Assembly: GCA_904419955.1 (NCBI GenBank)
Contig: CAJFTO010000008.1
Coordinates: forward strand, 1-64,000
Reading direction: 5' to 3'
Length of the DNA: 64,000 nucleotides
Source: Candidatus Roslinia caecavium
GTDB taxonomy: Bacteria > Bacillota > Clostridia > Monoglobales > Monoglobaceae
Shown: positions 1-64,000 of the stretch, one piece after another
Position numbering within the stretch: the stretch's first letter is position 1
Layout of the letters: every line of letters begins with the position of its first letter
Notes under the pieces: model-generated
Seen by the model: only the letters and a program-made list of their open reading frames with translations
Told to the model about the DNA's origin: nothing
Database searches by the model: none
Program-made: the position numbers and the translations under genes

Positions 1-1034
<1,034 letters not shown>

Positions 1035-1153
1035 TTAGCTATGGTATCAGCATCGTCTGCAGCTAATTATAAATTTTACATTATACGGTCAGTCTACGAT
1101 GAGATAACAGTCGCCGCCTTTTACTAAAGTTTTAATTTTCTATATACAGATTT

Positions 1154-1182
1154 AGTATAAAATAAAACCATTTTAGTGTCAA
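1154..1182 (-). promoter_or_regulatory. Sigma-A promoter of proS
   Basis: On the minus strand TTGACA (1182-1177) and TATACT (1159-1154) are separated by exactly 17 nt. The expected transcript runs leftward into proS with a leader of about 135 nt that lacks a recognisable T-box. Confidence 0.7.
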
Positions 1183-1264
1183 GGCTTACCGGGTAATTTT
1201 AATAAATTTGTGCGCTGAGTTAAATTTAAAATACGTTTGAGATAATTAAAGCCGAACACATTTT

Positions 1265-1768
1265 TCAATCGTAAAAATAACGGTCGATATTTTTGGTAAG
1301 TTTAGACAGCGTTGCCATAAAAGCCGCGGCTTCGGACTCAGATAGACCGGACGTGAGGATGGTATTAAATTTTTTGACGAGACTCGCCGTTTTACGAGTC
1401 TTTTCGAAGCCTTTATCGGTTAACTTAAATCTTTTTATCCTGAGATCGAATTCGTCTGCAAATTTAACTATCATATCTGCATGGACGAGCTTACGCAGAA
1501 GGTCGCTTAAAGAAGGCTGGGCTATGCCTAGGGCTTGGACAAGTTCACTCTGCGAACTTAATGGATAGCAATACAGGAAGTACATGATTTGAGTTAATTT
1601 AAATTCCATATCGTCGGCGTCGATCTCGGATTTAAACGCGTTTTTCAAAAGCGAATTTAAGATAGATATTTTGAGCGCGGCGTTGTTTGTATTGTCTATA
1701 TTTGGACGCTTAGACCCGTTTGGATCAAAAGCGTCGGCGTTTAAAATATTTTTGGAGAGCTTTTCCAT
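1265..1768 (-). CDS. MarR-like winged-helix transcriptional regulator
   Basis: 167 residues. The middle region has the MarR order: an N-terminal helix region, LTQIMYFLYCYPLSSQSELVQALGI-like helix-turn-helix with a recognition helix around AQPSLSDLLRKL, a wing with DEFDLRIKRFKLTDKG, then C-terminal dimerisation helices ending DRYFYD. Such proteins are dimeric DNA-binding repressors or activators that often answer small phenolic or oxidant ligands; the ligand and targets here are unknown. The ATG at 1768 is preferred over the GTG at 1777 because the GGTGAT ribosome-site sequence sits just before the ATG. It stands alone between proS and a divergent gene at 1997, which could be its target, but that is only inference. 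The first 40 residues are atypical and match nothing I know. Confidence 0.72.
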   Translation of the reverse strand: MEKLSKNILNADAFDPNGSKRPNIDNTNNAALKISILNSLLKNAFKSEIDADDMEFKLTQIMYFLYCYPLSSQSELVQALGIAQPSLSDLLRKLVHADMIVKFADEFDLRIKRFKLTDKGFEKTRKTASLVKKFNTILTSGLSESEAAAFMATLSKLTKNIDRYFYD

Positions 1769-1919
1769 AGTTATCACCCGATAATTTTTGTATTTAAAAT
1801 ATTCAAATGCGTAGCCGCGTAAAAAATAATACCATAAATTTTAATATTTGAAAAGAAAAATATTCTAAAAGCGTCTGTGCGAAACGCAGCCGGGTTTTAG
1901 CGTAAGCCGCGTGATCCGC

Positions 1920-1948
1920 TTGACGCATAAATTAATTTTGTGTATACT
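1920..1948 (+). promoter_or_regulatory. Sigma-A promoter upstream of the zinc-ribbon gene
   Basis: TTGACG (1920-1925) and TATACT (1943-1948) with a 17-nt spacer, about 45 nt before the start codon at 1997. Confidence 0.65.
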
Positions 1949-1996
1949 GTTATCGGTATATTATGATTTATTTGGTTGCGGAGGAGGCGGCGGAGA

Positions 1997-2542
1997 ATGC
2001 GTTGCGGTAATTGCCGTAAAGAAATAGACGATACCTGTGGAGTTTGCCCGTTTTGCGGAGTTAAAATTTTAAATAATCAAGATATATTAATTTCTTCGGC
2101 CGGTTACAGAAACAGGATAATAAAGCGAACTTATTTTATATGCGTCCTATTTAACGCGGCGGTTTTTGTTTTGTATCTTTGCTTTATTTATCAACTGAAT
2201 TTGGCGTACGCGGCTCTCGGCGCCGGAGTATCGAATATATTGATCGTCGTCGTTTTAGCGACGATGGGTTTGTCGCTGCTTGCGGGGGCGGTTAAAATTT
2301 ATAGATCCAGATCCTATATCGAGGCGTTGCCCGACAGGCTCGAGGGGATAAATCATCTGCAGAACAGGCCGCCGTTCAGTAAGTTTGTTCTGCCGCTTGA
2401 ATCCGTTGACAGAGTCGCGGCGGAGCCGGGATTTATATTGATCTACTCGGGCGGCGAATTATATAAATGTATGGTCGAACCCGGAACGGAAATTTTATTC
2501 AAGAAGATCATAACGGATAAGCAAGAGTACGTAAAATTATAG
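1997..2542 (+). CDS. Zinc-ribbon membrane protein of unknown function
   Basis: 181 residues. It opens with a zinc ribbon of two CxxC knuckles (MRCGNCRKE, then CPFCG), followed by two hydrophobic segments (about residues 45-65 and 75-98, the second containing AALGAGVSNILIVVVLATMG) and a soluble C-terminal domain of about 80 residues ending KQEYVKL. The pattern fits a small membrane protein with a cytosolic metal-binding head. The ATG at 1997 is chosen over the TTG at 1976 because GGAGGAGG (1980-1987) lies 9 nt before it; the longer frame would simply translate the ribosome site into arginines. The next gene, a methyltransferase, starts 41 nt downstream and is probably co-transcribed. I do not recognise the family. 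Confidence 0.75.
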   Translation: MRCGNCRKEIDDTCGVCPFCGVKILNNQDILISSAGYRNRIIKRTYFICVLFNAAVFVLYLCFIYQLNLAYAALGAGVSNILIVVVLATMGLSLLAGAVKIYRSRSYIEALPDRLEGINHLQNRPPFSKFVLPLESVDRVAAEPGFILIYSGGELYKCMVEPGTEILFKKIITDKQEYVKL

Positions 2543-2583
2543 TTTAAGACGCAGTCGACGCGGATGGAAGAGGGGAGACGCCA

Positions 2584-3372
2584 ATGTCCGGAAATAATAA
2601 AATAGACGGAGGACGAGAATTTGACTGGAACAAAACGTCCGAGGATTATGCAAAGTACAGGGATATTTATCCGAACGAGTTTTACAATATTCTTTTGAGC
2701 AGGGGTCTGTGCGCAGACGGGCGGCACGTTTTAGACGTCGGTACGGGAACAGGAGTACTGCCGAGAGCGCTCTATAGGTTCGGCGCGGATTTTACCGGTA
2801 TCGATATATCAGAAAATCAGATAGAACAGGCTAAGAGGCTCGCCGCTGAAAACGGTATGGATATTGATTTTAAACGCGCTTCGGCCGAGAACACGGGTTT
2901 CGCCGACGCTTCGTTCGACGTTATTACCGCTTGTCAATGCTTCTTTTACTTCGATCACGACAGATTCGCCCGAGAGGCCGATAGGATGCTTAAAGACGGC
3001 GGAAAACTTGCGGTCCTATATATGGCGTGGCTCCCGTTTGAGGATAGGATAGCGGGTATGAGCGAGGAGCTGATATTAAAATATAATCCGTCGTGGAGCG
3101 GATGCGGCGAGACGCGCCGAGATATATCCATTCCCGAAGTTTATAACAGATATTTCGATTTGGAGGATACGGAAATACTCGACCTGCGTTTGCCATTTAC
3201 AAGAGAGAGTTGGAACGGACGTATAAAGGCGTGCCGCGGAACCGGAGCTTCGCTGAGCGCGGAGGAGCTTAAGGCGTTTGAGAGGGAACATTTAAAGGAG
3301 CTTGAAGATAACGCCCCCGAGGAATTTGAGATCCTTCATTACGCCGCCGCGGCGATATTGAGGAAAAAGTAA
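2584..3372 (+). CDS. Class I SAM-dependent methyltransferase
   Basis: 262 residues. Motif I is seen as VLDVGTGTGVLPRAL (about residues 50-64), the acidic end of beta-2 as GIDISENQ, and motif IV/post-I as FDVITACQCFFYF. This is a Rossmann-fold methyltransferase of the Methyltransf_11 type (UbiE-like); the substrate cannot be told. The ATG at 2584 has an AGGGGAG ribosome site. It follows the zinc-ribbon membrane gene closely and ends before a strong hairpin at 3409 shared with the convergent tre operon. Confidence 0.85.
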   Translation: MSGNNKIDGGREFDWNKTSEDYAKYRDIYPNEFYNILLSRGLCADGRHVLDVGTGTGVLPRALYRFGADFTGIDISENQIEQAKRLAAENGMDIDFKRASAENTGFADASFDVITACQCFFYFDHDRFAREADRMLKDGGKLAVLYMAWLPFEDRIAGMSEELILKYNPSWSGCGETRRDISIPEVYNRYFDLEDTEILDLRLPFTRESWNGRIKACRGTGASLSAEELKAFEREHLKELEDNAPEEFEILHYAAAAILRKK

Positions 3373-3408
3373 ATGCGGCAGAGTTAAAAATTGGCAGGCA
3401 AAATTATA

Positions 3409-3439
3409 CGGCGCGCGGACTGATATTATCCGCGCGCCG
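3409..3439. terminator. Bidirectional terminator between methyltransferase and treA
   Basis: An 11-bp perfect GC-rich stem (3409-3419 with 3429-3439, CGGCGCGCGGA) with a 9-nt loop lies between two convergent genes. The T tract is only moderate on either side (CTTTA on plus, TATAATTTT on minus). Confidence 0.7.
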
Positions 3440-3478
3440 CTTTAGCCGAGGCATGAACGCTGACAAAAACTATTATTG

Positions 3479-5098
3479 CTACGCTTTGTAATACGCTCTG
3501 ACTTCGTACGGAGCGAGGCGAGCTCCGGGGGCTTCGTAGTTGCATAAAAGCAGCTCGCCGCCCGAGTCTATGTCGTAGTCCAATTCGTCCGAGGAGAGAT
3601 TGCATATAACGTAGAGTTCTTCGTTTTCCAAAGCGCGCTTGTATACAAACAGCCGTTCGTCAGGCTCTTCCACCGGGATAAATTCGCCGTCGCTTATGAC
3701 AGAATATTCCTTTCTCAGAGCGATCAGCTTCTTATAAAAATCCAAGATCGAATCTGGCGAGGCGCTTTCGAGTTCGGCGTTTATCGATCTATAGTTTTTC
3801 GCCGGGGATATCCAGGGCTCGCCGGTCGTGAATCCGGCGTTTTTGCCTCCGTTCCACTGCACCGGAGTTCTTCCGTTGTCTCTTGATTTGGCGGCGAGTA
3901 TCTTTAGCGCTTCGCTCTCGGATACCCCGTTTGAAAGCATTATCTTATAATAATTAAGGCTCTCCACGTCTCTGTACTCGTCGATCGAGGTGAAACCTGC
4001 GTTGGTCATTCCGAATTCCTCGCCCTGGAAAATGTAAGGAGTTCCGCGCATCAGATGTATGACGGCGGCGAGAGCTTTGGCCGATTCCGCTCTGTATTTA
4101 ACGTCGTCTCCGAACCGGCTGACCGCTCTCGGCTGATCGTGGTTGCACCAGAATACCGCGTTCCAACCTCCGCCGTCCTGCATACCGACCTGCCATGATA
4201 CAAGCAGATCTTTTAGCTTTTTAAAATCCGGCTTCATAAGCGACCATTTGTTTCCGTTTGAATAATCGACTTTCAGGTGGTGGAAACTGAAACACATGGA
4301 CAGTTCTTTCTCGGCCGGGTTGGAATATCTGATACAATTATCTATAGAGGTAGAGGACATCTCTCCGACCGTCAGCATATCGGAAATGCCGCTATCTTGC
4401 ACAAGCTCTTTTAAAAATTCATGTATCCTGGGGCCGTCCGTATAGAACCTGCGCCCGTCGCCCTCGTAGTCGTCTTCGAACTTATCCGGTTTTGAGACCA
4501 GATTTATAACGTCGAATCTAAAGCCTTTTATCCCTTTATTTTTCCAAAACCTAAGGACGTCTTTAAGTTCCGCGCGAACTTCAGGATTGTTCCAGTTTAG
4601 ATCCGCTTGAGTTACGTCGAATAGATGGAGGTACCATTTTTTGAGTTTAGGAACGTATTCCCATGCGCTGCCGCCAAACTTGGATTCCCAATTGGTGGGC
4701 GGGGAGTCGGGTTTACCGTCTATGAAGTAATAGTAATCCATATACTTTTTGTCGCCTGTCAGCGCTTTTTGGAACCACTCGTGTTCGGTAGAGGTGTGGT
4801 TAAACACCATATCGAGCATCAAGCCTATTCCGCGTTTGTCGGCTTCGGATATGAGCTTTTCCAGATCCTGCATGGAGCCGAAGACCGGGTCTATATTTCT
4901 GTAATCCGAAACGTCGTAGCCGTTATCGTTTAAAGGCGAGCGGAAGAAGGGGGTTATCCAGATATAATCGACGCCAATCTCTTTTATATAATCGAGCTTT
5001 TCGATTATACCTCCGAGATCGCCGATACCGTCGCCGTTGGAATCTTTAAATGATTTGATATATATTTGATATACGCATGATTTCGAGAAGTTAACCAT
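3479..5098 (-). CDS. treA: Trehalose-6-phosphate hydrolase (phospho-alpha-1,1-glucosidase, GH13)
   Basis: 539 residues, the usual length for TreA/TreC. It splits imported trehalose-6-phosphate into glucose and glucose-6-phosphate in the cytosol. The GH13 barrel is intact: YQIYIKSFKDSNGDGIGDLGG at the start, catalytic nucleophile Asp196 in GFRFDVIN, acid/base Glu246 in TVGEMSST and transition-state Asp321 in CNHDQPR. The segment around FSFHHLKVDYSNGNKW and the GGGWNAVFWCNHDQPR stretch are closer to phospho-trehalases than to oligo-1,6-glucosidases. It follows treP on the same strand after a 247-nt gap, which fits an operon. The ATG at 5098 has an AAAGGAAA ribosome site. A separate oligo-1,6-glucosidase role is the main alternative, but the PTS neighbour argues for trehalose. 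Confidence 0.9.
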   Translation of the reverse strand: MVNFSKSCVYQIYIKSFKDSNGDGIGDLGGIIEKLDYIKEIGVDYIWITPFFRSPLNDNGYDVSDYRNIDPVFGSMQDLEKLISEADKRGIGLMLDMVFNHTSTEHEWFQKALTGDKKYMDYYYFIDGKPDSPPTNWESKFGGSAWEYVPKLKKWYLHLFDVTQADLNWNNPEVRAELKDVLRFWKNKGIKGFRFDVINLVSKPDKFEDDYEGDGRRFYTDGPRIHEFLKELVQDSGISDMLTVGEMSSTSIDNCIRYSNPAEKELSMCFSFHHLKVDYSNGNKWSLMKPDFKKLKDLLVSWQVGMQDGGGWNAVFWCNHDQPRAVSRFGDDVKYRAESAKALAAVIHLMRGTPYIFQGEEFGMTNAGFTSIDEYRDVESLNYYKIMLSNGVSESEALKILAAKSRDNGRTPVQWNGGKNAGFTTGEPWISPAKNYRSINAELESASPDSILDFYKKLIALRKEYSVISDGEFIPVEEPDERLFVYKRALENEELYVICNLSSDELDYDIDSGGELLLCNYEAPGARLAPYEVRAYYKA

Positions 5099-5345
5099 AA
5101 AGATTTTCCTTTCACTATTTTAATTATAAATCAAAGGCAAGTCAAAGATCTTAAAAACGAAGTTGAAGTAAAGTATCGAGGTATGCTGACGTTAATGAAA
5201 GCGATGCGTTTTATTCGCATGATCAAAAGCTTTATATACTCCAAAACCTCGCGAGGTTCTTTGACTCGCCCGTTATACTGCGCGCCGGGCTTTCTTGAAA
5301 CGGACGGACTAAGTCCTATCGGACCGGACGCGCGGTTTAACTATA

Positions 5346-7298
5346 TTATTCGCATACGGCTACGACGGTTTCGCCGACGACCGCTTGCATACCGGTTTTT
5401 AGCTTGACGCCGTTGGTATTGCCTTCGCCGGCTACGACCATCATCGTAACGGTCGGATGTCCCGCCGCTTTGATCTTTTCGGGATCGAAGGTTATCAGTT
5501 TATCTCCGGCTTTTACCCTCTGACCGTCCTCTACGTGGCAGTCAAAACCGTCGCCGTGCATGCTTACGGTATCTAAGCCTATGTGGAACAAAAGTTCTAC
5601 TCCGTTATCGAGCGTCATGCCGCAGGCGTGGAACGACCCCTGCATAACGTTGCAGATCTCGCCGTCCGCCGGGGCGGTTAAAACGTTGTTGGTAGGTTCT
5701 ATAGCAAGCCCGTCGCCGAGGATTTTTTCCGCGAATACCTGATCCGGAACGTCTTCGATTTTTATAACGTTACCGGATAAAAACGCTCTGATCTCGCCTT
5801 CTTTATAATCCTTGACCGCCGCGGTAACCGCTCCGCCCGGAGTAGTCGCAACGACGGGAACGTCTCCGCCTTCTAAAGAACCGGTCGCGGCCAATTTTCT
5901 CTTTCCGACTATCAGCGTAAGTATAAACGGAATTACTATAGCGACCAGCATACATATAGCGAATACCGGTATATACTGCGGGAGTATAGACAGAATTCCC
6001 GGGAGACCGCCGACGCCGATAGCCGCCGCTCTGACGCCTGACGCTACCGATATGACCGCCGCGACCGCCGAGCCGACCATCGCGCAGATAAACGGGAACA
6101 CGTACTTTAAGTTAACGCCGAACATCGCTGGTTCGGTAACTCCGAGATAACAGGAGATACAAGCGGGAATTGACACTTCCTTTGCCTTTGCGTCATTCTT
6201 CTGAAGAAATATCATTGCCAGAACCGCGCTACCCTGAGCTATGTTGGACAGAGCTATCATCGGCCAGAGATTGGTTCCGCCGAAATCGGAGATCAACTGC
6301 AGATCTATAGCGTTCGACATATGATGCAGGCCGGTTATAACAAGCGGCGCGTACAGGAAACCGAATACCGCGGCGAACAGCCAGTTAAACTTAGACGCAA
6401 GCCCCGCGTTAACAACGTTGGAAATCCAGCTGCCTATAGCCCAGCCGATAGGTCCGAGTACTGTGTGCGCGAGTATTACCGCGATAAGCAGAGAGAAGAA
6501 CGGAACTACGATCATCGATATGACCGAAGGACAGATTTTCCGGAGCCCTTTCTCGAGATAGACGAGCGTGAACCCGGCGAGTATTGCCGGCAGCACCTGC
6601 GCCTGATAGCCTATCATTTTAACTTGCGCGAAACCGAAATCCCATACTGGTATGTCGGAGGCGGCGGTGGTAGCGACGTCGTAAGCGTTCAAAAGCTGCG
6701 GCGATACCAATGTTATACCGAGTACGATACCGAGCATTTGGGTAGTTCCCATTTTCTTGGTGATCGACCATACGATACCGACGGGCAGGAAGTGGAAGAT
6801 AGCCTCGCCTATCAGCCACAGGAACGAATAGACCCCCGACCAGAACTGAGAAACCTCTATAAGGGTCTTCGTTCCGTCCTCGAGCATCTTGATTTCGCCG
6901 ATAACGTTTCTAAAGCCGAGGATAAGACCGCCGACGATGATCGCAGGAATAAGAGGAGCTAATATCTCGGCAAGATTAGACATCGCCTTCTGGACGATAT
7001 TTTGGTTCTGCTTGGCCGCCGCTTTGACCGCGTCCTTGGATACGCCGTCTATACCCGCGACCTCGGTAAAATCGTTATAATAACTGCTTACCGTGTTGCC
7101 GATTATTACTTGAAACTGCCCCGCCTGCGTAAACGTTCCCTTAACGGACGGCAGCTTTTCGATACCGGATACGTCGGCCTTTTTCGGGTCGTTTAATACA
7201 AAGCGCATTCTTGTCACGCAGTGCGACACGGCTCCGATATTCTCTTTTCCGCCAACGTACTCTAACAACTTTTTGCATTCATCGCTGTACTTTCCCAT
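5346..7298 (-). CDS. treP: PTS trehalose transporter, EIIBCA in one chain
   Basis: 650 residues. It imports trehalose through the membrane and phosphorylates it. The order is EIIB (about 1-90, with the phospho-cysteine in SHCVTRMRF), a linker, a ten-helix EIIC (about 105-470, with EILAPLIPAIIVGG and GLHHMSNAID), then a Crr-like EIIA (about 500-650, with the phospho-histidine near residue 572 in LLFHIGLDTVSM). The carried EIIA means no separate glucose-type EIIA is needed. Assignment to trehalose rests on similarity to the Glc-family trehalose/sucrose branch and on treA downstream; sucrose or a beta-glucoside is less likely. Start at ATG 7298 with AAAGGAGA ahead. It is driven by the promoter at 7381-7409 and flanked by three TACGTA palindromes. 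Confidence 0.9.
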   Translation of the reverse strand: MGKYSDECKKLLEYVGGKENIGAVSHCVTRMRFVLNDPKKADVSGIEKLPSVKGTFTQAGQFQVIIGNTVSSYYNDFTEVAGIDGVSKDAVKAAAKQNQNIVQKAMSNLAEILAPLIPAIIVGGLILGFRNVIGEIKMLEDGTKTLIEVSQFWSGVYSFLWLIGEAIFHFLPVGIVWSITKKMGTTQMLGIVLGITLVSPQLLNAYDVATTAASDIPVWDFGFAQVKMIGYQAQVLPAILAGFTLVYLEKGLRKICPSVISMIVVPFFSLLIAVILAHTVLGPIGWAIGSWISNVVNAGLASKFNWLFAAVFGFLYAPLVITGLHHMSNAIDLQLISDFGGTNLWPMIALSNIAQGSAVLAMIFLQKNDAKAKEVSIPACISCYLGVTEPAMFGVNLKYVFPFICAMVGSAVAAVISVASGVRAAAIGVGGLPGILSILPQYIPVFAICMLVAIVIPFILTLIVGKRKLAATGSLEGGDVPVVATTPGGAVTAAVKDYKEGEIRAFLSGNVIKIEDVPDQVFAEKILGDGLAIEPTNNVLTAPADGEICNVMQGSFHACGMTLDNGVELLFHIGLDTVSMHGDGFDCHVEDGQRVKAGDKLITFDPEKIKAAGHPTVTMMVVAGEGNTNGVKLKTGMQAVVGETVVAVCE

Positions 7299-7322
7299 AA
7301 AAATTCTCCTTTTATATTTAAG

Positions 7323-7400
7323 TTATACGTATAAAGTTTTGCATAATTGGTTATATATACGTATTATTTTAACTAAAACAATTTTAACATGTACGTATAT
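7323..7400. promoter_or_regulatory. Three phased TACGTA palindromes, candidate tre operators
   Basis: Palindromes are centred at 7328.5 (TTATACGTATAA, 7323-7334, perfect 12-mer), 7360.5 (ATACGTAT) and 7394.5 (ATGTACGTATAT). The centre-to-centre distances of 32 and 34 nt are close to three helical turns, and the third lies inside the spacer of the treP promoter. This is the expected layout for repression with looping or cooperative binding by a GntR- or LacI-type TreR; no treR gene is in the window, so the protein is inferred. Confidence 0.6.
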
Positions 7401-7409
7401 GGAGGTCAA
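7381..7409 (-). promoter_or_regulatory. Sigma-A promoter of treP-treA
   Basis: On the minus strand TTGACC (7409-7404) and TAAAAT (7386-7381) with a 17-nt spacer. A TACGTA palindrome fills much of the spacer, so a bound repressor would block polymerase directly. Confidence 0.65.
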
Positions 7410-7675
7410 TAAAAAACTGAAAATTTAAATGTAAAAAATAAACTTCAATTTTTGTTAGTTATGCACAATGATTTACTGTTTATTGAAATATAGCCGTTCC
7501 GAAAAATAATAGTATGCTTTATGTCGGCGCGGCTTTACCGTCATTATTTTATGATTTCATAATTTTTGCCGTCGTATGCAATTATATTTGCTAAAAGGCT
7601 GAATAATTTTTAGGCTTTTTAGGCAATATTAAGTAATAAGGGTTTGCCCGGATTTAAGATTATAAAACTTTCATC
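7410..7675. other. AT-rich divergent intergenic stretch between tre and ahp promoters
   Basis: Between the treP promoter and the ahpC promoter I see no gene and no clear hairpin with a T tract. The stretch is AT rich and has stops in all frames. Confidence 0.6.
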
Positions 7676-7704
7676 TTGACAACCAACGAAAAGTTTTGTA
7701 TACT
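7676..7704 (+). promoter_or_regulatory. Sigma-A promoter of ahpC-ahpF
   Basis: TTGACA (7676-7681) and TATACT (7699-7704) with a 17-nt spacer. Transcription would begin near 7711 and give a leader of about 150 nt. Confidence 0.75.
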
Positions 7705-7715
7705 GAATCTACTTG

Positions 7716-7731
7716 GTTAGCCATAGCTAAC
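7716..7731. promoter_or_regulatory. Palindromic operator at the ahpC start site
   Basis: GTTAGC and GCTAAC flank the four bases CATA, a perfect inverted repeat a few bases downstream of the expected start point. Placed there, a bound protein would block transcription. The half-sites resemble the DtxR/IdeR-type iron box (TTAGGTTAG...), so iron-linked control of peroxide defence is possible, but this is inference from similarity only. Confidence 0.55.
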
Positions 7732-7784
7732 TCTGTACAAAATCGATAGAATTCGGAAACACAAATTAATCAGTAAAGAATTAA

Positions 7785-7821
7785 GCGAGTCGATCGTTTG
7801 ATAAGAAGGCGATCGGTTCGC
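7785..7821 (+). promoter_or_regulatory. Stem-loop in the ahpC leader
   Basis: Two 12-nt arms (7785-7796 and 7810-7821) pair across a 13-nt loop with two G-U pairs. No T tract follows, so it is not a terminator; it may stabilise the 5' end of the message. Confidence 0.45.
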
Positions 7822-7859
7822 AAATTAAAATAAAAAATATAAATCAGGAGGAATTAAAA

Positions 7860-8423
7860 ATGTCTATGATCAATAAAGAGGTTAGCGAGTTTTCCGTTCA
7901 AGCTTATCAGAACGACGAGTTTAAAACGGTTGCAAAGGCGGATATTTTGGGAAAGTGGAGCGTGTTCTGTTTCTATCCGGCAGATTTTACTTTTGTTTGC
8001 CCGACCGAGCTTGAGGATTTAGCTGATAAGTACGATGATTTTAAGGCCGAGAACTGCGAGATCTACTCGGTATCCTGCGATACGCATTTTGTTCATAAGG
8101 CGTGGCACGATACCTCGGACAGGATCAAAAAGCTACGGTATCCTATGCTCGCCGATCCGACGCACGCGCTTGCGAAGGATTTCGAGGTTTATATAGAGGA
8201 GAGCGGTCTTGCGGAGAGGGGCAGTTTTATTGTAAATCCAGAGGGCAAGATCGTATCTTACGAAGTAGTCGAAGGAAACGTCGGACGCAACGCCGAGGAA
8301 CTGCTGCGCCGGGTGCGGGCGTGTAAATTCGTAGCGGAGCACGGCGGAGAAGTTTGCCCGGCTAAGTGGACTCCCGGGGCGGAAACGTTAAAGCCGAGTC
8401 TGGATCTGGTAGGACAGTTATAA
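7860..8423 (+). CDS. ahpC: Alkyl hydroperoxide reductase subunit C, typical 2-Cys peroxiredoxin
   Basis: 187 residues, the family length. It reduces hydrogen peroxide and organic peroxides in the cytosol. The peroxidatic Cys47 lies in DFTFVCPTELEDL and the resolving Cys166 in EVCPAKW; the C-terminal KPSLDLVGQL tail is the usual one. Start ATG 7860 is set by AGGAGG with 8 nt spacing. The reductase that recharges it starts 3 nt after its stop. Promoter, palindrome and leader hairpin stand upstream. Confidence 0.96.
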   Translation: MSMINKEVSEFSVQAYQNDEFKTVAKADILGKWSVFCFYPADFTFVCPTELEDLADKYDDFKAENCEIYSVSCDTHFVHKAWHDTSDRIKKLRYPMLADPTHALAKDFEVYIEESGLAERGSFIVNPEGKIVSYEVVEGNVGRNAEELLRRVRACKFVAEHGGEVCPAKWTPGAETLKPSLDLVGQL

Positions 8424-8426
8424 GCT

Positions 8427-10070
8427 ATGGAAAATGTGGATATAAACAAACTATACGACGTCGTTGTAGTCGGCGGAGGCCCCGCAGGCCTCACAGCCGC
8501 GCTGTATTTGGCGAGAGCGAGATACCGCGTTCTTGTGATAGAGAAGGAGAAGTTCGGCGGCCAGATAACGATCACCTCCGAGGTGGTAAACTATCCGGGT
8601 ACGGGACTTGTCAGCGGAACTGAACTGACCGATACGATGAGAAAACAAGCGCAGATGTTTGGAAGCGAGTTTTTGCTTGCGGACGTCGATAAACTGGAGA
8701 CCGATGGAGATGTCAAAACAGTCCATACCGACCGCGGCGACATAAAGTGCTTCGGTATTTTGATCGCGACCGGCGCTCGCCCGCGCTCGATCGGTTTTGA
8801 AGGAGAAGAGGAGTTCAAAGGGCGCGGCGTCGCGTACTGCGCGACATGCGACGGCGAATTTTTTACCGGGAAGAAGGTATTCGTTATCGGCGGAGGTTTT
8901 GCGGCGGCTGAAGAAAGCGTTTTTCTGACTAAATACGCGAGCGACGTGACTATTTTGATCAGAGAGGACGATTTTACCTGCGCGGCGTCGGTTGCGGAAA
9001 ACGCAAGAAAGAACGAAAAAATAACCGTTATAACAAACGTAGAGGTGGAGTCGGTCTCCGGGGATTCGGAGATAAAAAAGATCAGATACAGGAATAATAA
9101 AACGGGCGAGATCACAGAATACGGCTCTGACGACGGGGAGTCGTTCGGAGTGTTCGTGTTTGCCGGGTACGAGCCTGCGTCCGATCTGCTCAAAGGAAAA
9201 GCCGAGATAGACAAGTACGGATATGTGATCGTCGACAGAAATCAGAAAACCAATATAGACGGGGTCTACGCCGCCGGAGACGTGTGCGTCAAAAATCTCA
9301 GACAGGTAGTTACAGCCGTCGGAGACGGGGCGTTGGCCGCGACCGAGCTCGAGAGGTACGCGGCCGAAATACAGAGAAAAACTGGGCTTAAGCCGCGGCA
9401 GCCGGTGACGAGGATAGATAAGGACGAGCCGGCGGACAAGAATGAAGAGGACGGCGGAGTCTTGTTCTCGGACGAGATAAAACAGCAGCTTATCGGCGTA
9501 TTTTCCAAAATGGAGCGGCCGATATTGCTTAAAATGTATTTGGACGACAGACCGGTCTCAAATGAGCTTAAGCGCTATATGACTGAGATTGCGGCGCTCA
9601 GCGATAAGGTTGAGACGGAGATCGTCTCCGAGGGAGCTGAAAGCGGAGCGGGATCTCCATGCGTAAGGGTTTGCCTTGCGGACGGCACGGAGACCGGGCT
9701 TGCGTTTCACGGAGCGCCCGGCGGCCATGAGTTCACTTCCTTTGTGCTGGGACTGTATAACGCGGCCGGTCCCGGTCAGACTTTGGACGGCGAGACAAAG
9801 GACGAGATAGCTTCTATAGACAAAAAGACGGATATAAAGATAATTGTGTCGCTATCGTGTACGATGTGTCCCGAGCTTGTGACCGCCGCGCAGAGGATCG
9901 CGTCGTTGAATAAAAACGTTGTCGCCGAGGTCTACGACATAAATCACTTTCCCGATCTGAAGGATAAATACCGCGTGATGAGCGTGCCTTGTATGGCGAT
10001 AAACAATACGAAAGTCAGCTTTGGCAAGAAGAATGTCAAGCAGATATTAGAGCTGATAAAGGGCGGGTAA
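8427..10070 (+). CDS. AhpF-like NADH:peroxiredoxin reductase with permuted domain order
   Basis: 547 residues. It should pass electrons from NAD(P)H through FAD to AhpC. Unlike classical AhpF, whose tandem thioredoxin-fold domain is N-terminal, this protein starts with the thioredoxin-reductase module: FAD site VVVGGGPAGLTAAL (residues 13-26), redox pair Cys138/Cys141 in CATCDGEFF, NAD(P) site VIGGGFAAAEE (about 153-163), and FAD-binding GVYAAGDV. A linker near residues 325-345 leads to an AhpF N-domain-like part: ERPILLKMYLDDRP, GAPGGHEFTSFVLGLYNAAG, and a redox pair Cys478/Cys481 in SLSCTMCPELV, with cis-Pro in MSVPCMAI. The CATC site is more like thioredoxin reductase than like the CPHC of AhpF. 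It is co-transcribed with ahpC and is followed by a terminator. Thioredoxin-disulfide reductase is the main alternative name, but the context favours AhpC as partner. Confidence 0.88.
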   Translation: MENVDINKLYDVVVVGGGPAGLTAALYLARARYRVLVIEKEKFGGQITITSEVVNYPGTGLVSGTELTDTMRKQAQMFGSEFLLADVDKLETDGDVKTVHTDRGDIKCFGILIATGARPRSIGFEGEEEFKGRGVAYCATCDGEFFTGKKVFVIGGGFAAAEESVFLTKYASDVTILIREDDFTCAASVAENARKNEKITVITNVEVESVSGDSEIKKIRYRNNKTGEITEYGSDDGESFGVFVFAGYEPASDLLKGKAEIDKYGYVIVDRNQKTNIDGVYAAGDVCVKNLRQVVTAVGDGALAATELERYAAEIQRKTGLKPRQPVTRIDKDEPADKNEEDGGVLFSDEIKQQLIGVFSKMERPILLKMYLDDRPVSNELKRYMTEIAALSDKVETEIVSEGAESGAGSPCVRVCLADGTETGLAFHGAPGGHEFTSFVLGLYNAAGPGQTLDGETKDEIASIDKKTDIKIIVSLSCTMCPELVTAAQRIASLNKNVVAEVYDINHFPDLKDKYRVMSVPCMAINNTKVSFGKKNVKQILELIKGG

Positions 10071-10091
10071 ACGGATATATAATTTTTCAAT

Positions 10092-10125
10092 ACGGCGCGG
10101 ATGTGAAAAAGTCCGCGCTGTTTTC
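10092..10125 (+). terminator. Terminator of ahpC-ahpF
   Basis: A 10-bp stem with one G-U pair (10092-10101 with 10112-10121), 10-nt loop, then TTTTC. Confidence 0.75.
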
Positions 10126-10341
10126 ATTAGATAAAAGGTTTAACAGAAGCCGAGTTTCTTTACGATTTAAATTAATGTATATTTCAATATTCGAATTTAT
10201 CGTTTAATCCGCGCGTCCTAGACAGGGTTGTATATTTGGAGACGAACTGCGCATTTGATTTTTGATTTAGCAGTACTTTGTTCGATCTGATCTATCAGCT
10301 TCAATCGACGGAGAATTTCAATAATTTGTACACATAGCATA
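10126..10341. other. Intergenic stretch without a recognised gene
   Basis: Between the ahp terminator and the next promoter the sequence is AT rich; I see no supported gene or further structure. Confidence 0.5.
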
Positions 10342-10370
10342 TTGATTTTTACTCTGTTTTAATATACAAT
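10342..10370 (+). promoter_or_regulatory. Sigma-A promoter of the Rrf2 regulator
   Basis: TTGATT (10342-10347) and TACAAT (10365-10370), spacer 17 nt. Confidence 0.55.
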
Positions 10371-10383
10371 TAATAATGCTTGC

Positions 10384-10416
10384 GCATATTCAATCGACTT
10401 AGTAATAAGAATATGC
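10384..10416. promoter_or_regulatory. Inverted repeat at the Rrf2 gene start site, candidate autoregulatory operator
   Basis: GCATATTC (10384-10391) and GAATATGC (10409-10416) form an 8-bp inverted repeat separated by 17 nt, just downstream of the promoter. Rrf2 proteins commonly bind dyad sites in their own promoters. The spacing is compatible with a dimer site or an RNA hairpin; neither can be settled here. Confidence 0.4.
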
Positions 10417-10447
10417 AAAACATTAATATTACGGGAGAAAATCAAGA

Positions 10448-10894
10448 ATGAAAATTTCAACAAAAGGCAGATATGCTTTAAGGCTGATGCTTGATTTGGC
10501 TATGAATTCCGACGATCGGTGCGTATCGGTAAGCACTATTTCAAAGAGGCAGGGTATCTCGAATAAATATCTCGAACAGATAATTACAATCCTGAGCCGC
10601 GCCGGATACGTCGAAAGCATAAGAGGCGCCGGAGGCGGTTACAGACTCGCTAAGGATCCTTCCGAGTATACGGTCGGCGATATCCTTCGTCTCACCGAGG
10701 GCGATATATATCCCGTGGCGTGTCAGTGCGACGACGCGGAGACATGTCCCAGAAAGACGTACTGCGCGGCGTTATTTGTGTGGAACGAACTCAGCGACGC
10801 AATAAACGAGGTCGTAGATAAGTACACGTTGGCGGATCTGGTAAATAAACAGTACGAGCTTTTGGACGAGGACGAAGAAGCCGAAAGGCAGTAA
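10448..10894 (+). CDS. Rrf2-family regulator, IscR-like with Fe-S cysteine motif
   Basis: 148 residues. The N-terminal winged helix is typical (MKISTKGRYALRLMLDLA, then helix-turn-helix to YLEQIITILSRAGYV and wing SIRGAGGGYRLA). Cys94, Cys100 and Cys106 have the Cx5Cx5C spacing with which IscR holds a [2Fe-2S] cluster; Cys92 is extra. This suggests sensing of Fe-S status or oxidants. No isc or suf genes follow; the next gene is topB 48 nt downstream, and peroxide-defence genes lie upstream. CymR-like sensing of sulfur supply is the alternative, but CymR lacks the cysteine set. ATG at 10448 follows GGGAGAAAA. Confidence 0.88.
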   Translation: MKISTKGRYALRLMLDLAMNSDDRCVSVSTISKRQGISNKYLEQIITILSRAGYVESIRGAGGGYRLAKDPSEYTVGDILRLTEGDIYPVACQCDDAETCPRKTYCAALFVWNELSDAINEVVDKYTLADLVNKQYELLDEDEEAERQ

Positions 10895-10942
10895 TTATAG
10901 ATTAACGTAAAACAGCCTTGACATATCGGAGGAGAGACAGGA

Positions 10943-13138
10943 ATGGGAAAGATCTTAGTTTTAGCTGAAAAACCTTCAGTCGGACGCGAGCTTGCGAGAG
11001 TTCTGGGCTGCAAGCGAAAAGGAGCGGGCTGTCTGAGAGGAGATAAGTACATAGTTACGTGGGCGCTCGGACATCTTGTGACCCTCGCCGACCCCGAAGC
11101 ATACGACGATAAATATAAAACATGGAGCTTCGACACGCTGCCGATGCTTCCCGATAAAATGAAGCTGACGGTGATCCCGCAGACCTCTAAGCAGTATAAT
11201 AACGTAAAAAAACTTCTGCGAAGCTCCGAGGTCGATTCTTTGATAATCGCTACCGACGCGGGGCGCGAGGGAGAACTTGTCGCCCGCTGGATAATTGCGA
11301 AGGCTGGATTTAAAAAGCCCATAAAAAGACTCTGGATATCGTCGCAGACGGATAAGGCTATACGCCAGGGTTTCGCCGCTTTAAAGGACGGGAGAGATTA
11401 TTACAACCTGTATATGTCGGCTCAGGCGAGAGCGGAAGCCGATTGGCTCGTAGGACTTAACGTAACGCGCGCGCTGACATGTAAATTCAACGCTCAGCTC
11501 TCCGCCGGAAGAGTTCAAACTCCAACCCTGGCGCTTCTGATAGAGCGCGAAAACAGCATAAGGAATTTCAAGCCCAAAGAGTACTACACGATAAAAGCCG
11601 ATCTGGGAAAGCTGTTCGCCATGTGGCGGGATAAGAATAAGAACAGCGCTACTTTCGACAGAGCAAAGGCGGAAAAAATCGCCGAGACGGTAAGAGGCGG
11701 AGCGTTTAAAGTTACGTCGATAAGAAATACCGAAAAGCAAACGCCCCCGCCGGCGCTTTACGATCTGACGGAGCTGCAAAGAGACGCGAATAAGCTGTAC
11801 GGGTATTCGCCGAAGCAGACGCTTGGGATCATGCAGAGATTATACGAACACCATAAGGCGCTCACCTATCCGAGGACGGATTCGAGGTATCTGACCGACG
11901 ACATAGTTCCAACTCTCGGCGAGAGGGTGAGAGCGGCTATGACCGGAGACAACCGTGAAGCGGCCAATGAGATACTTAGGAATAAATATAAGATAGCTAA
12001 GAGCTGCGTAAACAATTCCAAGGTCTCGGATCACCACGCGATAATCCCGACCGAGGAAAAAGTAAGCCCGATGACGCTGTCGAGCGAAGAAAAGCGGATA
12101 TACGACCTTGTGGTAAAGCGGTTTTTGGCCTGCTTCTATCCAAGCTATAAGTACAAGCAGATTAAGGCCGAATTTGAATGTTGCGGCGAGACGTTTTTCG
12201 CTTCCGGACGGGAGGAGGTCGATCCGGGCTGGAAAAAGATATACTCAAACAGGGCGTTCGATACTGACGACGAGAATGAGAACGAACTTGATAATATAAA
12301 TCCGGAGCAGAATATTCCCGCGCTCGGCTACAGCGATAAATTCATATGTAAGAACACGATCGTAAAGAGCGGGCGGACTAAGCCGCCGGCGCGGTATACC
12401 GAAGCGAGCTTGCTCTCCGCGATGGAGAATCCCGCCGCGTTCGTGAGCGATAAAAAGATGCGCGAATATCTCGGCGGGGGCTTGGGTACCCCGGCGACGC
12501 GCGCGGATATAATAGATAAATTATATTCGGCGTTCTATGTAGAAAAACAGGGAAACAGTATGGTTCCCACATCGAAAGGAGCGCAGCTTATCAGTCTCGT
12601 TCCGCAGGATCTGAAAGAACCCGTTATGACCGCTAAATGGGAGATGGAGCTTGAAAAGATAAGTAAGGGCAAGGCTGATAAAGAAAAGTTTATCTCAGAG
12701 ATACGCCGTTACGCCGCGGATCTGGTGAAGACCGTAAAGAACAGTCAGGCCGAATACCGCCACGACAATATGACGCATAAGGTATGTCCCGAGTGCGGCA
12801 AGTTTTTGCTCGAGGTAAACGGCAAACGCGGAAAAATGCTCGTATGTCAGGACCGCGAATGCGGGTACAGGCAGAATATAAGCCTTAAAACGAACGTTCG
12901 CTGTCCCGAATGTCACAAAACGATGGAACTGTTCGGAGAGGGTGAAAAAAGGACTTATTACTGTAAATGCGGCTATCGCGAAAGATACGACGCGTACAAA
13001 AAGCGGATGAAGGCGATCCACGGCGGCGCCTCCAAGAACGAAGTCAGAAATTATCTTAAGAACCAGCAAAAGCACGAGGAAATAAACGACGCCTTCGCGG
13101 CGGCTTTCGCTAAGCTTGAAAAGAACGGAGATAAGTAA
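10943..13138 (+). CDS. topB: DNA topoisomerase III, type IA
   Basis: 731 residues. It relaxes and decatenates DNA through a single-strand break. The Toprim domain opens with MGKILVLAEKPSVGREL and holds ATDAGREGELVAR; the catalytic tyrosine is in LTYPRTDSRYL (about residue 308); SAGRVQTPTLALL is the usual topB block. The C-terminus carries two zinc-ribbon-like repeats, CPECGKF...C and CPECHKT...C. Start ATG 10943 has GGAGGAGAG ahead. It may be read from the Rrf2 promoter. A clear terminator follows. Confidence 0.95.
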   Translation: MGKILVLAEKPSVGRELARVLGCKRKGAGCLRGDKYIVTWALGHLVTLADPEAYDDKYKTWSFDTLPMLPDKMKLTVIPQTSKQYNNVKKLLRSSEVDSLIIATDAGREGELVARWIIAKAGFKKPIKRLWISSQTDKAIRQGFAALKDGRDYYNLYMSAQARAEADWLVGLNVTRALTCKFNAQLSAGRVQTPTLALLIERENSIRNFKPKEYYTIKADLGKLFAMWRDKNKNSATFDRAKAEKIAETVRGGAFKVTSIRNTEKQTPPPALYDLTELQRDANKLYGYSPKQTLGIMQRLYEHHKALTYPRTDSRYLTDDIVPTLGERVRAAMTGDNREAANEILRNKYKIAKSCVNNSKVSDHHAIIPTEEKVSPMTLSSEEKRIYDLVVKRFLACFYPSYKYKQIKAEFECCGETFFASGREEVDPGWKKIYSNRAFDTDDENENELDNINPEQNIPALGYSDKFICKNTIVKSGRTKPPARYTEASLLSAMENPAAFVSDKKMREYLGGGLGTPATRADIIDKLYSAFYVEKQGNSMVPTSKGAQLISLVPQDLKEPVMTAKWEMELEKISKGKADKEKFISEIRRYAADLVKTVKNSQAEYRHDNMTHKVCPECGKFLLEVNGKRGKMLVCQDRECGYRQNISLKTNVRCPECHKTMELFGEGEKRTYYCKCGYRERYDAYKKRMKAIHGGASKNEVRNYLKNQQKHEEINDAFAAAFAKLEKNGDK

Positions 13139-13210
13139 ACGATTTTCGTACTTTATAAACCGCGTGATATAAATATTAGCTACGTTCAATTGAGCGGGAC
13201 GCAACAATCG

Positions 13211-13240
13211 ACCCGGCGCCGTTGGATGACGCCGGGTTTT
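13211..13240 (+). terminator. Terminator downstream of topB
   Basis: ACCCGGCG (13211-13218) pairs with CGCCGGGT (13230-13237), followed by TTTT. Confidence 0.8.
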
Positions 13241-13449
13241 ATATCTATGATAAAAATCAAAACAAATTAAATTTTAAGCTTTTATAAGTCAATAAAAAAC
13301 ACTAACATCCCAATATAATTGAAAAGCGGCAGAAGCGCTTTCGATAATTTATAACGGAATAATATATAACGGGAGCAGAATTAAAGGTATAAGCTCCAGA
13401 TATTGAAAGAGTCGGAGTTAATTCGGAGTTAATTATGTAAATTTAGCGC
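13241..13449. other. AT-rich intergenic stretch, nothing recognised
   Basis: No gene, promoter of good quality or terminator was found here; it separates topB from a convergent small reading frame. Confidence 0.5.
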
Positions 13450-13686
13450 CTATAAATGCCGCGTCTCGATCTCATACGCGCAAATACGAAAAAACTCGTT
13501 CTTAGCGAACTTCTCCATAAACGGCGAATGCCCGCGTTTGTCCAGAAGGTACAGACGGTATTCTTTGCCGATTTCAGTAAGCGGTTTGGTTACGCCGCAT
13601 ATAGGATGCGGATCGTCGGAGCCTCGTATCTGACGGGCCCGGCGCTTAGCGTCCGAGAATCCGACCATTACGCGTATAAAATTCAA
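13450..13686 (-). CDS. Small basic hypothetical protein, possible
   Basis: 78 codons from TTG 13686, or 72 from ATG 13668. The codon use (GAG, AAG, GAC, TTC rich) resembles neighbouring real genes, and it begins 15 nt after the stop of the DUF5662 gene on the same strand. The product has a KPLTEIGKEYRLYLLDKRG stretch and ends IETRHL. Neither start has a good ribosome site. A competing frame on the plus strand (13456-13695) looks less protein-like. It could be a genuine small protein or the remnant of a larger gene; I do not recognise it. Confidence 0.4.
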   Translation of the reverse strand: MNFIRVMVGFSDAKRRARQIRGSDDPHPICGVTKPLTEIGKEYRLYLLDKRGHSPFMEKFAKNEFFRICAYEIETRHL

Positions 13687-13700
13687 CTTAGCTAAAAATC

Positions 13701-14273
13701 CTAAGCGCTCTCGCCCGCGCGTCCGTGAAGTTTCTTTTTTTGTTTTTTATATTCGCGGTATAGATTTTTTATATATGCGAACGTTTTCTCTTCGCCCTCG
13801 TCGCGCAGCATAATAAGCCAGCTTTCAAGAGTGGACGCGGTGTTCGGGTGTATAAACCTGTTGGTTGATTTTAAGTAATATTCGAGCGGGTATGCGTCGG
13901 TGTATTTATCGCCCTGGTAGATCTTGCTCGCCGACACTCGGTCGCAGAACATCTCTATCAGATAGTTTAGCGGCATTTCGACCGGCATAACCTTTTTATA
14001 TTTGGGATTATAGTCGTTCCAGTATTCAAAGTGATGCTTGTTCCTGCCTTTATGGTGAAGCCACGCCGGAGAATAGCCGTATCTTTCTCTCTCGACCTCG
14101 TTGGGACTTCTAAATCCCTGATAGTTTTTAACTCCCGGCAGAAATTCGGTCGGACTGTATTTGGAGAGATCGTGCCTCAGCCCCTGCCAGAATATCCCCG
14201 CCTTGGCGCAATGCCGTATTACCAAATGCCTGTGATGCGTGATCGTCTTGAAATGACCCCAGAATGACCCCAT
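13701..14273 (-). CDS. DUF5662 family protein
   Basis: 190 residues. The conserved histidine-rich core is clear: ITHHRHLVIRHCAKAG, GLRHDLSKYSPTEF, and AWLHHKGRNKHHFEYW, which match the DUF5662 family of Bacillota. The many His and Asp residues (HRH, HD, HHKGRNKHH) resemble an HD-like metal centre, but no function is established. The C-terminus is lysine rich. ATG 14273 follows ACGAGGTTGA. A promoter is seen at 14318-14347. Confidence 0.82.
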   Translation of the reverse strand: MGSFWGHFKTITHHRHLVIRHCAKAGIFWQGLRHDLSKYSPTEFLPGVKNYQGFRSPNEVERERYGYSPAWLHHKGRNKHHFEYWNDYNPKYKKVMPVEMPLNYLIEMFCDRVSASKIYQGDKYTDAYPLEYYLKSTNRFIHPNTASTLESWLIMLRDEGEEKTFAYIKNLYREYKKQKKKLHGRAGESA

Positions 14274-14317
14274 ATAATCAACCTCGTTATATTATAGTTA
14301 TAATGCGTTATTAATAT

Positions 14318-14347
14318 ATTATATCATATTGCAAGAATCCTTTTCAA
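14318..14347 (-). promoter_or_regulatory. Promoter of the DUF5662 gene
   Basis: On the minus strand TTGAAA (14347-14342) and TATAAT (14323-14318), spacer 18 nt. Confidence 0.55.
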
Positions 14348-14449
14348 TTAAAAATAGAATTTTAATTGTCAAAACTTTAACAAATTTGCAGGGTTTTAAG
14401 AGATATTTTTTATCGTTATCCGATATATTTTGACGTTTAGCGATATAAA

Positions 14450-14478
14450 TTGACAAATGCGGATCAAACGGATATAAT
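14450..14478 (+). promoter_or_regulatory. Consensus sigma-A promoter of the yjbR gene
   Basis: TTGACA (14450-14455) and TATAAT (14473-14478) with 17 nt between; a perfect consensus. The leader is about 110 nt. Confidence 0.78.
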
Positions 14479-14597
14479 AGCGGAAAACGGATATACGGAA
14501 AAAGAAGCCGCGGGATTTAAGGTAATAAGCGAAAGAGGGCTCTGGACTTAAGCCGCGCGTCGGAGTGATGATATATAGAAGTAAAGGCGGGGTATAA

Positions 14598-14981
14598 ATG
14601 AACAGAGAACAGTTGATACAGTTTGTACGTGATCAATACGGTTTAGATGAAGAATACCTATGGCTTAAATTTCCTAATTACGCCGTGTTCAGGCACAGAG
14701 AGAATAATAAATGGTTTGCGCTGATCATGGATGTTCCAAAAAACAAAATTGGCTTGGACGGAAATGAGATCATCGATATAGTCGATTTCAAATGCGATCC
14801 GTTACTTATAGGTTCGTTGATATGCGAAGATGGAATTTATCCCGCTTATCATATGAGCAAAGCGAGCTGGGTAACCGTCGCTTTGGACGGGAGCGCCGAC
14901 GAGGAAAAGATAAAGCGGTTGCTCGACATGAGTTTTGAGATGACGGCCGCCAAGAAAGGCAAAAAGAAGAACGAGAGTTAA
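14598..14981 (+). CDS. MmcQ/YjbR family protein
   Basis: 127 residues. The CyaY-like fold of this family is recognisable from WLKFPNYAVFRHRENNKWFALIMDVPK, the FKCDP block and the closing GIYPAYHMSKASWVTVALDG. Family members are called DNA-binding by annotation, but the role is not well established. Lys-rich tail. ATG 14598 has GGCGGGG ahead. It leads a small group of genes read in the same direction (GNAT, methyltransferase). Confidence 0.85.
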   Translation: MNREQLIQFVRDQYGLDEEYLWLKFPNYAVFRHRENNKWFALIMDVPKNKIGLDGNEIIDIVDFKCDPLLIGSLICEDGIYPAYHMSKASWVTVALDGSADEEKIKRLLDMSFEMTAAKKGKKKNES

Positions 14982-15063
14982 AACCAATAAGAGGCAAAGC
15001 GCGCTTAAAGAGCGAGGAGTAACGTCGAAAAATCACGGAGGGTAAAATGCTAGGGAATATAAG

Positions 15064-15441
15064 GTGGACGACAAGGAACTGAGCGCGTCGGTATTCGTTT
15101 CGTTTGCCGGCAGGATATGGCCGGGCGATTATGATACGGATAAAACGCGGGCCGCGTTATCGAAAACGCTGAATATAACCGCATACGACGGGGAAACGCT
15201 CGTCGGTTGTCTGAGGATCCTAACCGACGGTTATTATTTCGGAACGATCACCGAAGCGCTCGTACTGCCCGAATATCAAAAGAGGGGGATCGGCAGCGAA
15301 CTTCTTTGCCTTGCGCGGGAGAATACGCCGACAATGCTGTATTTTGGCGCGCAGCCGGAAGCGGAGAAGTTTTACGAAAAGAACGGCTGTAAGGAGGGGC
15401 TTAAGGCCTACATAATAGATAAGGAGCGGGGAGAGGTATAA
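15064..15441 (+). CDS. GNAT-family N-acetyltransferase, start uncertain
   Basis: 125 residues from GTG 15064. The acetyl-CoA site is LVLPEYQKRGIGSELL (about residues 76-91), followed by MLYFGAQPEAEKFYEKNGC, as in small GNAT proteins. The substrate is unknown. The start is doubtful. A strong site (GGAGGG) precedes an ATG at 15047, but that ATG is one base out of frame and hits a stop after 11 codons. Adding one base near 15061 would join it to the GNAT frame. Either the GTG at 15064 is used with the AGGG at 15052, or the gene has a one-base lesion or read error. Its stop precedes the next start by one base. Confidence 0.8.
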   Translation: MDDKELSASVFVSFAGRIWPGDYDTDKTRAALSKTLNITAYDGETLVGCLRILTDGYYFGTITEALVLPEYQKRGIGSELLCLARENTPTMLYFGAQPEAEKFYEKNGCKEGLKAYIIDKERGEV

Positions 15442-15442
15442 T

Positions 15443-16234
15443 ATGCAGGATAATCGGTACTTAATCGAGTTTTATAATAATTACGACGAAGACGCCAGAC
15501 TTGGGCTTAGACATGGGTCGGTCGAATTTCTTACCACAATGCGGTATATAGAAAAATATATAAAAGAGGGAGACCGCGTACTGGAAATAGGCGCGGGGAC
15601 CGGGCGGTATTCTCACGCGCTGGCGCGCCGGGGATACAATGTCGACGCGGTGGAATTGGTAGAGCATAACATAGAGGTCTTCCGAAAAAATACTATGCCG
15701 AATGAAAATATAAGCATAACTCAGGGAAACGCTTTGGATTTGTCTCGTTTTCCGGATAATAAATACGACGTTACGCTGCTTTTGGGACCGCTGTATCACC
15801 TGTATACCAAGGAAGACAAACTGCGGGCGCTGGGAGAGGCGATCCGCGTAACGAAAAAGGGCGGAGTGATTTTCGCCGCGTATGTTATATCCGACGGCTG
15901 TCTGCTGGACGAAGGCTTCAACCGGGGCTCGATAGACGTCGCCGGATATATAAAGGACGGCTTGCTGGATCCCGAGACTTTCGCCGCCAAATCCGAACCC
16001 AAAGACCTATTTGAGCTTGTGCGAAAAGAAGACGTCGACGATCTGATGTCAGAACTGCCCGCGACGCGTCTACACTATGTCGCGTCGGACGGCTGCGCCC
16101 GGTTTATGCGCGAATCAATCTATAATATGGACGACGAAACGTTTGAGATATATTTAAGGTATCATTTCGCCACCTGCGAACGCGGAGATCTGCTCGGCGT
16201 CACAAGCCATGCGCTGGATGTGTTTAGGAAGTAG
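15443..16234 (+). CDS. Class I SAM-dependent methyltransferase
   Basis: 263 residues. Motif I is VLEIGAGTGRYSHALARRG (about 46-64), beta-2 ends AVELVEHN, and the post-motif block is YDVTLLLGPLYHLY, as in Methyltransf_25-type enzymes. Substrate unknown. It begins one base after the GNAT stop, so the two are translationally coupled; acetyl- and methyltransferases paired like this are common in small-molecule tailoring or resistance-like loci, but that is only suggestion. Confidence 0.85.
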   Translation: MQDNRYLIEFYNNYDEDARLGLRHGSVEFLTTMRYIEKYIKEGDRVLEIGAGTGRYSHALARRGYNVDAVELVEHNIEVFRKNTMPNENISITQGNALDLSRFPDNKYDVTLLLGPLYHLYTKEDKLRALGEAIRVTKKGGVIFAAYVISDGCLLDEGFNRGSIDVAGYIKDGLLDPETFAAKSEPKDLFELVRKEDVDDLMSELPATRLHYVASDGCARFMRESIYNMDDETFEIYLRYHFATCERGDLLGVTSHALDVFRK

Positions 16235-16301
16235 GGGGCTGGATTAAAATAGAGATTAGCAAGCGGAGTAATATAATAAAGAATATTGCGAGGTGAACAA
16301 A

Positions 16302-17126
16302 ATGAAGTTAAAAGTAGTTGGAAGCGGAGGAATGTTTCAAATTCCAAATCCTTTCTGTAAATGCCCGATCTGCGAAGAAGCCAGACTTAAAAGGGGTCGG
16401 TATGAAAGATTGGGACCGAGCCTATATATTGAAGATATAAAAATGCTGATCGATACGCCGGAGGACATTGGCGTTGCTTGCGACAGGCAGGGCGTTTCCG
16501 AGATAGAATATCTTTCTATATCGCATAAGGATCCGGATCATACGAGGGGGATGCGTATCGTCGAGCCTTTAGGCTATGATTGCATTAAAGATCAAGGAAC
16601 TCCGATACAATTTATTGCATTACCCGAGGTTGTAGACGATATAAACGCATGGAACGGCGACGGTTTGTATTACTATGAAAGCGTTCTCAATTGCATCTCG
16701 ATCAACAGAACGGACTATATTAAAGTTGGAGATATTGAAGTACGGCTTATAAATAACAAAACCCATCGCGGCAATATGACTTTTTATGTTATATCGGAAA
16801 AAGGCAGGAAGGTTATATATGCTTGCTGCGATGTAAAACCGTTTATTCATAACGAAGCGTATTTTGACGCGGATGTTTTAATAGTAGGTCTTGTATCCGA
16901 CGACGGGATACTCAAAGACGGATCGCGGCTTGAGAACGCTCCGTTTAAAGACGACATGTTTACTATAGAGGAGATCATGGAGATCAAGCGCAAATACAGG
17001 ATAAAGCGCGTTATCGTCACGCATATCGACGAGTATTGGGGAAAATCTTACGACCGATACCGAGATGTTGAGAAAACTTTAGATAACATTTCTTTTGCTT
17101 ACGACGGTATGGAGATTATTTTATAG
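16302..17126 (+). CDS. PhnP-like metallo-beta-lactamase-fold hydrolase
   Basis: 274 residues. It begins KLKVVGSGGMFQIPNPFCKCPICEEAR, where the CxCxxC set matches the structural zinc site of PhnP/RNase Z-like enzymes. The catalytic motif is ISHKDPDHTRG (HxxxDH pattern with an extra residue compared with HxHxDH), with further ligands expected at NKTHRGNMTF, YACCDVKP and VIVTHIDEYW. Probably a phosphodiesterase, substrate unknown. ATG 16302 is chosen over GTG 16293 because GAGG lies 8 nt before it and the N-terminus MKLKVVGSGG is the family start. Confidence 0.78.
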   Translation: MKLKVVGSGGMFQIPNPFCKCPICEEARLKRGRYERLGPSLYIEDIKMLIDTPEDIGVACDRQGVSEIEYLSISHKDPDHTRGMRIVEPLGYDCIKDQGTPIQFIALPEVVDDINAWNGDGLYYYESVLNCISINRTDYIKVGDIEVRLINNKTHRGNMTFYVISEKGRKVIYACCDVKPFIHNEAYFDADVLIVGLVSDDGILKDGSRLENAPFKDDMFTIEEIMEIKRKYRIKRVIVTHIDEYWGKSYDRYRDVEKTLDNISFAYDGMEIIL

Positions 17127-17206
17127 GAAGCGGGAGCGGAATTTAGAAGTTTCAAAATAATATTTAAATTAATTATGAAACTGCTTAAAACAACGGAGGA
17201 AGCGAC

Positions 17207-17671
17207 ATGCAAAATAAAAAACATTCGATACTATTCATCTGCCACGGCAACATATGCAGGAGCCCGATGGCGGAATTCGTGTTAAAACATCTCGTAAAAC
17301 AAATGGGCGTCGAGGACGATTTTTATATCGCTTCGGCGGCGACGAGTTATGAGGAGATAGGAAACGATATACATAGGGGGACCCGAAAAAAGCTTAAAGA
17401 AGAGGGGATCCCGTTTGAGAAACGAGCGGCGGTCAGGGCTACCAAGCAGGATTACGACGATTACGATTATTTGATTGTGATGGATAGATATAACGTAAGT
17501 AATTTAAGCCGAATAGTCGGCGTCGATAAGGAAGGCAAGATAAAAATGCTGCTCGAGTTCGCGGGCGAGAACAGGGATATCGCGGATCCGTGGTATACCG
17601 GGAACTTCGACAAGACCTACGACGACGTGCTGCGCGGCTGCGAAGGTCTGCTCAGGTTCTTAGGATATTAG
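17207..17671 (+). CDS. Low-molecular-weight protein-tyrosine phosphatase
   Basis: 154 residues. The CX5R phosphate loop is Cys12-Arg18 in FICHGNICRSPMAEF, and the acid catalyst is Asp in IADPWYTGNF near the C-terminus. It acts in the cytosol on phosphotyrosine or phospho-arginine proteins (YwlE and YfkJ are the Bacillus models); which of these cannot be told. ATG 17207 follows GGAGGAAG. Confidence 0.92.
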   Translation: MQNKKHSILFICHGNICRSPMAEFVLKHLVKQMGVEDDFYIASAATSYEEIGNDIHRGTRKKLKEEGIPFEKRAAVRATKQDYDDYDYLIVMDRYNVSNLSRIVGVDKEGKIKMLLEFAGENRDIADPWYTGNFDKTYDDVLRGCEGLLRFLGY

Positions 17672-17761
17672 AAAGCGGGGACGCCGGGCTATATGTAAAT
17701 ATCATAATATAAACATAGCAAAAATCTGAGCGATTTTGTAAGACTTTGTTCTATATTGATA

Positions 17762-17790
17762 TTGCGTCGTAGTTTAAGTCGTTATATAAT
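17762..17790 (+). promoter_or_regulatory. Promoter of the HAD-DUF1275 pair
   Basis: TTGCGT (17762-17767) and TATAAT (17785-17790) with 17 nt between. Confidence 0.5.
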
Positions 17791-17832
17791 AGTTACGGTT
17801 TAATCGACTAAACGCTGAATGGAGTGAATTTA

Positions 17833-18642
17833 ATGGGCATATTCGACGGCTATCTGCTTGTCAGCGACATGGACGGCACTTTGTTTGACGACAATAAAGA
17901 GGTTTCCGCCGAAAATAAGACCGCTATAGAGCGTTTTATGGCGGGCGGCGGAAAGTTTACCGTGGCGACCGGAAGAATGAGGCTTGCGGTGGAACGCTAT
18001 TTTAGCGAGATTACAATAAACGCTCCGGCGGTCATGCACAACGGCGCGCTCGTCTATGATTTTGAAAAGGATAAGGTCATATCCAAAAAATTTATCGAGC
18101 GGGATCGCAAAGAGACCTATAAGCGGATATATAACGACCGCCCAGATCTGGGTATAGAGGTGTATACCGCGGACGAGCATGTTTACGTGTACAGAAACAG
18201 CGTTCAGAGCGAGCGTTTTAAAAATAATATTTATCCCGTCAGCTATTCTATGCCGGAGAGCGTATGGGACGAGGACTGGCTTAAGATCTTGCTGCTCGGG
18301 GATAAGAAACTTCTCGACGACTTTGAGCCGATATTTAGAAGCAAGTATGATTCCGGATACGCGGTGAGAAGCGGCGAGGATTTTTTTGATATTATGGCGA
18401 ACGGCGTTTCAAAGGGGATAGGCGTCGATAAGACTGCCGAATATCTTGGGATATCGCCGGATAAGGTCATAACCGTAGGCGATAATATGAACGATCTGTC
18501 GATGCTCGCGAACAGAAAACTGAGTTTCGCCGTAGCGAACGCCGAGGACGCGGCGAAGCGGGCGGCGGCTATGGAGGCTCCCGACAACAACAGCGCTCCG
18601 ATCGCGTATATTATAAATAAGATCGAGCGCGATTTTATTTAA
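17833..18642 (+). CDS. Cof-type HAD-IIB phosphatase
   Basis: 269 residues. Motif I is VSDMDGTLFDDNKEVS, motif II lies in FTVATGRM, motif III lysine near ISKGIGVDKTAEYLG and motif IV is TVGDNMNDLSML, all in their usual order with a C2 cap between. It hydrolyses sugar phosphates or similar in the cytosol; the substrate is not predictable. ATG 17833 is favoured over GTG 17824 because GGAGTGA sits 8 nt before it. The DUF1275 gene follows after 16 nt. Confidence 0.9.
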   Translation: MGIFDGYLLVSDMDGTLFDDNKEVSAENKTAIERFMAGGGKFTVATGRMRLAVERYFSEITINAPAVMHNGALVYDFEKDKVISKKFIERDRKETYKRIYNDRPDLGIEVYTADEHVYVYRNSVQSERFKNNIYPVSYSMPESVWDEDWLKILLLGDKKLLDDFEPIFRSKYDSGYAVRSGEDFFDIMANGVSKGIGVDKTAEYLGISPDKVITVGDNMNDLSMLANRKLSFAVANAEDAAKRAAAMEAPDNNSAPIAYIINKIERDFI

Positions 18643-18658
18643 CTAACGGAGACGAGTT

Positions 18659-19351
18659 ATGGAAAAGTCGCAGAATAGTATAAACGGGCAGATGTCCGAG
18701 AATTTTATAACCGCGGTATTTCTTACGCTTTCCGGCGGATTCCAGGACGCGTATACATATTGTCTGCGCGGCGAGGTCTTCGCCAACGGACAAACCGGAA
18801 ACATCGTTTTGATGAGTTCGTATCTGTTTAAGGGCGACTGGCTGAGCGCGTTGCGTTATTTTATCCCGATCTGCGCTTTTGCCGTCGGTATTTTCTTAGC
18901 CGAGACCGTAAGGCGGCGGTTTAAGTATTTAGAGACGCTGCATTGGCGGCAGATAATCTTGATCGCGGAGATTCTTTTGCTGTTTACGGTCGGTTTTATG
19001 CCGGTTAGCGTAAATAACCTTGCAAACGCCGTTGTCTCGCTGGTATGCGCGATGCAGGTGCAGACGTTCAGAAAGGTGGACGGCCGGGCGTATGCGAGTA
19101 CGATGTGTATAGGGAACTTAAGGAGCGGCGTGGACGCGCTGTGCGCGTATCTGCACACCAAAGAGAGAGCGTCTTTGGACAGCGCGCTTGAATATTTCTT
19201 CGTGATATTCCTATTCGCTGTCGGCGCGGGGCTTGGAAGCGTGTTTACGGGCGCGCTTGGGCAATACGCTATAATTATCTCGTGCGCGCTCTTAATGATA
19301 AGTTTTTGCATTATGTTTATAAACGGCAGAGATGAAAAGGGAAAGCGGTGA
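18659..19351 (+). CDS. DUF1275 (YoaK-like) membrane protein
   Basis: 230 residues with about six hydrophobic helices. The family signature is at the start, LTLSGGFQDAYTYCLRGEVFANGQTGNIVLM, followed by a second conserved block MQVQTFRKVDGRAYASTMCIGNLRSG. Members are inner-membrane proteins of unknown function, sometimes proposed as transporters. It is probably co-transcribed with the HAD phosphatase. It converges with the SOD-like gene, with a hairpin between. Confidence 0.9.
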   Translation: MEKSQNSINGQMSENFITAVFLTLSGGFQDAYTYCLRGEVFANGQTGNIVLMSSYLFKGDWLSALRYFIPICAFAVGIFLAETVRRRFKYLETLHWRQIILIAEILLLFTVGFMPVSVNNLANAVVSLVCAMQVQTFRKVDGRAYASTMCIGNLRSGVDALCAYLHTKERASLDSALEYFFVIFLFAVGAGLGSVFTGALGQYAIIISCALLMISFCIMFINGRDEKGKR

Positions 19352-19466
19352 GTGTACGCGTCTTTAAAAATAATATTAGACGAGGCGTGAGCGCTAATTA
19401 GAATTTTCAAGCCGATAGGATAAAGAGTTATTTGCATCCGGATTGTATATGGACGTTAAGATCGAA

Positions 19467-19492
19467 CCGCCGCCGTATATGGCGGCGGCTTT
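19467..19492. terminator. Bidirectional terminator between DUF1275 and SOD-like genes
   Basis: CCGCCGCC (19467-19474) pairs with GGCGGCGG (19481-19488) over a 6-nt loop, then CTTTA; the minus-strand side is followed by TTCGAT. Confidence 0.65.
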
Positions 19493-19496
19493 AAAG

Positions 19497-19964
19497 TTAT
19501 ACGGGCTCGATTGCGCCGCACGCGATCTTTTCGCCGGACGCGCCGCTCGGCTGAGCGCGCATATCGTCCGGGTATGCGTGTACTATCACAGTCAGACCGA
19601 TAATGTCGGATATTTTGAATCTGTCGGTTAGAACGCGCATATACGCGCGGCCGCCGTTTTCAAACAGCGGGGGCAGATCGCCCGCGTGGCGCGGGTGTTC
19701 GCAGCCGTTTGGATTATAATGCGTAAGCGCGTCCGCAAATTCGTCCGCGGCGTTTCCGGAGCAGCTTTTTCCGCTGTGTATATGGAGCGCGAACACGCCG
19801 TTTTCGCATTTCTTGCCGGAATGAGGCAGCCCGTGCAGGTCGGCTGTTACCATGACCCCGGCGTTTACCTGCTTAAAAGTTACTTCGCCTTTTATATTTG
19901 GGTATTTACTTGAACCTTTTATAGAGGCTTTGGCTTTTTGGAGTTTGTTTTTAAATAAAATCAT
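19497..19964 (-). CDS. sodC: Cu/Zn superoxide dismutase-like protein without signal peptide
   Basis: 155 residues. Copper ligands His61, His63 and His129, bridging His82, zinc ligands His90, His93 and Asp96, and the disulfide pair Cys68/Cys149 are all in place (ALHIHSGKSC, HYNPNG, EHPRHAGDLPPL, VIVHAYPDD, KIACGAIEPV). The residue aligned with the substrate-guiding Arg143 of human SOD1 is Lys146. Bacterial SodC is normally exported; here the N-terminus MILFKNKLQKAKASIK shows no hydrophobic core, so a cytosolic product is predicted. Superoxide dismutation, or copper binding only, are both possible. The CHRD/SOD-like fold makes the family assignment firm. The gene converges with DUF1275 and faces away from the secreted repeat protein. 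Confidence 0.85.
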   Translation of the reverse strand: MILFKNKLQKAKASIKGSSKYPNIKGEVTFKQVNAGVMVTADLHGLPHSGKKCENGVFALHIHSGKSCSGNAADEFADALTHYNPNGCEHPRHAGDLPPLFENGGRAYMRVLTDRFKISDIIGLTVIVHAYPDDMRAQPSGASGEKIACGAIEPV

Positions 19965-20093
19965 TTAAGATACGACCTTTCTTAATTTTTAGCGCTTAGA
20001 CAAGCTCCGTAATTAATATATGACGATGCGGAGGGGTTTGTTAAACCGTGAAATTTGACTGCGTAAAAATAAAAATAAAAAATTAAAAAACAT

Positions 20094-20118
20094 GGAACTT
20101 TATTTTGACTTAAACGTC
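20094..20118 (+). promoter_or_regulatory. ECF-sigma-type promoter
   Basis: GGAAC (20094-20098, as TGGAACTTT) and CGTC (20115-20118, as ACGTCTAA) are 16 nt apart. This is the classic extracytoplasmic-function sigma layout seen in Bacillota, unlike every other promoter in the window. It lies 153 nt before the secreted repeat protein, giving a leader of roughly 145 nt. No ECF sigma gene is in the window. Confidence 0.6.
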
Positions 20119-20270
20119 TAAGATGATGTAAGTAAAAAGCAAATGTTTTAAGTTTATACTGATTTTATTGCGGTATAGCTTAAACAAAACCGAAGAAATA
20201 ACTTTTCGGAGCTTTATGTGTTATACATAAAACTAATAAAATTTATAACTGTTTAGGAGGATGGTTTAAA

Positions 20271-21806
20271 ATGATGAAGAACACAAAGAAAGTTATCGCG
20301 TTGATTTCAGCAGCGGGCATGCTGTCGAGCGGGGCCGCGTTCGCCGCGGAGGATGTAAATAATCAGGATATTGCGGCAAACGACGTTTCGGCGACGGTAG
20401 AGGAGCAACCGCGCCTTAGTTATAACGGAGCTACTTTAAAAGGAGTCGAGGCTGTAGACGTAGACGGATATAAGTTCCTTCCGCTCAGAACCGTGGCCGA
20501 GGGGCTTGGATTCGAGGTAAATTGGGACGACGCAAGCCAGAGCGTCACGCTTCAAAGAGGAGCGGTCTCCGCAATGTTTGCGATCGGTTCGGACAGCTAT
20601 TCATACCTTAAAACGGCTCCGGTAAGCCTTGGAGCGGCGCCGACTCTGGTAAACGGCGATACGACTTATGTGCCGGTTCAGTTTTTCAGCGACGTCGTAG
20701 GAGTTAAAGTCAACGCTAACGAAGACGGAACGTACGATGTAATCGATATGGCTGTTGTTACGGTTAAGTCTGTAAATACCGACGGCGAATACAAGAGCAT
20801 GGTTGTAGACGACGGTATGAGAGGCGAAGTCATCGTTTACTTAGCGGACGATACCGTTATTACTAAAGACGACGGTACGGCGGCTTCGATAGAGGATATA
20901 ACGCCTGAGACGACCGTAAAGGTTCAGTATTCCGAGGCGATGACGATGAGCATACCGCCGCAGACGACTGCGATAGCCGTAGAGATCCCGGCGATCGGAA
21001 CAGAGACCGACGGAGAGCAGGAAGCGAGCGCCGTTAAAACGGTTACCGTAAATTCTTTGGTAGACGGAGAAAACTACAGCGGAGTTAACGTAACCGACCC
21101 CGACCTTGGCGAAGTGATAGTTCTGTTCGACGAGAATACCGCGTTCACTAAGAACGGCGAGGCGGCGAGCTCCGAGGACGTTGCAGAAGGATCGGTAATC
21201 GAAGTCGAGTATTCGCCCGCTATGACGGCGAGCATGCCGCCGCAGACGACTGCGGTAACGGTCAATATCGTAGACGGCGAGAGGGTTGACAGCGTAGAAT
21301 TCAGCGGCGAGATAGTATCGGTTGACGAAAACAGAGTGACTATAAACGAAAGCGGCTCCGAGCTTGTTCTTAACATAAACGACGATACCGTTATAACAAG
21401 AGGTAACGACAAGAGAGTATATGGAATAGACGATCTGAGCGTAGGAATGAATATCACAGGTTCTCGCAGCGCGGCGACGACCAAAAGTATCCCCCCGCAG
21501 GCTTCGGCTCTGACGATAGAGATTCCCGTAACAGAGGATGAAAACGCAGAAACAGCGGCGGACGTAGCTTTTGAAGGCGAGATCGTATCTATAGAAGAGG
21601 ATCGCGTTTTGATCAGGGAAGCCGACGGAAACGAGGTTAGGCTCATAGTTTCGGACGAGACCCAGATCACAAAGGGTAACGACAAGAGAATATATAAGAT
21701 CGACGATCTAAGCGTCGGTATGAAGATAACCGGTACTCACAGCGCGGCTATGACGTTTAGCATACCGCCTCAGACCGCGGCTGTCACAATCGAGATAGCG
21801 GAATAA
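20271..21806 (+). CDS. Secreted protein with copper-amine-oxidase N-domain and four SIPPQ repeats
   Basis: 511 residues. A signal peptide is clear (KKVIALISAAGMLSSGAAFA, cut near residue 25). Residues about 48-160 form a Cu_amine_oxidN1-type stalk domain, with FLPLRTVAEGLGFEVNWDD and TYVPVQFFSDVVG. Then come four repeats of about 80 residues (162-240, 254-333, 341-419, 432-510), each a beta-rich unit closing with a motif like AMT-SIPPQT-A-TIEI (SIPPQ at 227, SMPPQ at 321, SIPPQ at 406 and 497). Repeats 3 and 4 are closest to each other. There is no LPXTG, S-layer or membrane anchor, so it is likely released or wall-associated by charge; the protein is acidic. The stalk domain is widespread in Clostridia and is not evidence of amine oxidase activity. 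ATG 20271 follows AGGAGG. The ECF-type promoter suggests envelope-stress control. Function unknown. Confidence 0.85.
   Translation: MMKNTKKVIALISAAGMLSSGAAFAAEDVNNQDIAANDVSATVEEQPRLSYNGATLKGVEAVDVDGYKFLPLRTVAEGLGFEVNWDDASQSVTLQRGAVSAMFAIGSDSYSYLKTAPVSLGAAPTLVNGDTTYVPVQFFSDVVGVKVNANEDGTYDVIDMAVVTVKSVNTDGEYKSMVVDDGMRGEVIVYLADDTVITKDDGTAASIEDITPETTVKVQYSEAMTMSIPPQTTAIAVEIPAIGTETDGEQEASAVKTVTVNSLVDGENYSGVNVTDPDLGEVIVLFDENTAFTKNGEAASSEDVAEGSVIEVEYSPAMTASMPPQTTAVTVNIVDGERVDSVEFSGEIVSVDENRVTINESGSELVLNINDDTVITRGNDKRVYGIDDLSVGMNITGSRSAATTKSIPPQASALTIEIPVTEDENAETAADVAFEGEIVSIEEDRVLIREADGNEVRLIVSDETQITKGNDKRIYKIDDLSVGMKITGTHSAAMTFSIPPQTAAVTIEIAE
20754..21800 (+). repeat. Four in-gene repeats encoding the SIPPQ units
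   Basis: Coding repeats of about 235-240 nt. Units 3 and 4 share long stretches at DNA level (for example AACGACAAGAGA and GACGATCT), which points to a recent duplication; units 1 and 2 are more diverged and alike in the GEVIV strand and PPQTTA motif. Confidence 0.75.
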
Positions 21807-21850
21807 TATTGCCCAATAAAAACCTTCATAAAACATATAAGACTGTTAGG

Positions 21851-21880
21851 ACGGCGCGGCTTGATCCGCGCCGTTCGATT
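21851..21880 (+). terminator. Terminator of the SIPPQ-repeat gene
   Basis: ACGGCGCGG (21851-21859) pairs perfectly with CCGCGCCGT (21866-21874) around a 6-nt loop; the downstream tract TCGATTATTTT is T rich. Confidence 0.75.
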
Positions 21881-22156
21881 ATTTTGCGGGTTTGTAGACT
21901 TTAGAGAAAGTTTTACGTTTTTACAGATCGCGGTCGACGGAGATTTCAGAGCGAGTCGCGGCGCGCGGGAGAATAAAAACAGGACGACGCTTAGACGTTT
22001 GAATAGAAATAACGGACAGTTTAAAGTTAAGCAAGATCTTCGAGCTCCTGACGGAGTTTGCGGCGAAGTAAAAGAACTGGGAATGTCAAAGCTCATTTGG
22101 TTTCGGACGATAAGTCCGAGCGGCGCCCCTTTTATTATAATTTTATATTTCAAGGG
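21881..22156. other. Intergenic stretch without a supported gene
   Basis: Open frames exist on both strands but none has a ribosome site or a convincing protein. I see no further signal. Confidence 0.5.
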
Positions 22157-22185
22157 TTGACAACGCTCGCTGTTTCTGTTATAAT
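22157..22185 (+). promoter_or_regulatory. Perfect consensus sigma-A promoter
   Basis: TTGACA (22157-22162), 17-nt spacer, TATAAT (22180-22185). It drives the small acidic protein at 22239. Confidence 0.82.
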
Positions 22186-22211
22186 GTTACAGAAATGTTA
22201 CAAAACATTTC
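22183..22211. promoter_or_regulatory. Operator-like direct and inverted repeats over the start site
   Basis: An 11-bp direct repeat (AATGTTACAGA at 22183-22193, AATGTTACAAA at 22194-22204) overlaps an 8-bp perfect inverted repeat (GAAATGTT 22192-22199, AACATTTC 22204-22211, 4-nt centre). A further ATTACAAAG follows at about 22219. Repeats at one-helical-turn spacing on top of the start point suggest a repressor site. Confidence 0.5.
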
Positions 22212-22238
22212 AAAACCATTACAAAGAAGGCGAGTCCG

Positions 22239-22697
22239 ATGGAAAATTTAGAGAAATTAGACGATCTTTTGGAAAAAACGATATCCGAATCCGAGAGCGA
22301 AAACTTAAATGCTGAGCAAGTCGAAGCCGAATCGGATAAAATTCGTTCGATCACATTAATAATGATTGATAGAATCGAAAAAGATCTTTCAGAAATGATC
22401 GCCGATTCAGAGCGTTCGTCCGGTATAGCGTTTGGCGACGCGGCGGAGACAATAGACGTTTCGGATACGCGCGAGCCTTCCTCTGCGGACATTGAGATTC
22501 CGATCGATCGTATTGACAACAGAGCCGCTGAGATCGAGGCGGAAAGTTTAAGGCATAGCTACAGAACGATCGAGATAATATCGTCGCTGAGCGAAGATAT
22601 GGCGGATTACGAAGGATCGGGCGACGGTCTACCCGCTAAAAACAGCGATTTGCCGCCTATTGAGGACAGCGTAAGACTTATAAGAATAAAAAACTGA
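22239..22697 (+). CDS. Acidic hypothetical protein
   Basis: 152 residues, rich in Glu, Asp, Ser and Ile, with no Cys or Trp and no membrane segment or signal peptide. Residues 1-60 are strongly helical with heptad-like spacing (ENLEKLDDLLEKT, LIMIDRIEKDLSEM), so a coiled coil is likely; the rest is low-complexity acidic with IDRIDNRAAEIEAE helix and a loose tail. ATG 22239 has AGAAGGCGAG ahead. It is a single-gene unit between a perfect promoter with operator-like repeats and a strong terminator, so it is tightly defined and probably regulated. I do not recognise the family. Confidence 0.72.
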   Translation: MENLEKLDDLLEKTISESESENLNAEQVEAESDKIRSITLIMIDRIEKDLSEMIADSERSSGIAFGDAAETIDVSDTREPSSADIEIPIDRIDNRAAEIEAESLRHSYRTIEIISSLSEDMADYEGSGDGLPAKNSDLPPIEDSVRLIRIKN

Positions 22698-22781
22698 TTT
22701 AATTGGCGCTTATTCTATTAATCAATTAAAAAATTAATTGATTTAATATATTTGATTTAATATTTTTAGGGCTGAGGGATC

Positions 22782-22826
22782 GCCTTGACGCGAGCATGAT
22801 ATGCGTCAAGGCGGTTTCTCTTTTTA
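22782..22826 (+). terminator. Terminator of the acidic-protein gene
   Basis: GCCTTGACGC (22782-22791) pairs perfectly with GCGTCAAGGC (22803-22812), followed by GGTTTCTCTTTTT. Confidence 0.85.
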
Positions 22827-22873
22827 TAAAATATAGAGTTGACCGGCTCTAAGACGCGCGATTTAAAATACGG

Positions 22874-22903
22874 TTGACAAAGATCGTGGTTTCGTGATAT
22901 TTT
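22874..22903 (+). promoter_or_regulatory. Promoter of the MATE transporter
   Basis: TTGACA (22874-22879) and TATTTT (22898-22903), spacer 18 nt; -10 box weak. Confidence 0.45.
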
Positions 22904-22990
22904 AAATAGGCTTTGCTTGCAGCATGAGCTTGGACTGAATATAAGCGAGGCGATAGATTGCAGAAATAAATATGGGACGGAGGAATAAGC

Positions 22991-24340
22991 ATGAACGATT
23001 ATTTAATAAAGCGGCCGGTTTCAAAGGTGTTTTTTCATTATTTGATCCCGGCTATCTGCGCGACAATGGTAACGTCGATCTATGTGCTTGCGGATACGAT
23101 AATAATAGGTAAGTTTCTTGGGAGTACGGCTATGGCCGCGCTCAATATCGTTCTGCCGGTGTTTAACGCGTTCTTTGGCATCGGGCTTTTATTCGGCGTC
23201 GGCGGATCGGTTTTGATGTCCGTTTTCAGGGGCGGAGGCGACTTTGAAAACGCTAATAGGTATTTTACGGCGGCTCTTATTCTAAACATAGCGGTCTGTA
23301 TACTGCTATTGATATTCTCGGTCGTGTTTATGGAGGATATAGCCGTATTTTTAGGGGCTACCGAGGAGACGAAGCCGTATATCATGGATTATCTTCCATA
23401 CATCGTGTGGGGTATAGGCGCGTTTTTCATGTCCTCGTTCCTGCAGACGTTCGTGCGCAACGACGGAGCGCCGAGACTGGCTATGGCGGCAGTGATAGCG
23501 GGCGGAGTGACCAATATAATACTCGACATAGTTTTTGTGTCTCCGCTTGGAATGGGGATGTCCGGAGCCGCGCTGGCCACGGTCATAGGCACTAGTCTTA
23601 CCGTCTTGATACTTATCGCTCATTTTTTTACTAAGAAAAACGGATTGAGATTAAACTTTAAAGGGATAAAGCCGGCGCATCTTAAGAATATAACAGTAAG
23701 CGGATTTGCGAGTTTTTTAATAGAGATAACCGAAGGGATAGTGATATTAATATTCAACGCCCAGCTTCTAAAATATATCGGCAACGTGGGAGTTACGGTA
23801 TACGGCATAATCTCTAACACGGTGATCGTCGTCATGTGTCTTACTAAAGGAGTAAGCCAGGCGGCGCAGCCGGTTATCTCCAATAATTACGGAGCCGGGC
23901 TTATCGACCGCGCCAAAAAGGCGCAGAGCTTAGCCGTAAAGACCGCTGCGATCATCTGCGGCGCGGTTTCGCTGATAGGATTGATAGCGCCGAATTTGTT
24001 TACATGTATCTTCTTAAATCCGGACGCACAGATATTGTCTATGGCGCCGACCGCGATACGGATATACTTTGTAAGCATGATCTTTCTTGGAATAAACATG
24101 GTTTATATCAGCTATTTCCAGTCGGTTATAAGCCCGGGAAAGTCGCTGCTCATATGTATGGCGAGAGGATTTGTTTTAAGCGTGCTTTTCGTCGAAATAC
24201 TGCCGCTGTTTATGGGCGAGTTGGGCATATGGCTCGCTATGCCGCTTACGGAAATTATCACTTCGGTTATAATAGTGTTTCTGGTTCGCGGGGAAAAGCT
24301 TTCATACGCGGAGCCGAAAGAGCGTTTGGAAGACGATTAG
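22991..24340 (+). CDS. MATE-family multidrug/sodium antiporter
   Basis: 449 residues with twelve predicted membrane segments. The first and second MATE halves are seen at VFFHYLIPAICATMVTSIYVLADTIIIGKFLG and GFASFLIEITEGIVILIFNAQLLKYIG, with the conserved QPVISNNYGAG loop in the second half. Such carriers expel cationic compounds using sodium or proton gradients; the substrate is not predictable. ATG 22991 follows GGACGGAGGAATAAGC. It stands alone. Confidence 0.92.
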   Translation: MNDYLIKRPVSKVFFHYLIPAICATMVTSIYVLADTIIIGKFLGSTAMAALNIVLPVFNAFFGIGLLFGVGGSVLMSVFRGGGDFENANRYFTAALILNIAVCILLLIFSVVFMEDIAVFLGATEETKPYIMDYLPYIVWGIGAFFMSSFLQTFVRNDGAPRLAMAAVIAGGVTNIILDIVFVSPLGMGMSGAALATVIGTSLTVLILIAHFFTKKNGLRLNFKGIKPAHLKNITVSGFASFLIEITEGIVILIFNAQLLKYIGNVGVTVYGIISNTVIVVMCLTKGVSQAAQPVISNNYGAGLIDRAKKAQSLAVKTAAIICGAVSLIGLIAPNLFTCIFLNPDAQILSMAPTAIRIYFVSMIFLGINMVYISYFQSVISPGKSLLICMARGFVLSVLFVEILPLFMGELGIWLAMPLTEIITSVIIVFLVRGEKLSYAEPKERLEDD

Positions 24341-24527
24341 CGCTATCTTTTCGGTTAAAACGCTGAAGATGTAAAAGTAAGACGTTTGTAAAATTTTGGC
24401 GTGGAATTTATAGTTTTGATTAAATACAAACGGCGTATAATAGAATTTTGTAGTATTTTGTTAAGAATGATCAAAGCTGCGTAAAATTCTTTTGTGAATT
24501 TTCTTTGATTTCCACCAAACAAAATAC
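24341..24527. other. AT-rich intergenic stretch after the MATE gene
   Basis: No gene or clear terminator recognised. Confidence 0.5.
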
Positions 24528-24556
24528 TTGTATAAAAATAATTGTAATGATATACT
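24528..24556 (+). promoter_or_regulatory. Promoter of the pncB leader transcript
   Basis: TTGTAT (24528-24533) and TATACT (24551-24556), spacer 17 nt. The transcript would have a leader of about 450 nt that includes both copies of the tandem element. Confidence 0.5.
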
Positions 24557-24654
24557 TGTATTATGTCAAACAACGGCTGTTTTTAAAGGAAAACGAAAGA
24601 TTTAATAAGCTAAACAGTCAAATTTTATCCGACCGGAGAAGAGGGAATATAACC

Positions 24655-24831
24655 TGAAAGTTCCTTTCACGTTAGCCTCCGGCAGGATTAGAGCGCCAGC
24701 GCGAAATTTTCCTCTCATAATATGCTCGGAAACGCGCATGGGCGTATAATAATCTCTTATCATTTCTTGCCCTGCGGATAAGAGAACTTTCATACCTATT
24801 TGCGCCGACGCAGGGCGGCGGAATGGAGATT
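24655..24831 (+). repeat. Tandem structured leader element, copy A
   Basis: First of two near-identical units 181 nt apart (start to start). Visible pairings: TGAAAG/CTTTCA around a 3-nt loop at the 5' end; GCGCG/CGCGC extended by TTCC/GGAA and by CGCC/GGCG; CTCTTATC/GATAAGAG; and GCCCTGCG, lying in that last loop, complementary to CGCAGGGC downstream. The CTTTCA near 24788 could also pair with the 5' TGAAAG, so alternative folds exist. The unit ends GGCGGCGGAATGGAGATT. Confidence 0.75.
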
Positions 24832-24835
24832 AACG

Positions 24836-25009
24836 TGAAAGTACCTTTCACGTTAGCCTCCGGCAGGATTAGATTGCCCGCGCGAAATTTTCCTCGCATA
24901 TGCTCGGAAACGCGCATGGGCGTATAATAATCTCTTATCATTCCTTGCCCTGCGGATAAGAGAACTTTCATACCTATTTGCGCCGACGCAGGGCGGCGGA
25001 ATGGAGATT
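24836..25009 (+). repeat. Tandem structured leader element, copy B
   Basis: About 96% identical to copy A, with about six substitutions and a 3-nt deletion in a hairpin loop. The clustered changes near 24873-24881 turn the CGCC/GGCG pairing of copy A into GCCC/GGGC with the same 3' strand, so the helix is kept in a shifted register. Its 5' hairpin is longer by one pair (GTGAAAG/CTTTCAC). Its end supplies the ribosome site of pncB. Confidence 0.75.
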
Positions 25010-25012
25010 ATT

Positions 25013-26443
25013 ATGAATTATACTATGCTGACCGATTTCTATGAGATCACGATGTCTAACGGGTATTATAAATGTGGAATGGGCGATAAGATAGCGTATT
25101 TTGATATGTATTTCAGAAAGGCGCCCGACGAAGCCGGATACGCGATAATGGCGGGCGTGGAGCAACTCATAGACTATTTGAAGAACCTTAAGTTCGAGGA
25201 CGAGGATATAGAATATCTCCGCTCGAAGAATATGTTTGACGAGGAATTTCTCGAGTATTTAAAGAATTTTAAGTTTGAATGCGACGTGTGGGCTATTCCG
25301 GAGGGAACTCCTATATTCCCAAACGAGCCTCTCGTTACCGTAAGAGGTCCTATAATGCAGGCTCAGTTTGTAGAGACGATGATCCTGCTCACGATAAATC
25401 ATCAGAGCTTGATCGCAACGAAGAGCAACAGAATTGTTCGGGCCGCGAGGGGAATCCCCGTTATGGAATTCGGCTCAAGGCGAGCTCAGGGCTACGACGG
25501 GGCCATTTACGGAGCGCGCGCAGCTTATATCGGCGGCGTCGTCGGCACCGCCTGCACGATAGCGGATCAGATGTTCGGCGTGCCCGCGCTCGGTACTATG
25601 GCGCACAGCTGGGTTCAGTCGTTCGACAGCGAATACGAAGCTTTTAAAGCGTACGCCGAGCGATACCCCGAGGGATGCACTCTTTTGGTCGATACCTATA
25701 ACGTCTTAAAAAGCGGTATCCCCAACGCTATAAGAGTGTTTAACGAGGTATTAAAGCCGAAGGGCATAACTAACTGCGGCGTAAGGATAGACAGCGGCGA
25801 TATAACATATCTTACCAATAAAGCCAGACAGATGCTGGACACGGCCGGCTGGCAGAGCGCTAAGATAGTCGTTTCAAACTCGCTCGACGAGTATATAATA
25901 AGAGATATCCTCCTTCAGGGGGCTAAGATAGATTCTTTTGGAGTAGGCGAAAGACTTATAACTTCAAAGTCGGAGCCTGTTTTCGGCGGCGTGTATAAGA
26001 TGGTGGCGATCGAGGACGACGGTGAGCTTATACCCAAGATAAAGATCAGCGAGAACGTTCAGAAGATAACCACGCCGTATTTTAAAAACGTAGTCAGACT
26101 CTATTCAAACGAGACCGGCAAGGCTATAGCCGACGTGCTCACGACTTACGACGAGGAGATAGACGACACGAAGCCGTACGAGATATTCGATCCGCAGAAT
26201 ACCTGGAAGAGGAAGGTAGTTACCGATTTCAAGGCGGTCAAGCTCCAGGTTCCAATTTTCAAACATGGGGAGTGCGTATATAAATCGCCGAGTCTTGAGG
26301 AGATCAGAAAACACTGCTTAAGCGAGCTGGATACGATCTGGGACGAGGTGAAGCGTTTCGAGAATCCTCACGAATACTATGTGGATCTGTCGCAAAAGCT
26401 GTGGGATATAAGATACGAGCTTTTAAAATCATATAACGCATAA
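25013..26443 (+). CDS. pncB: Nicotinate phosphoribosyltransferase
   Basis: 476 residues. It makes nicotinate mononucleotide from nicotinate and PRPP in NAD salvage. The N-terminus MLTDFYEITMSNGYYKCGM, the MEFGSRRAQGYDGAIYGARAAYIGG block and GVRIDSGDITYLTNKARQMLD are typical of the family, and GVGERLITSKSEPVFGGVYKMV carries the phosphate-binding region. ATG 25013 is chosen over ATG 25001 because GGAG at 25003-25006 is the only ribosome site and falls inside the longer frame. It lies behind the tandem leader element, and prs, which makes its co-substrate PRPP, follows 315 nt later. Confidence 0.95.
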   Translation: MNYTMLTDFYEITMSNGYYKCGMGDKIAYFDMYFRKAPDEAGYAIMAGVEQLIDYLKNLKFEDEDIEYLRSKNMFDEEFLEYLKNFKFECDVWAIPEGTPIFPNEPLVTVRGPIMQAQFVETMILLTINHQSLIATKSNRIVRAARGIPVMEFGSRRAQGYDGAIYGARAAYIGGVVGTACTIADQMFGVPALGTMAHSWVQSFDSEYEAFKAYAERYPEGCTLLVDTYNVLKSGIPNAIRVFNEVLKPKGITNCGVRIDSGDITYLTNKARQMLDTAGWQSAKIVVSNSLDEYIIRDILLQGAKIDSFGVGERLITSKSEPVFGGVYKMVAIEDDGELIPKIKISENVQKITTPYFKNVVRLYSNETGKAIADVLTTYDEEIDDTKPYEIFDPQNTWKRKVVTDFKAVKLQVPIFKHGECVYKSPSLEEIRKHCLSELDTIWDEVKRFENPHEYYVDLSQKLWDIRYELLKSYNA

Positions 26444-26758
26444 GGGTATTAAGCGGCGCCGGACGCGGCGGCTAAAAAAAGCGCGGCATAAAATTTTCGG
26501 ATAGCTTATCCATATGCGCGGCGGTTAAAAAGCGCGGGATGGTTTTTGAAAGTTAAATTTGCTGCGAAATAATATACCTATAATTAGTTTTAATGTATTG
26601 TATAAAGGCGCCGTGTTTCTGTTATTCAAGCCGCGGACGAGCTTATCGTATGCGACGCGGCGGGAAATGAAACGCTCGTCTAAAGACGCGTTTTAGCGGA
26701 AGATGTTCTTCGCGCGCGTCAGATATATATTTTATTATTTAAGAAAGGTAGTAAAAAA
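26444..26758. other. Intergenic stretch between pncB and prs
   Basis: About 315 nt with GC-rich patches (GCGGCG and similar) and an AT-rich end before prs. No gene or convincing terminator; a promoter for prs is likely but no clean boxes stand out. Confidence 0.5.
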
Positions 26759-27910
26759 ATGCAACAAAATTCTATTCATTCCTATAACATGGGACGTCTC
26801 GGCGTAATTGCGATGAGGGGCTGCGAGGAGATCGGCGAGAAAGTCAATATGTATCTAAAGCAGTTCAACGCGGATCTGGACAACGGTTCGCACGATTATA
26901 TGATATCTGTCGACGCGATACGTTTTGGAACAGGCGAGGCGAAAGTGGTATTGCAGAACACGGTAAGATCGCACGACATATACATAATCGTCGATCCGTT
27001 CAATTACGGCGTGACCTATAAAATGTACGGAATGGATCATCCTATGAGTCCGGACGACCACTATCAGGACCTGAAGAGGGTCATATCCGCTCTCGGCGGA
27101 AAGGCTAAAAGGATAACGGTCATAATGCCCATGCTCTACGAGGGCAGACAGCACAAGCGCACGTCGAGAGAGTCTTTAGACTGCGCAATGATGCTCCAGG
27201 AGCTCAGCAATATGGGCGTAGACAATATCTTGACGTTCGACGCGCACGATTCGCGTGTTCAGAATGCTATTCCGCAGAAAGGGTTTGAAAACGTCAGACC
27301 TACTTATCAGATGATAAAGGCCTGCCTCAGATTCGATCCCGATATAATTTTGAATACGAACAACACGCTGATAGTTTCGCCGGACGAGGGAGCGATGGGA
27401 CGTTGTATGTACTATTCGTCAGTGCTTGGAATGGATCTTGGAACGTTCTATAAAAGAAGGGATTATTCCCGGGTCGTAAACGGTAAGAACCCGATCATAG
27501 CTCACGAGTTTTTGGGTTCGGATATAAGCGGAAAGAACGTAATAGTCGTAGACGATATGATCGCGTCCGGAGATTCCATGCTCGACGTATCAAGAGAGCT
27601 TAAGAAGAGGAGCGCGAACAGAGTTATCGTTTTCTCGGCGTTTGGATTGTTTACCGAAGGCGTCGATAAGTTTAACAAAGCTTACGACGAGGGATTGATA
27701 GACGCGGTGTTTACTACCAATCTGGTCTACAGAAGGCCAGAGCTTAAAGACTGCGCTTGGTATCACGAGGTCGATATGTCGAAATTCATTGCGCTTATAA
27801 TAAATCAGATAGGCCACGACAGATCGATAAGCGAACTGCTCACGCCTATGAAGAGGATCGAGCGCATACTTGAAAAATACAGAAATCACACTCAGGCGGT
27901 TGAAAATTAG
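26759..27910 (+). CDS. prs: Ribose-phosphate pyrophosphokinase, long clostridial type
   Basis: 383 residues, longer than the usual 315. It makes PRPP from ribose-5-phosphate and ATP, feeding the pyrimidine and NAD genes nearby. Seen are the NTFDAHDSRVQNAI-like flexible region, the conserved KRRDYSRV segment and the PRPP site VIVVDDMIASGDSMLDV (canonical VDDMIDTGGT varied at the loop). The extra N-terminal part begins MGRLGVIAMRGCEEIGEKVN. ATG 26759 has AGAAAGG ahead. miaB starts one base after its stop. Confidence 0.9.
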   Translation: MQQNSIHSYNMGRLGVIAMRGCEEIGEKVNMYLKQFNADLDNGSHDYMISVDAIRFGTGEAKVVLQNTVRSHDIYIIVDPFNYGVTYKMYGMDHPMSPDDHYQDLKRVISALGGKAKRITVIMPMLYEGRQHKRTSRESLDCAMMLQELSNMGVDNILTFDAHDSRVQNAIPQKGFENVRPTYQMIKACLRFDPDIILNTNNTLIVSPDEGAMGRCMYYSSVLGMDLGTFYKRRDYSRVVNGKNPIIAHEFLGSDISGKNVIVVDDMIASGDSMLDVSRELKKRSANRVIVFSAFGLFTEGVDKFNKAYDEGLIDAVFTTNLVYRRPELKDCAWYHEVDMSKFIALIINQIGHDRSISELLTPMKRIERILEKYRNHTQAVEN

Positions 27911-27911
27911 T

Positions 27912-29399
27912 ATGCAGATTGAGTCGGATCAGAACAACAATAAGAATAATAACAAGTATATAAGCCATGAAGAGATGGAGCGGCAGAGGGAGTTTATAGA
28001 AAAGATCAGACTCCGCCTTGAAGCAAACCGCGAAAACATCGTCTCGGATCAAGCCGGCGCGAAGCCTAAGGCGTTTGTGGAGACGTACGGCTGCCAGCAG
28101 AATGAGAGCGATTCCGAGAAGATAAAGGGAATGCTCTGGGATATGGGCTATGATTTTTGCGATAAGCCGGACGGCGCGGATCTGGTTCTCTATAATACCT
28201 GCGCGGTAAGGGAGAACGCCGAGCTCAGAGTTTTTGGAAATATCGGGGCGCTTAAGCACAAAAAACGCAAAAATCCGAATATGATAATCTGCGTTTGCGG
28301 CTGTATGATGCAACAGGAGCATATAGCGAACACGATCAAGCAAAAGTATAAGCATGTCGATCTCGTGTTCGGCACGCACGCGCTCTATCGGTTCCCGGAG
28401 CTTTTATACGAAGTCATGAAGAACGAGCGCGTCTTCGATACAAAAAACGAGGACGGCTCGATATTCGAGGAGATCAGCTTCAAACGCGAGAAGCCGCCGC
28501 TCGCCAAGATTCCTATCATGTATGGCTGCAATAATTTCTGCACATATTGTATAGTGCCGTACGTAAGGGGAAGAGAGCGCAGCAGAAGCGCCGAGAACAT
28601 CATGAAAGACGTGCGGGAGGTCGCCGAGGCGGGATACAAGGAGGTCATGCTGCTCGGACAAAACGTAAATTCATACGCGTTGGATTTGCTTAAGGACGAG
28701 CGCGGAGACGAGACCGTTTTAAGCTTTCCGCAGCTGCTCCGCGAGGTCTGCAAGATCGACGGAATAGAGCGGGTCAGGTTTATGACGAGTCATCCTAAGG
28801 ACATATCGGACGAACTGATCGACGCGATAGCCGAGGAGCCTAAGATATGCAACCAGCTTCATCTCCCGGTCCAGTGCGGTTCGGACAGGGTATTGAAGCT
28901 GATGAATAGAAGATATACTACTGAAAAATATCTGGAGATCATAAAAAAGGTCAAAGAGAGGATCCCGGATATAACACTGACGACCGATATAATAGTCGGT
29001 TTCCCCGGCGAGACTAACGAGGATTTTGAGAGAACGCTGGATATTTTAAAAGAGGTAGAATACGATACGATCTTCTCTTTTATATATTCAAAGCGGGTCG
29101 GAACGCCGGCGGCGAGTATGCCGCAAAGTCTTACCGACGAGGAGATACACGCCAACTTCGACCGAATGCTCGCCGTCCAGAACGAGATATCCAAGCGTAA
29201 GAACGAGGCTCGTCTCGGAAGAGTCGAGAAAGTTCTTGTAGAGGGCGTAAGCAAGACCGATCCGAATACGCTGACCGGCAGAAACGAGGGCGGCAAGGTG
29301 GTCAACTTTGCCGGAGATAAGTCGCTCATATGCGAATTTGTAGACGTAAAGATAACCAAAGCCCAAACATGGTCGTTGTTTGGGGAAATAGTAAAATAA
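27912..29399 (+). CDS. miaB: tRNA-2-methylthio-N6-dimethylallyladenosine synthase
   Basis: 495 residues. It adds the methylthio group at A37 of tRNAs after MiaA has prenylated it. The first cluster cysteines lie in ETYGCQQNESDSEK, YNTCAVRENAE and CVCGCMMQQ; the radical-SAM triad is CNNFCTYCIVPYVRGRERSR; the C-terminus carries a TRAM domain. ATG 27912 begins one base after the prs stop. miaA lies in the same region (34820) and ylbF directly follows. Confidence 0.95.
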   Translation: MQIESDQNNNKNNNKYISHEEMERQREFIEKIRLRLEANRENIVSDQAGAKPKAFVETYGCQQNESDSEKIKGMLWDMGYDFCDKPDGADLVLYNTCAVRENAELRVFGNIGALKHKKRKNPNMIICVCGCMMQQEHIANTIKQKYKHVDLVFGTHALYRFPELLYEVMKNERVFDTKNEDGSIFEEISFKREKPPLAKIPIMYGCNNFCTYCIVPYVRGRERSRSAENIMKDVREVAEAGYKEVMLLGQNVNSYALDLLKDERGDETVLSFPQLLREVCKIDGIERVRFMTSHPKDISDELIDAIAEEPKICNQLHLPVQCGSDRVLKLMNRRYTTEKYLEIIKKVKERIPDITLTTDIIVGFPGETNEDFERTLDILKEVEYDTIFSFIYSKRVGTPAASMPQSLTDEEIHANFDRMLAVQNEISKRKNEARLGRVEKVLVEGVSKTDPNTLTGRNEGGKVVNFAGDKSLICEFVDVKITKAQTWSLFGEIVK

Positions 29400-29425
29400 A
29401 TAATATAGCGAGGAGAATATAGAAA

Positions 29426-29845
29426 ATGGCAGAGATAAATACGGAAGTTACGACGAGCGCCGTCGTATTTGAAAAGGCGAGAGAGCTTGGAAAGGCGATA
29501 GAAAACTGCGACATAAAGCAGAGAAACGTGGAGGCGAGCAATAAGCTTCTAAAGGACGCGGAGGCTACCGAGCTGATCAACAACTATAATATCAAGCGCG
29601 AACAGAAGATGAAGGAGTTCGAGGGCAAGCAGCCGACGCCGGAGGAGGCGCAGGCGGCTAACGATTATCTTCAGAAGGAGTTTGAGAAGATAGTCGGGAA
29701 CGCGGTGATAAAGGAATATTTGGAAGCCGCGCAGGCGTATGAGACTATGCTCGCGCAGATGGACAGCATATTAAAGCATTTTATAGTCGGAGAACAGGAG
29801 AGCGATTGCACCGGTTCCTGTTCCACCTGCGGCGGATGTCACTAA
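29426..29845 (+). CDS. YlbF/YmcA-family protein with C-terminal cysteine cluster
   Basis: 139 residues. The helical core (FEKARELGKAIENC, ELINNYNIKREQKMKEFEG, KEYLEAAQAYETMLAQMDSIL) is that of the YlbF/YmcA family, whose Bacillus members form the RicA-RicF-RicT complex that binds Fe-S clusters and modulates RNase Y. Here the tail ends with C128, C132, C135 and C138 in CTGSCSTCGGCH, a good cluster-binding set. Sitting next to miaB matches the Bacillus ymcA-miaB order. The neighbour genes for RicT are not in the window. ATG 29426 follows CGAGGAGAAT. Confidence 0.85.
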   Translation: MAEINTEVTTSAVVFEKARELGKAIENCDIKQRNVEASNKLLKDAEATELINNYNIKREQKMKEFEGKQPTPEEAQAANDYLQKEFEKIVGNAVIKEYLEAAQAYETMLAQMDSILKHFIVGEQESDCTGSCSTCGGCH

Positions 29846-29966
29846 ACGCCGAAGGCGCCAAGGCGCGATTAGCCGCGTAAATCGGATATTTTCAGTATAT
29901 CGAGCGCGGGCGCGAGGGGCGCCGAGAGGAATTTTAACCTATTGTAAAACGAAAGGAAGCGGTAGG

Positions 29967-32678
29967 ATGCCGGCTGATAAAAAAGCTGTTACTCCAATGA
30001 TGAAACAGTATTTTGAAGTAAAAAATAAATATGAGGACTGTATTTTGATGTACAGGCTGGGCGATTTTTATGAGATGTTTTATGACGACGCTCTTGTTGC
30101 GTCTAAAATACTCGATATCACGCTGACCGGCAGAAACTGCGGACAAGAGGAACGCGCGCCAATGTGCGGTGTTCCTTTTCATTCTGTTGAGAGCTATATC
30201 GTCAAGCTGGTAAACGCCGGACTTAACGTGGCGATCTGCGAGCAGACCGAGGATCCGGCCAAAGCGAAGGGTATAGTCGGAAGAGAGGTCGTACGCGTGG
30301 TCACGCCCGGAACAGTTATGAGTTCTGTGGGACTCGACGATAAGAAGAACAATTATCTCTGTTCGGTAGCGGTCGGATATTACGGAGCGGGTATCGCGTT
30401 CGTAGATATTACGACCGGAGAATGCTGCGCCGACGAGTTTACTTTGCCGTATAAGGAACCGGGCGAGCGGGGCGAAAATACAGAGACGGATAAAGTTAGA
30501 TCCAAGCGGTATGCGAAGAACAGAGCCGAGATAAACAGGTTCATTCTAAACAGGATGTCGCTCTACGCGCCGAAGGAAGTTATCATGAACAGCATGGCGT
30601 ATGAGGACGGAGGCTTGGTCGACGACATTAAGCATAAGTATAACAGCTGCGTCAGAAATTTCTATGAATGGGCGTTCTCCGCCGAAGAGGCGGCTAAAAA
30701 TACAGAGGAACAATTCGGTTCGCTCGAAAAGCTCGGTATAACTTCAAAGAGGTTCTGCTTATCCGCGGTAGGCGCCGCGCTCGAGTACCTTAAGCAGACT
30801 CAGAAAATGGAGCTCAGCAACCTGACGACGCTCAATATAAACAGCGAGAACGATACGCTTGAGATAGACATGTACAGCATGCGAAATCTTGAGCTGATGG
30901 AAACGCTCAGAGACCGCTCGGAAAAGGGGAGCTTGTTTAATATTCTCAACAAGACAAAGACCTCGATGGGCGCGAGAACTCTAAGACGAATGATAGCCGA
31001 GCCGCTGAAGAACTGCGCGATGATACAAAACAGGCATTTGGCGGTCGATGAAATGGTAAAAAAACCTATCCTCAGAGAGGAGATACGCGAAGCCTTAAAG
31101 GGCGTCGGCGATATCGAGAGAGTTATTTCCAAGATAGCTTTTAAGTCGGCGAATTGTCAGGATCTTTTGAGCCTTAAAAACTCGTTTGAACGCCTTCCGG
31201 AGATAAGCGAAGCGCTCGGGCAGTGCGGCGCCAAGCTTCTGCAGGAGCGGTATAGTGAGTTCGACGAACTTAAGGATATGTACGAGCTGATATCGACGTA
31301 TATAAGCGACGAAGCCCCGGTTTCTCTGAGAATGGGGAATATGATAAAAAAGGGCGCCAGCGAAGAGTTGGACAGGCTCAAGAGCATATCGGTCGATGGT
31401 AAACAATGGCTTAACGCTCTGGTCGAGCAGGAGAAGGAAAAGACCGGGATAAAAAATATGAAACTGGGCTACAACAAGGTGTTCGGCTATTATATTGAAG
31501 TCAGGAATCTTAGTACGGACAAGGTTCCGGATTACTTTATCAGGAAACAGACCCTTGTAAACGCGGAGAGATACATAACGCCTGAGATAAAGAAGCTCGA
31601 AGAAGAGATATTGAACGCTGAGACGTCGATCGCCGATATGGAATACAATATGTTCTGCGAGATAAGAGACAAGGTAGCCTCGAACTACGCGCGAGTCAAG
31701 AAGACGGCTGAGATAGTAGCGTTTGTGGACGTGATATGTTCTTTTGCATATACGGCCGAGCAGAATTCGTATGTGATGCCGAACGTGAATATGGGCGATA
31801 AGATAATCATCAAGGACGGCAGACACCCGGTCGTCGAGAAACTTAATAAGGAGACGCTGTTTATCCCCAACGACGTTACGCTTAACAATAAGTCCGATCA
31901 GATAGCTATAATAACCGGCCCGAATATGGCGGGTAAGTCTACGTATATGAGAGCGTGCGCGGTGATAGTGATCATGGCGCAGATGGGGAGCTTCGTTCCG
32001 GCGTCGTATGCGGAGATCGGAATCGTCGATAAGATATTCACGAGAGTGGGCGCATCCGACGATCTGGCGTCGGGAGACAGCACCTTTATGGTGGAGATGA
32101 AAGAGGTCGCGTATATCTTAGACAACGCGACCCGAAACAGTCTTATAATACTGGACGAGATCGGACGCGGCACGAGCACCTACGACGGACTAAGCATCGC
32201 ATGGGCGGTCGTAGAGTATATTGCGGACGTAAAAAAGTGCGGCGCAAAAACGATGTTCGCGACCCATTACCACGAGCTTACCATACTTGAGGATAAGATA
32301 AGCAACGTTAAGAACTACTGTATAGCCGTGAAGAAAAACGGCGATAAGATCACCTTCCTCAGAAAGATAGTGAGGGGCGGAGCGGACGAGAGCTACGGCG
32401 TCGAAGTCGCGGCGCTCGCCGGAGTAAAGAAGAGCGTGATACGCCGCGCCAAGGAGATAGCGGCGGAGCTTGAGAGCCGCGGGCAGAAGACGGTAGACGT
32501 GAAAGATATTAACGTCGGCTCGAGCGACAGGGGCGGAAAGGATCAGCTGAACTTTTTGTCGATGGAGTCGGAGAATAGTATTATCTCCGAGATAAAGAGC
32601 TTGGATCTAAATACCATGAGTCCGGTAGAGGCGCTGACAAAGCTGTTCGACCTGCAGGCGAAAGCGAATAACGGTTAG
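29967..32678 (+). CDS. mutS: DNA mismatch repair protein MutS
   Basis: 903 residues. It recognises mispairs and starts repair with MutL. The mismatch-binding N-domain has MYRLGDFYEMFYDDA (Phe-x-Glu), the Walker A is GPNMAGKSTYMR, Walker B is ILDEIGRGTSTYDG, and ATHYHELT follows. C-terminal clamp region ends LFDLQAKANNG. ATG 29967 follows AAAGGAAGCGG. mutL and miaA follow, the usual Bacillota order. Confidence 0.97.
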   Translation: MPADKKAVTPMMKQYFEVKNKYEDCILMYRLGDFYEMFYDDALVASKILDITLTGRNCGQEERAPMCGVPFHSVESYIVKLVNAGLNVAICEQTEDPAKAKGIVGREVVRVVTPGTVMSSVGLDDKKNNYLCSVAVGYYGAGIAFVDITTGECCADEFTLPYKEPGERGENTETDKVRSKRYAKNRAEINRFILNRMSLYAPKEVIMNSMAYEDGGLVDDIKHKYNSCVRNFYEWAFSAEEAAKNTEEQFGSLEKLGITSKRFCLSAVGAALEYLKQTQKMELSNLTTLNINSENDTLEIDMYSMRNLELMETLRDRSEKGSLFNILNKTKTSMGARTLRRMIAEPLKNCAMIQNRHLAVDEMVKKPILREEIREALKGVGDIERVISKIAFKSANCQDLLSLKNSFERLPEISEALGQCGAKLLQERYSEFDELKDMYELISTYISDEAPVSLRMGNMIKKGASEELDRLKSISVDGKQWLNALVEQEKEKTGIKNMKLGYNKVFGYYIEVRNLSTDKVPDYFIRKQTLVNAERYITPEIKKLEEEILNAETSIADMEYNMFCEIRDKVASNYARVKKTAEIVAFVDVICSFAYTAEQNSYVMPNVNMGDKIIIKDGRHPVVEKLNKETLFIPNDVTLNNKSDQIAIITGPNMAGKSTYMRACAVIVIMAQMGSFVPASYAEIGIVDKIFTRVGASDDLASGDSTFMVEMKEVAYILDNATRNSLIILDEIGRGTSTYDGLSIAWAVVEYIADVKKCGAKTMFATHYHELTILEDKISNVKNYCIAVKKNGDKITFLRKIVRGGADESYGVEVAALAGVKKSVIRRAKEIAAELESRGQKTVDVKDINVGSSDRGGKDQLNFLSMESENSIISEIKSLDLNTMSPVEALTKLFDLQAKANNG

Positions 32679-32772
32679 ATACGAGAAACGGTTTGACCTA
32701 TTAAATGTTATTAAATCAGCTCGCGGCGAGAACGATCGATCCTCGCGCGGGCGGAAAGGTTACGGTGTTGAT

Positions 32773-34791
32773 ATGACAGAGGCTAATGAAAGCAAGAGAC
32801 CGGATACAGAGATCAGAGTTTTGCCGCCCGAGCTTGCAGATAAAATAGCCGCCGGCGAGGTCGCGGAAAGACCGGCGTCAGTCGTCAAGGAATTGGTTGA
32901 GAACGCGATCGACGCCGGAGCCGACAGTATAACGGTAGAGATAAAAAACGGCGGAGTCACGTATATCCGGGTCGCTGACAACGGTTCGGGCATACCGCCG
33001 GAATACGTAGAAACCGCTTTTTTGCGCCATGCGACCAGCAAACTGCATTCTATAGACGAGCTGTACAGGATAGGCACTATGGGATTTAGAGGCGAGGCGC
33101 TCTCGAGTATAGCCGCAGTCTCGAAGGTTGAGGTGATAACCAAGACGGAGGGTTCGGACGAAGGCGTCTATTACTGCGTCGATCACGGTAAGGTCATGCC
33201 GAAAGAGGACATAGCCTGCTCCAAGGGTACGACTATGCTGGTGGGCGGTTTGTTTGAAAACGTTCCAGCGCGTATGAAGTTCTTGAAAAAGGATTCGACC
33301 GAAGCGGGATATGTGTCCGATCTGATGAACAGGATCGCGCTGTCCAAGCCGGAGATATCCTTTAAGTATATATCAGACGGAAAAGAGATATTTACGACGA
33401 GCGGCGACGGCGAGCTTAGAAACGCGATACTCAATATCTACGGTTTAGACCACGCCAAGGCCGTGATCCCGGTCGAATACTTAGAAGACGGGATAGAGGT
33501 TAAAGGCGTTGTCGGAAAGCCCGAAATATCCAGAGGAAACAGGGCGAGACAGACGCTGTTTGTAAACGGCAGATATATAAAGAGCCACGTCGTGGGCAAG
33601 GTCGTAGAGGAAGCGTACAGAAATAATATCATGGTTGGAAGATTCCCGTTTTTCGTACTCGATATAAGGCTTCCGCTTGAGCTTGTGGACGTAAACGTTC
33701 ACCCGGCTAAGACCGAAGTGAAATTTGCGAACGAAAAAAAGGTCTACGACGTAACCTACCGCGCCGTGAGAAACGCTTTATATAACACCGAGCAAAACGA
33801 CGGCGCCGGCGCGAAGACTGCGGACGATAAACCGGCTCAAGCGGGCGGCGTTAAGCCGCGGATATTTGCGGAGCGGACGGCGTCGCCGAACGTAATTACG
33901 ACTAAGCCTGCGGACGTAGATGATAACAAAAAATTGTCTCCGCAAATAGTGAGAGATTATCTTGAGTATACAAAGCCGATCGTTTCAGTCGAAAACAATG
34001 ATATAATCGAATCGAGCGGAGATATTGGGCGCGCAGAGCCGGAGATTTCAAAGACAGCGGCGCCGGGCGCGGGAGACGTTTTTGAAAGCGGAGCGAGGTC
34101 GGACGTAAATTATATAAACGATTACGATCCGAATAAGGAGTACCGGCAGGATAGAATGGATATCCCGCTGAGCGGGGGCGAGGAGCGCGGCGAAAATGTC
34201 GGGCGCGACGTCTCGTTTAGGATCGCGGGTCAGATATTCGACACGTATATACTTGTCGAGAGCGGCGATAATTTCTATATTATAGACCAGCATGCGGCGC
34301 ACGAGAGGTTTAGGTTCGAAAGGCTGAAAAAGGACTATCTGAGCGGCGAGCGAATGTCGCAGGTTCTGATGAGTCCGGTTGTCGTAAATCTTACGCCGAT
34401 CGAGTTCGACGCAGTTATCAAGAATTTGAAACAGTTTGAAAAATTCGGATTTAACATCGAGGAGTTCGGCGGAAATTCGGCGATCGTAAGAGAAACGCCG
34501 ATAATAGCCGACGAGAAGACGATAGAGTCGCTCGTTATAGAGCTTGCCGACGCGTTTTCTCAAAATATCAGACGGCCTATAGCCGATTTTGAGGAAAAGG
34601 CGCTCGATATGATCTCGTGTAAGTACGCGATAAAGGCAAATAAAAAACTTTCGGAACTTGAGATGACGGACTTAGTCGAAAAAGTGTTCGCGCTTGAAAA
34701 GGACGGTATAAAAACCTGCCCGCACGGACGTCCGATCAAAATTGAGTATTCCAAGAAGGATATAGAGAAGCTGTTTAAGAGAATAGTATAG
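32773..34791 (+). CDS. mutL: DNA mismatch repair endonuclease MutL
   Basis: 672 residues. The GHKL ATPase part shows ELVENAIDAGAD, VADNGSGI and GTMGFRGEALSS; the linker (about 345-455) is acidic and variable; the C-terminal domain carries DQHAAHERFRFE, the metal-dependent endonuclease motif, and CKYAIKANKKL plus CPHGRP. It is therefore the nicking type used by bacteria without MutH. It starts 94 nt after mutS; miaA follows by 28 nt. Confidence 0.96.
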   Translation: MTEANESKRPDTEIRVLPPELADKIAAGEVAERPASVVKELVENAIDAGADSITVEIKNGGVTYIRVADNGSGIPPEYVETAFLRHATSKLHSIDELYRIGTMGFRGEALSSIAAVSKVEVITKTEGSDEGVYYCVDHGKVMPKEDIACSKGTTMLVGGLFENVPARMKFLKKDSTEAGYVSDLMNRIALSKPEISFKYISDGKEIFTTSGDGELRNAILNIYGLDHAKAVIPVEYLEDGIEVKGVVGKPEISRGNRARQTLFVNGRYIKSHVVGKVVEEAYRNNIMVGRFPFFVLDIRLPLELVDVNVHPAKTEVKFANEKKVYDVTYRAVRNALYNTEQNDGAGAKTADDKPAQAGGVKPRIFAERTASPNVITTKPADVDDNKKLSPQIVRDYLEYTKPIVSVENNDIIESSGDIGRAEPEISKTAAPGAGDVFESGARSDVNYINDYDPNKEYRQDRMDIPLSGGEERGENVGRDVSFRIAGQIFDTYILVESGDNFYIIDQHAAHERFRFERLKKDYLSGERMSQVLMSPVVVNLTPIEFDAVIKNLKQFEKFGFNIEEFGGNSAIVRETPIIADEKTIESLVIELADAFSQNIRRPIADFEEKALDMISCKYAIKANKKLSELEMTDLVEKVFALEKDGIKTCPHGRPIKIEYSKKDIEKLFKRIV

Positions 34792-34819
34792 TTTTTGATA
34801 AAAATAAAGGACGCTGATT

Positions 34820-35701
34820 ATGAAGGAAAAGATATACGCGGTCGTTGGTCCGACCGCTTCGGGAAAGACCGAATACGCGATAGAACTCGCTGAAAAATTA
34901 GACGGCGAGATCGTCTCCTGCGACTCGATGCAGATATATAAATATATGGATATCGGAACGGCCAAGCCTACGCCGGAGGAGCGGCGCAGGATAAAACATC
35001 ATATGATAGACATAGTTTCGCCGTCTTGCAATTACAGCGTCGCCGACTACGTAAAAGACGCTTCGCTGTGTTTGGAAGATATAATTTCAAGGGGCAAGAC
35101 GCCGATACTCTGCGGCGGGACCGGACTCTATGTCGACAGCTTGCTGGGAAACATCAAGTTTGAGGAAAGCGAGCGGGACGACGAGCTCAGACGGGAGCTG
35201 TTCGAGAAAGCCGAGCGGGACGGAGGCGAGTCGGTTTATGATATGCTTAAAGAAATAGATCCCGAGTCCGCCGAAAGGATACATCCGAATAACATAAAAC
35301 GGGTCGTGCGAGCGATTGAGATATATAAAACAACGGGCAAGACTAAGACTCAGCTCGATAAGGAGTCTATAAGAGAATCCAAATACGATTCGACCATTAT
35401 CGGAATGGAGTTGGACAGAGACGTTTTGTACCGGCGGATCAACGACAGAGTTGATAAGATGATTGATATTGGACTTCTTCAGGAGGCGAAGCGGATATAC
35501 GACATGGGCTTTAGCCGAAATTGCACCGCTATGCAGGCTATCGGTTATAAGGAGCTGTTCGATTATTTCGACGGGAAAAGCTCCTTAGAAGAAGCCGTCG
35601 AGAAGATCAAGCGGGAGAGTAGGCGTTACGCCAAGCGACAGATCACATGGTTTAGGCGCAACCCCAACATAAATTGGATAAAGAGAGATACAAATCAATA
35701 G
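34820..35701 (+). CDS. miaA: tRNA dimethylallyltransferase
   Basis: 293 residues. It prenylates A37 of tRNAs reading U-starting codons, the substrate for MiaB. The P-loop is VVGPTASGKTEYA, and the tRNA/DMAPP motif is SCDSMQIYKYMDIGTAKP, followed by HHMIDIVSP and the C-terminal RRYAKRQITWFRRNPN. ATG 34820 follows AAAGGACGC. It ends the mutS-mutL-miaA unit before a terminator. Confidence 0.96.
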   Translation: MKEKIYAVVGPTASGKTEYAIELAEKLDGEIVSCDSMQIYKYMDIGTAKPTPEERRRIKHHMIDIVSPSCNYSVADYVKDASLCLEDIISRGKTPILCGGTGLYVDSLLGNIKFEESERDDELRRELFEKAERDGGESVYDMLKEIDPESAERIHPNNIKRVVRAIEIYKTTGKTKTQLDKESIRESKYDSTIIGMELDRDVLYRRINDRVDKMIDIGLLQEAKRIYDMGFSRNCTAMQAIGYKELFDYFDGKSSLEEAVEKIKRESRRYAKRQITWFRRNPNINWIKRDTNQ

Positions 35702-35710
35702 AGATAATGG

Positions 35711-35738
35711 ACGCGCCGCGACGAACGGCGCGTTTTTT
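35711..35738 (+). terminator. Terminator after mutS-mutL-miaA
   Basis: ACGCGCCG (35711-35718) pairs with CGGCGCGT (35726-35733), then a run of T. Confidence 0.88.
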
Positions 35739-35794
35739 ACGCCCTCGTAATGTGACAAAAGTGTTACAATTGGACAACAACTTGGATTTTAGCG

Positions 35795-35823
35795 TTTACA
35801 TAAAACCTATTAAATACTATAAT
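35795..35823 (+). promoter_or_regulatory. Promoter of the division and envelope cluster
   Basis: TTTACA (35795-35800) and TATAAT (35818-35823), spacer 17 nt. Confidence 0.6.
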
Positions 35824-35889
35824 TAACTTGTTATGTAAGTATAAGAAGCTTATATAAATAGGAGATTCGCATTGATTGGAGGTAGTCCA

Positions 35890-37194
35890 ATGGCTGACGC
35901 TACTGACAGATCCGGTGAAGTATCCGATAATAAAATGAGAGATAGAAAGCGCAAACGTGAAAAGCGCAGAAAGCTGTACGCGCTGCCGAAATTCTTTTTG
36001 CTGTTTGTTTTGATTTTTTTTGTTATAAATCTGGTTTTCAGGACCGGGAACGGAACTATGACGTACACCGCTGTAAACGGAGTGATAGAGGAGTATGTGC
36101 TGACCGACGGTTATGTATTTAGAAATCAGACGATGATAGCCTCGCCTACCGACGGCTATCTGCAATGCGTCGTAGACGAAGGCGAACGCGTTAAAGCGGG
36201 AACGGTCTTAGGTTACGTTTACCAAAATGAAGTGGATTTCGCCGTTACGGAGGAGATCGACGAGATCAAAAGACAGATCCAGGAATTGGAAAATGAAGAG
36301 GATAAGACCGACGTATATGCGAGCAGCGCGGCTAAGGTCGAGTTGGATATCGCCGCGGCGGGAGACAGCGTAAAGTCTGTGAGAAGCGGCGCGGATATGT
36401 CTCAATATCAGGATATTAAGTCAGAAATAAATGATTTGATAGATAAAAAAAGAACGATAAACGGCGAGCAACCCTCGGACAAGGAACGGCTCGACAGCTT
36501 AAATCGCAGATTGAACGAGCTTGAATCAGGCGTTACAAGCGCTAAAACTGAGATAGTAGCGTCCGTAGACGGCGTGTTCTCGACCAGGATAGACGGATAC
36601 GAAGACGCGCTGAGCTTCGGTATGCTCGGCAGCGTTACGCCGTCGTATCTGAGCGATATAAAAAACGAATCCGTTCAGCTTGAAGATTATGTGAGATCCG
36701 GGGAGAATATATGTAAAATCGTAGATAATTACAGCTGGTATTTTGTAGCGGAGATAGACGAGGCCGACGCCGCTGAGTTCAGCGTAAATCAAAGCGTTGA
36801 TCTAAGGTTTTACGACCTGTCCGACGGCGCCGTATCCGGAACGGTGACGGCAGTTTCACAGCCCGAACGCGGCAAGGTCGCGGTAACGGTGCATTCGACT
36901 AAGTACGTCGAGTCGATTTATTCGACGAGCAAAGCCTCCGCGGAAATATTGACTGCGAGCTATTCCGGGATAAGAGTGCCCTCGCAGTGCCTAAGAGTAG
37001 TCAACGACCAGCAGGGCGTTTACGTCGTGAGACTGGACGTTGCAAGATTCGTGCCGGTCAACGTTGTATATAATAACCGAGAATGGGCGATCATAAGCTC
37101 TAATTTGAGCGTTCAGTCCGATTATTATCTTGAGATGTATGACGAAGTAATATTGGATACCAGCGGAATAGAAGATGGCGAGGTTGTTAGATGA
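35890..37194 (+). CDS. HlyD-like membrane-anchored adaptor at the head of the sepF cluster
   Basis: 434 residues. A basic cytosolic N-terminus (RKRKREKRRK) is followed by one membrane helix (FFLLFVLIFFVINLVF, about residues 35-52). Outside, a biotinyl-lipoyl-like half (DGYLQCVVDEGERVKAGTVLGYV) leads to a coiled coil (about 115-215, EIDEIKRQIQELENEED and RLDSLNRRLNELESG), then the second lipoyl half (VASVDGVFSTRIDG) and beta-barrel (GENICKIVDNYSWYFVAEID). This is the membrane-fusion-protein plan, but no ABC or RND partner is nearby. The gene overlaps ylmE and heads a division operon, so a role in wall or septum seems more likely than efflux. ATG 35890 follows TTGGAGG. Confidence 0.8.
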   Translation: MADATDRSGEVSDNKMRDRKRKREKRRKLYALPKFFLLFVLIFFVINLVFRTGNGTMTYTAVNGVIEEYVLTDGYVFRNQTMIASPTDGYLQCVVDEGERVKAGTVLGYVYQNEVDFAVTEEIDEIKRQIQELENEEDKTDVYASSAAKVELDIAAAGDSVKSVRSGADMSQYQDIKSEINDLIDKKRTINGEQPSDKERLDSLNRRLNELESGVTSAKTEIVASVDGVFSTRIDGYEDALSFGMLGSVTPSYLSDIKNESVQLEDYVRSGENICKIVDNYSWYFVAEIDEADAAEFSVNQSVDLRFYDLSDGAVSGTVTAVSQPERGKVAVTVHSTKYVESIYSTSKASAEILTASYSGIRVPSQCLRVVNDQQGVYVVRLDVARFVPVNVVYNNREWAIISSNLSVQSDYYLEMYDEVILDTSGIEDGEVVR

Positions 37195-37862
37195 TGAATA
37201 TAAGAGATAATATCGAGGCGGTCAGGGAGAATATCCTAAGCGCCGCCGATAGGTCCGGCAGGGACGCGGCGGAGATTAAGCTTGTCGCCGTGTCTAAGAC
37301 CAAACCGGTAGAGCTGATACGAGAGGCCGTAGACGCCGGGATCGCCGACCTTGGCGAGAACAAAGTTCAGGAACTCACGGCGAAATACGACGAGATCAAA
37401 AACGTCAACTGGCATCTTATAGGTCATTTGCAAAAGAATAAGGTAAAATATATAGCCGGCAAGACCGCGCTCATACATTCGGTTGACAGCTTTGAACTGG
37501 CGGCTGAGATAAACAAGCGTTCGGCGGCTATAGAGAACGTTCAGGACGTTTTGATACAGGTAAACGTATCGGGAGAAGAGAGTAAGTTCGGGATAAGGCC
37601 GGACGAGCTTAAAGAACTGCTTGCGCGCATGTCCGAGCTTGAATATGTAAAAGTGAAAGGCCTTATGACAATATCCGTAAACGGATATACGCCCGACGAG
37701 AACAGAAGAGTCTTTTCGGAGCTTAAAGAGCTCGCGGATGAGAACTCGCTCAAAGAACTTTCGATGGGAATGACTCACGATTATATCGAAGCGATAGAGT
37801 CGGGAGCAACTATCGTAAGAGTCGGTACGGGTATCTTTGGAAAAAGAGATTACTCGGTTTGA
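37191..37862 (+). CDS. ylmE: YggS/YlmE-family PLP-binding protein
   Basis: 223 residues. This single-domain alanine-racemase-like barrel binds pyridoxal phosphate and balances vitamin B6 and amino acids. The PLP lysine is in KLVAVSKTKPVELI; further blocks are LGENKVQELTAKYD, WHLIGHLQKNKVKY, SVDSFELA and LSMGMTHDYIEAIESGATIVRVGTGIFG. The ATG at 37191 overlaps the stop of the preceding gene, so translation is coupled. It precedes sepF as in Bacillus. Confidence 0.94.
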   Translation: MMNIRDNIEAVRENILSAADRSGRDAAEIKLVAVSKTKPVELIREAVDAGIADLGENKVQELTAKYDEIKNVNWHLIGHLQKNKVKYIAGKTALIHSVDSFELAAEINKRSAAIENVQDVLIQVNVSGEESKFGIRPDELKELLARMSELEYVKVKGLMTISVNGYTPDENRRVFSELKELADENSLKELSMGMTHDYIEAIESGATIVRVGTGIFGKRDYSV

Positions 37863-37941
37863 GTAATAAACAATCAATAAATAGTAATTAATTAAGCGAA
37901 CGCATAACGCTTTGGCTAAATATATTTTGGAGGTTTTAAAA

Positions 37942-38391
37942 ATGAGTTCGATTGTTAATAAGATGTTAAATATGGTTGGTATCGATCCTGTTGACGAGAA
38001 CTACGAGACATACGAGGATATACCGATGGATGATAATATGTATGACGACGAGCCGCAGGAGGAGTATGTACAGAGCAGACGCAGCCATAGGAATATGAGA
38101 ATGGAGAACTCGGTTCCGACGCCTCAGATGAAGCTTGTGGTAATGCAGCCTATGAACTTCGACGAGGCCCGCGATATCGCAAACCATCTGAAAGCGAGAA
38201 AGCCGATAGTTATGAATCTTGAGCTCGTAGACAAAGAAGTATCGCGCAGGATCGTTGATTTTCTGAGCGGCGCGGTCTACGCTCTCGACGGAACAATACA
38301 GAAGGTCTCGAACGGGATATTCCTGATCGCGCCCAACAACGTAGGCGTTTTCACCGACGAAGGCGAACTGTCTAATAATAACAGGTATTAA
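37942..38391 (+). CDS. sepF: Cell division protein SepF
   Basis: 149 residues. It anchors and bundles FtsZ at the septum. An amphipathic N-terminal helix (MSSIVNKMLNMVGID), an acidic linker, and the SepF core (KLVVMQPMNFDEARDIANHLKARKPIVMNLE, then VSRRIVDFLSGAVYALDGTIQKVSNGIFLIAP) are all visible. The ATG at 37942 is chosen because GGAGG lies 9 nt before it. Its stop overlaps the ATG of ylmH. Confidence 0.95.
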   Translation: MSSIVNKMLNMVGIDPVDENYETYEDIPMDDNMYDDEPQEEYVQSRRSHRNMRMENSVPTPQMKLVVMQPMNFDEARDIANHLKARKPIVMNLELVDKEVSRRIVDFLSGAVYALDGTIQKVSNGIFLIAPNNVGVFTDEGELSNNNRY

Positions 38392-39140
38392 TGCTTCCCG
38401 AGGATAAGCTGATAATATCCCGAGCCGAGGACGCGCTTGAGCTTGCGGACAGGCAGTATATAATGAAGTCGGTGGGATTTTTGGATCCGCGTCAGCGGAA
38501 TCTTATAAACATGAACGTAAGACGCCGCGCCGGGATTATCGCAGAATTTTACGGCGGATATAACGACGCGGAGCGAACGTTGTTTTTCTGCTATCCAGAG
38601 TATATCGAGCCGGTTTACTCGGATGAGATATCCGTCCTCGTCATAGAGGGCAGAGAGATCTCTGGTCTTACGCACAGAGACTATTTGGGGTCGGCGCTCG
38701 GCCTTGGTATCAAGAGAGAAAATATAGGCGATATATTGGTATACGACGACCACGCGCTGATGTTCGTTAAAGCCGATATAGCCGGATATATAATGCTCAA
38801 TCTTACCAAGGTAGGCAGGAAGGGCGTAAAGATCAAAGAGGTTTCGCTCGGCGAGGTAGAGATACCTGATAAGGAATATTTGATTATTAAACGGACGGTC
38901 TCCGGGCTTAGGCTCGACAGCCTTATCGCGGCGGCAATAAACGTCTCGAGGTCTAAAGCCGTCGGTTTTATCAAGGGCTCGGACGTTAAGCTTAACTGGG
39001 AGATCTGTGAGAACGTATCCCACAGCGTTAAGCCGGGCGACGTTTTTTCGGTCAGAGGCTACGGCAGATTTAAATTTGAGAGCGCGGGCGAATTGACGAG
39101 GAAAAACAGGATAAATATTGTTGTGCATAAATACGTTTAA
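38391..39140 (+). CDS. ylmH: YlmH-family S4-domain RNA-binding protein
   Basis: 249 residues. The N-terminal half (VGFLDPRQRNLINMN, and ADIAGYIMLNLTKVGRKGVKIKEV) is typical of YlmH; the C-terminal S4 domain is SGLRLDSLIAAAINVSRSKAVGFIKGSDVKLNWE. It is an RNA-binding protein thought to act on stalled 50S subunits in Bacillota (YlmH/RqcP2 can take part in ribosome quality control). It starts within the stop of sepF. The YlmG gene that usually lies between sepF and ylmH is absent. Confidence 0.9.
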   Translation: MLPEDKLIISRAEDALELADRQYIMKSVGFLDPRQRNLINMNVRRRAGIIAEFYGGYNDAERTLFFCYPEYIEPVYSDEISVLVIEGREISGLTHRDYLGSALGLGIKRENIGDILVYDDHALMFVKADIAGYIMLNLTKVGRKGVKIKEVSLGEVEIPDKEYLIIKRTVSGLRLDSLIAAAINVSRSKAVGFIKGSDVKLNWEICENVSHSVKPGDVFSVRGYGRFKFESAGELTRKNRINIVVHKYV

Positions 39141-39238
39141 AGCCGAGTCGGCGGCGAAATAGAGACGTTTCTTTCAGTTCCGGAAGCGTTAGTTTTTGGA
39201 ACTGATTTGCGTTATGATAAATATATGGGGGAAATCGT

Positions 39239-39907
39239 ATGCTTACACCGCTTGATATAGAAAATAAAGAGTTTAAAAAAGAAATGCGAGGCTACAGCAT
39301 AGCCGAGGTCAACAGTTTCATGGATGAGATAGTCGGCGATTATGATAAACTGTATCAGGACAACGCAGTCGCAAAGCAGAGGATAAAAATGCTGACCGAC
39401 GCAGTGAAGCAGTATAAGGCTATGGAAGAGACTCTGCAAAATGCGATGACTATAGCGCGCGGCGCCGGCGACGAGGTAAAGCAGAATGCGTATAACCAGG
39501 CGGAGCTTATAATAAAAGACGCTCAGGCTAAGGCGGAGATGATAATCAACGACGCGCAGAAAGAGGTAGAGAAGATCAACCTTAAATATAAGGAGATGCA
39601 GAGGAGCATCGAGGTCTTTAAGGCGAGGATGCTATCGCTGCTCAACTCACAGCTCGGCGTCTTAAAAGAATACACTTTCGTCAACAGCAGCGCCGATAAG
39701 GATATAAGCGAGAAGAAAAACGAGGTCGGCGATATTCAAGCCAGAGCCGCTCAGGGCGCGGACGAGGCGCTTAAGAGTAATCGCAGTCTAGATCTTAAAA
39801 ACGCCGAGGTTATGCAAAACCTCGAGGACGTGACCCAAGAGCTTCCCAAGCTCGAATTGGACGATAACGGCCAATACGTCATAGTAAAAGACGAAGATAA
39901 AAAATAA
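39239..39907 (+). CDS. divIVA: DivIVA-family cell division/polarity protein
   Basis: 222 residues. The lipid-binding N-terminus is LTPLDIENKEFKKEMRGYSIAEVNSFMDEIVGDYDKLY, followed by a long coiled coil (about 30-140) and an acidic tail. It gathers at curved membranes and septa. ATG 39239 follows GGGGGAAATCGT. It follows ylmH by 98 nt and shares the cluster with sepF. Confidence 0.95.
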   Translation: MLTPLDIENKEFKKEMRGYSIAEVNSFMDEIVGDYDKLYQDNAVAKQRIKMLTDAVKQYKAMEETLQNAMTIARGAGDEVKQNAYNQAELIIKDAQAKAEMIINDAQKEVEKINLKYKEMQRSIEVFKARMLSLLNSQLGVLKEYTFVNSSADKDISEKKNEVGDIQARAAQGADEALKSNRSLDLKNAEVMQNLEDVTQELPKLELDDNGQYVIVKDEDKK

Positions 39908-39911
39908 TTAG

Positions 39912-39939
39912 TTGACATATTCGCAGGAAGCGCTAAAAT
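39912..39939 (+). promoter_or_regulatory. Promoter of lspA-rluD
   Basis: TTGACA (39912-39917) and TAAAAT (39934-39939), spacer 16 nt, starting just after divIVA ends. Confidence 0.55.
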
Positions 39940-39952
39940 GAATATTGCAGCG

Positions 39953-39970
39953 AGGGGCCGTAGCGCCCCT
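39953..39970 (+). promoter_or_regulatory. Hairpin in the lspA leader
   Basis: AGGGGC (39953-39958) pairs with GCCCCT (39965-39970) across 6 nt; the following TAAATTG is too poor in T for a firm terminator call. Confidence 0.4.
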
Positions 39971-40028
39971 TAAATTGTATACGGAAGTTTTAAATAAATC
40001 GATCGGCAAACAAATGAGGTGATCTATA

Positions 40029-40544
40029 ATGGGCTATATAATTTTATCCGTTTTGGTTCTGGCTTTCGACATGCTTACCAAACGGCTGGCTGTATTTTTC
40101 CTCGAGGGCGGAGAATCCATCCCTATATTACAGGGAATACTGCATTTTACATATGTCGAAAATACGGGGGTAGCGTTTGGGATACTCCAGGACAGGCGGA
40201 TAATTTTTATAACCGTGTCGCTCGCGGTTCTTGCGGTCTTAGGACTGTATTTTTATAAGACGAAGCGCCGCGACCGATTTCTTAAATTTGGAACTGCGCT
40301 CGTATTTTCGGGAGCCGTCGGAAACCTGATAGAACGCGTCTTCAACGGTTACGTAGTTGATTTTATAGATTTTCGGCTGATAAATTTTCCGGTGTTCAAC
40401 GTCGCGGATATTGCGGTATGCGTAGGCGCGGTTCTTCTTTTGATTCACTTTTTATTCGATACAAACGGCGAGGAGGAAAAGAGCGCGGATCATAGGACGA
40501 CCGCTCGCAGCGAGGACGACGCCGGGGCTAAGAAGAAGGCGTGA
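40029..40544 (+). CDS. lspA: Signal peptidase II (lipoprotein)
   Basis: 171 residues, four membrane helices. It removes the signal peptide of prolipoproteins after lipid attachment. Catalytic Asp residues are in GYVVDFIDFRL and VFNVADIAV; the family motif YVENTGVAFG is present. The tail after residue 150 is a charged extension. ATG 40029 follows GAGGTGATCT. rluD follows after 50 nt, the common lspA-rluD order. Confidence 0.96.
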   Translation: MGYIILSVLVLAFDMLTKRLAVFFLEGGESIPILQGILHFTYVENTGVAFGILQDRRIIFITVSLAVLAVLGLYFYKTKRRDRFLKFGTALVFSGAVGNLIERVFNGYVVDFIDFRLINFPVFNVADIAVCVGAVLLLIHFLFDTNGEEEKSADHRTTARSEDDAGAKKKA

Positions 40545-40594
40545 TTTTTATATGAGCGCAAAAACGACTTTAAAATTAAGGATAGAGATTTTAT

Positions 40595-41620
40595 ATGAAC
40601 GACGATAAAGTTACAAATAAAAATGACGATGATTTTACGGAACTTAGTAAAACTGAATACGAACCGATTGAAGGCGATCTTGCGTACGAGGACGGCGAGG
40701 ACGACGAGCGTTGTTTGACTTTCGTCGCGGCGGACTGCGATCGGGCGGCGCGCGTAGACAAGTTTGTCGCGTCCAAGGCGGACGGGTTTACGCGCTCGTA
40801 TATTCAAAAGCTGATAGAGGACGGGAACGTAAAAGTCGGAGAAAGACCGGTCAAATCGAATTATAAGGTAAAGATCGGGGATATAATAACAGTGTCGGTT
40901 CCGGAACTTAAAGAGCCGGAGATAGAGCCGGAGGATATACCTCTCGATATAAGATATGAAGATCGGGATATGCTGATCGTCAATAAGCCGCAGGGAATGG
41001 TGGTTCATCCGGCGGCGGGAAATTACAGCGGAACCCTAGTAAACGCGCTTATGTTCCACTGCCCGAATTCGCTGTCGGGAATAAACGGCGAGAAGCGCCC
41101 CGGGATAGTTCACCGCATAGACAAGGATACGAGCGGGCTTTTGCTGATCGCTAAGAGCAACGCGGCGCATCTCGGTTTGTCCGAGCAGATCAAGGAACAC
41201 AGTCTCACCCGGGCGTATAAGGCGCTTACGCATGGAAATTTTACAAAAGACTCAGGAACGATAGACGCGCCGATAGGCAGACACCCAAAGGACAGAAAGA
41301 AGATGGCCGTGACCGAGAGGAACTCGCGCGAGGCGGTCACGCATTATAAAGTTCTGGAGCGGTTCGGGAAATATACGTTTATAGAATGTATTTTGGAGAC
41401 GGGGAGAACGCATCAGATAAGAGTGCATATGTCGGAAAACGGACATCCGATCGTCGGAGACAAGACCTACGGCAGAAAGAAGGAGGAGTTTAAACTTGAC
41501 GGACAGCTCCTTCATGCGTATAAGCTGGGGTTTATCCATCCTATTACCGGCGAATACATGGAGTTTGAATCGGAATTGCCGGATTATTTTGAAAAGGTAT
41601 TGAGGATCTTAAGAAGTTAA
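40595..41620 (+). CDS. RluD/YlyB-family 23S rRNA pseudouridine synthase
   Basis: 341 residues. After an acidic N-terminal extension (about residues 1-45) comes an S4 domain (RVDKFVASKADGFTRSYIQKLIEDGNVKV), then the catalytic domain with NKPQGMVVHPAAGN and HRIDKDTSGLLLIAK, in which the Asp is catalytic, and ETGRTHQIRVHM. The class is RluA/RluD; the exact uridines cannot be assigned. The adjacent lspA is typical. Confidence 0.93.
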   Translation: MNDDKVTNKNDDDFTELSKTEYEPIEGDLAYEDGEDDERCLTFVAADCDRAARVDKFVASKADGFTRSYIQKLIEDGNVKVGERPVKSNYKVKIGDIITVSVPELKEPEIEPEDIPLDIRYEDRDMLIVNKPQGMVVHPAAGNYSGTLVNALMFHCPNSLSGINGEKRPGIVHRIDKDTSGLLLIAKSNAAHLGLSEQIKEHSLTRAYKALTHGNFTKDSGTIDAPIGRHPKDRKKMAVTERNSREAVTHYKVLERFGKYTFIECILETGRTHQIRVHMSENGHPIVGDKTYGRKKEEFKLDGQLLHAYKLGFIHPITGEYMEFESELPDYFEKVLRILRS

Positions 41621-41648
41621 AAATTTGGGATTAAATTAGAGAAATTTA

Positions 41649-41677
41649 TAGACAAACGGCGAAGTTTAATATATAAT
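41649..41677 (+). promoter_or_regulatory. Promoter of the pyr operon
   Basis: TAGACA (41649-41654) and TATAAT (41672-41677), spacer 17 nt. Confidence 0.55.
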
Positions 41678-41698
41678 TGTTCATAGATTTTGGTAATT

Positions 41699-41746
41699 GT
41701 ACGTTCTCGGCGAGCGACGCGTGCGCCGCGCCGGGCGTCGCCGTAC
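41699..41746 (+). promoter_or_regulatory. Bulged leader hairpin upstream of pyrR
   Basis: GTACG (41699-41703) pairs with CGTAC (41742-41746) and, after a 10-nt left bulge, GCGACGC (41714-41720) with GCGTCGC (41735-41741). A bulged stem in the leader of a PyrR operon suggests a PyrR site, but the known PyrR binding-loop consensus is not evident, and no T tract follows, so attenuation is not proven. Confidence 0.45.
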
Positions 41747-41793
41747 ATTCTGCGGATGTAAATTAAATTATTTTAACTCGGGAGGCGTTTGGC

Positions 41794-42333
41794 GTGAAAA
41801 ATGTAATTTTAAGCAGTGAAGAAATCGAAAAGAAGTTGTTCAGGATCGCCGGACAGATCGTTGAGAAGAACTACGGCTTGAAGGAGATCTGTATAATCGG
41901 GATCGTGAGACGCGGAGTAGTATTGGCTGAGAAGCTGACGCAGTATATCTCGTCCATAAGCGATATGAAGGTATATACCGGTTCTTTGGATATAACTCTC
42001 TACGGCGCGGATCATAATTTGATCGCGAAATACCCGGTTTTGAACAATACGAATATTGATTTTTCTATCGACGATAAGACCATCGTACTTGTCGACGATA
42101 TACTGTATACAGGCAAGACTATCCATACCGCGATAGACGCGCTTTTAAATATCGGATCGCCGGACGAGGTCCAGCTCGCCTGCTTTATAGACAGAGGCAG
42201 ACGCACTTTTCCGATAAGCGCCGATTATACGGGTATCGTAGTTCCGAGCTCGGGGCTCGAGCGCGTGGTGTTGCACGTGGACGATATCGACGGCGAGAGC
42301 TGCGTGTTTATCGAGAAACGCGATAGGAAGTAG
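41794..42333 (+). CDS. pyrR: Bifunctional pyr operon regulator / uracil phosphoribosyltransferase
   Basis: 179 residues. It binds pyr mRNA in response to UMP and can act as UPRTase. The PRPP motif is TIVLVDDILYTGKTIHTAI; the family N-terminus is LSSEEIEKKLFRIAGQIVEKN and GIVRRGVVLAEKL. GTG start, chosen because CGGGAGGCG lies 8 nt before. It leads pyrB-C-F-K-D-E. carA and carB are absent from the operon. Confidence 0.95.
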   Translation: MKNVILSSEEIEKKLFRIAGQIVEKNYGLKEICIIGIVRRGVVLAEKLTQYISSISDMKVYTGSLDITLYGADHNLIAKYPVLNNTNIDFSIDDKTIVLVDDILYTGKTIHTAIDALLNIGSPDEVQLACFIDRGRRTFPISADYTGIVVPSSGLERVVLHVDDIDGESCVFIEKRDRK

Positions 42334-42392
42334 GCGGCGGCAAAAAAAAACGGTTAAAGACAAAACATATTATATATTACGAGGTTACTTAT

Positions 42393-43316
42393 ATGAAACA
42401 TTTATTAGGTCTTAAAACAGCGTCGAGAGACGAGATACAAGGCTTGATCGACGACGCGTTTTATCTTAAAGAGAAGGTCCTTCGCGCCGACGTAAAAAGT
42501 CTGCCGCTTCTTAAGGGCAAGAGCGTTATAACGCTTTTTTTTGAGAACAGCACAAGGACGAGGGTGTCGTTTGAGCTTGCGTCCAAATATTTAGGCGCCA
42601 CAGCCGCAAACATATCGGCGTCGGGCAGCAGCGTTTCAAAGGGCGAGACGCTTATCGATACGGTCAAAACGATAGACGCTATGGCGGCGGACGTTATAAT
42701 AGTTCGGCACAGCGAATCTGGAGCGCCTCAGCTCATATCAAAGTACGTGGACGCGTCGATCGTCAACGCGGGAGACGGGATGAACGAGCATCCGACGCAG
42801 GCGCTTTTGGATATGATGACGATCGTAGAGAAGAAAAACAGGATAGACGGCTTAAAGGTCGCTATAGTCGGCGACGTTAAGCACAGCCGCGTGGCGCGGA
42901 GCAATATATACGGACTTAAGACGATGGGCGCCGAGGTGGTCTTGGCGGGACCTACGACGCTGATGCCGTCGCATCTTGAGGACTTGGGAGTCAAGGCGTA
43001 TAACGATGTGGAAAAGGCGGTCGAAGGCGCGGACGTGGTCATGGGGCTTAGGATACAGCTCGAGAGACAAAAGAAAGGGCTGTTTCCGACGGTAAGAGAG
43101 TATACCAAATACTTTGGAATAAACGAACGCAGACTTAAGCTCGCCAAGCCGGACGCTATTTTGATGCATCCGGGTCCGGTAAACAGGGGCGTAGAATTGA
43201 CCGCAGATATAGTCGACGGCGAGTCCAGCGTGATAAACGAACAGGTGACGAACGGCGTCTGTATACGCATGGCGGCGCTCAACAGGATCGTAAACGGCGA
43301 ATTAGAAAGAGATTAG
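42393..43316 (+). CDS. pyrB: Aspartate carbamoyltransferase catalytic subunit
   Basis: 307 residues. It joins carbamoyl phosphate to aspartate, the committed pyrimidine step. The carbamoyl-phosphate motif is FFENSTRTRVSFELASK, and the aspartate side has HPTQALLDMMTI, GDVKHSRVARSN and MHPGPVNRGVEL. No regulatory PyrI is present, as in Bacillus. ATG 42393 follows ACGAGG. pyrC begins 12 nt after the stop. Confidence 0.97.
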   Translation: MKHLLGLKTASRDEIQGLIDDAFYLKEKVLRADVKSLPLLKGKSVITLFFENSTRTRVSFELASKYLGATAANISASGSSVSKGETLIDTVKTIDAMAADVIIVRHSESGAPQLISKYVDASIVNAGDGMNEHPTQALLDMMTIVEKKNRIDGLKVAIVGDVKHSRVARSNIYGLKTMGAEVVLAGPTTLMPSHLEDLGVKAYNDVEKAVEGADVVMGLRIQLERQKKGLFPTVREYTKYFGINERRLKLAKPDAILMHPGPVNRGVELTADIVDGESSVINEQVTNGVCIRMAALNRIVNGELERD

Positions 43317-43328
43317 GAGGCTGTTATA

Positions 43329-44609
43329 TTGAAACTACTTATTAAAAACGGTCTGGTCGTAGACCCTAAGAATAACCTTGAGAAGATATGCGACGTGCTT
43401 GTCGAGGATGGAAAGATAAAGAGCGTGGGCGAGAATATAGACGCCGCCGGGGAAGAGGCGGAAGTTATAGACGCTAAGGGGCTTGTCGTCGCTCCTGGAC
43501 TCGTGGATCTTCACGTGCATTTCAGAGACCCGGGCTACGAATATAAAGAGGATATAGAAACGGGGAGCAGAGCCGCGTCTCAGGGCGGCGTGACGAGCGT
43601 GGTCTGCATGCCGAACACCAACCCGGTCATAGATAACGCGGCGCTGGTCAAATATGTGATGGATAAAGGAAAGGAAGTAGGTCTTACCAACGTCTATACG
43701 ACGGCCTGCATCACCAAGGGGCTTAAAAGTCAGGAACTCACCGAGATCGGCGAGCTTAAAGACGCCGGAGCCGTGGGGATATCCGACGACGGCCGTCCGG
43801 TGCTGACCCCGTCGCTTATGCGCAGGGCTTTGGAGTATTCAAAGATGTTCGATATTCCGGTAATGAGCCACAGCGAGGATTTGGATCTTGTGGACGGCGG
43901 CTGCATGAACGAGGGGTATATGTCCACCTATCTCGGGCTTAGAGGGATACCCAAATGCGCCGAGAGCGTGGCTATATCGAGAGACGTTTTGATCGCCGAG
44001 GAATGCGGCGCGAGACTTCACGTATGCCACGTCAGCACAAGGAATTCGATCGACGCTATACGTCAGGCTAAGAAGCGGGGCGCTAAGGTAACCTGCGAAA
44101 CGGCTCCGCATTATTTCTCGCTGACCGAGAAGGCGGTAGACGGCTATAACACGAATGCGAAGATGAACCCTCCGCTAAGAGACGACGACGACGTCGCGGC
44201 CGTAATCGAGGGACTTAAGGACGGTACGATAGACGCGATAGCGACCGATCACGCTCCGCATCACTACGACGAGAAAGAGCTTGAGTTCAGTCTGGCTATG
44301 AACGGCATAATCGGTCTCGAGACTTCGCTTCCATTGGGAATAACAAAGCTCGTTAAAACCGGAGAGCTTACGCTGAGCGAGCTTATTGAGAAGATGAGCG
44401 CGGCGCCTGCGGAGATAATAGGTATCGACGCTGGAAGTTTGAGCGTCGGAGCGCCGGCGGATATAGCGATATTCGATATAGACAACGAGTATACCGTGGA
44501 CGTTAGCAAATTCGCCTCAAAGGGTAAGAATTGTCCGTATGATGGGATGAAGCTATACGGCAAGGTCATGTATACCGTCTTGGGCGGCCGAGTGGTTTAT
44601 AAGGCGTAA
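43329..44609 (+). CDS. pyrC: Dihydroorotase, class I
   Basis: 426 residues. It cyclises carbamoyl-aspartate to dihydroorotate. The metal motif is [20 protein letters not shown]; further ligands are [14 protein letters not shown] and [14 protein letters not shown] start at 43329 with AGGAGG 8 nt before, so the unusual start is well supported. Length and motifs match the bacterial class I enzyme. Confidence 0.96.
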
Positions 44610-44832
44610 TTTATGCAGCTTGCGAATTAATGGAAGCGAGCGTTTAAGCGGATGCGCGCCGATAAACGACGCGTTTTTATAGGATATGGATTTTACTTTG
44701 CCGTGAATTATATAAGATAATTTGGCAATAATTGGATATATACGATTTACGCATACATCCTTGAAACAGGAGCGATCGGAAAAGCTATGATATTATGCGT
44801 AATATAAACTGAACAAGGAGAGATAATTTATA

Positions 44833-45738
44833 ATGATTGATTCGTTGATCGACAAGATTTTAGAGAAGAAGAACCCAACCGTCGCGGGCTTGGATCCGAA
44901 GCTCGACTATGTGCCCGAGCGGATGAAGGAAGAAGCGTTTGAAAAATACGGAGAGAATTTTGAAGGAGCGGCGGCGGCTATATTAGAGTTCAACAAGCGG
45001 CTGATCGATTCGCTATTCGATATCGTTCCGGCTGTTAAGCCGCAGAGCGCTTACTACGAGATGTATGGAATAGAGGGGATAAAGTGTCTGCACGAGACCA
45101 TCGAATACGCCAAGAGCAAAGGCATGTACGTAATCTTAGACGCTAAACGCGGCGATATAGGCGCGACAAGCGAGGCGTATGCAAAGGCGTATCTTGGCAA
45201 GACGGAGATAGTCGGAAAGGGTTATCCCGCTTTCGGAGCCGATTCGATGACCGTAAATCCGTATCTTGGAACGGACGGCGTCGAGCCGTTTGTGGGTCAG
45301 TGCTCTCAGAATAAAAAGAGCATATTCGTTCTGGTGAAGACCTCGAACAAATCCTCGGGCGAGCTACAGGACTTAAAGGCCGACGGCAAGTATATATACG
45401 AGCATATGGCGGCGCTCGTTAAGAAATGGGGTAGCGAGCAAATAGGCAAGCACGGATACAGCGCGGTCGGCGCAGTGGTCGGAGCTACCTATCCCGAACA
45501 GGCGGAGAAGCTGAGACTTCAGATGCCGCGAACCTACTTCCTTGTGCCGGGTTACGGCGCCCAGGGCGGAAAGGCCGAGGACGTGGCCAAGAGCTTCAAT
45601 CAGGACGGTCTCGGAGCGATCGTCAACGCCTCGAGATCTATTATGTGCGCCTACCAGAAAAACGGAGGCGAGCTTGGCGAAGCGGCGCGCGCCGAGGCTA
45701 TACGCATGCGCGACGATATTGTAGCGGCGATCCAATAG
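44833..45738 (+). CDS. pyrF: Orotidine-5'-phosphate decarboxylase, long type
   Basis: 301 residues, the longer type 2 form. It makes UMP. The catalytic array is VILDAKRGDIGATSEAYAKAYLG; the start is TVAGLDPKLDYVPER; the phosphate loop lies near FLVPGYGAQGG. ATG 44833 follows AAGGAGAGA. A gap of 223 nt separates it from pyrC, with no clear terminator, so it may have an extra promoter. Confidence 0.95.
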   Translation: MIDSLIDKILEKKNPTVAGLDPKLDYVPERMKEEAFEKYGENFEGAAAAILEFNKRLIDSLFDIVPAVKPQSAYYEMYGIEGIKCLHETIEYAKSKGMYVILDAKRGDIGATSEAYAKAYLGKTEIVGKGYPAFGADSMTVNPYLGTDGVEPFVGQCSQNKKSIFVLVKTSNKSSGELQDLKADGKYIYEHMAALVKKWGSEQIGKHGYSAVGAVVGATYPEQAEKLRLQMPRTYFLVPGYGAQGGKAEDVAKSFNQDGLGAIVNASRSIMCAYQKNGGELGEAARAEAIRMRDDIVAAIQ

Positions 45739-45799
45739 TTGGTAAATAAGAGAGAAAAAATAATTACTTTGCCGCGTTTGCGGCGGAATGGAGATTCTT

Positions 45800-46573
45800 A
45801 TGATTTGTGAATTAGTTAGCAAGGCGAAGCTGACCGCAAACATATACGATTTCACCGTGCTCAGTCCCGAGATGGCGGCTAAGGCGGTACCGGGCCAGTT
45901 TGTGCATGTTCTATGTGAAGGCGGTACGTATCTTCGCAGACCGATAAGCATAGCGGATATCATAGACAAAAAGTATATAAGATTCATATTTGAAGTAAGA
46001 GGCAAGGGAACGGCGGCGCTGGCCGAGAGCAAGGTCGGAGACGAGCTGGACGTATTGGGTCCGCTCGGCAACGGTTTTATTTTGAGCGACGCGGAACCGG
46101 CGGACGAAAGCGACGACGGAGAGGTAGTCCTCGTAGGCGGCGGCATAGGTATCTTCCCGCTGCTCGGACTCGCTAAAAGCCTGAACGGGCGCGCTTCGGT
46201 ACTGCTCGGCTTCAGAAATGCGGACGCGGTGATAATGACCGACGAGTTCGAGCCGGTAACGAAAAACGTGTTTATCTCGACCGACGACGGCAGTATGGGG
46301 TATCACGGATTCATAACCGATATACTTAAGAATATCGTCGAATCGAATAAGGTCAAGGCTATATTTACCTGCGGGCCTAAGCCGATGATGAAGATCGTCT
46401 CCGAGATAGCGCGGGAGAACGATATCCTATGTCAGGTCTCGATGGAGGAGAGAATGGGCTGCGGCGTCGGAGCCTGCGTTACCTGCACCTGCACCGTCAA
46501 GGGCGGAGAGCGCAGACGCGTATGTAAGGACGGTCCTATATTTTACGGCGAGGAGGTAGAATGGGATGGCTGA
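45800..46573 (+). CDS. pyrK: Dihydroorotate dehydrogenase B electron-transfer subunit
   Basis: 257 residues. With PyrD it oxidises dihydroorotate and passes electrons to NAD+. The FAD site is TYLRRPISIADI, the NAD site VLVGGGIGIFPLLGLAKSL and CGPKPMM, and the [2Fe-2S] cysteines are in MGCGVGACVTCTCTV and RRVCKDGP. ATG 45800 is preferred because GGAG precedes it and the earlier ATG at 45788 lies inside that site. Its end overlaps pyrD by 8 nt. Confidence 0.95.
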   Translation: MICELVSKAKLTANIYDFTVLSPEMAAKAVPGQFVHVLCEGGTYLRRPISIADIIDKKYIRFIFEVRGKGTAALAESKVGDELDVLGPLGNGFILSDAEPADESDDGEVVLVGGGIGIFPLLGLAKSLNGRASVLLGFRNADAVIMTDEFEPVTKNVFISTDDGSMGYHGFITDILKNIVESNKVKAIFTCGPKPMMKIVSEIARENDILCQVSMEERMGCGVGACVTCTCTVKGGERRRVCKDGPIFYGEEVEWDG

Positions 46574-47474
46574 TCTTAAAGTAAACATAGCCGGAGTCGA
46601 ATGGAAGAACCCGGTGACGACAGCGTCGGGAACGTTCGGTTTCGGACGCGAATATTCGGAATATTTCGATCTGTCAGGACTGGGCGCGATCTGCCTTAAG
46701 GCGCTGTCCGCGGTCGAGAGAAGGGGCAACGAGTCGCCCAGAATCGCGGAGACGAACCAGGGTATCCTAAACAGCGTCGGACTTCAGAATCCGGGCGCGG
46801 AGTATTTTATAGAATACGTTCTGCCGTGGCTCAGAAACTACGACACAAAATTGATCGCCAATTTGGCCGGTTCTACCATAGAGGATTACGTCGAGGTGAC
46901 TCAGATCCTTGGCGATAAGGTAGATATGCTCGAACTCAATATATCCTGCCCTAACGTCAAAGAGGGCGGAATGGCGTTCGGCACCGACGCGAAGATGGTC
47001 GAAAAGGTCACGAAAAGCGTAAAGAGGGCGGCGAAGGTCCCTCTGATCGTTAAACTCTCGCCGAACGTTACCGATATAGCCGAAATGGCGCGCGCTGCGG
47101 AGGCGGGAGGAGCCGACGCGGTATCGCTTATAAATACGCTTTTAGGAATGAAGATAGATATAAATACCAGAAAGCCCGTGCTGAAAAACAACATGGGCGG
47201 GCTGTCGGGTCCGGCGGTAATGCCGATAGCGGTCAGGATGGTGTATCAGGTCAGACAGGCGGTAAAGCTTCCCATAATCGGTATGGGCGGGATAACCACG
47301 GCCGAGGACGCGATAGAATTTTTCCTCGCGGGAGCTAACGCGGTCGCGGTCGGAACGGCCGGACTGGTGGATCCGTACGCGTGGATCAAGGTCAGAAACG
47401 GTATCGGCGATTATTTGGACAAGAACGGCTTTGCGTCGATTAACGATATCGTCGGCAAGGTCGAGATGAACTAA
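46566..47474 (+). CDS. pyrD: Dihydroorotate dehydrogenase, class 1B catalytic subunit
   Basis: 302 residues. FMN enzyme with NPVTTASGTFGFGREYSEYFD at the start, ELNISCPNVKEGGMAFG carrying the catalytic Cys, and IGMGGITTAEDAIEFFLAGANAVAVGTA at the phosphate site. It works with the PyrK subunit and NAD+. Translation is coupled by the 8-nt overlap. Confidence 0.97.
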   Translation: MADLKVNIAGVEWKNPVTTASGTFGFGREYSEYFDLSGLGAICLKALSAVERRGNESPRIAETNQGILNSVGLQNPGAEYFIEYVLPWLRNYDTKLIANLAGSTIEDYVEVTQILGDKVDMLELNISCPNVKEGGMAFGTDAKMVEKVTKSVKRAAKVPLIVKLSPNVTDIAEMARAAEAGGADAVSLINTLLGMKIDINTRKPVLKNNMGGLSGPAVMPIAVRMVYQVRQAVKLPIIGMGGITTAEDAIEFFLAGANAVAVGTAGLVDPYAWIKVRNGIGDYLDKNGFASINDIVGKVEMN

Positions 47475-47536
47475 GCGGACGCCGGGGTCGTTTTAAATAG
47501 AGCATAATTAATTTACAAATATAGGAGTTGATAGAA

Positions 47537-48115
47537 TTGACAAGAGAAGAGATCATCGAAATGCTAAAAGAGGCCGGAGTTCTGCTCGAGGGACATTTTT
47601 TGCTCACTTCGGGACGCCACAGCGACAGGTATATGCAGTGCGCTAAGATATTCCAGTATTCCAAATACAGCGTGCCGCTGTGCGCGGAGCTTGTGGAGAA
47701 GTACAAGGACGACAACGTCGAGCTGGTAATAGGTCCGGCTATCGGCGCGATTCAGATGGCGTACGAAGTAGGCCGTCAGCTTGGCGTTAAGAATATATTC
47801 GCCGAGCGCGAGGACGGAAAGATGACCTTAAGACGCGGTTTTATGATCGAGAAGGGTCAGCGTGTATTGATCGTCGAGGACGTTGTGACGACCGGCGGAA
47901 GCGTAAAAGAGGTAATGGAGCTCGTTAAAGAGGCGGGCGGCGAGATAGTTGGGATCGGCTCGATCGTGGACAGAACGGGCGGAAAGATAGATTTCGGCGT
48001 TCCTTATAAGAGCGCGTTTTCTATGGATATAACGTCGTACGAGGCCGACGAGTGCCCGATCTGTAAGAGCGGCGAAATACCGCTGGTGAAGCCGGGCAGC
48101 AGAAAAATAAAATAA
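47537..48115 (+). CDS. pyrE: Orotate phosphoribosyltransferase
   Basis: 192 residues. It makes OMP from orotate and PRPP. The PRPP motif is [18 protein letters not shown], and [22 protein letters not shown] and [15 protein letters not shown] are the family blocks. Two TTG codons compete; 47537 is chosen because AGGAG is 9 nt upstream, whereas the TTG at 47528 touches the AGGAG. radC begins 1 nt after the stop. Confidence 0.95.
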
Positions 48116-48116
48116 G

Positions 48117-48857
48117 ATGACCGACGGTAAAAAGCTAAGCGGATCCGGCGGTCAAACGGCTAAAAAGCCTAAGAGAAACGTGCATGCCGGACACAGAGCC
48201 AGAATGTGGGCTAAGCTTAAGCATATGAGGTTCGAAGACCTCCCGGAGCATGAACAGCTTGAGATGCTGTTGTTTACGATATTGCCAAGAGTGAATACGA
48301 ACGAGCTCGCTCACGAACTGCTTCATAGATTCGGTTCGATTTACGAAGTTACGATAGCCGATAAGGAAGAACTGATGAAAGTCGACGGCGTCGGCGAGAA
48401 AGTCGCTAACTTTTTGACTATCCTTGCTCCGCTCAGCGGCGCGATCGAGCGTTCCAAGAAAGGCTATTTTAAAAAGAACAGCGCCTGCTTTAAAAGTTCG
48501 GGCGTGGTCGCGGAATATGCTAAAACATATTTCTATGACAATAAGCGTGAAAAGCTGATCTGCTTTTTCCTGGACGAGGGCCGGTATATCATAAAGCGTA
48601 AGGTTATTTCGGAAGGCGACGTGTCCAGGACGGATCTGGGCGAGTCAGTTATCTTAAACGAGGCTATCGACAGCAACGTCAAATATGTCGTTATGGTACA
48701 TAATCATCCGAGCTGCAACGTCGATCCCTCCGAACACGATATTTATATGACTAAAATTATAAGCAATAATCTTGAAGCGATAGGCTGTATATTGCTCGAT
48801 CATATAATCATAGGCGGCGACGATTGGCTGAGTATGAAGTCGTCGGGATATATATGA
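48117..48857 (+). CDS. radC: RadC-family JAB-domain protein
   Basis: 246 residues. The helix-hairpin-helix-like front half (VDGVGEKVANFLTIL) and the JAMM metal motif HNHPSCNVDPSEHD are clear. The family is called DNA repair RadC, but the role in repair is unproven. An N-terminal basic extension (about residues 1-25) precedes HRARMWAKL. It ends the pyr operon transcript at a terminator. Confidence 0.9.
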   Translation: MTDGKKLSGSGGQTAKKPKRNVHAGHRARMWAKLKHMRFEDLPEHEQLEMLLFTILPRVNTNELAHELLHRFGSIYEVTIADKEELMKVDGVGEKVANFLTILAPLSGAIERSKKGYFKKNSACFKSSGVVAEYAKTYFYDNKREKLICFFLDEGRYIIKRKVISEGDVSRTDLGESVILNEAIDSNVKYVVMVHNHPSCNVDPSEHDIYMTKIISNNLEAIGCILLDHIIIGGDDWLSMKSSGYI

Positions 48858-48871
48858 CGTATTATAACAGG

Positions 48872-48899
48872 GGGCGTTTTATTTGAAAACGTCCTTTTT
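48872..48899 (+). terminator. Terminator of the pyr-radC transcript
   Basis: GGGCGTTTT (48872-48880) pairs with AAAACGTCC (48886-48894, one G-U), then TTTTT. Confidence 0.85.
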
Positions 48900-48912
48900 A
48901 TTATATATCGTG

Positions 48913-48941
48913 TTGACAAAAACGACATAATTTGTTAACAT
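48913..48941 (+). promoter_or_regulatory. Promoter of the FAH-family gene and hisS
   Basis: TTGACA (48913-48918) and TAACAT (48936-48941), spacer 17 nt. Confidence 0.55.
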
Positions 48942-48995
48942 TATTCATTGGAAAATCAATTTAGATAAAAAGTTTTAATATTGGGAGTGAACGCT

Positions 48996-49748
48996 ATGAA
49001 ATTTGCAAGAGTCGTATACGGCGGCGAGGAGTATTACGCCGAGGTGAGAGGCGATAAGGCGATTCTGATCGAGGGCGATATTTTCGATTATTTCTCGCTT
49101 AGCAGCGTGGAGGTCGATTTAAGTTCGGTCAAGCTGCTCGCCCCATGCGCGCCGAGTAAGATAGTGGCCGTAGGACTTAACTATGCGGATCACGCAAACG
49201 AGCTCGACCTCAAGCTTCCGGATTTTCCGGCGCTGTTTTATAAGCCTACGACGGCGGTGATCGCGGACGGCGAAGCTATCGTGTATCCGGCTTCTTCAAA
49301 CCGGGTAGATTACGAAGGCGAGCTGGCGATCGTTATCGGCAAGACCGCGAAAAACGTAAGCCGCTCCGAGGCTAAGGACTATATTTTCGGCTGCACGTGC
49401 TTAAACGACGTGACCGCGAGAGACCTGCAGAAGATAGATTCTCAATGGACGAGGGCGAAAGGCTTCGACACGTTTTCTCCGATAGGTCCGGTCATAGAGA
49501 CGGAGCTCGATCCGGATAATCTTGAGATCGAGACGAGACTTAACGGCGAGGTCAAGCAACATTCCAATACGAAACATTTTATATTCGACACTTCCTTTTT
49601 GGTGTCGGCTATTTCGGAGATAATGACGCTTAACCCGGGGGATATAATAACCACGGGCACGCCGGACGGGATCGGCCCGATGCAGGTCGGCGATACTGTC
49701 GAGGTAGAGATAGAGGGGATAGGCGTTTTAAGAAATATTGTTAAATAG
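48996..49748 (+). CDS. Fumarylacetoacetate hydrolase-family protein
   Basis: 250 residues. The FAH fold is seen in [53 protein letters not shown] (metal-binding Glu pair), [22 protein letters not shown] and [15 protein letters not shown]. Members act on acylpyruvates or decarboxylate oxaloacetate; the substrate here is uncertain. The ATG at 48996 follows GGGAGTGA; the TTG 48981 start is a less good choice. Confidence 0.88.
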
Positions 49749-49897
49749 TTTCGCGGCGCTTTGGCTCAAACTAAGGCGCGCGCCCGATCGATAATAGATA
49801 AGCGCGCCCACGCTCGCTCACGGCGGGGGAGCTTACAGACGATTTGTTAGACGTATAAACGACATACTTGTGAGCGGAAAGGCAATGGAAGACAGAA

Positions 49898-51151
49898 ATG
49901 ATAAATAAACCGAGAGGCACAGAGGATATTTTGCCGGAGGACTGCGAACTTTGGCAAGTGATCGAGGATACGGCGCGCAGTATCTGCAAAACCTACGGAT
50001 ACAGCGAGATAAGGACGCCGGTGTTCGAAGATACCGCGCTCTTTAACAGAGGCGTGGGCGACACCACCGACGTGGTCCAAAAGGAGATGTACACATTCGA
50101 GGACAAGGGCGGAAGAAGCATAACGCTCAGACCCGAGGGAACGGCTTCGGTGGTTAGGAGCTACCTCGAAAATTCGCTCTACGCCAACCCTCAGCCGACT
50201 AAGCTTTTCTATTTGATATCATGCTACAGATATGAAAAACCGCAGTCGGGCAGACTAAGAGAGTTCCATCAGTTCGGGACGGAGTGTTTCGGCGGTACGT
50301 CCACGGCTACGGACGCGGAAGTTATCACGCTCGCGCTGAAATTTTTCGACACCTTGGGAGTGACCGGCTTAAAACTCAATATAAACAGTATCGGCTGCCC
50401 CAAATGCCGCGCGGAGTATAACCAAAAGCTGCGCGAGTATTTCGAGCGTTACAGGGATTCGCTCTGCGACACCTGTTTGGAGAGGCTCGATAAGAATCCG
50501 ATGAGGATACTCGACTGCAAGTCTCCGGAATGCGGGAAGATCGCGAAAGGCGCGCCGGTCATGCTCGACTATCTGTGCGACGAGTGCAGAACTGAGTTCG
50601 ACGCGTTGAAGAGATATTTGGACGAAGTTGGGATAGAATATAATATCGATCCCGGTATCGTCCGCGGTCTGGACTATTACACGAGAACGGTGTTCGAGAT
50701 AACCTCGGACGCTCTCGGCGCTCAGTCTACGGTCTGCGGCGGCGGCAGGTACAACGGTCTCGTCGAGGAGCTCGGCGGAAAACCGACCGACGGAATTGGT
50801 TTTGCGCTCGGTATAGAACGTCTTATTCTTATAATAAAGAAGCAGGGGCTTAATACGTCAGTGAAAGAAGGACCGGCGCTGTTCGTGGCGGCGCTTGGCG
50901 ACGCGGCCGATATAGAGGCTCAGAAAATAGTATACGGACTTAGAAACCGCGACGTCTGGGCGGAGCGCGACTTATGCCAAAGAAGCGTCAAAGCGCAGAT
51001 GAAATACGCGAATAAACTCGGCTCCAAATTCAGCATTGTGTTGGGAGACGACGAAGTCGAAAAGGGAACGGCTAAGCTCAAGAACATGGAGACGGGCGAG
51101 ACGACCGAGGTGGCCTTAGACGTCGAGGAGATATATTACGCGATAGTTTGA
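49898..51151 (+). CDS. hisS: Histidine--tRNA ligase
   Basis: 417 residues. Class II motifs: RGTEDILPEDC at the start, QKEMYTFEDKGGRSITLRPEGTASVVRSY (motif 2 region), GLDYYTRTVFEI (histidine-specific) and GFALGIERL (motif 3), with the anticodon-binding domain near VKAQMKYANKLGSKFSIVLG. ATG 49898; the ribosome site (GGAAGACAG) is modest. No T-box was recognised upstream. Confidence 0.96.
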   Translation: MINKPRGTEDILPEDCELWQVIEDTARSICKTYGYSEIRTPVFEDTALFNRGVGDTTDVVQKEMYTFEDKGGRSITLRPEGTASVVRSYLENSLYANPQPTKLFYLISCYRYEKPQSGRLREFHQFGTECFGGTSTATDAEVITLALKFFDTLGVTGLKLNINSIGCPKCRAEYNQKLREYFERYRDSLCDTCLERLDKNPMRILDCKSPECGKIAKGAPVMLDYLCDECRTEFDALKRYLDEVGIEYNIDPGIVRGLDYYTRTVFEITSDALGAQSTVCGGGRYNGLVEELGGKPTDGIGFALGIERLILIIKKQGLNTSVKEGPALFVAALGDAADIEAQKIVYGLRNRDVWAERDLCQRSVKAQMKYANKLGSKFSIVLGDDEVEKGTAKLKNMETGETTEVALDVEEIYYAIV

Positions 51152-51279
51152 TAAGATATTATATATTTTGCGCGGGTTTCAGGAGCGTTTGAATAACAAG
51201 AGTTACGGGCTTTTGGAGTAAGGATCGTTCTCGCGCTGTACGGTCGTATGGAATTAAATTAACATAAAGGGGAATCAAC

Positions 51280-53091
51280 ATGAATTTTGAAAATATGCAG
51301 GGATTGAAACGCACCGATATGTGCGGGACCCTGACGGCAAAGGACGCCGGAAAGGAAGTCGTTCTGACGGGCTGGGTTGCGAGAAACCGCAAGCTCGGCG
51401 GAGTTAATTTCGTTACGCTCAGAGACAGGACGGGTATCGTTCAGCTCGCGTTTAACGACGACACGGACAGGAACGTCTTTGAAAAGTCCGAGAGACTTAA
51501 AAGCGAATATGTAGTCGCGGTCAAAGGCAAGGTACTGCTAAGAGACGAGCAGAATATTAACAAGGATATGCCGACCGGAGAAATCGAGGTGTTCGTTACA
51601 GAGCTTAGAATACTCAACTCCTCCGAGACCCCGCCGTTTTATATCGAGGAAGACAGCGACACAAACGACGCGCTGCGCCTTAAATACAGGTATTTGGACT
51701 TAAGACGTCCGGATATGCAGAGGAATATGATACTGCGCCACAAGGTCGCAAAGACCGCGCGCGACTATTTTGACAAGAGGGGCTTTCTTGAGATAGAAAC
51801 GCCGATGCTGGTAAAGAGCACGCCGGAGGGCGCGCGCGATTATCTGGTGCCGAGCAGGGTGCATCCCGGCAGTTTCTACGCGCTCCCGCAGTCGCCGCAG
51901 CAGTATAAGCAGATGCTGATGCTCGCGGGCTACGACAGGTATTTTCAGGTCGTAAGATGTTTCAGAGACGAGGATCTGCGCGCCGACAGACAGCCGGAAT
52001 TTACACAGCTCGACATGGAGCTCTCCTTTGTAGATATCGACGATATCATAGAGGTGAACGAGGGCTTTTTGAAGACCGTCTTTAAAGAATGTCTTGATAT
52101 GGATATCGAGACCCCGTTTATAAGACTGCCTTACAGCGAGGCGATGGACAGGTTCGGCTCCGATAAGCCGGATACAAGATTCGGTATGGAGTTTATCGAT
52201 ATATCCGACGAAGTGAAAGGCTGCGGATTTAAAGTATTCTCGGGCGCGATAGAAAACGGCGGCAGCGTTCGTTGTATAAACGCGGAGGGACTCGGTCCTC
52301 AGATGAAACGTAAAGTTTTGGATTCGCTCGGCGAATATGTTAAGACCTACCGCGCGAAGGGCATGGCGTGGATCGTCGTCGAGGAAGACGGCGGTCTGCG
52401 TTCTCAGATAGCCAAGTTCTTAAGCGAGGACGAGATCGGCGCTATCCTCAAAAAGACCGGCGCGAAGCCGGGCGACGCGCTGCTCATCATTGCGGATAAG
52501 GACGAGATAGTCTACGACGCGCTTGGAAATCTGAGGCTTGAAGTGGCGAGACGTTTCGACCTGATCGACAAGAGCAAGTTTAACTTTTTGTGGGTGACCG
52601 ACTTCCCGCTGTTTGAATACTCCGAGGAGGAGGACAGATACGTCGCAAAGCACCATCCGTTTACGCATCCGGTGGACGAGGATATACCGATGCTTAAGAC
52701 CGAGCCGCAGAAAGTCAGGGCTAAGGCTTATGACATAATCCTAAACGGCAACGAGATAGGCGGAGGAAGTCTTAGGATATATAACTCCGATCTTCAGGAG
52801 ACCATGTTCGAGGCGCTCGGTTTTACCAAGGAAGAGGCGTGGGAGAGATTCGGATATCTTCTCGAGGCGTTCAAGTACGGAACGCCGCCGCACGGCGGAC
52901 TCGCCTACGGATTGGACAGGCTCGTGATGATCATGGCGGGCTGCGATTCGATCAGGGATATAATCGCGTTCCCGAAAGTGCAGAACGCTTCGGAGCCTAT
53001 GACCGAGACCCCGTGCAGAGTGGATAAGAAACAGCTCGACGAGCTGGGCATAGAGCTTATAGAGAACGCCGAAGATTTGGATAATGATTAA
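51280..53091 (+). CDS. aspS: Aspartate--tRNA ligase, bacterial type
   Basis: 603 residues. An OB-fold anticodon domain (VVLTGWVARNRKLGGVNFVTLRDRTG) precedes a class II core with CFRDEDLRADRQPEFTQLDMELSF, the bacterial GAD insertion (about residues 290-420) and GGLAYGLDRLVMIMAG. It charges tRNA-Asp; whether it also charges tRNA-Asn cannot be decided here. ATG 51280 follows AAAGGGGAATCAAC. Confidence 0.97.
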   Translation: MNFENMQGLKRTDMCGTLTAKDAGKEVVLTGWVARNRKLGGVNFVTLRDRTGIVQLAFNDDTDRNVFEKSERLKSEYVVAVKGKVLLRDEQNINKDMPTGEIEVFVTELRILNSSETPPFYIEEDSDTNDALRLKYRYLDLRRPDMQRNMILRHKVAKTARDYFDKRGFLEIETPMLVKSTPEGARDYLVPSRVHPGSFYALPQSPQQYKQMLMLAGYDRYFQVVRCFRDEDLRADRQPEFTQLDMELSFVDIDDIIEVNEGFLKTVFKECLDMDIETPFIRLPYSEAMDRFGSDKPDTRFGMEFIDISDEVKGCGFKVFSGAIENGGSVRCINAEGLGPQMKRKVLDSLGEYVKTYRAKGMAWIVVEEDGGLRSQIAKFLSEDEIGAILKKTGAKPGDALLIIADKDEIVYDALGNLRLEVARRFDLIDKSKFNFLWVTDFPLFEYSEEEDRYVAKHHPFTHPVDEDIPMLKTEPQKVRAKAYDIILNGNEIGGGSLRIYNSDLQETMFEALGFTKEEAWERFGYLLEAFKYGTPPHGGLAYGLDRLVMIMAGCDSIRDIIAFPKVQNASEPMTETPCRVDKKQLDELGIELIENAEDLDND

Positions 53092-53117
53092 ATTTAAAAT
53101 ATACGGAGAGGTAAAAG

Positions 53118-54347
53118 ATGAGCAATAACGTTTTTGATACACTTAAAGAGCGCGGACTCATAGCTCAGACCACGCATGAGGACGAGATAAGGGAGATCCT
53201 CGGCAAGGAAAAGGTTACGTTTTACATTGGTTTCGACCCGACCGCCGACAGTCTGCATATCGGGCATTTTATGCAGCTTATAGTCATGAAGCATATGCAA
53301 AACGCCGGACACAGACCGATAATACTCCTGGGCGGCGGAACGACGATGGTCGGAGATCCGACCGGCAAGACGGATATGCGCCCGATGATCACTCAGGAGG
53401 TCATACAGCATAACGCCGATAACTTCAAAAAGCAGATGTCCAAGATAATCGACTTCAGCGACGGCAAGGCGATAATGGTAAACAACGCGGACTGGCTGCT
53501 AAAGCTTAACTACGTGGATTTCCTGCGCGAGGTTGGAGTGCATTTTTCGGTCAACAGAATGTTGACTGCGGAGTGCTTTAAGACCAGGCTCGAAAAAGGG
53601 CTTTCGTTCCTTGAATTTAATTACATGCTTATGCAGGGTTACGACTTCTATAAGCTGTACAAGGATTACGGATGTATTATGGAATTCGGCGGAGACGACC
53701 AGTGGTCGAATATAATAGGCGGCATAGAGCTTATCAGAAGAAAGGAAGGCAAGCAGGCCTACGGCATGACCTTTACCCTGCTCACCACGTCCGAGGGTAA
53801 GAAGATGGGTAAGACCGAGAAGGGCGCGCTGTGGCTCGATCCCGAGAAGGTAAGCCCGTACGAGTTCTACCAGTACTGGAGAAACGTGGACGATAAGGAC
53901 GTAATAAGACTGCTTAAACTGGTCACTTTCCTGCCGCTCGAACAGATCGCGGAGTATGAGAAGCTCGAGGGTCAGGAACTCAATAAGGTGAAATGCGTTT
54001 TGGCTTACGAGGTCACCAAGATGGTCCACGGCGAAGAAGAGGCTAAGAAGGCTAACGACGCGGCGACCGCGATATTCAGCGGCGGCGGAAATACCGACAA
54101 CATGCCGAGCGCGGAGATCCCGGCGGCTAAGATAGACGAGGGCGTAAACATACTCGATCTCATGGTCGAGGTAGGTCTTGTTCCGTCCAAGGGCGAGGGC
54201 AGACGTCTTATCCAGCAAAATGGCCTTTCGGTAAACGGCGAAAAGGCGACTTCTGTCGATATGGTAATAGATAACGACTTTTTCGGCGAAGGACATATGG
54301 TTCTGAAAAAGGGTAAGAAGACTTTCTTAAAGGTCGTAAAGGCTTAA
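53118..54347 (+). CDS. tyrS: Tyrosine--tRNA ligase
   Basis: 409 residues. Class I signature [16 protein letters not shown], the tyrosine pocket around [11 protein letters not shown], the KMSKS-equivalent [12 protein letters not shown], and a C-terminal S4 domain ([19 protein letters not shown]). ATG 53118 follows GGAGAGG 26 nt after aspS. The three synthetase genes hisS-aspS-tyrS form one block. Confidence 0.97.
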
Positions 54348-54360
54348 ATAGATATTTATT

Positions 54361-54393
54361 GGGTTCGCTTTGCGCGAGCCCTTTATCTATTTT
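54361..54393 (+). terminator. Terminator after tyrS
   Basis: GGGTTCGC (54361-54368) pairs with GCGAGCCC (54374-54381, one G-U), then TTTATCTATTTT. Confidence 0.7.
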
Positions 54394-54596
54394 GAAGGGA
54401 TCTATATTGTTATTAAAGAGATTACGGCGCAGAGCTATTTGGAAAGAGGGATATAAAATATTGCGGTTTGATTGTCGTCGTGAAAAATCGTAAGTATATC
54501 CATTGGGATTTTAATGAAATTATTATTATAATAAGGTTAAAACGATATAAATACGTTGATGATTTCAGCATATTAGACAATTTATGTTTGATATAC
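54394..54596. other. AT-rich intergenic stretch before the CorC gene
   Basis: No gene recognised; the stretch is AT rich and precedes a promoter. Confidence 0.5.
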
Positions 54597-54625
54597 TTGA
54601 AATAGATAGAGTTATATGATAAAAT
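54597..54625 (+). promoter_or_regulatory. Promoter of the CorC/CNNM gene
   Basis: TTGAAA (54597-54602) and TAAAAT (54620-54625), spacer 17 nt. Confidence 0.5.
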
Positions 54626-54697
54626 ATTTTTATCTATATATTTTGAGTATAGAGAATAACTTTAATCTTATAATTCAAAAAGGGGGAAACACCTAAT

Positions 54698-55969
54698 ATG
54701 GACGGTGGCGTCTGGTTGGCAGTTTGGCTGATTGTCTTGATTTCATTCTCGGCTTTTTTCTCATCTACGGAGACGGCCTTTTCTGCCTTTAATCGGATAC
54801 GAGTTAAGAATTTAGCAAGCGAAGGCGACAAGCGGGCGAGTATAGCCCTTAAGCTGTCGGAGAATTACGACAGGCTTCTATCTTCGCTGCTGATAGGAAA
54901 TAATATAGTTAATATCGCGGCGTCGTCGATCGCGACCGTGTTTTTTGTACAAATTTTTGGCAATAACATGGGACCTACGATCTCCACGGTCGTTATGACG
55001 ATATTAATATTGATCTTCGGGGAGATCTCGCCGAAGAGTATAGCTAAGGAATCGCCCGAAAAGGTGGCTCTTAATTTTGCGAAGCCAATGTCGGTCATAT
55101 GCGTTATCTTTACGCCTCTGAACTTCTTGTTTTCACAGTGGAAAAAACTGCTCAATATGGTGTTCAAGTCGACCGAGGATAAGGGCATAACCGAGCAAGA
55201 GCTTTTGACCATAGTGGACGAGGCGCAAAACGAGGGCGGTTTCGACAGCCACGAGGGCGATCTTATAAAGAGCGCTATAGAGTTCAAGGATCTTGACGCG
55301 GAGGATATATTGACGCCGAGAATAGACGTGACGGCGTTCGATCTCGCTCAGAGCAAGGACGAGTTGATAAACCTTTTCATAGAAAGCGGATATTCGAGAC
55401 TGCCGGTTTATCGCGACAGCGTCGATAATATAGTTGGCGTAGTTCATCAGAAGGATCTTTTCGCGGCGATTTACGACGAAAGAAAATCGGTCGAGGATAT
55501 AATTAAGCCGGTTATCTTTATATCCCCGTCTATGAAAATATCTAAGCTCATAAAACGGTTACAGGGCACGAAGACGCATTTTGCGGTCGTTACGGACGAG
55601 TACGGCGGCACCGTCGGTATAGTTACGCTCGAGGACATACTTGAGGAACTTGTCGGCGAGATCTGGGACGAACACGACGAGGTCGTTGAAGAATTTAAAC
55701 AGATCTCCGATAACGTATACGAGATATTGGGAAGCGCAAACGCGGACGTACTTAGCGACGAGCTTGGTATAAAACTTGAAGACGACGACGATTACAATAC
55801 GATTTCGGGCTGGGTGATGGATCGCCTTGAAAAGCTGCCGGTAGCCGGCGATAGCTTCAGCTATGAAAACTGCGACGTTGTCGTTACCGAAATGGACGGC
55901 AGGCGGGTTTCTAAAATACGGATAACAGTTAACGAGCCGGAGCCGGTCGAGGAGGATAAGCAGGATTAG
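54698..55969 (+). CDS. CNNM/CorC-type membrane protein (hemolysin family)
   Basis: 423 residues. The DUF21/CNNM membrane part (residues about 1-150, with SSTETAFSAFNRIRVKNLA and LLIGNNIVNIAASSIATV, GEISPKSIAKE) is followed by two CBS domains (DILTPRIDVTAFDL, VHQKDLFAAIYDE, DEYGGTVGIVTLEDILEELVGEI) and a CorC_HlyC C-terminal domain (DYNTISGWVMDRLEKLPVAGDSF). Relatives export magnesium or cobalt. ATG 54698 follows AAAGGGGGAAACACCT. Confidence 0.92.
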   Translation: MDGGVWLAVWLIVLISFSAFFSSTETAFSAFNRIRVKNLASEGDKRASIALKLSENYDRLLSSLLIGNNIVNIAASSIATVFFVQIFGNNMGPTISTVVMTILILIFGEISPKSIAKESPEKVALNFAKPMSVICVIFTPLNFLFSQWKKLLNMVFKSTEDKGITEQELLTIVDEAQNEGGFDSHEGDLIKSAIEFKDLDAEDILTPRIDVTAFDLAQSKDELINLFIESGYSRLPVYRDSVDNIVGVVHQKDLFAAIYDERKSVEDIIKPVIFISPSMKISKLIKRLQGTKTHFAVVTDEYGGTVGIVTLEDILEELVGEIWDEHDEVVEEFKQISDNVYEILGSANADVLSDELGIKLEDDDDYNTISGWVMDRLEKLPVAGDSFSYENCDVVVTEMDGRRVSKIRITVNEPEPVEEDKQD

Positions 55970-55980
55970 TTTTACATAGA

Positions 55981-56014
55981 GCCGGTATTGCCCAAAGAGC
56001 AATATCGGTTTTGT
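55981..56014 (+). terminator. Terminator after the CNNM/CorC gene
   Basis: CCGGTATTGC (55982-55991) pairs with GCAATATCGG (55999-56008, one G-U), then TTTTG. Confidence 0.75.
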
Positions 56015-56031
56015 TATTGTTACACAAAAGC

Positions 56032-56059
56032 TTGACTTTGAGGTTTTTTTGGGTATAAT
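56032..56059 (+). promoter_or_regulatory. Promoter of the GTPase-NYN fusion gene
   Basis: TTGACT (56032-56037) and TATAAT (56054-56059), spacer 16 nt. The leader of about 180 nt holds a nested stem-loop and a short ORF. Confidence 0.65.
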
Positions 56060-56070
56060 AGAGACGCAAA

Positions 56071-56142
56071 ATGTCGGTTCGCAGAGAGATAATATCCGGC
56101 TTTGACTGGATAAAAAGAACCGACGGAGAACGAATGGAATAA
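56071..56142 (+). CDS. Candidate leader peptide upstream of the GTPase-NYN gene
   Basis: An ATG at 56071 opens 23 codons ending at TAA 56140. It starts only a few nucleotides after the expected transcription start and has no ribosome site, so it would have to be read leaderless or not at all. It lies across a nested stem (GTCGGTTC/GAACCGAC with TATCC/GGATA inside). Tetracycline-protection genes often carry leader peptides, which is why it is listed. Confidence 0.3.
   Translation: MSVRREIISGFDWIKRTDGERME
56073..56124 (+). promoter_or_regulatory. Nested stem-loop in the leader of the GTPase-NYN gene
   Basis: GTCGGTTC (56073-56080) pairs perfectly with GAACCGAC (56117-56124), enclosing TATCC (56093-56097) paired with GGATA (56108-56112). 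It overlaps the candidate leader ORF. No T run follows the outer stem. Confidence 0.5.
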
Positions 56143-56247
56143 TAATACCGCATTGCGTTAAAGATCGGCGGGATATGATATTAATATATCGAAAAACGAT
56201 AGGATATAACGATAATGCGCTAAAGATTGGAAGATAAGAAGGATAAT

Positions 56248-58893
56248 ATGAAGAGATTGGCGATTGGGATATTAGCCCATGTTGATTCAGGAAAGACAAC
56301 ACTCTCCGAGGGGCTGCTTTATTCGGCGGGGGAGATAAGGAAGATCGGGCGCGTCGATCACGGCGACGCTTTTTTGGATACGCACGAGATAGAGAGAGAC
56401 CGCGGGATCACGATATTCTCCAAGCAGGCTATACTCAGATTCAACGAGTCTGAGTTTACTCTGCTCGATACGCCGGGACACGTTGATTTTTCGACCGAGA
56501 TGGAGCGCACGCTGAACGCGATCGACTACGCGATACTCGTCGTAAGCGGTTCGGACGGCGTTCAAAGTCACACCGAGACGTTGTGGAAGCTGCTCAAGAG
56601 ATACGGCGTTCCGGTATTTTTGTTTGTGAATAAGATGGATCTTGCCGGCGCGGAGCGCGGTCGTCTTCTTGACGAGCTTAAGAATAGGCTGGATAAAAGA
56701 TGCGTGGACTTCAGCGCCGGCGCGGATACCGGCGAATTTATGGAGAACGTCGCAGTCTGCGACGATTCGATGATGGAGGAGTTCTTCGATACCGGAAAGG
56801 TCGGAGACGAGGCGATAAGAAAGGCGATCTCTGAGAGAAAGTTATTTCCGTGCTATTTCGGTTCCGCGCTGAAAAACGACGGAGTGAAGGAATTTCTCGA
56901 AGGGATAGACAGATATACCGCTCCGGCGGTATTTTACGAAGAGTTTGCCGCTAAGGTATTTAAGATCAGCGAGGACGAGCAGGGGAATAGGCTCACGCAC
57001 TTAAAAATAACCGGCGGCGTTTTAAACGTCAAAGAAACGCTTACCGGTTCGGGCGCCGATAACGAAGAATGGGAAGAGAAGGTAAACCAGATAAGGGTCT
57101 ATTCGGGAGCTAAATATAAAACTATCGAACAGGCGCCCGCCGGAACGGTCTGCGCCGTTACCGGACTTACCAAGACGTTTCCGGGCGAGGGACTCGGAGC
57201 CGAGAGCGACTGCGAAAGCCCCGCGCTCGAGCCGGTTCTGACCTATAGCGTAGAACTGCCGGACGGGTGCGACGCGCATACCGCGTTAATAAATCTTAAG
57301 AAGCTCGAGTCGGAGGATCCGCAGCTCCACGTTATGTGGAACGAACAGCTCCAGGAAATACATCTTCAGCTGATGGGCGAGGTCCAGCTCGAGGTGCTGA
57401 AGCGGATAATTCTCGAGCGGTTCGGTATGGACGTTAAGTTCGGCAGAGGGAATATCGCCTATAAGGAGACTATAGCGAATACGGTCGAGGGGGTGGGTCA
57501 CTACGAGCCGCTTCGGCATTACGCGGAGGTGCATCTTATAATAAAGCCGGGAAAGCGCGGGAGCGGGATACATTCCTCGACCGCGTGCAGCGAGGACGAA
57601 TTGAGCCGAAACTGGCAGAGGCTTATCCTCACTCATTTGGAGGAGAAGACGCACGTCGGCGTACTGACCGGTTCGCCGCTGACCGACGTCAAGATAATAC
57701 TCGCCTCGGGGCGCGCTCATCAGAAGCATACCGAGGGCGGAGATTTTCGCCAGGCCACATACAGGGCGGTAAGGCAGGGACTCAGATCGGCCGAAAGCGT
57801 CCTGCTTGAACCGTGGTATGAATTCAGGCTCGAAGTTCCTTCCGAAACCGTCGGCAGGGCGATGAACGACATACAACAGATGTGCGGCTCGTTTTCCGCG
57901 CCGGAGCAAAACGGCGAGACGACCGTTATAAGAGGAACGGCGCCGGTCGCGACCATGCGCGACTATCACAGCGAGGTGATAGGCTACACCAGGGGAAAGG
58001 GTCGGCTGAGCTGTACTCTAAAGGGCTACGATAAATGTCATAACCCGGACGAGGTGATCGAGGAGATCGGATACAGCGCGGACAACGATCTGGATAACCC
58101 CGCCGATTCGGTGTTCTGTTCTCACGGCGCCGGGTTTGCAGTCAAGTGGGACAAGGTTCCGGAATATATGCATCTTGAGAGCGTTTTAAAGGAGGAGCCC
58201 GACGAGCCCGCAGCGCGGAGCGTTACCAGACAGAGGATATCCGAGTATATAGACAGAGTGGCGGAGGACAAAGAACTGATAAAGATTTTCGAGCGAACCT
58301 ACGGACCGATCCAAAGACGTACCGAATCCGCGATGTATACGCCGAGGACGTATACGAAGAATACAAGCAAGCCGTATAAACCGAAGCCCGCGCCGCAGGG
58401 ACCCGAGTATCTTTTGGTAGACGGTTACAACATAATTTTCGCATGGGACGAACTTAAAGCGCTCGCCGAGGAGAGTTTAGAGATGGCGAGAGAGGAGCTT
58501 ATCGAGATACTCTGCAATTACCAAGGAGTAAGACAGTGCGAGGTGATACTGGTCTTCGACGCGTATAAGGTAAAAAACAATCCCGGCGAGGTCGAAAAGG
58601 TGAATAACATAAACGTGGTCTACACAAAAGAAGCGGAGACCGCGGACATGTATATAGAAAAAGTGACGCATAAACTGAGCAAAAAACACCGGGTCAGGGT
58701 CGCGACTTCGGACGGCCTCGAGCAGCTTATAATACTCGGAAACGGAGCGTTCAGACTGTCGGCCGACGGGTTTAAGAAAGAGGTCGAGCAGGTCGAAAGC
58801 GCGGTGCGCGACTTTTTGAAGACGCGGAACGAGACCGAATCGGTCCAAAAGATCGGCGATATGGTCGACGCGCCCGATATATTCGGCGACTGA
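56248..58893 (+). CDS. TetM/EF-G-like ribosomal GTPase fused to a Rae1/YacP-type NYN nuclease domain
   Basis: 881 residues. Residues about 1-650 are a translational GTPase of the TetM/TetO branch: P-loop AHVDSGKTTLSEGLLYSAG, G2 DRGITIFSK, G3 DTPGHVDF, G4 NKMD, then EF-G-like domains II-V (RGNIAYKETI, GTAPVATMRDY). Residues about 722-860 are a PIN-like NYN domain of the Rae1/YacP type, beginning LLVDGYNIIFAWDELKA, with acidic residues Asp725, Asp771 (VFDAYKV), Asp800 (ETADMYIE) and Asp822 (ATSDGLEQL) where Rae1 has its catalytic ones. Rae1 of Bacillus cleaves mRNA in the ribosomal A site, the place where TetM-like factors dock, so the fusion suggests a factor that binds ribosomes and cuts mRNA there, or senses stalls. 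Whether it protects against tetracycline is unknown. ATG 56248 follows AGAAGGATA. It stands alone behind its own promoter. Confidence 0.85.
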   Translation: MKRLAIGILAHVDSGKTTLSEGLLYSAGEIRKIGRVDHGDAFLDTHEIERDRGITIFSKQAILRFNESEFTLLDTPGHVDFSTEMERTLNAIDYAILVVSGSDGVQSHTETLWKLLKRYGVPVFLFVNKMDLAGAERGRLLDELKNRLDKRCVDFSAGADTGEFMENVAVCDDSMMEEFFDTGKVGDEAIRKAISERKLFPCYFGSALKNDGVKEFLEGIDRYTAPAVFYEEFAAKVFKISEDEQGNRLTHLKITGGVLNVKETLTGSGADNEEWEEKVNQIRVYSGAKYKTIEQAPAGTVCAVTGLTKTFPGEGLGAESDCESPALEPVLTYSVELPDGCDAHTALINLKKLESEDPQLHVMWNEQLQEIHLQLMGEVQLEVLKRIILERFGMDVKFGRGNIAYKETIANTVEGVGHYEPLRHYAEVHLIIKPGKRGSGIHSSTACSEDELSRNWQRLILTHLEEKTHVGVLTGSPLTDVKIILASGRAHQKHTEGGDFRQATYRAVRQGLRSAESVLLEPWYEFRLEVPSETVGRAMNDIQQMCGSFSAPEQNGETTVIRGTAPVATMRDYHSEVIGYTRGKGRLSCTLKGYDKCHNPDEVIEEIGYSADNDLDNPADSVFCSHGAGFAVKWDKVPEYMHLESVLKEEPDEPAARSVTRQRISEYIDRVAEDKELIKIFERTYGPIQRRTESAMYTPRTYTKNTSKPYKPKPAPQGPEYLLVDGYNIIFAWDELKALAEESLEMAREELIEILCNYQGVRQCEVILVFDAYKVKNNPGEVEKVNNINVVYTKEAETADMYIEKVTHKLSKKHRVRVATSDGLEQLIILGNGAFRLSADGFKKEVEQVESAVRDFLKTRNETESVQKIGDMVDAPDIFGD
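58411..58840 (+). other. NYN (Rae1/YacP-like) domain of the fusion protein
   Basis: Region coding for residues about 722-864. A proline- and lysine-rich linker (about 700-720, NTSKPYKPKPAPQGP) separates it from the GTPase. All four expected acidic positions are kept, so the nuclease is predicted to be active. Confidence 0.8.
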
Positions 58894-59077
58894 CGCCGCG
58901 CGGCGCGAAAGAGGGCGGCGGATAAACGTAAGATAAAGTTTCGGTTATATCCGTTAGATATGAGCGGCGGCGTTTGGCTTAAAAGTACGCGATATATCGA
59001 GGCGGGTATGGAAAAATATGTTTTAAGGACATTTTTATACAGCGATTTAATAAAAATATAATTTGTATATATTTTAC
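58894..59077. other. Intergenic stretch before the secA promoter
   Basis: GC-rich at first, then AT-rich; no gene or firm terminator recognised. Confidence 0.5.
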
Positions 59078-59106
59078 TTGCAATACCGCGCCAAAAGAGT
59101 TATAAT
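59078..59106 (+). promoter_or_regulatory. Promoter of secA
   Basis: TTGCAA (59078-59083) and TATAAT (59101-59106), spacer 17 nt. Confidence 0.6.
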
Positions 59107-59192
59107 AAACATTAAAGCCGTAATTTGGGATAGCTTTCCATTTTGCGGCGCTCGAGACGTTAGAGTATATTTGACAAATAAAAAATCTGACA

Positions 59193-59204
59193 ATACCGCG
59201 GTAT
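59193..59204. promoter_or_regulatory. ATACCGCGGTAT palindrome in the secA leader
   Basis: A perfect 12-bp palindrome just before the ribosome site; ACCGCG (59195-59200) can also pair with CGCGGT (59206-59211) as a hairpin. Possible translational control of secA, unproven. Confidence 0.35.
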
Positions 59205-59226
59205 GCGCGGTGTGTGGAGGTATAAA

Positions 59227-61995
59227 ATGGGTTTAAAAAGTATGATAGAAAAGGTTATCGGGACCTACAGCGACAGGGAGCTTAAAAAGATATATCCCAT
59301 CGCAGACTCGGTCATGGCGCTCGAGTCCGAGATGGCGGCCAAATCTAACTCCGAATTAAAGGCTATGACCGGCAAGTTCAAGGAGCGCCTTAAAAACGGC
59401 GAGACTTTGGACGATATTCTTCCCGAGGCGTTTGCGGTCTGCCGCGAGGCTTCGTGGCGCGTTCTCGGAATGAAGCATTTTAGAGTCCAGGTAATAGGCG
59501 GCATCGTGCTGCATCAGGGCAGGATCGCCGAGATGAAAACAGGTGAAGGTAAGACGCTGGTGGCTACGCTGCCCGCGTATTTGAACGCGCTCACCGGCAA
59601 GGGCGTGCATATAGTTACGGTCAACGACTATCTTGCAAAGCGCGACAGCGAATGGATGGGTAAGCTATATAACTTCTTGGGTCTCAGCGTCGGACTTATT
59701 ATCCACGAAAAGGACAACGCCGCGAGAAAAGAAGCGTATAACGCCGATATAACATACGGTACCAATAACGAGATGGGCTTCGACTATCTGCGCGACAACA
59801 TGGTAATATATAAGGAAAACAAGGTCCAGAGAGGACATAACTACGCGATAGTCGACGAGGTCGACAGTATCTTGATAGACGAGGCGAGAACGCCGCTTAT
59901 CATTTCGGGTAAGGGCGATAAATCGACCGACCTCTACGAGCAGGCAGACCGGTTCGCCAAGACCTTGAGCTTTAAGAAAGTCGTCGAGACCGATTCTAAG
60001 GTGGAGGTCGAGGACGAAGAGGAATTCGACAACTACGACTATATCGTAGACGAGAAGGCCAAGACCGCTATGCTCACGCCGCGCGGCGTTAAAAAGGCCG
60101 AGGAAGCGTTCCATATAGACAACCTCACGGATCCCGCCAACATGACTTTGTCGCATCACATAAATCAGGCGATAAAGGCGATAGGCGTTATGAAGAGGGA
60201 TAAGGACTACGTTGTAAAAGACGGCGAAGTTATCATAGTAGACGAGTTTACCGGACGTATGATGTTCGGCAGACGTTATAACGACGGACTTCATCAGGCG
60301 ATAGAGGCCAAGGAAGGCGTTAAGGTCGAGCACGAGAGCAAGACGCTCGCGACCATAACTTTCCAGAATTACTTCAGACTCTACGGAAAATTGTCGGGTA
60401 TGACCGGTACCGCGCAGACTGAGGAGGACGAGTTCCAGGAGATCTATAAGCTGGACGTTATAGTAATACCGACGAATAAGCCGATGATCAGGATCGACGA
60501 GCCGGACAGCATATATAAGACCGAAGACGCTAAGTTCCGCGCCGTGATAGAGGCGACGAAAGAGGCTCACGAAAAAGGTCAGCCGGTGCTTATCGGCACG
60601 GTGTCGATAGAAAAATCCGAAAAACTCAGCAAAATGCTCAGAAAGTGCGGCATCAAGCACAATGTGCTCAACGCTAAGTTCCATGATAAAGAGGCAGAGA
60701 TAGTAGCGCAGGCGGGTAAAAAGGGCGCGGTCACGATCGCGACGAACATGGCCGGCCGCGGTACCGATATCGTGCTTGGCGGTAACGCCGAGTTTATGGC
60801 GAGACACGAGATGGAGAAGATGGGTTATACGGACGAACTGATCGTTCAGGCCACGGGCTTTGCCGAGACCGACGACGAGGAGATAATCGAGGCGAGAAAG
60901 ACCTTCTCCGAGCTCAACGAAAAATTCAAAAAAGAGATCGAGCCGGAGCAGAAGGAAGTGCTGGCCGCCGGAGGTCTTAACATAATGGGCACCGAGCGTC
61001 ACGAGAGCAGACGTATAGACAACCAGCTCCGAGGCCGCGCGGGACGTCAGGGCGACGTAGGTAAGTCCAAGTTCTACCTGTCCTTGGAGGACGACTTGAT
61101 GCGTCTGTTCGCGCCCGAGCGTATAAATAAGGTGATGAACACGTTCGGACTTGAGGAGGACGAGGCGATCGAGAGCAAGATGCTCTCCAACGCTATCGAG
61201 ACCGCTCAGGAGAGAGTAGAGAGCAAGAACTTCGATATCAGAAAACACGTCCTCCAGTTCGACGACGTTAACAACCAGCAGAGAGAGATGATATATAAGC
61301 AGCGCGACCAGGTGCTCGACGGAGACGATATGCGTTCGTATATCATGAACATGCTGAAAGACGCGATTGCCGCGGTGATCAATTTATATGTCGGAGATAA
61401 ATCCCTGCCCGAGGAATGGGACTGGGACGGAATGAAGGAGCATTTCGAGACTTTGCTCGGAGAGATGCCCGAGGGATTCATGGAGTTTACCGACGTCGAG
61501 ATCGATAAGATGACGAAAGAGCGTCTTGCGGAATATATATTCGAGGACGCGGAGAAGAAGTATCAGACGAAAGAAGCTGATTTCGGCGAAAATATGCGCG
61601 AGATCGAGCGCGTGATCCTGCTCAGAGTTGTAGACCAGAAGTGGATGGATCACATCGACAACATGGAACAGCTCAGACAGGGTATCAACCTCAGAGCCTA
61701 CGGTCAGCACGATCCGGTTGTTGAATACAAGTTCGAGGCTATGGATATGTTTGAGGAGATGATAGCGAGTATTAAAGAGGATACCGTTAAGCATCTGTTC
61801 CACGTAATACCTCAGTCTAAGATAGAGAGACAGCAGGTAGCGAAGCCGATGGCGGAGAACCTTGGCGGCGACGGCACGGTCAAGAAAAAGCCGTCGAGAA
61901 GAGTCGTTAAGATAGGCAGAAACGATCCCTGTCCGTGCGGCTCGGGTAAAAAGTATAAAAACTGCTGCCTTGAAAAGGATCAGCAGAACGCGTAG
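59227..61995 (+). CDS. secA: Preprotein translocase motor SecA
   Basis: 922 residues. The ATPase drives proteins through SecYEG. Walker A is [20 protein letters not shown], the DEAD-like box lies near [15 protein letters not shown], and [16 protein letters not shown] and RGRAGRQGD are helicase motifs. The C-terminal zinc motif [16 protein letters not shown] binds SecB or lipids. ATG 59227 has GGAGG 5-6 nt upstream. prfB follows. Confidence 0.98.
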
Positions 61996-62028
61996 CGGTT
62001 TTGCGCGTACTATATAGTAATTTGTCTG

Positions 62029-62063
62029 CACAGGCCGGTTATGCGCGGCCTGTGTAGTTTGGT
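62029..62063 (+). terminator. Hairpin between secA and prfB, likely terminator
   Basis: CACAGGCCG (62029-62037) pairs with CGGCCTGTG (62046-62054) over 8 nt; downstream AGTTTGGTTT is a weak T tract. Confidence 0.6.
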
Positions 62064-62098
62064 TTAATAAAAAAATATTTATGAATGGAAGTGATAAC

Positions 62099-63212
62099 GT
62101 GATAGCTTTTGACGAGTATAAGCTCGGCTTGGAGGGCATGAAAAAAGATATTACAGAACTGAGGGATTCACTTTAACTTAGCTCAAGTCGAGAAAGAGCT
62201 AAAAGAGCTTGAAGAAAAAACGATGCAGCCCGATTTCTATAACGATATGGAGAGCGCGGGAAAGATACTGCAAAAAATAAAAGGGCTCAAGGACAAGAGA
62301 GACAGATTCAATGCGCTCGTGACGACTCACGAGGATTTGACCACTTTGGTCGCCCTGGCGATCGAGGAGGAGGACGAGAGCGTGCTGGACGAGGTCAAGC
62401 AGGGGTATAAAGAACTGTCGGAGAACCTTGAAAATATGAAGCTCGAGACGCTGCTCTCAGGCAAGTACGACGCAAACAACGCGATCGTCACGCTACACGC
62501 GGGCGCCGGCGGCACAGAGGCGCAGGACTGGTGCCAGATGCTGTTTAGGATGTACACGATGTGGGCGGAGCGCAGAGGGTTCAAGCACGAGGTTATCGAT
62601 TTCTTAGACGGCGAGGAAGCCGGGATAAAGAGCATCACCTTTATGATAGAGGGACTTAACGCCTACGGATATTTAAAGTCGGAGAAGGGCGTTCACAGGC
62701 TTGTCAGGATATCGCCGTTCGATTCGGCGGCGCGGCGGCATACGTCCTTTGCGTCCTGCGAGGTCATGCCCGAGATAGACGATACTATCGACGTGGAGAT
62801 AAACCCGGAGGACCTGAAGATCGACACCTACAGGGCGAGCGGCGCGGGCGGTCAGCATATCAACAAGACCGAGTCGGCGATAAGGATCACGCATATCCCG
62901 ACCGGGGTGGTGGTGACCTGCCAGAACGAGCGCAGTCAGCACAAGAATAAGGATATGGCGATGAAGATGCTAAAGTCGAAGCTGATAGAGATAGCGGAGC
63001 GGGAGCAGAAAGAGAAGATCGAGGACTTAAAGGGCGTTCAGACCGAAATTGGCTGGGGAAACCAGATAAGGTCGTACGTGTTCCAGCCTTACAGAATGGT
63101 CAAGGATCACAGAACCAACTACGAGACCGGTAATGTAGACGCGGTGATGGACGGCGGTTTGGACGGCTTTATCAACGCTTATTTGATAGCGAAATCGAGG
63201 GGCGAATTATAG
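62099..63212 (+). CDS. prfB: Peptide chain release factor 2 with programmed +1 frameshift
   Basis: 370 residues after the shift. It releases peptides at UGA and UAA. The GTG at 62099 (GGAAGTGA before it) opens 25 codons to TAA at 62174-62176; a +1 slip at the preceding CTT continues in the main frame from AAC (62175). The main frame has the RF2 SPF anticodon tripeptide (VRISPFDSAARRHTSF) and the GGQ catalytic motif in SGAGGQHINKTESAIR. The joined start reads MIAFDEYKLGLEGMKKDITELRDSL-NLAQ, normal for RF2. AGGG lies 5 nt before CTT as the stimulatory element. Confidence 0.93.
62162..62177 (+). promoter_or_regulatory. prfB frameshift site, CTT TAA C
   Basis: The slippery codon is CTT at 62171-62173, the in-frame stop TAA at 62174-62176 followed by C, and AGGG at 62162-62165 as the Shine-Dalgarno-like stimulator. 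The usual site is CTT TGA C with AGGGGG 3 nt upstream. Confidence 0.88.
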
Positions 63213-63296
63213 CGGCGGGAGCGGCGGATTTTCGCCGAACCGGCTTGATTTGCTTTTGCTTAGAAAATATATCGATCAGAAATGGAGAGGTCATAG

Positions 63297-64000
63297 ATGT
63301 TTGAAAAATTATCATTTTTGGAAGAGCAGTTTGAAGAATTATCGAGAAAAATAAGCGACCCCGAAGTTATCGCCGACCAGGAGACATGGCGCAAGCTCTG
63401 TAAGGAACACTCCGACATGACGCCTATAGTTGAAAAGTACAGAGAGTATAAGAAGAATAAGCAGACCATCGACGAGGCGAAAGAGATGATGGACGATCCC
63501 GAGACCGACAGGGAATTTAAGGAGATGCTGGTCGAGGAGACCAAGGAAGCCAAGGAGAACATCGCCAGGATCGAAGAAGAGCTTAAGATATTATTGCTTC
63601 CCAAAGACCCCAACGACGACAAGAACGTTATGGTCGAGATAAGAGGCGGCGCGGGCGGCGACGAGGCGGCGCTGTTCGCCGGAGACCTGTTCAGAATGTA
63701 CAGTATGTACGCGGACAGTAAGGGCTGGAAGACCGAGGTCCTTAACCTGAATGAGATAGGCATAGGCGGGATAAAAGAGGTCACGTTTATGATAAACGGC
63801 GAGGGCGCCTACAGCAGGCTCAAGTTCGAGAGCGGCGTTCACAGAGTACAGCGCGTGCCGGAGACCGAGTCGAGCGGCAGGATACACACGTCTACCGTAA
63901 CGGTCGCGGTATTGCCCGAGGTGGACGAGGTGGAAGTTGAGATAAATCCGGACGATCTGGAAATAGACACCTACCGTTCAAGCGGCGCGGGCGGTCAGCA
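63297..64000 (+). CDS. prfA: Peptide chain release factor 1, 3' end beyond the window
   Basis: About 234 codons are present. It releases peptides at UAA and UAG. Domain 1 is the helical start ([22 protein letters not shown]), the anticodon-reading segment is [16 protein letters not shown], and the last bases encode SGAGGQ, the GGQ catalytic motif, at the right edge. ATG 63297 follows GGAGAGG. It follows prfB by 84 nt. Confidence 0.96.

Follow-up and report, generated by a model that had tools for sequence, protein, structure and literature searches.

EF-G-type proteins, including TetM, enter the ribosomal A site with domain IV. In TetM, residue Pro509, located in the SPV motif at the tip of loop III, overlaps tetracycline (PMC7456112). 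Another A-site protein is Rae1 of Bacillus (B.) subtilis, an endoribonuclease that cuts mRNA at this site (PMC12320835; PMC6613710). The Tet proteins of ten Clostridiales species were reported to have acquired a YacP-like NYN domain, and RNase-based antibiotic resistance was proposed for these Tet-NYN fusions (Atkinson 2015, PMC4342817).

The stretch of DNA analyzed here, referred to as the window, comprises 64,000 nucleotides from Candidatus Roslinia caecavium. It harbors a gene encoding an EF2-family GTPase followed by a YacP-like NYN domain, i.e., a fusion that fits those described in Clostridiales in 2015; because the architecture was reported then, its novelty is modest. As the initial annotation had proposed, the fusion is real: one intact frame encodes five EF-G-type domains and then NYN_YacP (Pfam). 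The gene, the signals that precede it and the parts of its product are located as follows:

55976-56014, + strand: terminator-like hairpin, which belongs to the upstream CBS/CorC-type gene
56032-56059, + strand: promoter-like site TTGACT-16-TATAAT, 11/12, a consensus match only, 3' of the hairpin at 55976-56014
56189-56216, + strand: weaker promoter-like site, 9/12, a consensus match only, 59 nt 5' of the ATG
56237-56243, + strand: ribosome-binding site AGAAGGA, read from the sequence, four bases 5' of the ATG
56248-58893, + strand: fusion gene, 881 aa, a single open frame with no internal stops
56257-56919, + strand: G domain, residues 4-224 (Pfam GTP_EFTU), with all G motifs and the catalytic His78
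56944-57180, + strand: domain II, residues 233-311 (Pfam EF-G_D2)
57229-57444, + strand: domain III, residues 328-399 (Pfam EFG_III)
57448-57792, + strand: domain IV, residues 401-515 (Pfam EFG_IV), the best-conserved section of the chain
57709-57750, + strand: domain IV tip loop III, GRAHQKHTEGGDFR, residues 488-501, which replaces the Tet YSPVST tip
57799-58044, + strand: domain V, residues 518-599 (Pfam EFG_C)
58045-58182, + strand: subfamily-specific extension DSVFCSHGAGFxVKW, residues 600-645, missing in EF-G and Tet
58183-58404, + strand: linker, residues 646-719, of low model confidence, with one conserved segment DKEL..IFE+TYGP (674-687)
58405-58836, + strand: NYN_YacP/Rae1 nuclease domain, residues 720-863, with acids D725, D771, D800 and D822
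58837-58890, + strand: acidic, partly disordered C-terminus, which stands where free Rae1 has a basic tail

The NYN_YacP domain was matched at residues 722-863 with E=4.5e-50 and 170 bits (cut-off 24.6, Pfam). The full set of GTPase motifs and the four acidic positions listed in the initial annotation were both confirmed: D13, K16, T17, D74, H78, N128 and D131 do not vary among the 77 fusions aligned, and neither do the correctly named D725, D771, D800 and D822, nor N728, E797 and E804. A chance or decayed open reading frame is ruled out by the domain scores and these invariant catalytic sets. A scan of named genomes returned at least 595 related stretches, the best 80 of which lie in other genomes and are 57-66% identical to the query over nearly its full length. 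These 80 represent Oscillospiraceae, Lachnospiraceae, Butyricicoccaceae and other families, and include Ruminococcus callidus, Blautia, Flavonifractor and Faecalibacterium; the fusion of Monoglobus pectinilyticus is 65.5% identical to the window protein. The architecture is thus conserved as one protein across Clostridia, which rules out an assembly join and upholds the original view that the fusion did not arise by chance.

An AlphaFold2 model obtained from 42 sequences has a mean pLDDT of 82, falling below 50 in linker segments 649-660 and 689-715 and at the extreme C-terminus. The best solved-structure matches of the full model are EF-G, with PDB 9GHA, EF-G on the ribosome, at the top (E=6.8e-55). 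For the NYN domain modelled alone, the only strong solved matches are the B. subtilis Rae1 structures 5MQ9 and 5MQ8 (TM 0.71-0.79, E 4e-13 to 1e-11; next match E=4e-3). The model aligns to 5MQ9 with TM 0.77 (E=4.1e-13), and the same structure is found by sequence at E=3.8e-25. The catalytic likeness anticipated for this half is therefore seen in the structure prediction as well, and, judged from sequence and model, the NYN half is a Rae1-type nuclease with a complete catalytic set. The linker is rich in proline and lysine in the window copy, as initially described, but its sequence varies among fusions except for the DKEL..IFE+TYGP segment. This helix (window 58267-58308) is found in fusions and lies past the end of the standalone GTPases read; it is a possible docking element.

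The description of the GTPase half as TetM-like did not hold. The best NCBIfam model of the window protein is indeed tet_protect, but the score is 420 bits against a curated cut-off of 775. The window genome's own EF-G scores 388 bits with the same model, five fused relatives and a standalone relative from Ligilactobacillus (L.) salivarius score 374-437, and TetO and TetB(P) reach 853 and 959, respectively. The tip of domain IV reads YYSPVSTPADFR in TetO and TetW and FFSPASTPADFR in TetB(P). In the window protein it reads AHQKHTEGGDFR, with AHQKHTEGG in place of the SPV-bearing Tet loop III, i.e., the tetracycline-displacing loop is missing; the H-x-K-H-T-E-G-G-D-F-R tip is kept in the fusions compared. 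Loop I of domain IV is GHYEPLRHYAEVH in the window protein as opposed to NPFWASVGL in Tet. The DSVFCSHGAGF extension is common to fusions and standalone relatives and is missing from EF-G and Tet. In the GTPase tree, a branch supported at 91/87 sets the fused GTPases apart, the L. salivarius standalone adjoins the fused clade and other standalones lie beyond; the TetO/TetB(P) pair falls outside at 100/99, its exact position being unsure because only two Tet rows were included and the Tet and EF-G branches are long. Taken together, these sequence comparisons do not support a TetM/TetO-type assignment in the sense tested, and suggest a distinct branch of the EF-G family. For the standalone members of this subfamily, no function was found in the literature searched. 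One of them, on the L. salivarius UCC118 megaplasmid pMP118 (2986-4920 of locus L115), adjoins rpsN and is labelled TetM/TetW/TetO/TetS family despite a score of 374 against 775 bits.

The YacP domain was found in 191 of 293 genomes sampled from the class, and only four of these 191 carry two copies. Among 150 of the matches listed in this sample, 85 frames are at least 600 aa, 60 are at most 230 aa and five fall between. The window genome has one YacP-domain copy, the fusion itself, and a search of this genome for free Rae1 found none. In the family of the window genome, 22 genomes have the domain; the frame is fusion-sized in all but one of them, where it measures 351 aa and may be cut short; no free rae1 was seen in these 22, and in the other sampled genomes of the family the YacP domain was not found. 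The absence of free rae1, raised as a question in the initial annotation, thus applies to the window genome and, as far as seen, to the domain-bearing genomes sampled from its family. There are 59 genomes in which Rae1 occurs only in its free form; an intact standalone GTPase of the subfamily was found in 13 of them and remnants in two more. The GTPase and Rae1 are thus separate in some genomes and fused in others, but at these counts the pairing is not obligate. In the family to which the window genome belongs, one genome (G068) encodes a standalone subfamily GTPase of 655 aa, and the YacP domain was not found there. Another genome (G209) encodes a standalone GTPase and a separate NYN protein of 173-190 aa (L019/L167), which clusters with the fused NYNs and not with canonical Rae1; either the fusion was split in this genome, or the protein is a relic of the donor that preceded the fusion.

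In the NYN tree, fused and free Rae1 sequences are split at 100/100, with the free-standing L019 of G209 the one exception, placed with the fused. The two groups also differ at the C-terminus. A tail of the form L-E-K-x-R-R/K is found in 23 of 25 distinct free Rae1 sequences compared with one of 89 fused NYNs, where the Fisher comparison of these counts ignores relatedness and tail loss may represent few events. The tail is absent in the window protein, and 55 of the 89 fused copies simply end early. In B. subtilis, R166P in the C-terminal tail is a loss-of-function allele of rae1 (PMC6613710), and from this one missense mutant comes the putative role of the tail in ribosome docking. The sequences look as if the tail had decayed once the nuclease was tethered, and delivery of the nuclease by the GTPase draws its main new argument from this pattern. 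In three loci read, the free Rae1 gene has mrnC and rlmB upstream and sigH downstream (names assigned by likeness to the B. subtilis gene order); next to rlmB of the window genome, none of mrnC, rae1 and sigH is found.

The median upstream gap of the fusion genes is 140 bp, and among 62-64 loci with enough flank no conserved neighbours were found, so the fusion protein looks self-contained. In the window the gap is 278 bp, and the 11/12 promoter-like site 3' of the terminator-like hairpin agrees with the promoter proposed earlier. The structured leader postulated with it was not substantiated: the fold of the window leader has z -1.8 relative to shuffles, no Rfam match was obtained, and the feature is not conserved. 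Several relatives have a promoter-like site just 56-61 nt before the ATG, a spacing shared by the weaker window site, which leaves no long leader in those relatives. Terminator-like hairpins are commoner before fusions (33%) than before other genes of the same loci (13%; Fisher p 0.004), and leader fold strength shows no clear difference between the two (p 0.07). In several of nine leaders read the hairpin precedes the promoter-like site and therefore looks like the terminator of the upstream gene; a structured or attenuating leader was rejected as a conserved feature on these grounds. At four loci (L032, L060, L073 and L080) the distance from the end of such a hairpin to the start codon is only 24-39 nt; with no room for a promoter in between, these are possible attenuators.

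Further downstream in the window (62081-63212, + strand), prfB, which encodes RF2, seems to have retained the programmed +1 frameshift. The first frame ends MKKDITELRDSL* and the shifted frame runs on as NLAQVEKELKELEEKTMQPDFY. Its in-frame stop is TAA (CTT TAA C, 62171-62177), not the usual TGA. UAA is also read by RF1, so autoregulation of RF2 may be weaker here.

We give an even chance to the proposal, drawn from sequence, that the protein is a ribosome-directed housekeeping factor, whose GTPase half recruits an mRNA endonuclease to stalled ribosomes, at their A site. This retains the part of the initial annotation that placed the nuclease on stalled ribosomes, which is the best inference; its extension to drug-bound ribosomes, like the Tet-type assignment, is not supported. 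The protein would be a standing, chromosomally encoded translation factor of many Clostridia, whose EF-G-like GTPase would bind a ribosome on its A-site side when that site is vacant or blocked, and take over from the putative docking tail of free Rae1. Binding and hydrolysis of GTP would time the entry and exit of domain IV. A single A site has no room for domain IV and the NYN domain together, so the model requires a hand-over: after withdrawal of the GTPase, the flexibly tethered NYN domain would enter the vacated A site and cut the mRNA, or alternatively act on the A-site mRNA of a collided ribosome next to it. The cut would leave a ribosome that trans-translation can rescue; the window genome encodes EF-G, a second EF-G and tmRNA, and with tmRNA present the cut mRNAs could be rescued in this way. 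Ribosome binding, A-site action, timing by GTP and the mRNA substrate are all elements that we infer. A GTP-timed A-site nuclease, i.e., a GTPase gating its own mRNA endonuclease, widespread in gut Clostridia, having replaced free Rae1 and being miscalled tetracycline resistance, is a more tentative formulation, to which we assign somewhat less than an even chance.

That the GTPase and Rae1 are not obligate partners, and that G068 has the GTPase without Rae1, weighs against the proposal of a GTPase-delivered A-site nuclease. The 13 genomes in which the two are encoded separately would be expected if the fusion merely held two activities together, the nuclease working as Rae1 does and the GTPase having a separate job. 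Such an arrangement is nevertheless unlikely, considering the conserved linker segment, the loss of the Rae1 tail in the fusion and the rarity of genomes with two domain copies. The substrate could also be different: the GTPase might dock on ribosomes or subunits while the NYN domain cuts rRNA, in rRNA or tRNA processing or in ribosome degradation. The role first suggested for NYN domains was in rRNA/tRNA maturation (cited in PMC4342817), and free rae1 adjoins the rRNA genes rlmB and mrnC in the loci read. The sole characterised YacP protein, however, cuts mRNA in the A site, and many genomes of the class lack the YacP domain, which would be odd for a core rRNA step, making a role of this kind rather improbable.

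We consider it quite improbable that the fusion is a tetracycline ribosomal-protection protein with an acquired RNase, as implied in 2015 and by database labels. The five domains are shared, tet_protect is the best model, and plasmid records list relatives under the TetM/TetW/TetO/TetS family label, but the score lies near that of EF-G and far below the cut-off, loop III lacks the SPV residues, of which Pro509 overlaps tetracycline, the Tet proteins branch outside, and the gene is ordinary across whole families. A nearly full fusion was found in two plasmid records, on replicons of 518 kb and 252 kb predicted to be non-mobilizable; with this prediction and without conserved neighbours at the loci surveyed, a mobile resistance gene was rejected. 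Two phage records with the fusion are not taken as phage carriage because they are unannotated faecal contigs, the one opened being marked UNVERIFIED. A nuclease on a ribosome-binding chassis could also halt translation under phage or drug attack. We regard such a defence or stress-shutdown factor as highly improbable, since PADLOC gave no match, no conserved defence or mobile neighbours were found and the gene is widespread in whole families.

To our knowledge, Rae1 is among very few bacterial nucleases that cut mRNA in the ribosomal A site. With Rae1 tethered to a ribosome-type GTPase and its own tail lost, recruitment becomes directly testable with one protein. The gene is common in gut Firmicutes, and some records label it or its relatives as tetracycline resistance; should the housekeeping reading be true, resistome counts may include a housekeeping gene. 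To the architecture known since 2015, the present analysis adds the non-Tet GTPase, the single fused clade, the absence of free Rae1 in the window genome and the loss of the tail.

In comparison with known systems, the window protein shares with TetM/TetO the five-domain EF-G-like GTPase (27-31% identity), but lacks the SPVST tip, carries the DSVFCSHGAGF extension and a fused nuclease, and scores far below the family cut-off. Like the 2015 fusions, it combines an EF-G/Tet-type GTPase with a YacP-like NYN domain in Clostridiales; those fusions were placed in the Tet subfamily, whereas the GTPase examined here lies outside the Tet proteins tested and is without the Tet tip. Standalone GTPases of the same subfamily, found in L. 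salivarius (pMP118, LSL_RS10690), Paenibacillus cellulosilyticus and other genomes of the class, have the same type of tip loop and C-terminal extension (the L. salivarius copy is 51% identical) but no nuclease domain, and often carry the TetM/TetW/TetO/TetS label. Rae1/YacP of B. subtilis (5MQ8, 5MQ9) shares the NYN fold, the four catalytic acids and about 40% identity, but it stands alone, is about 170 aa long and ends in a basic C-terminal tail. In the clostridial loci read, free Rae1 sits with rlmB and sigH, whereas the window NYN domain is fused, has lost the tail and is encoded elsewhere.
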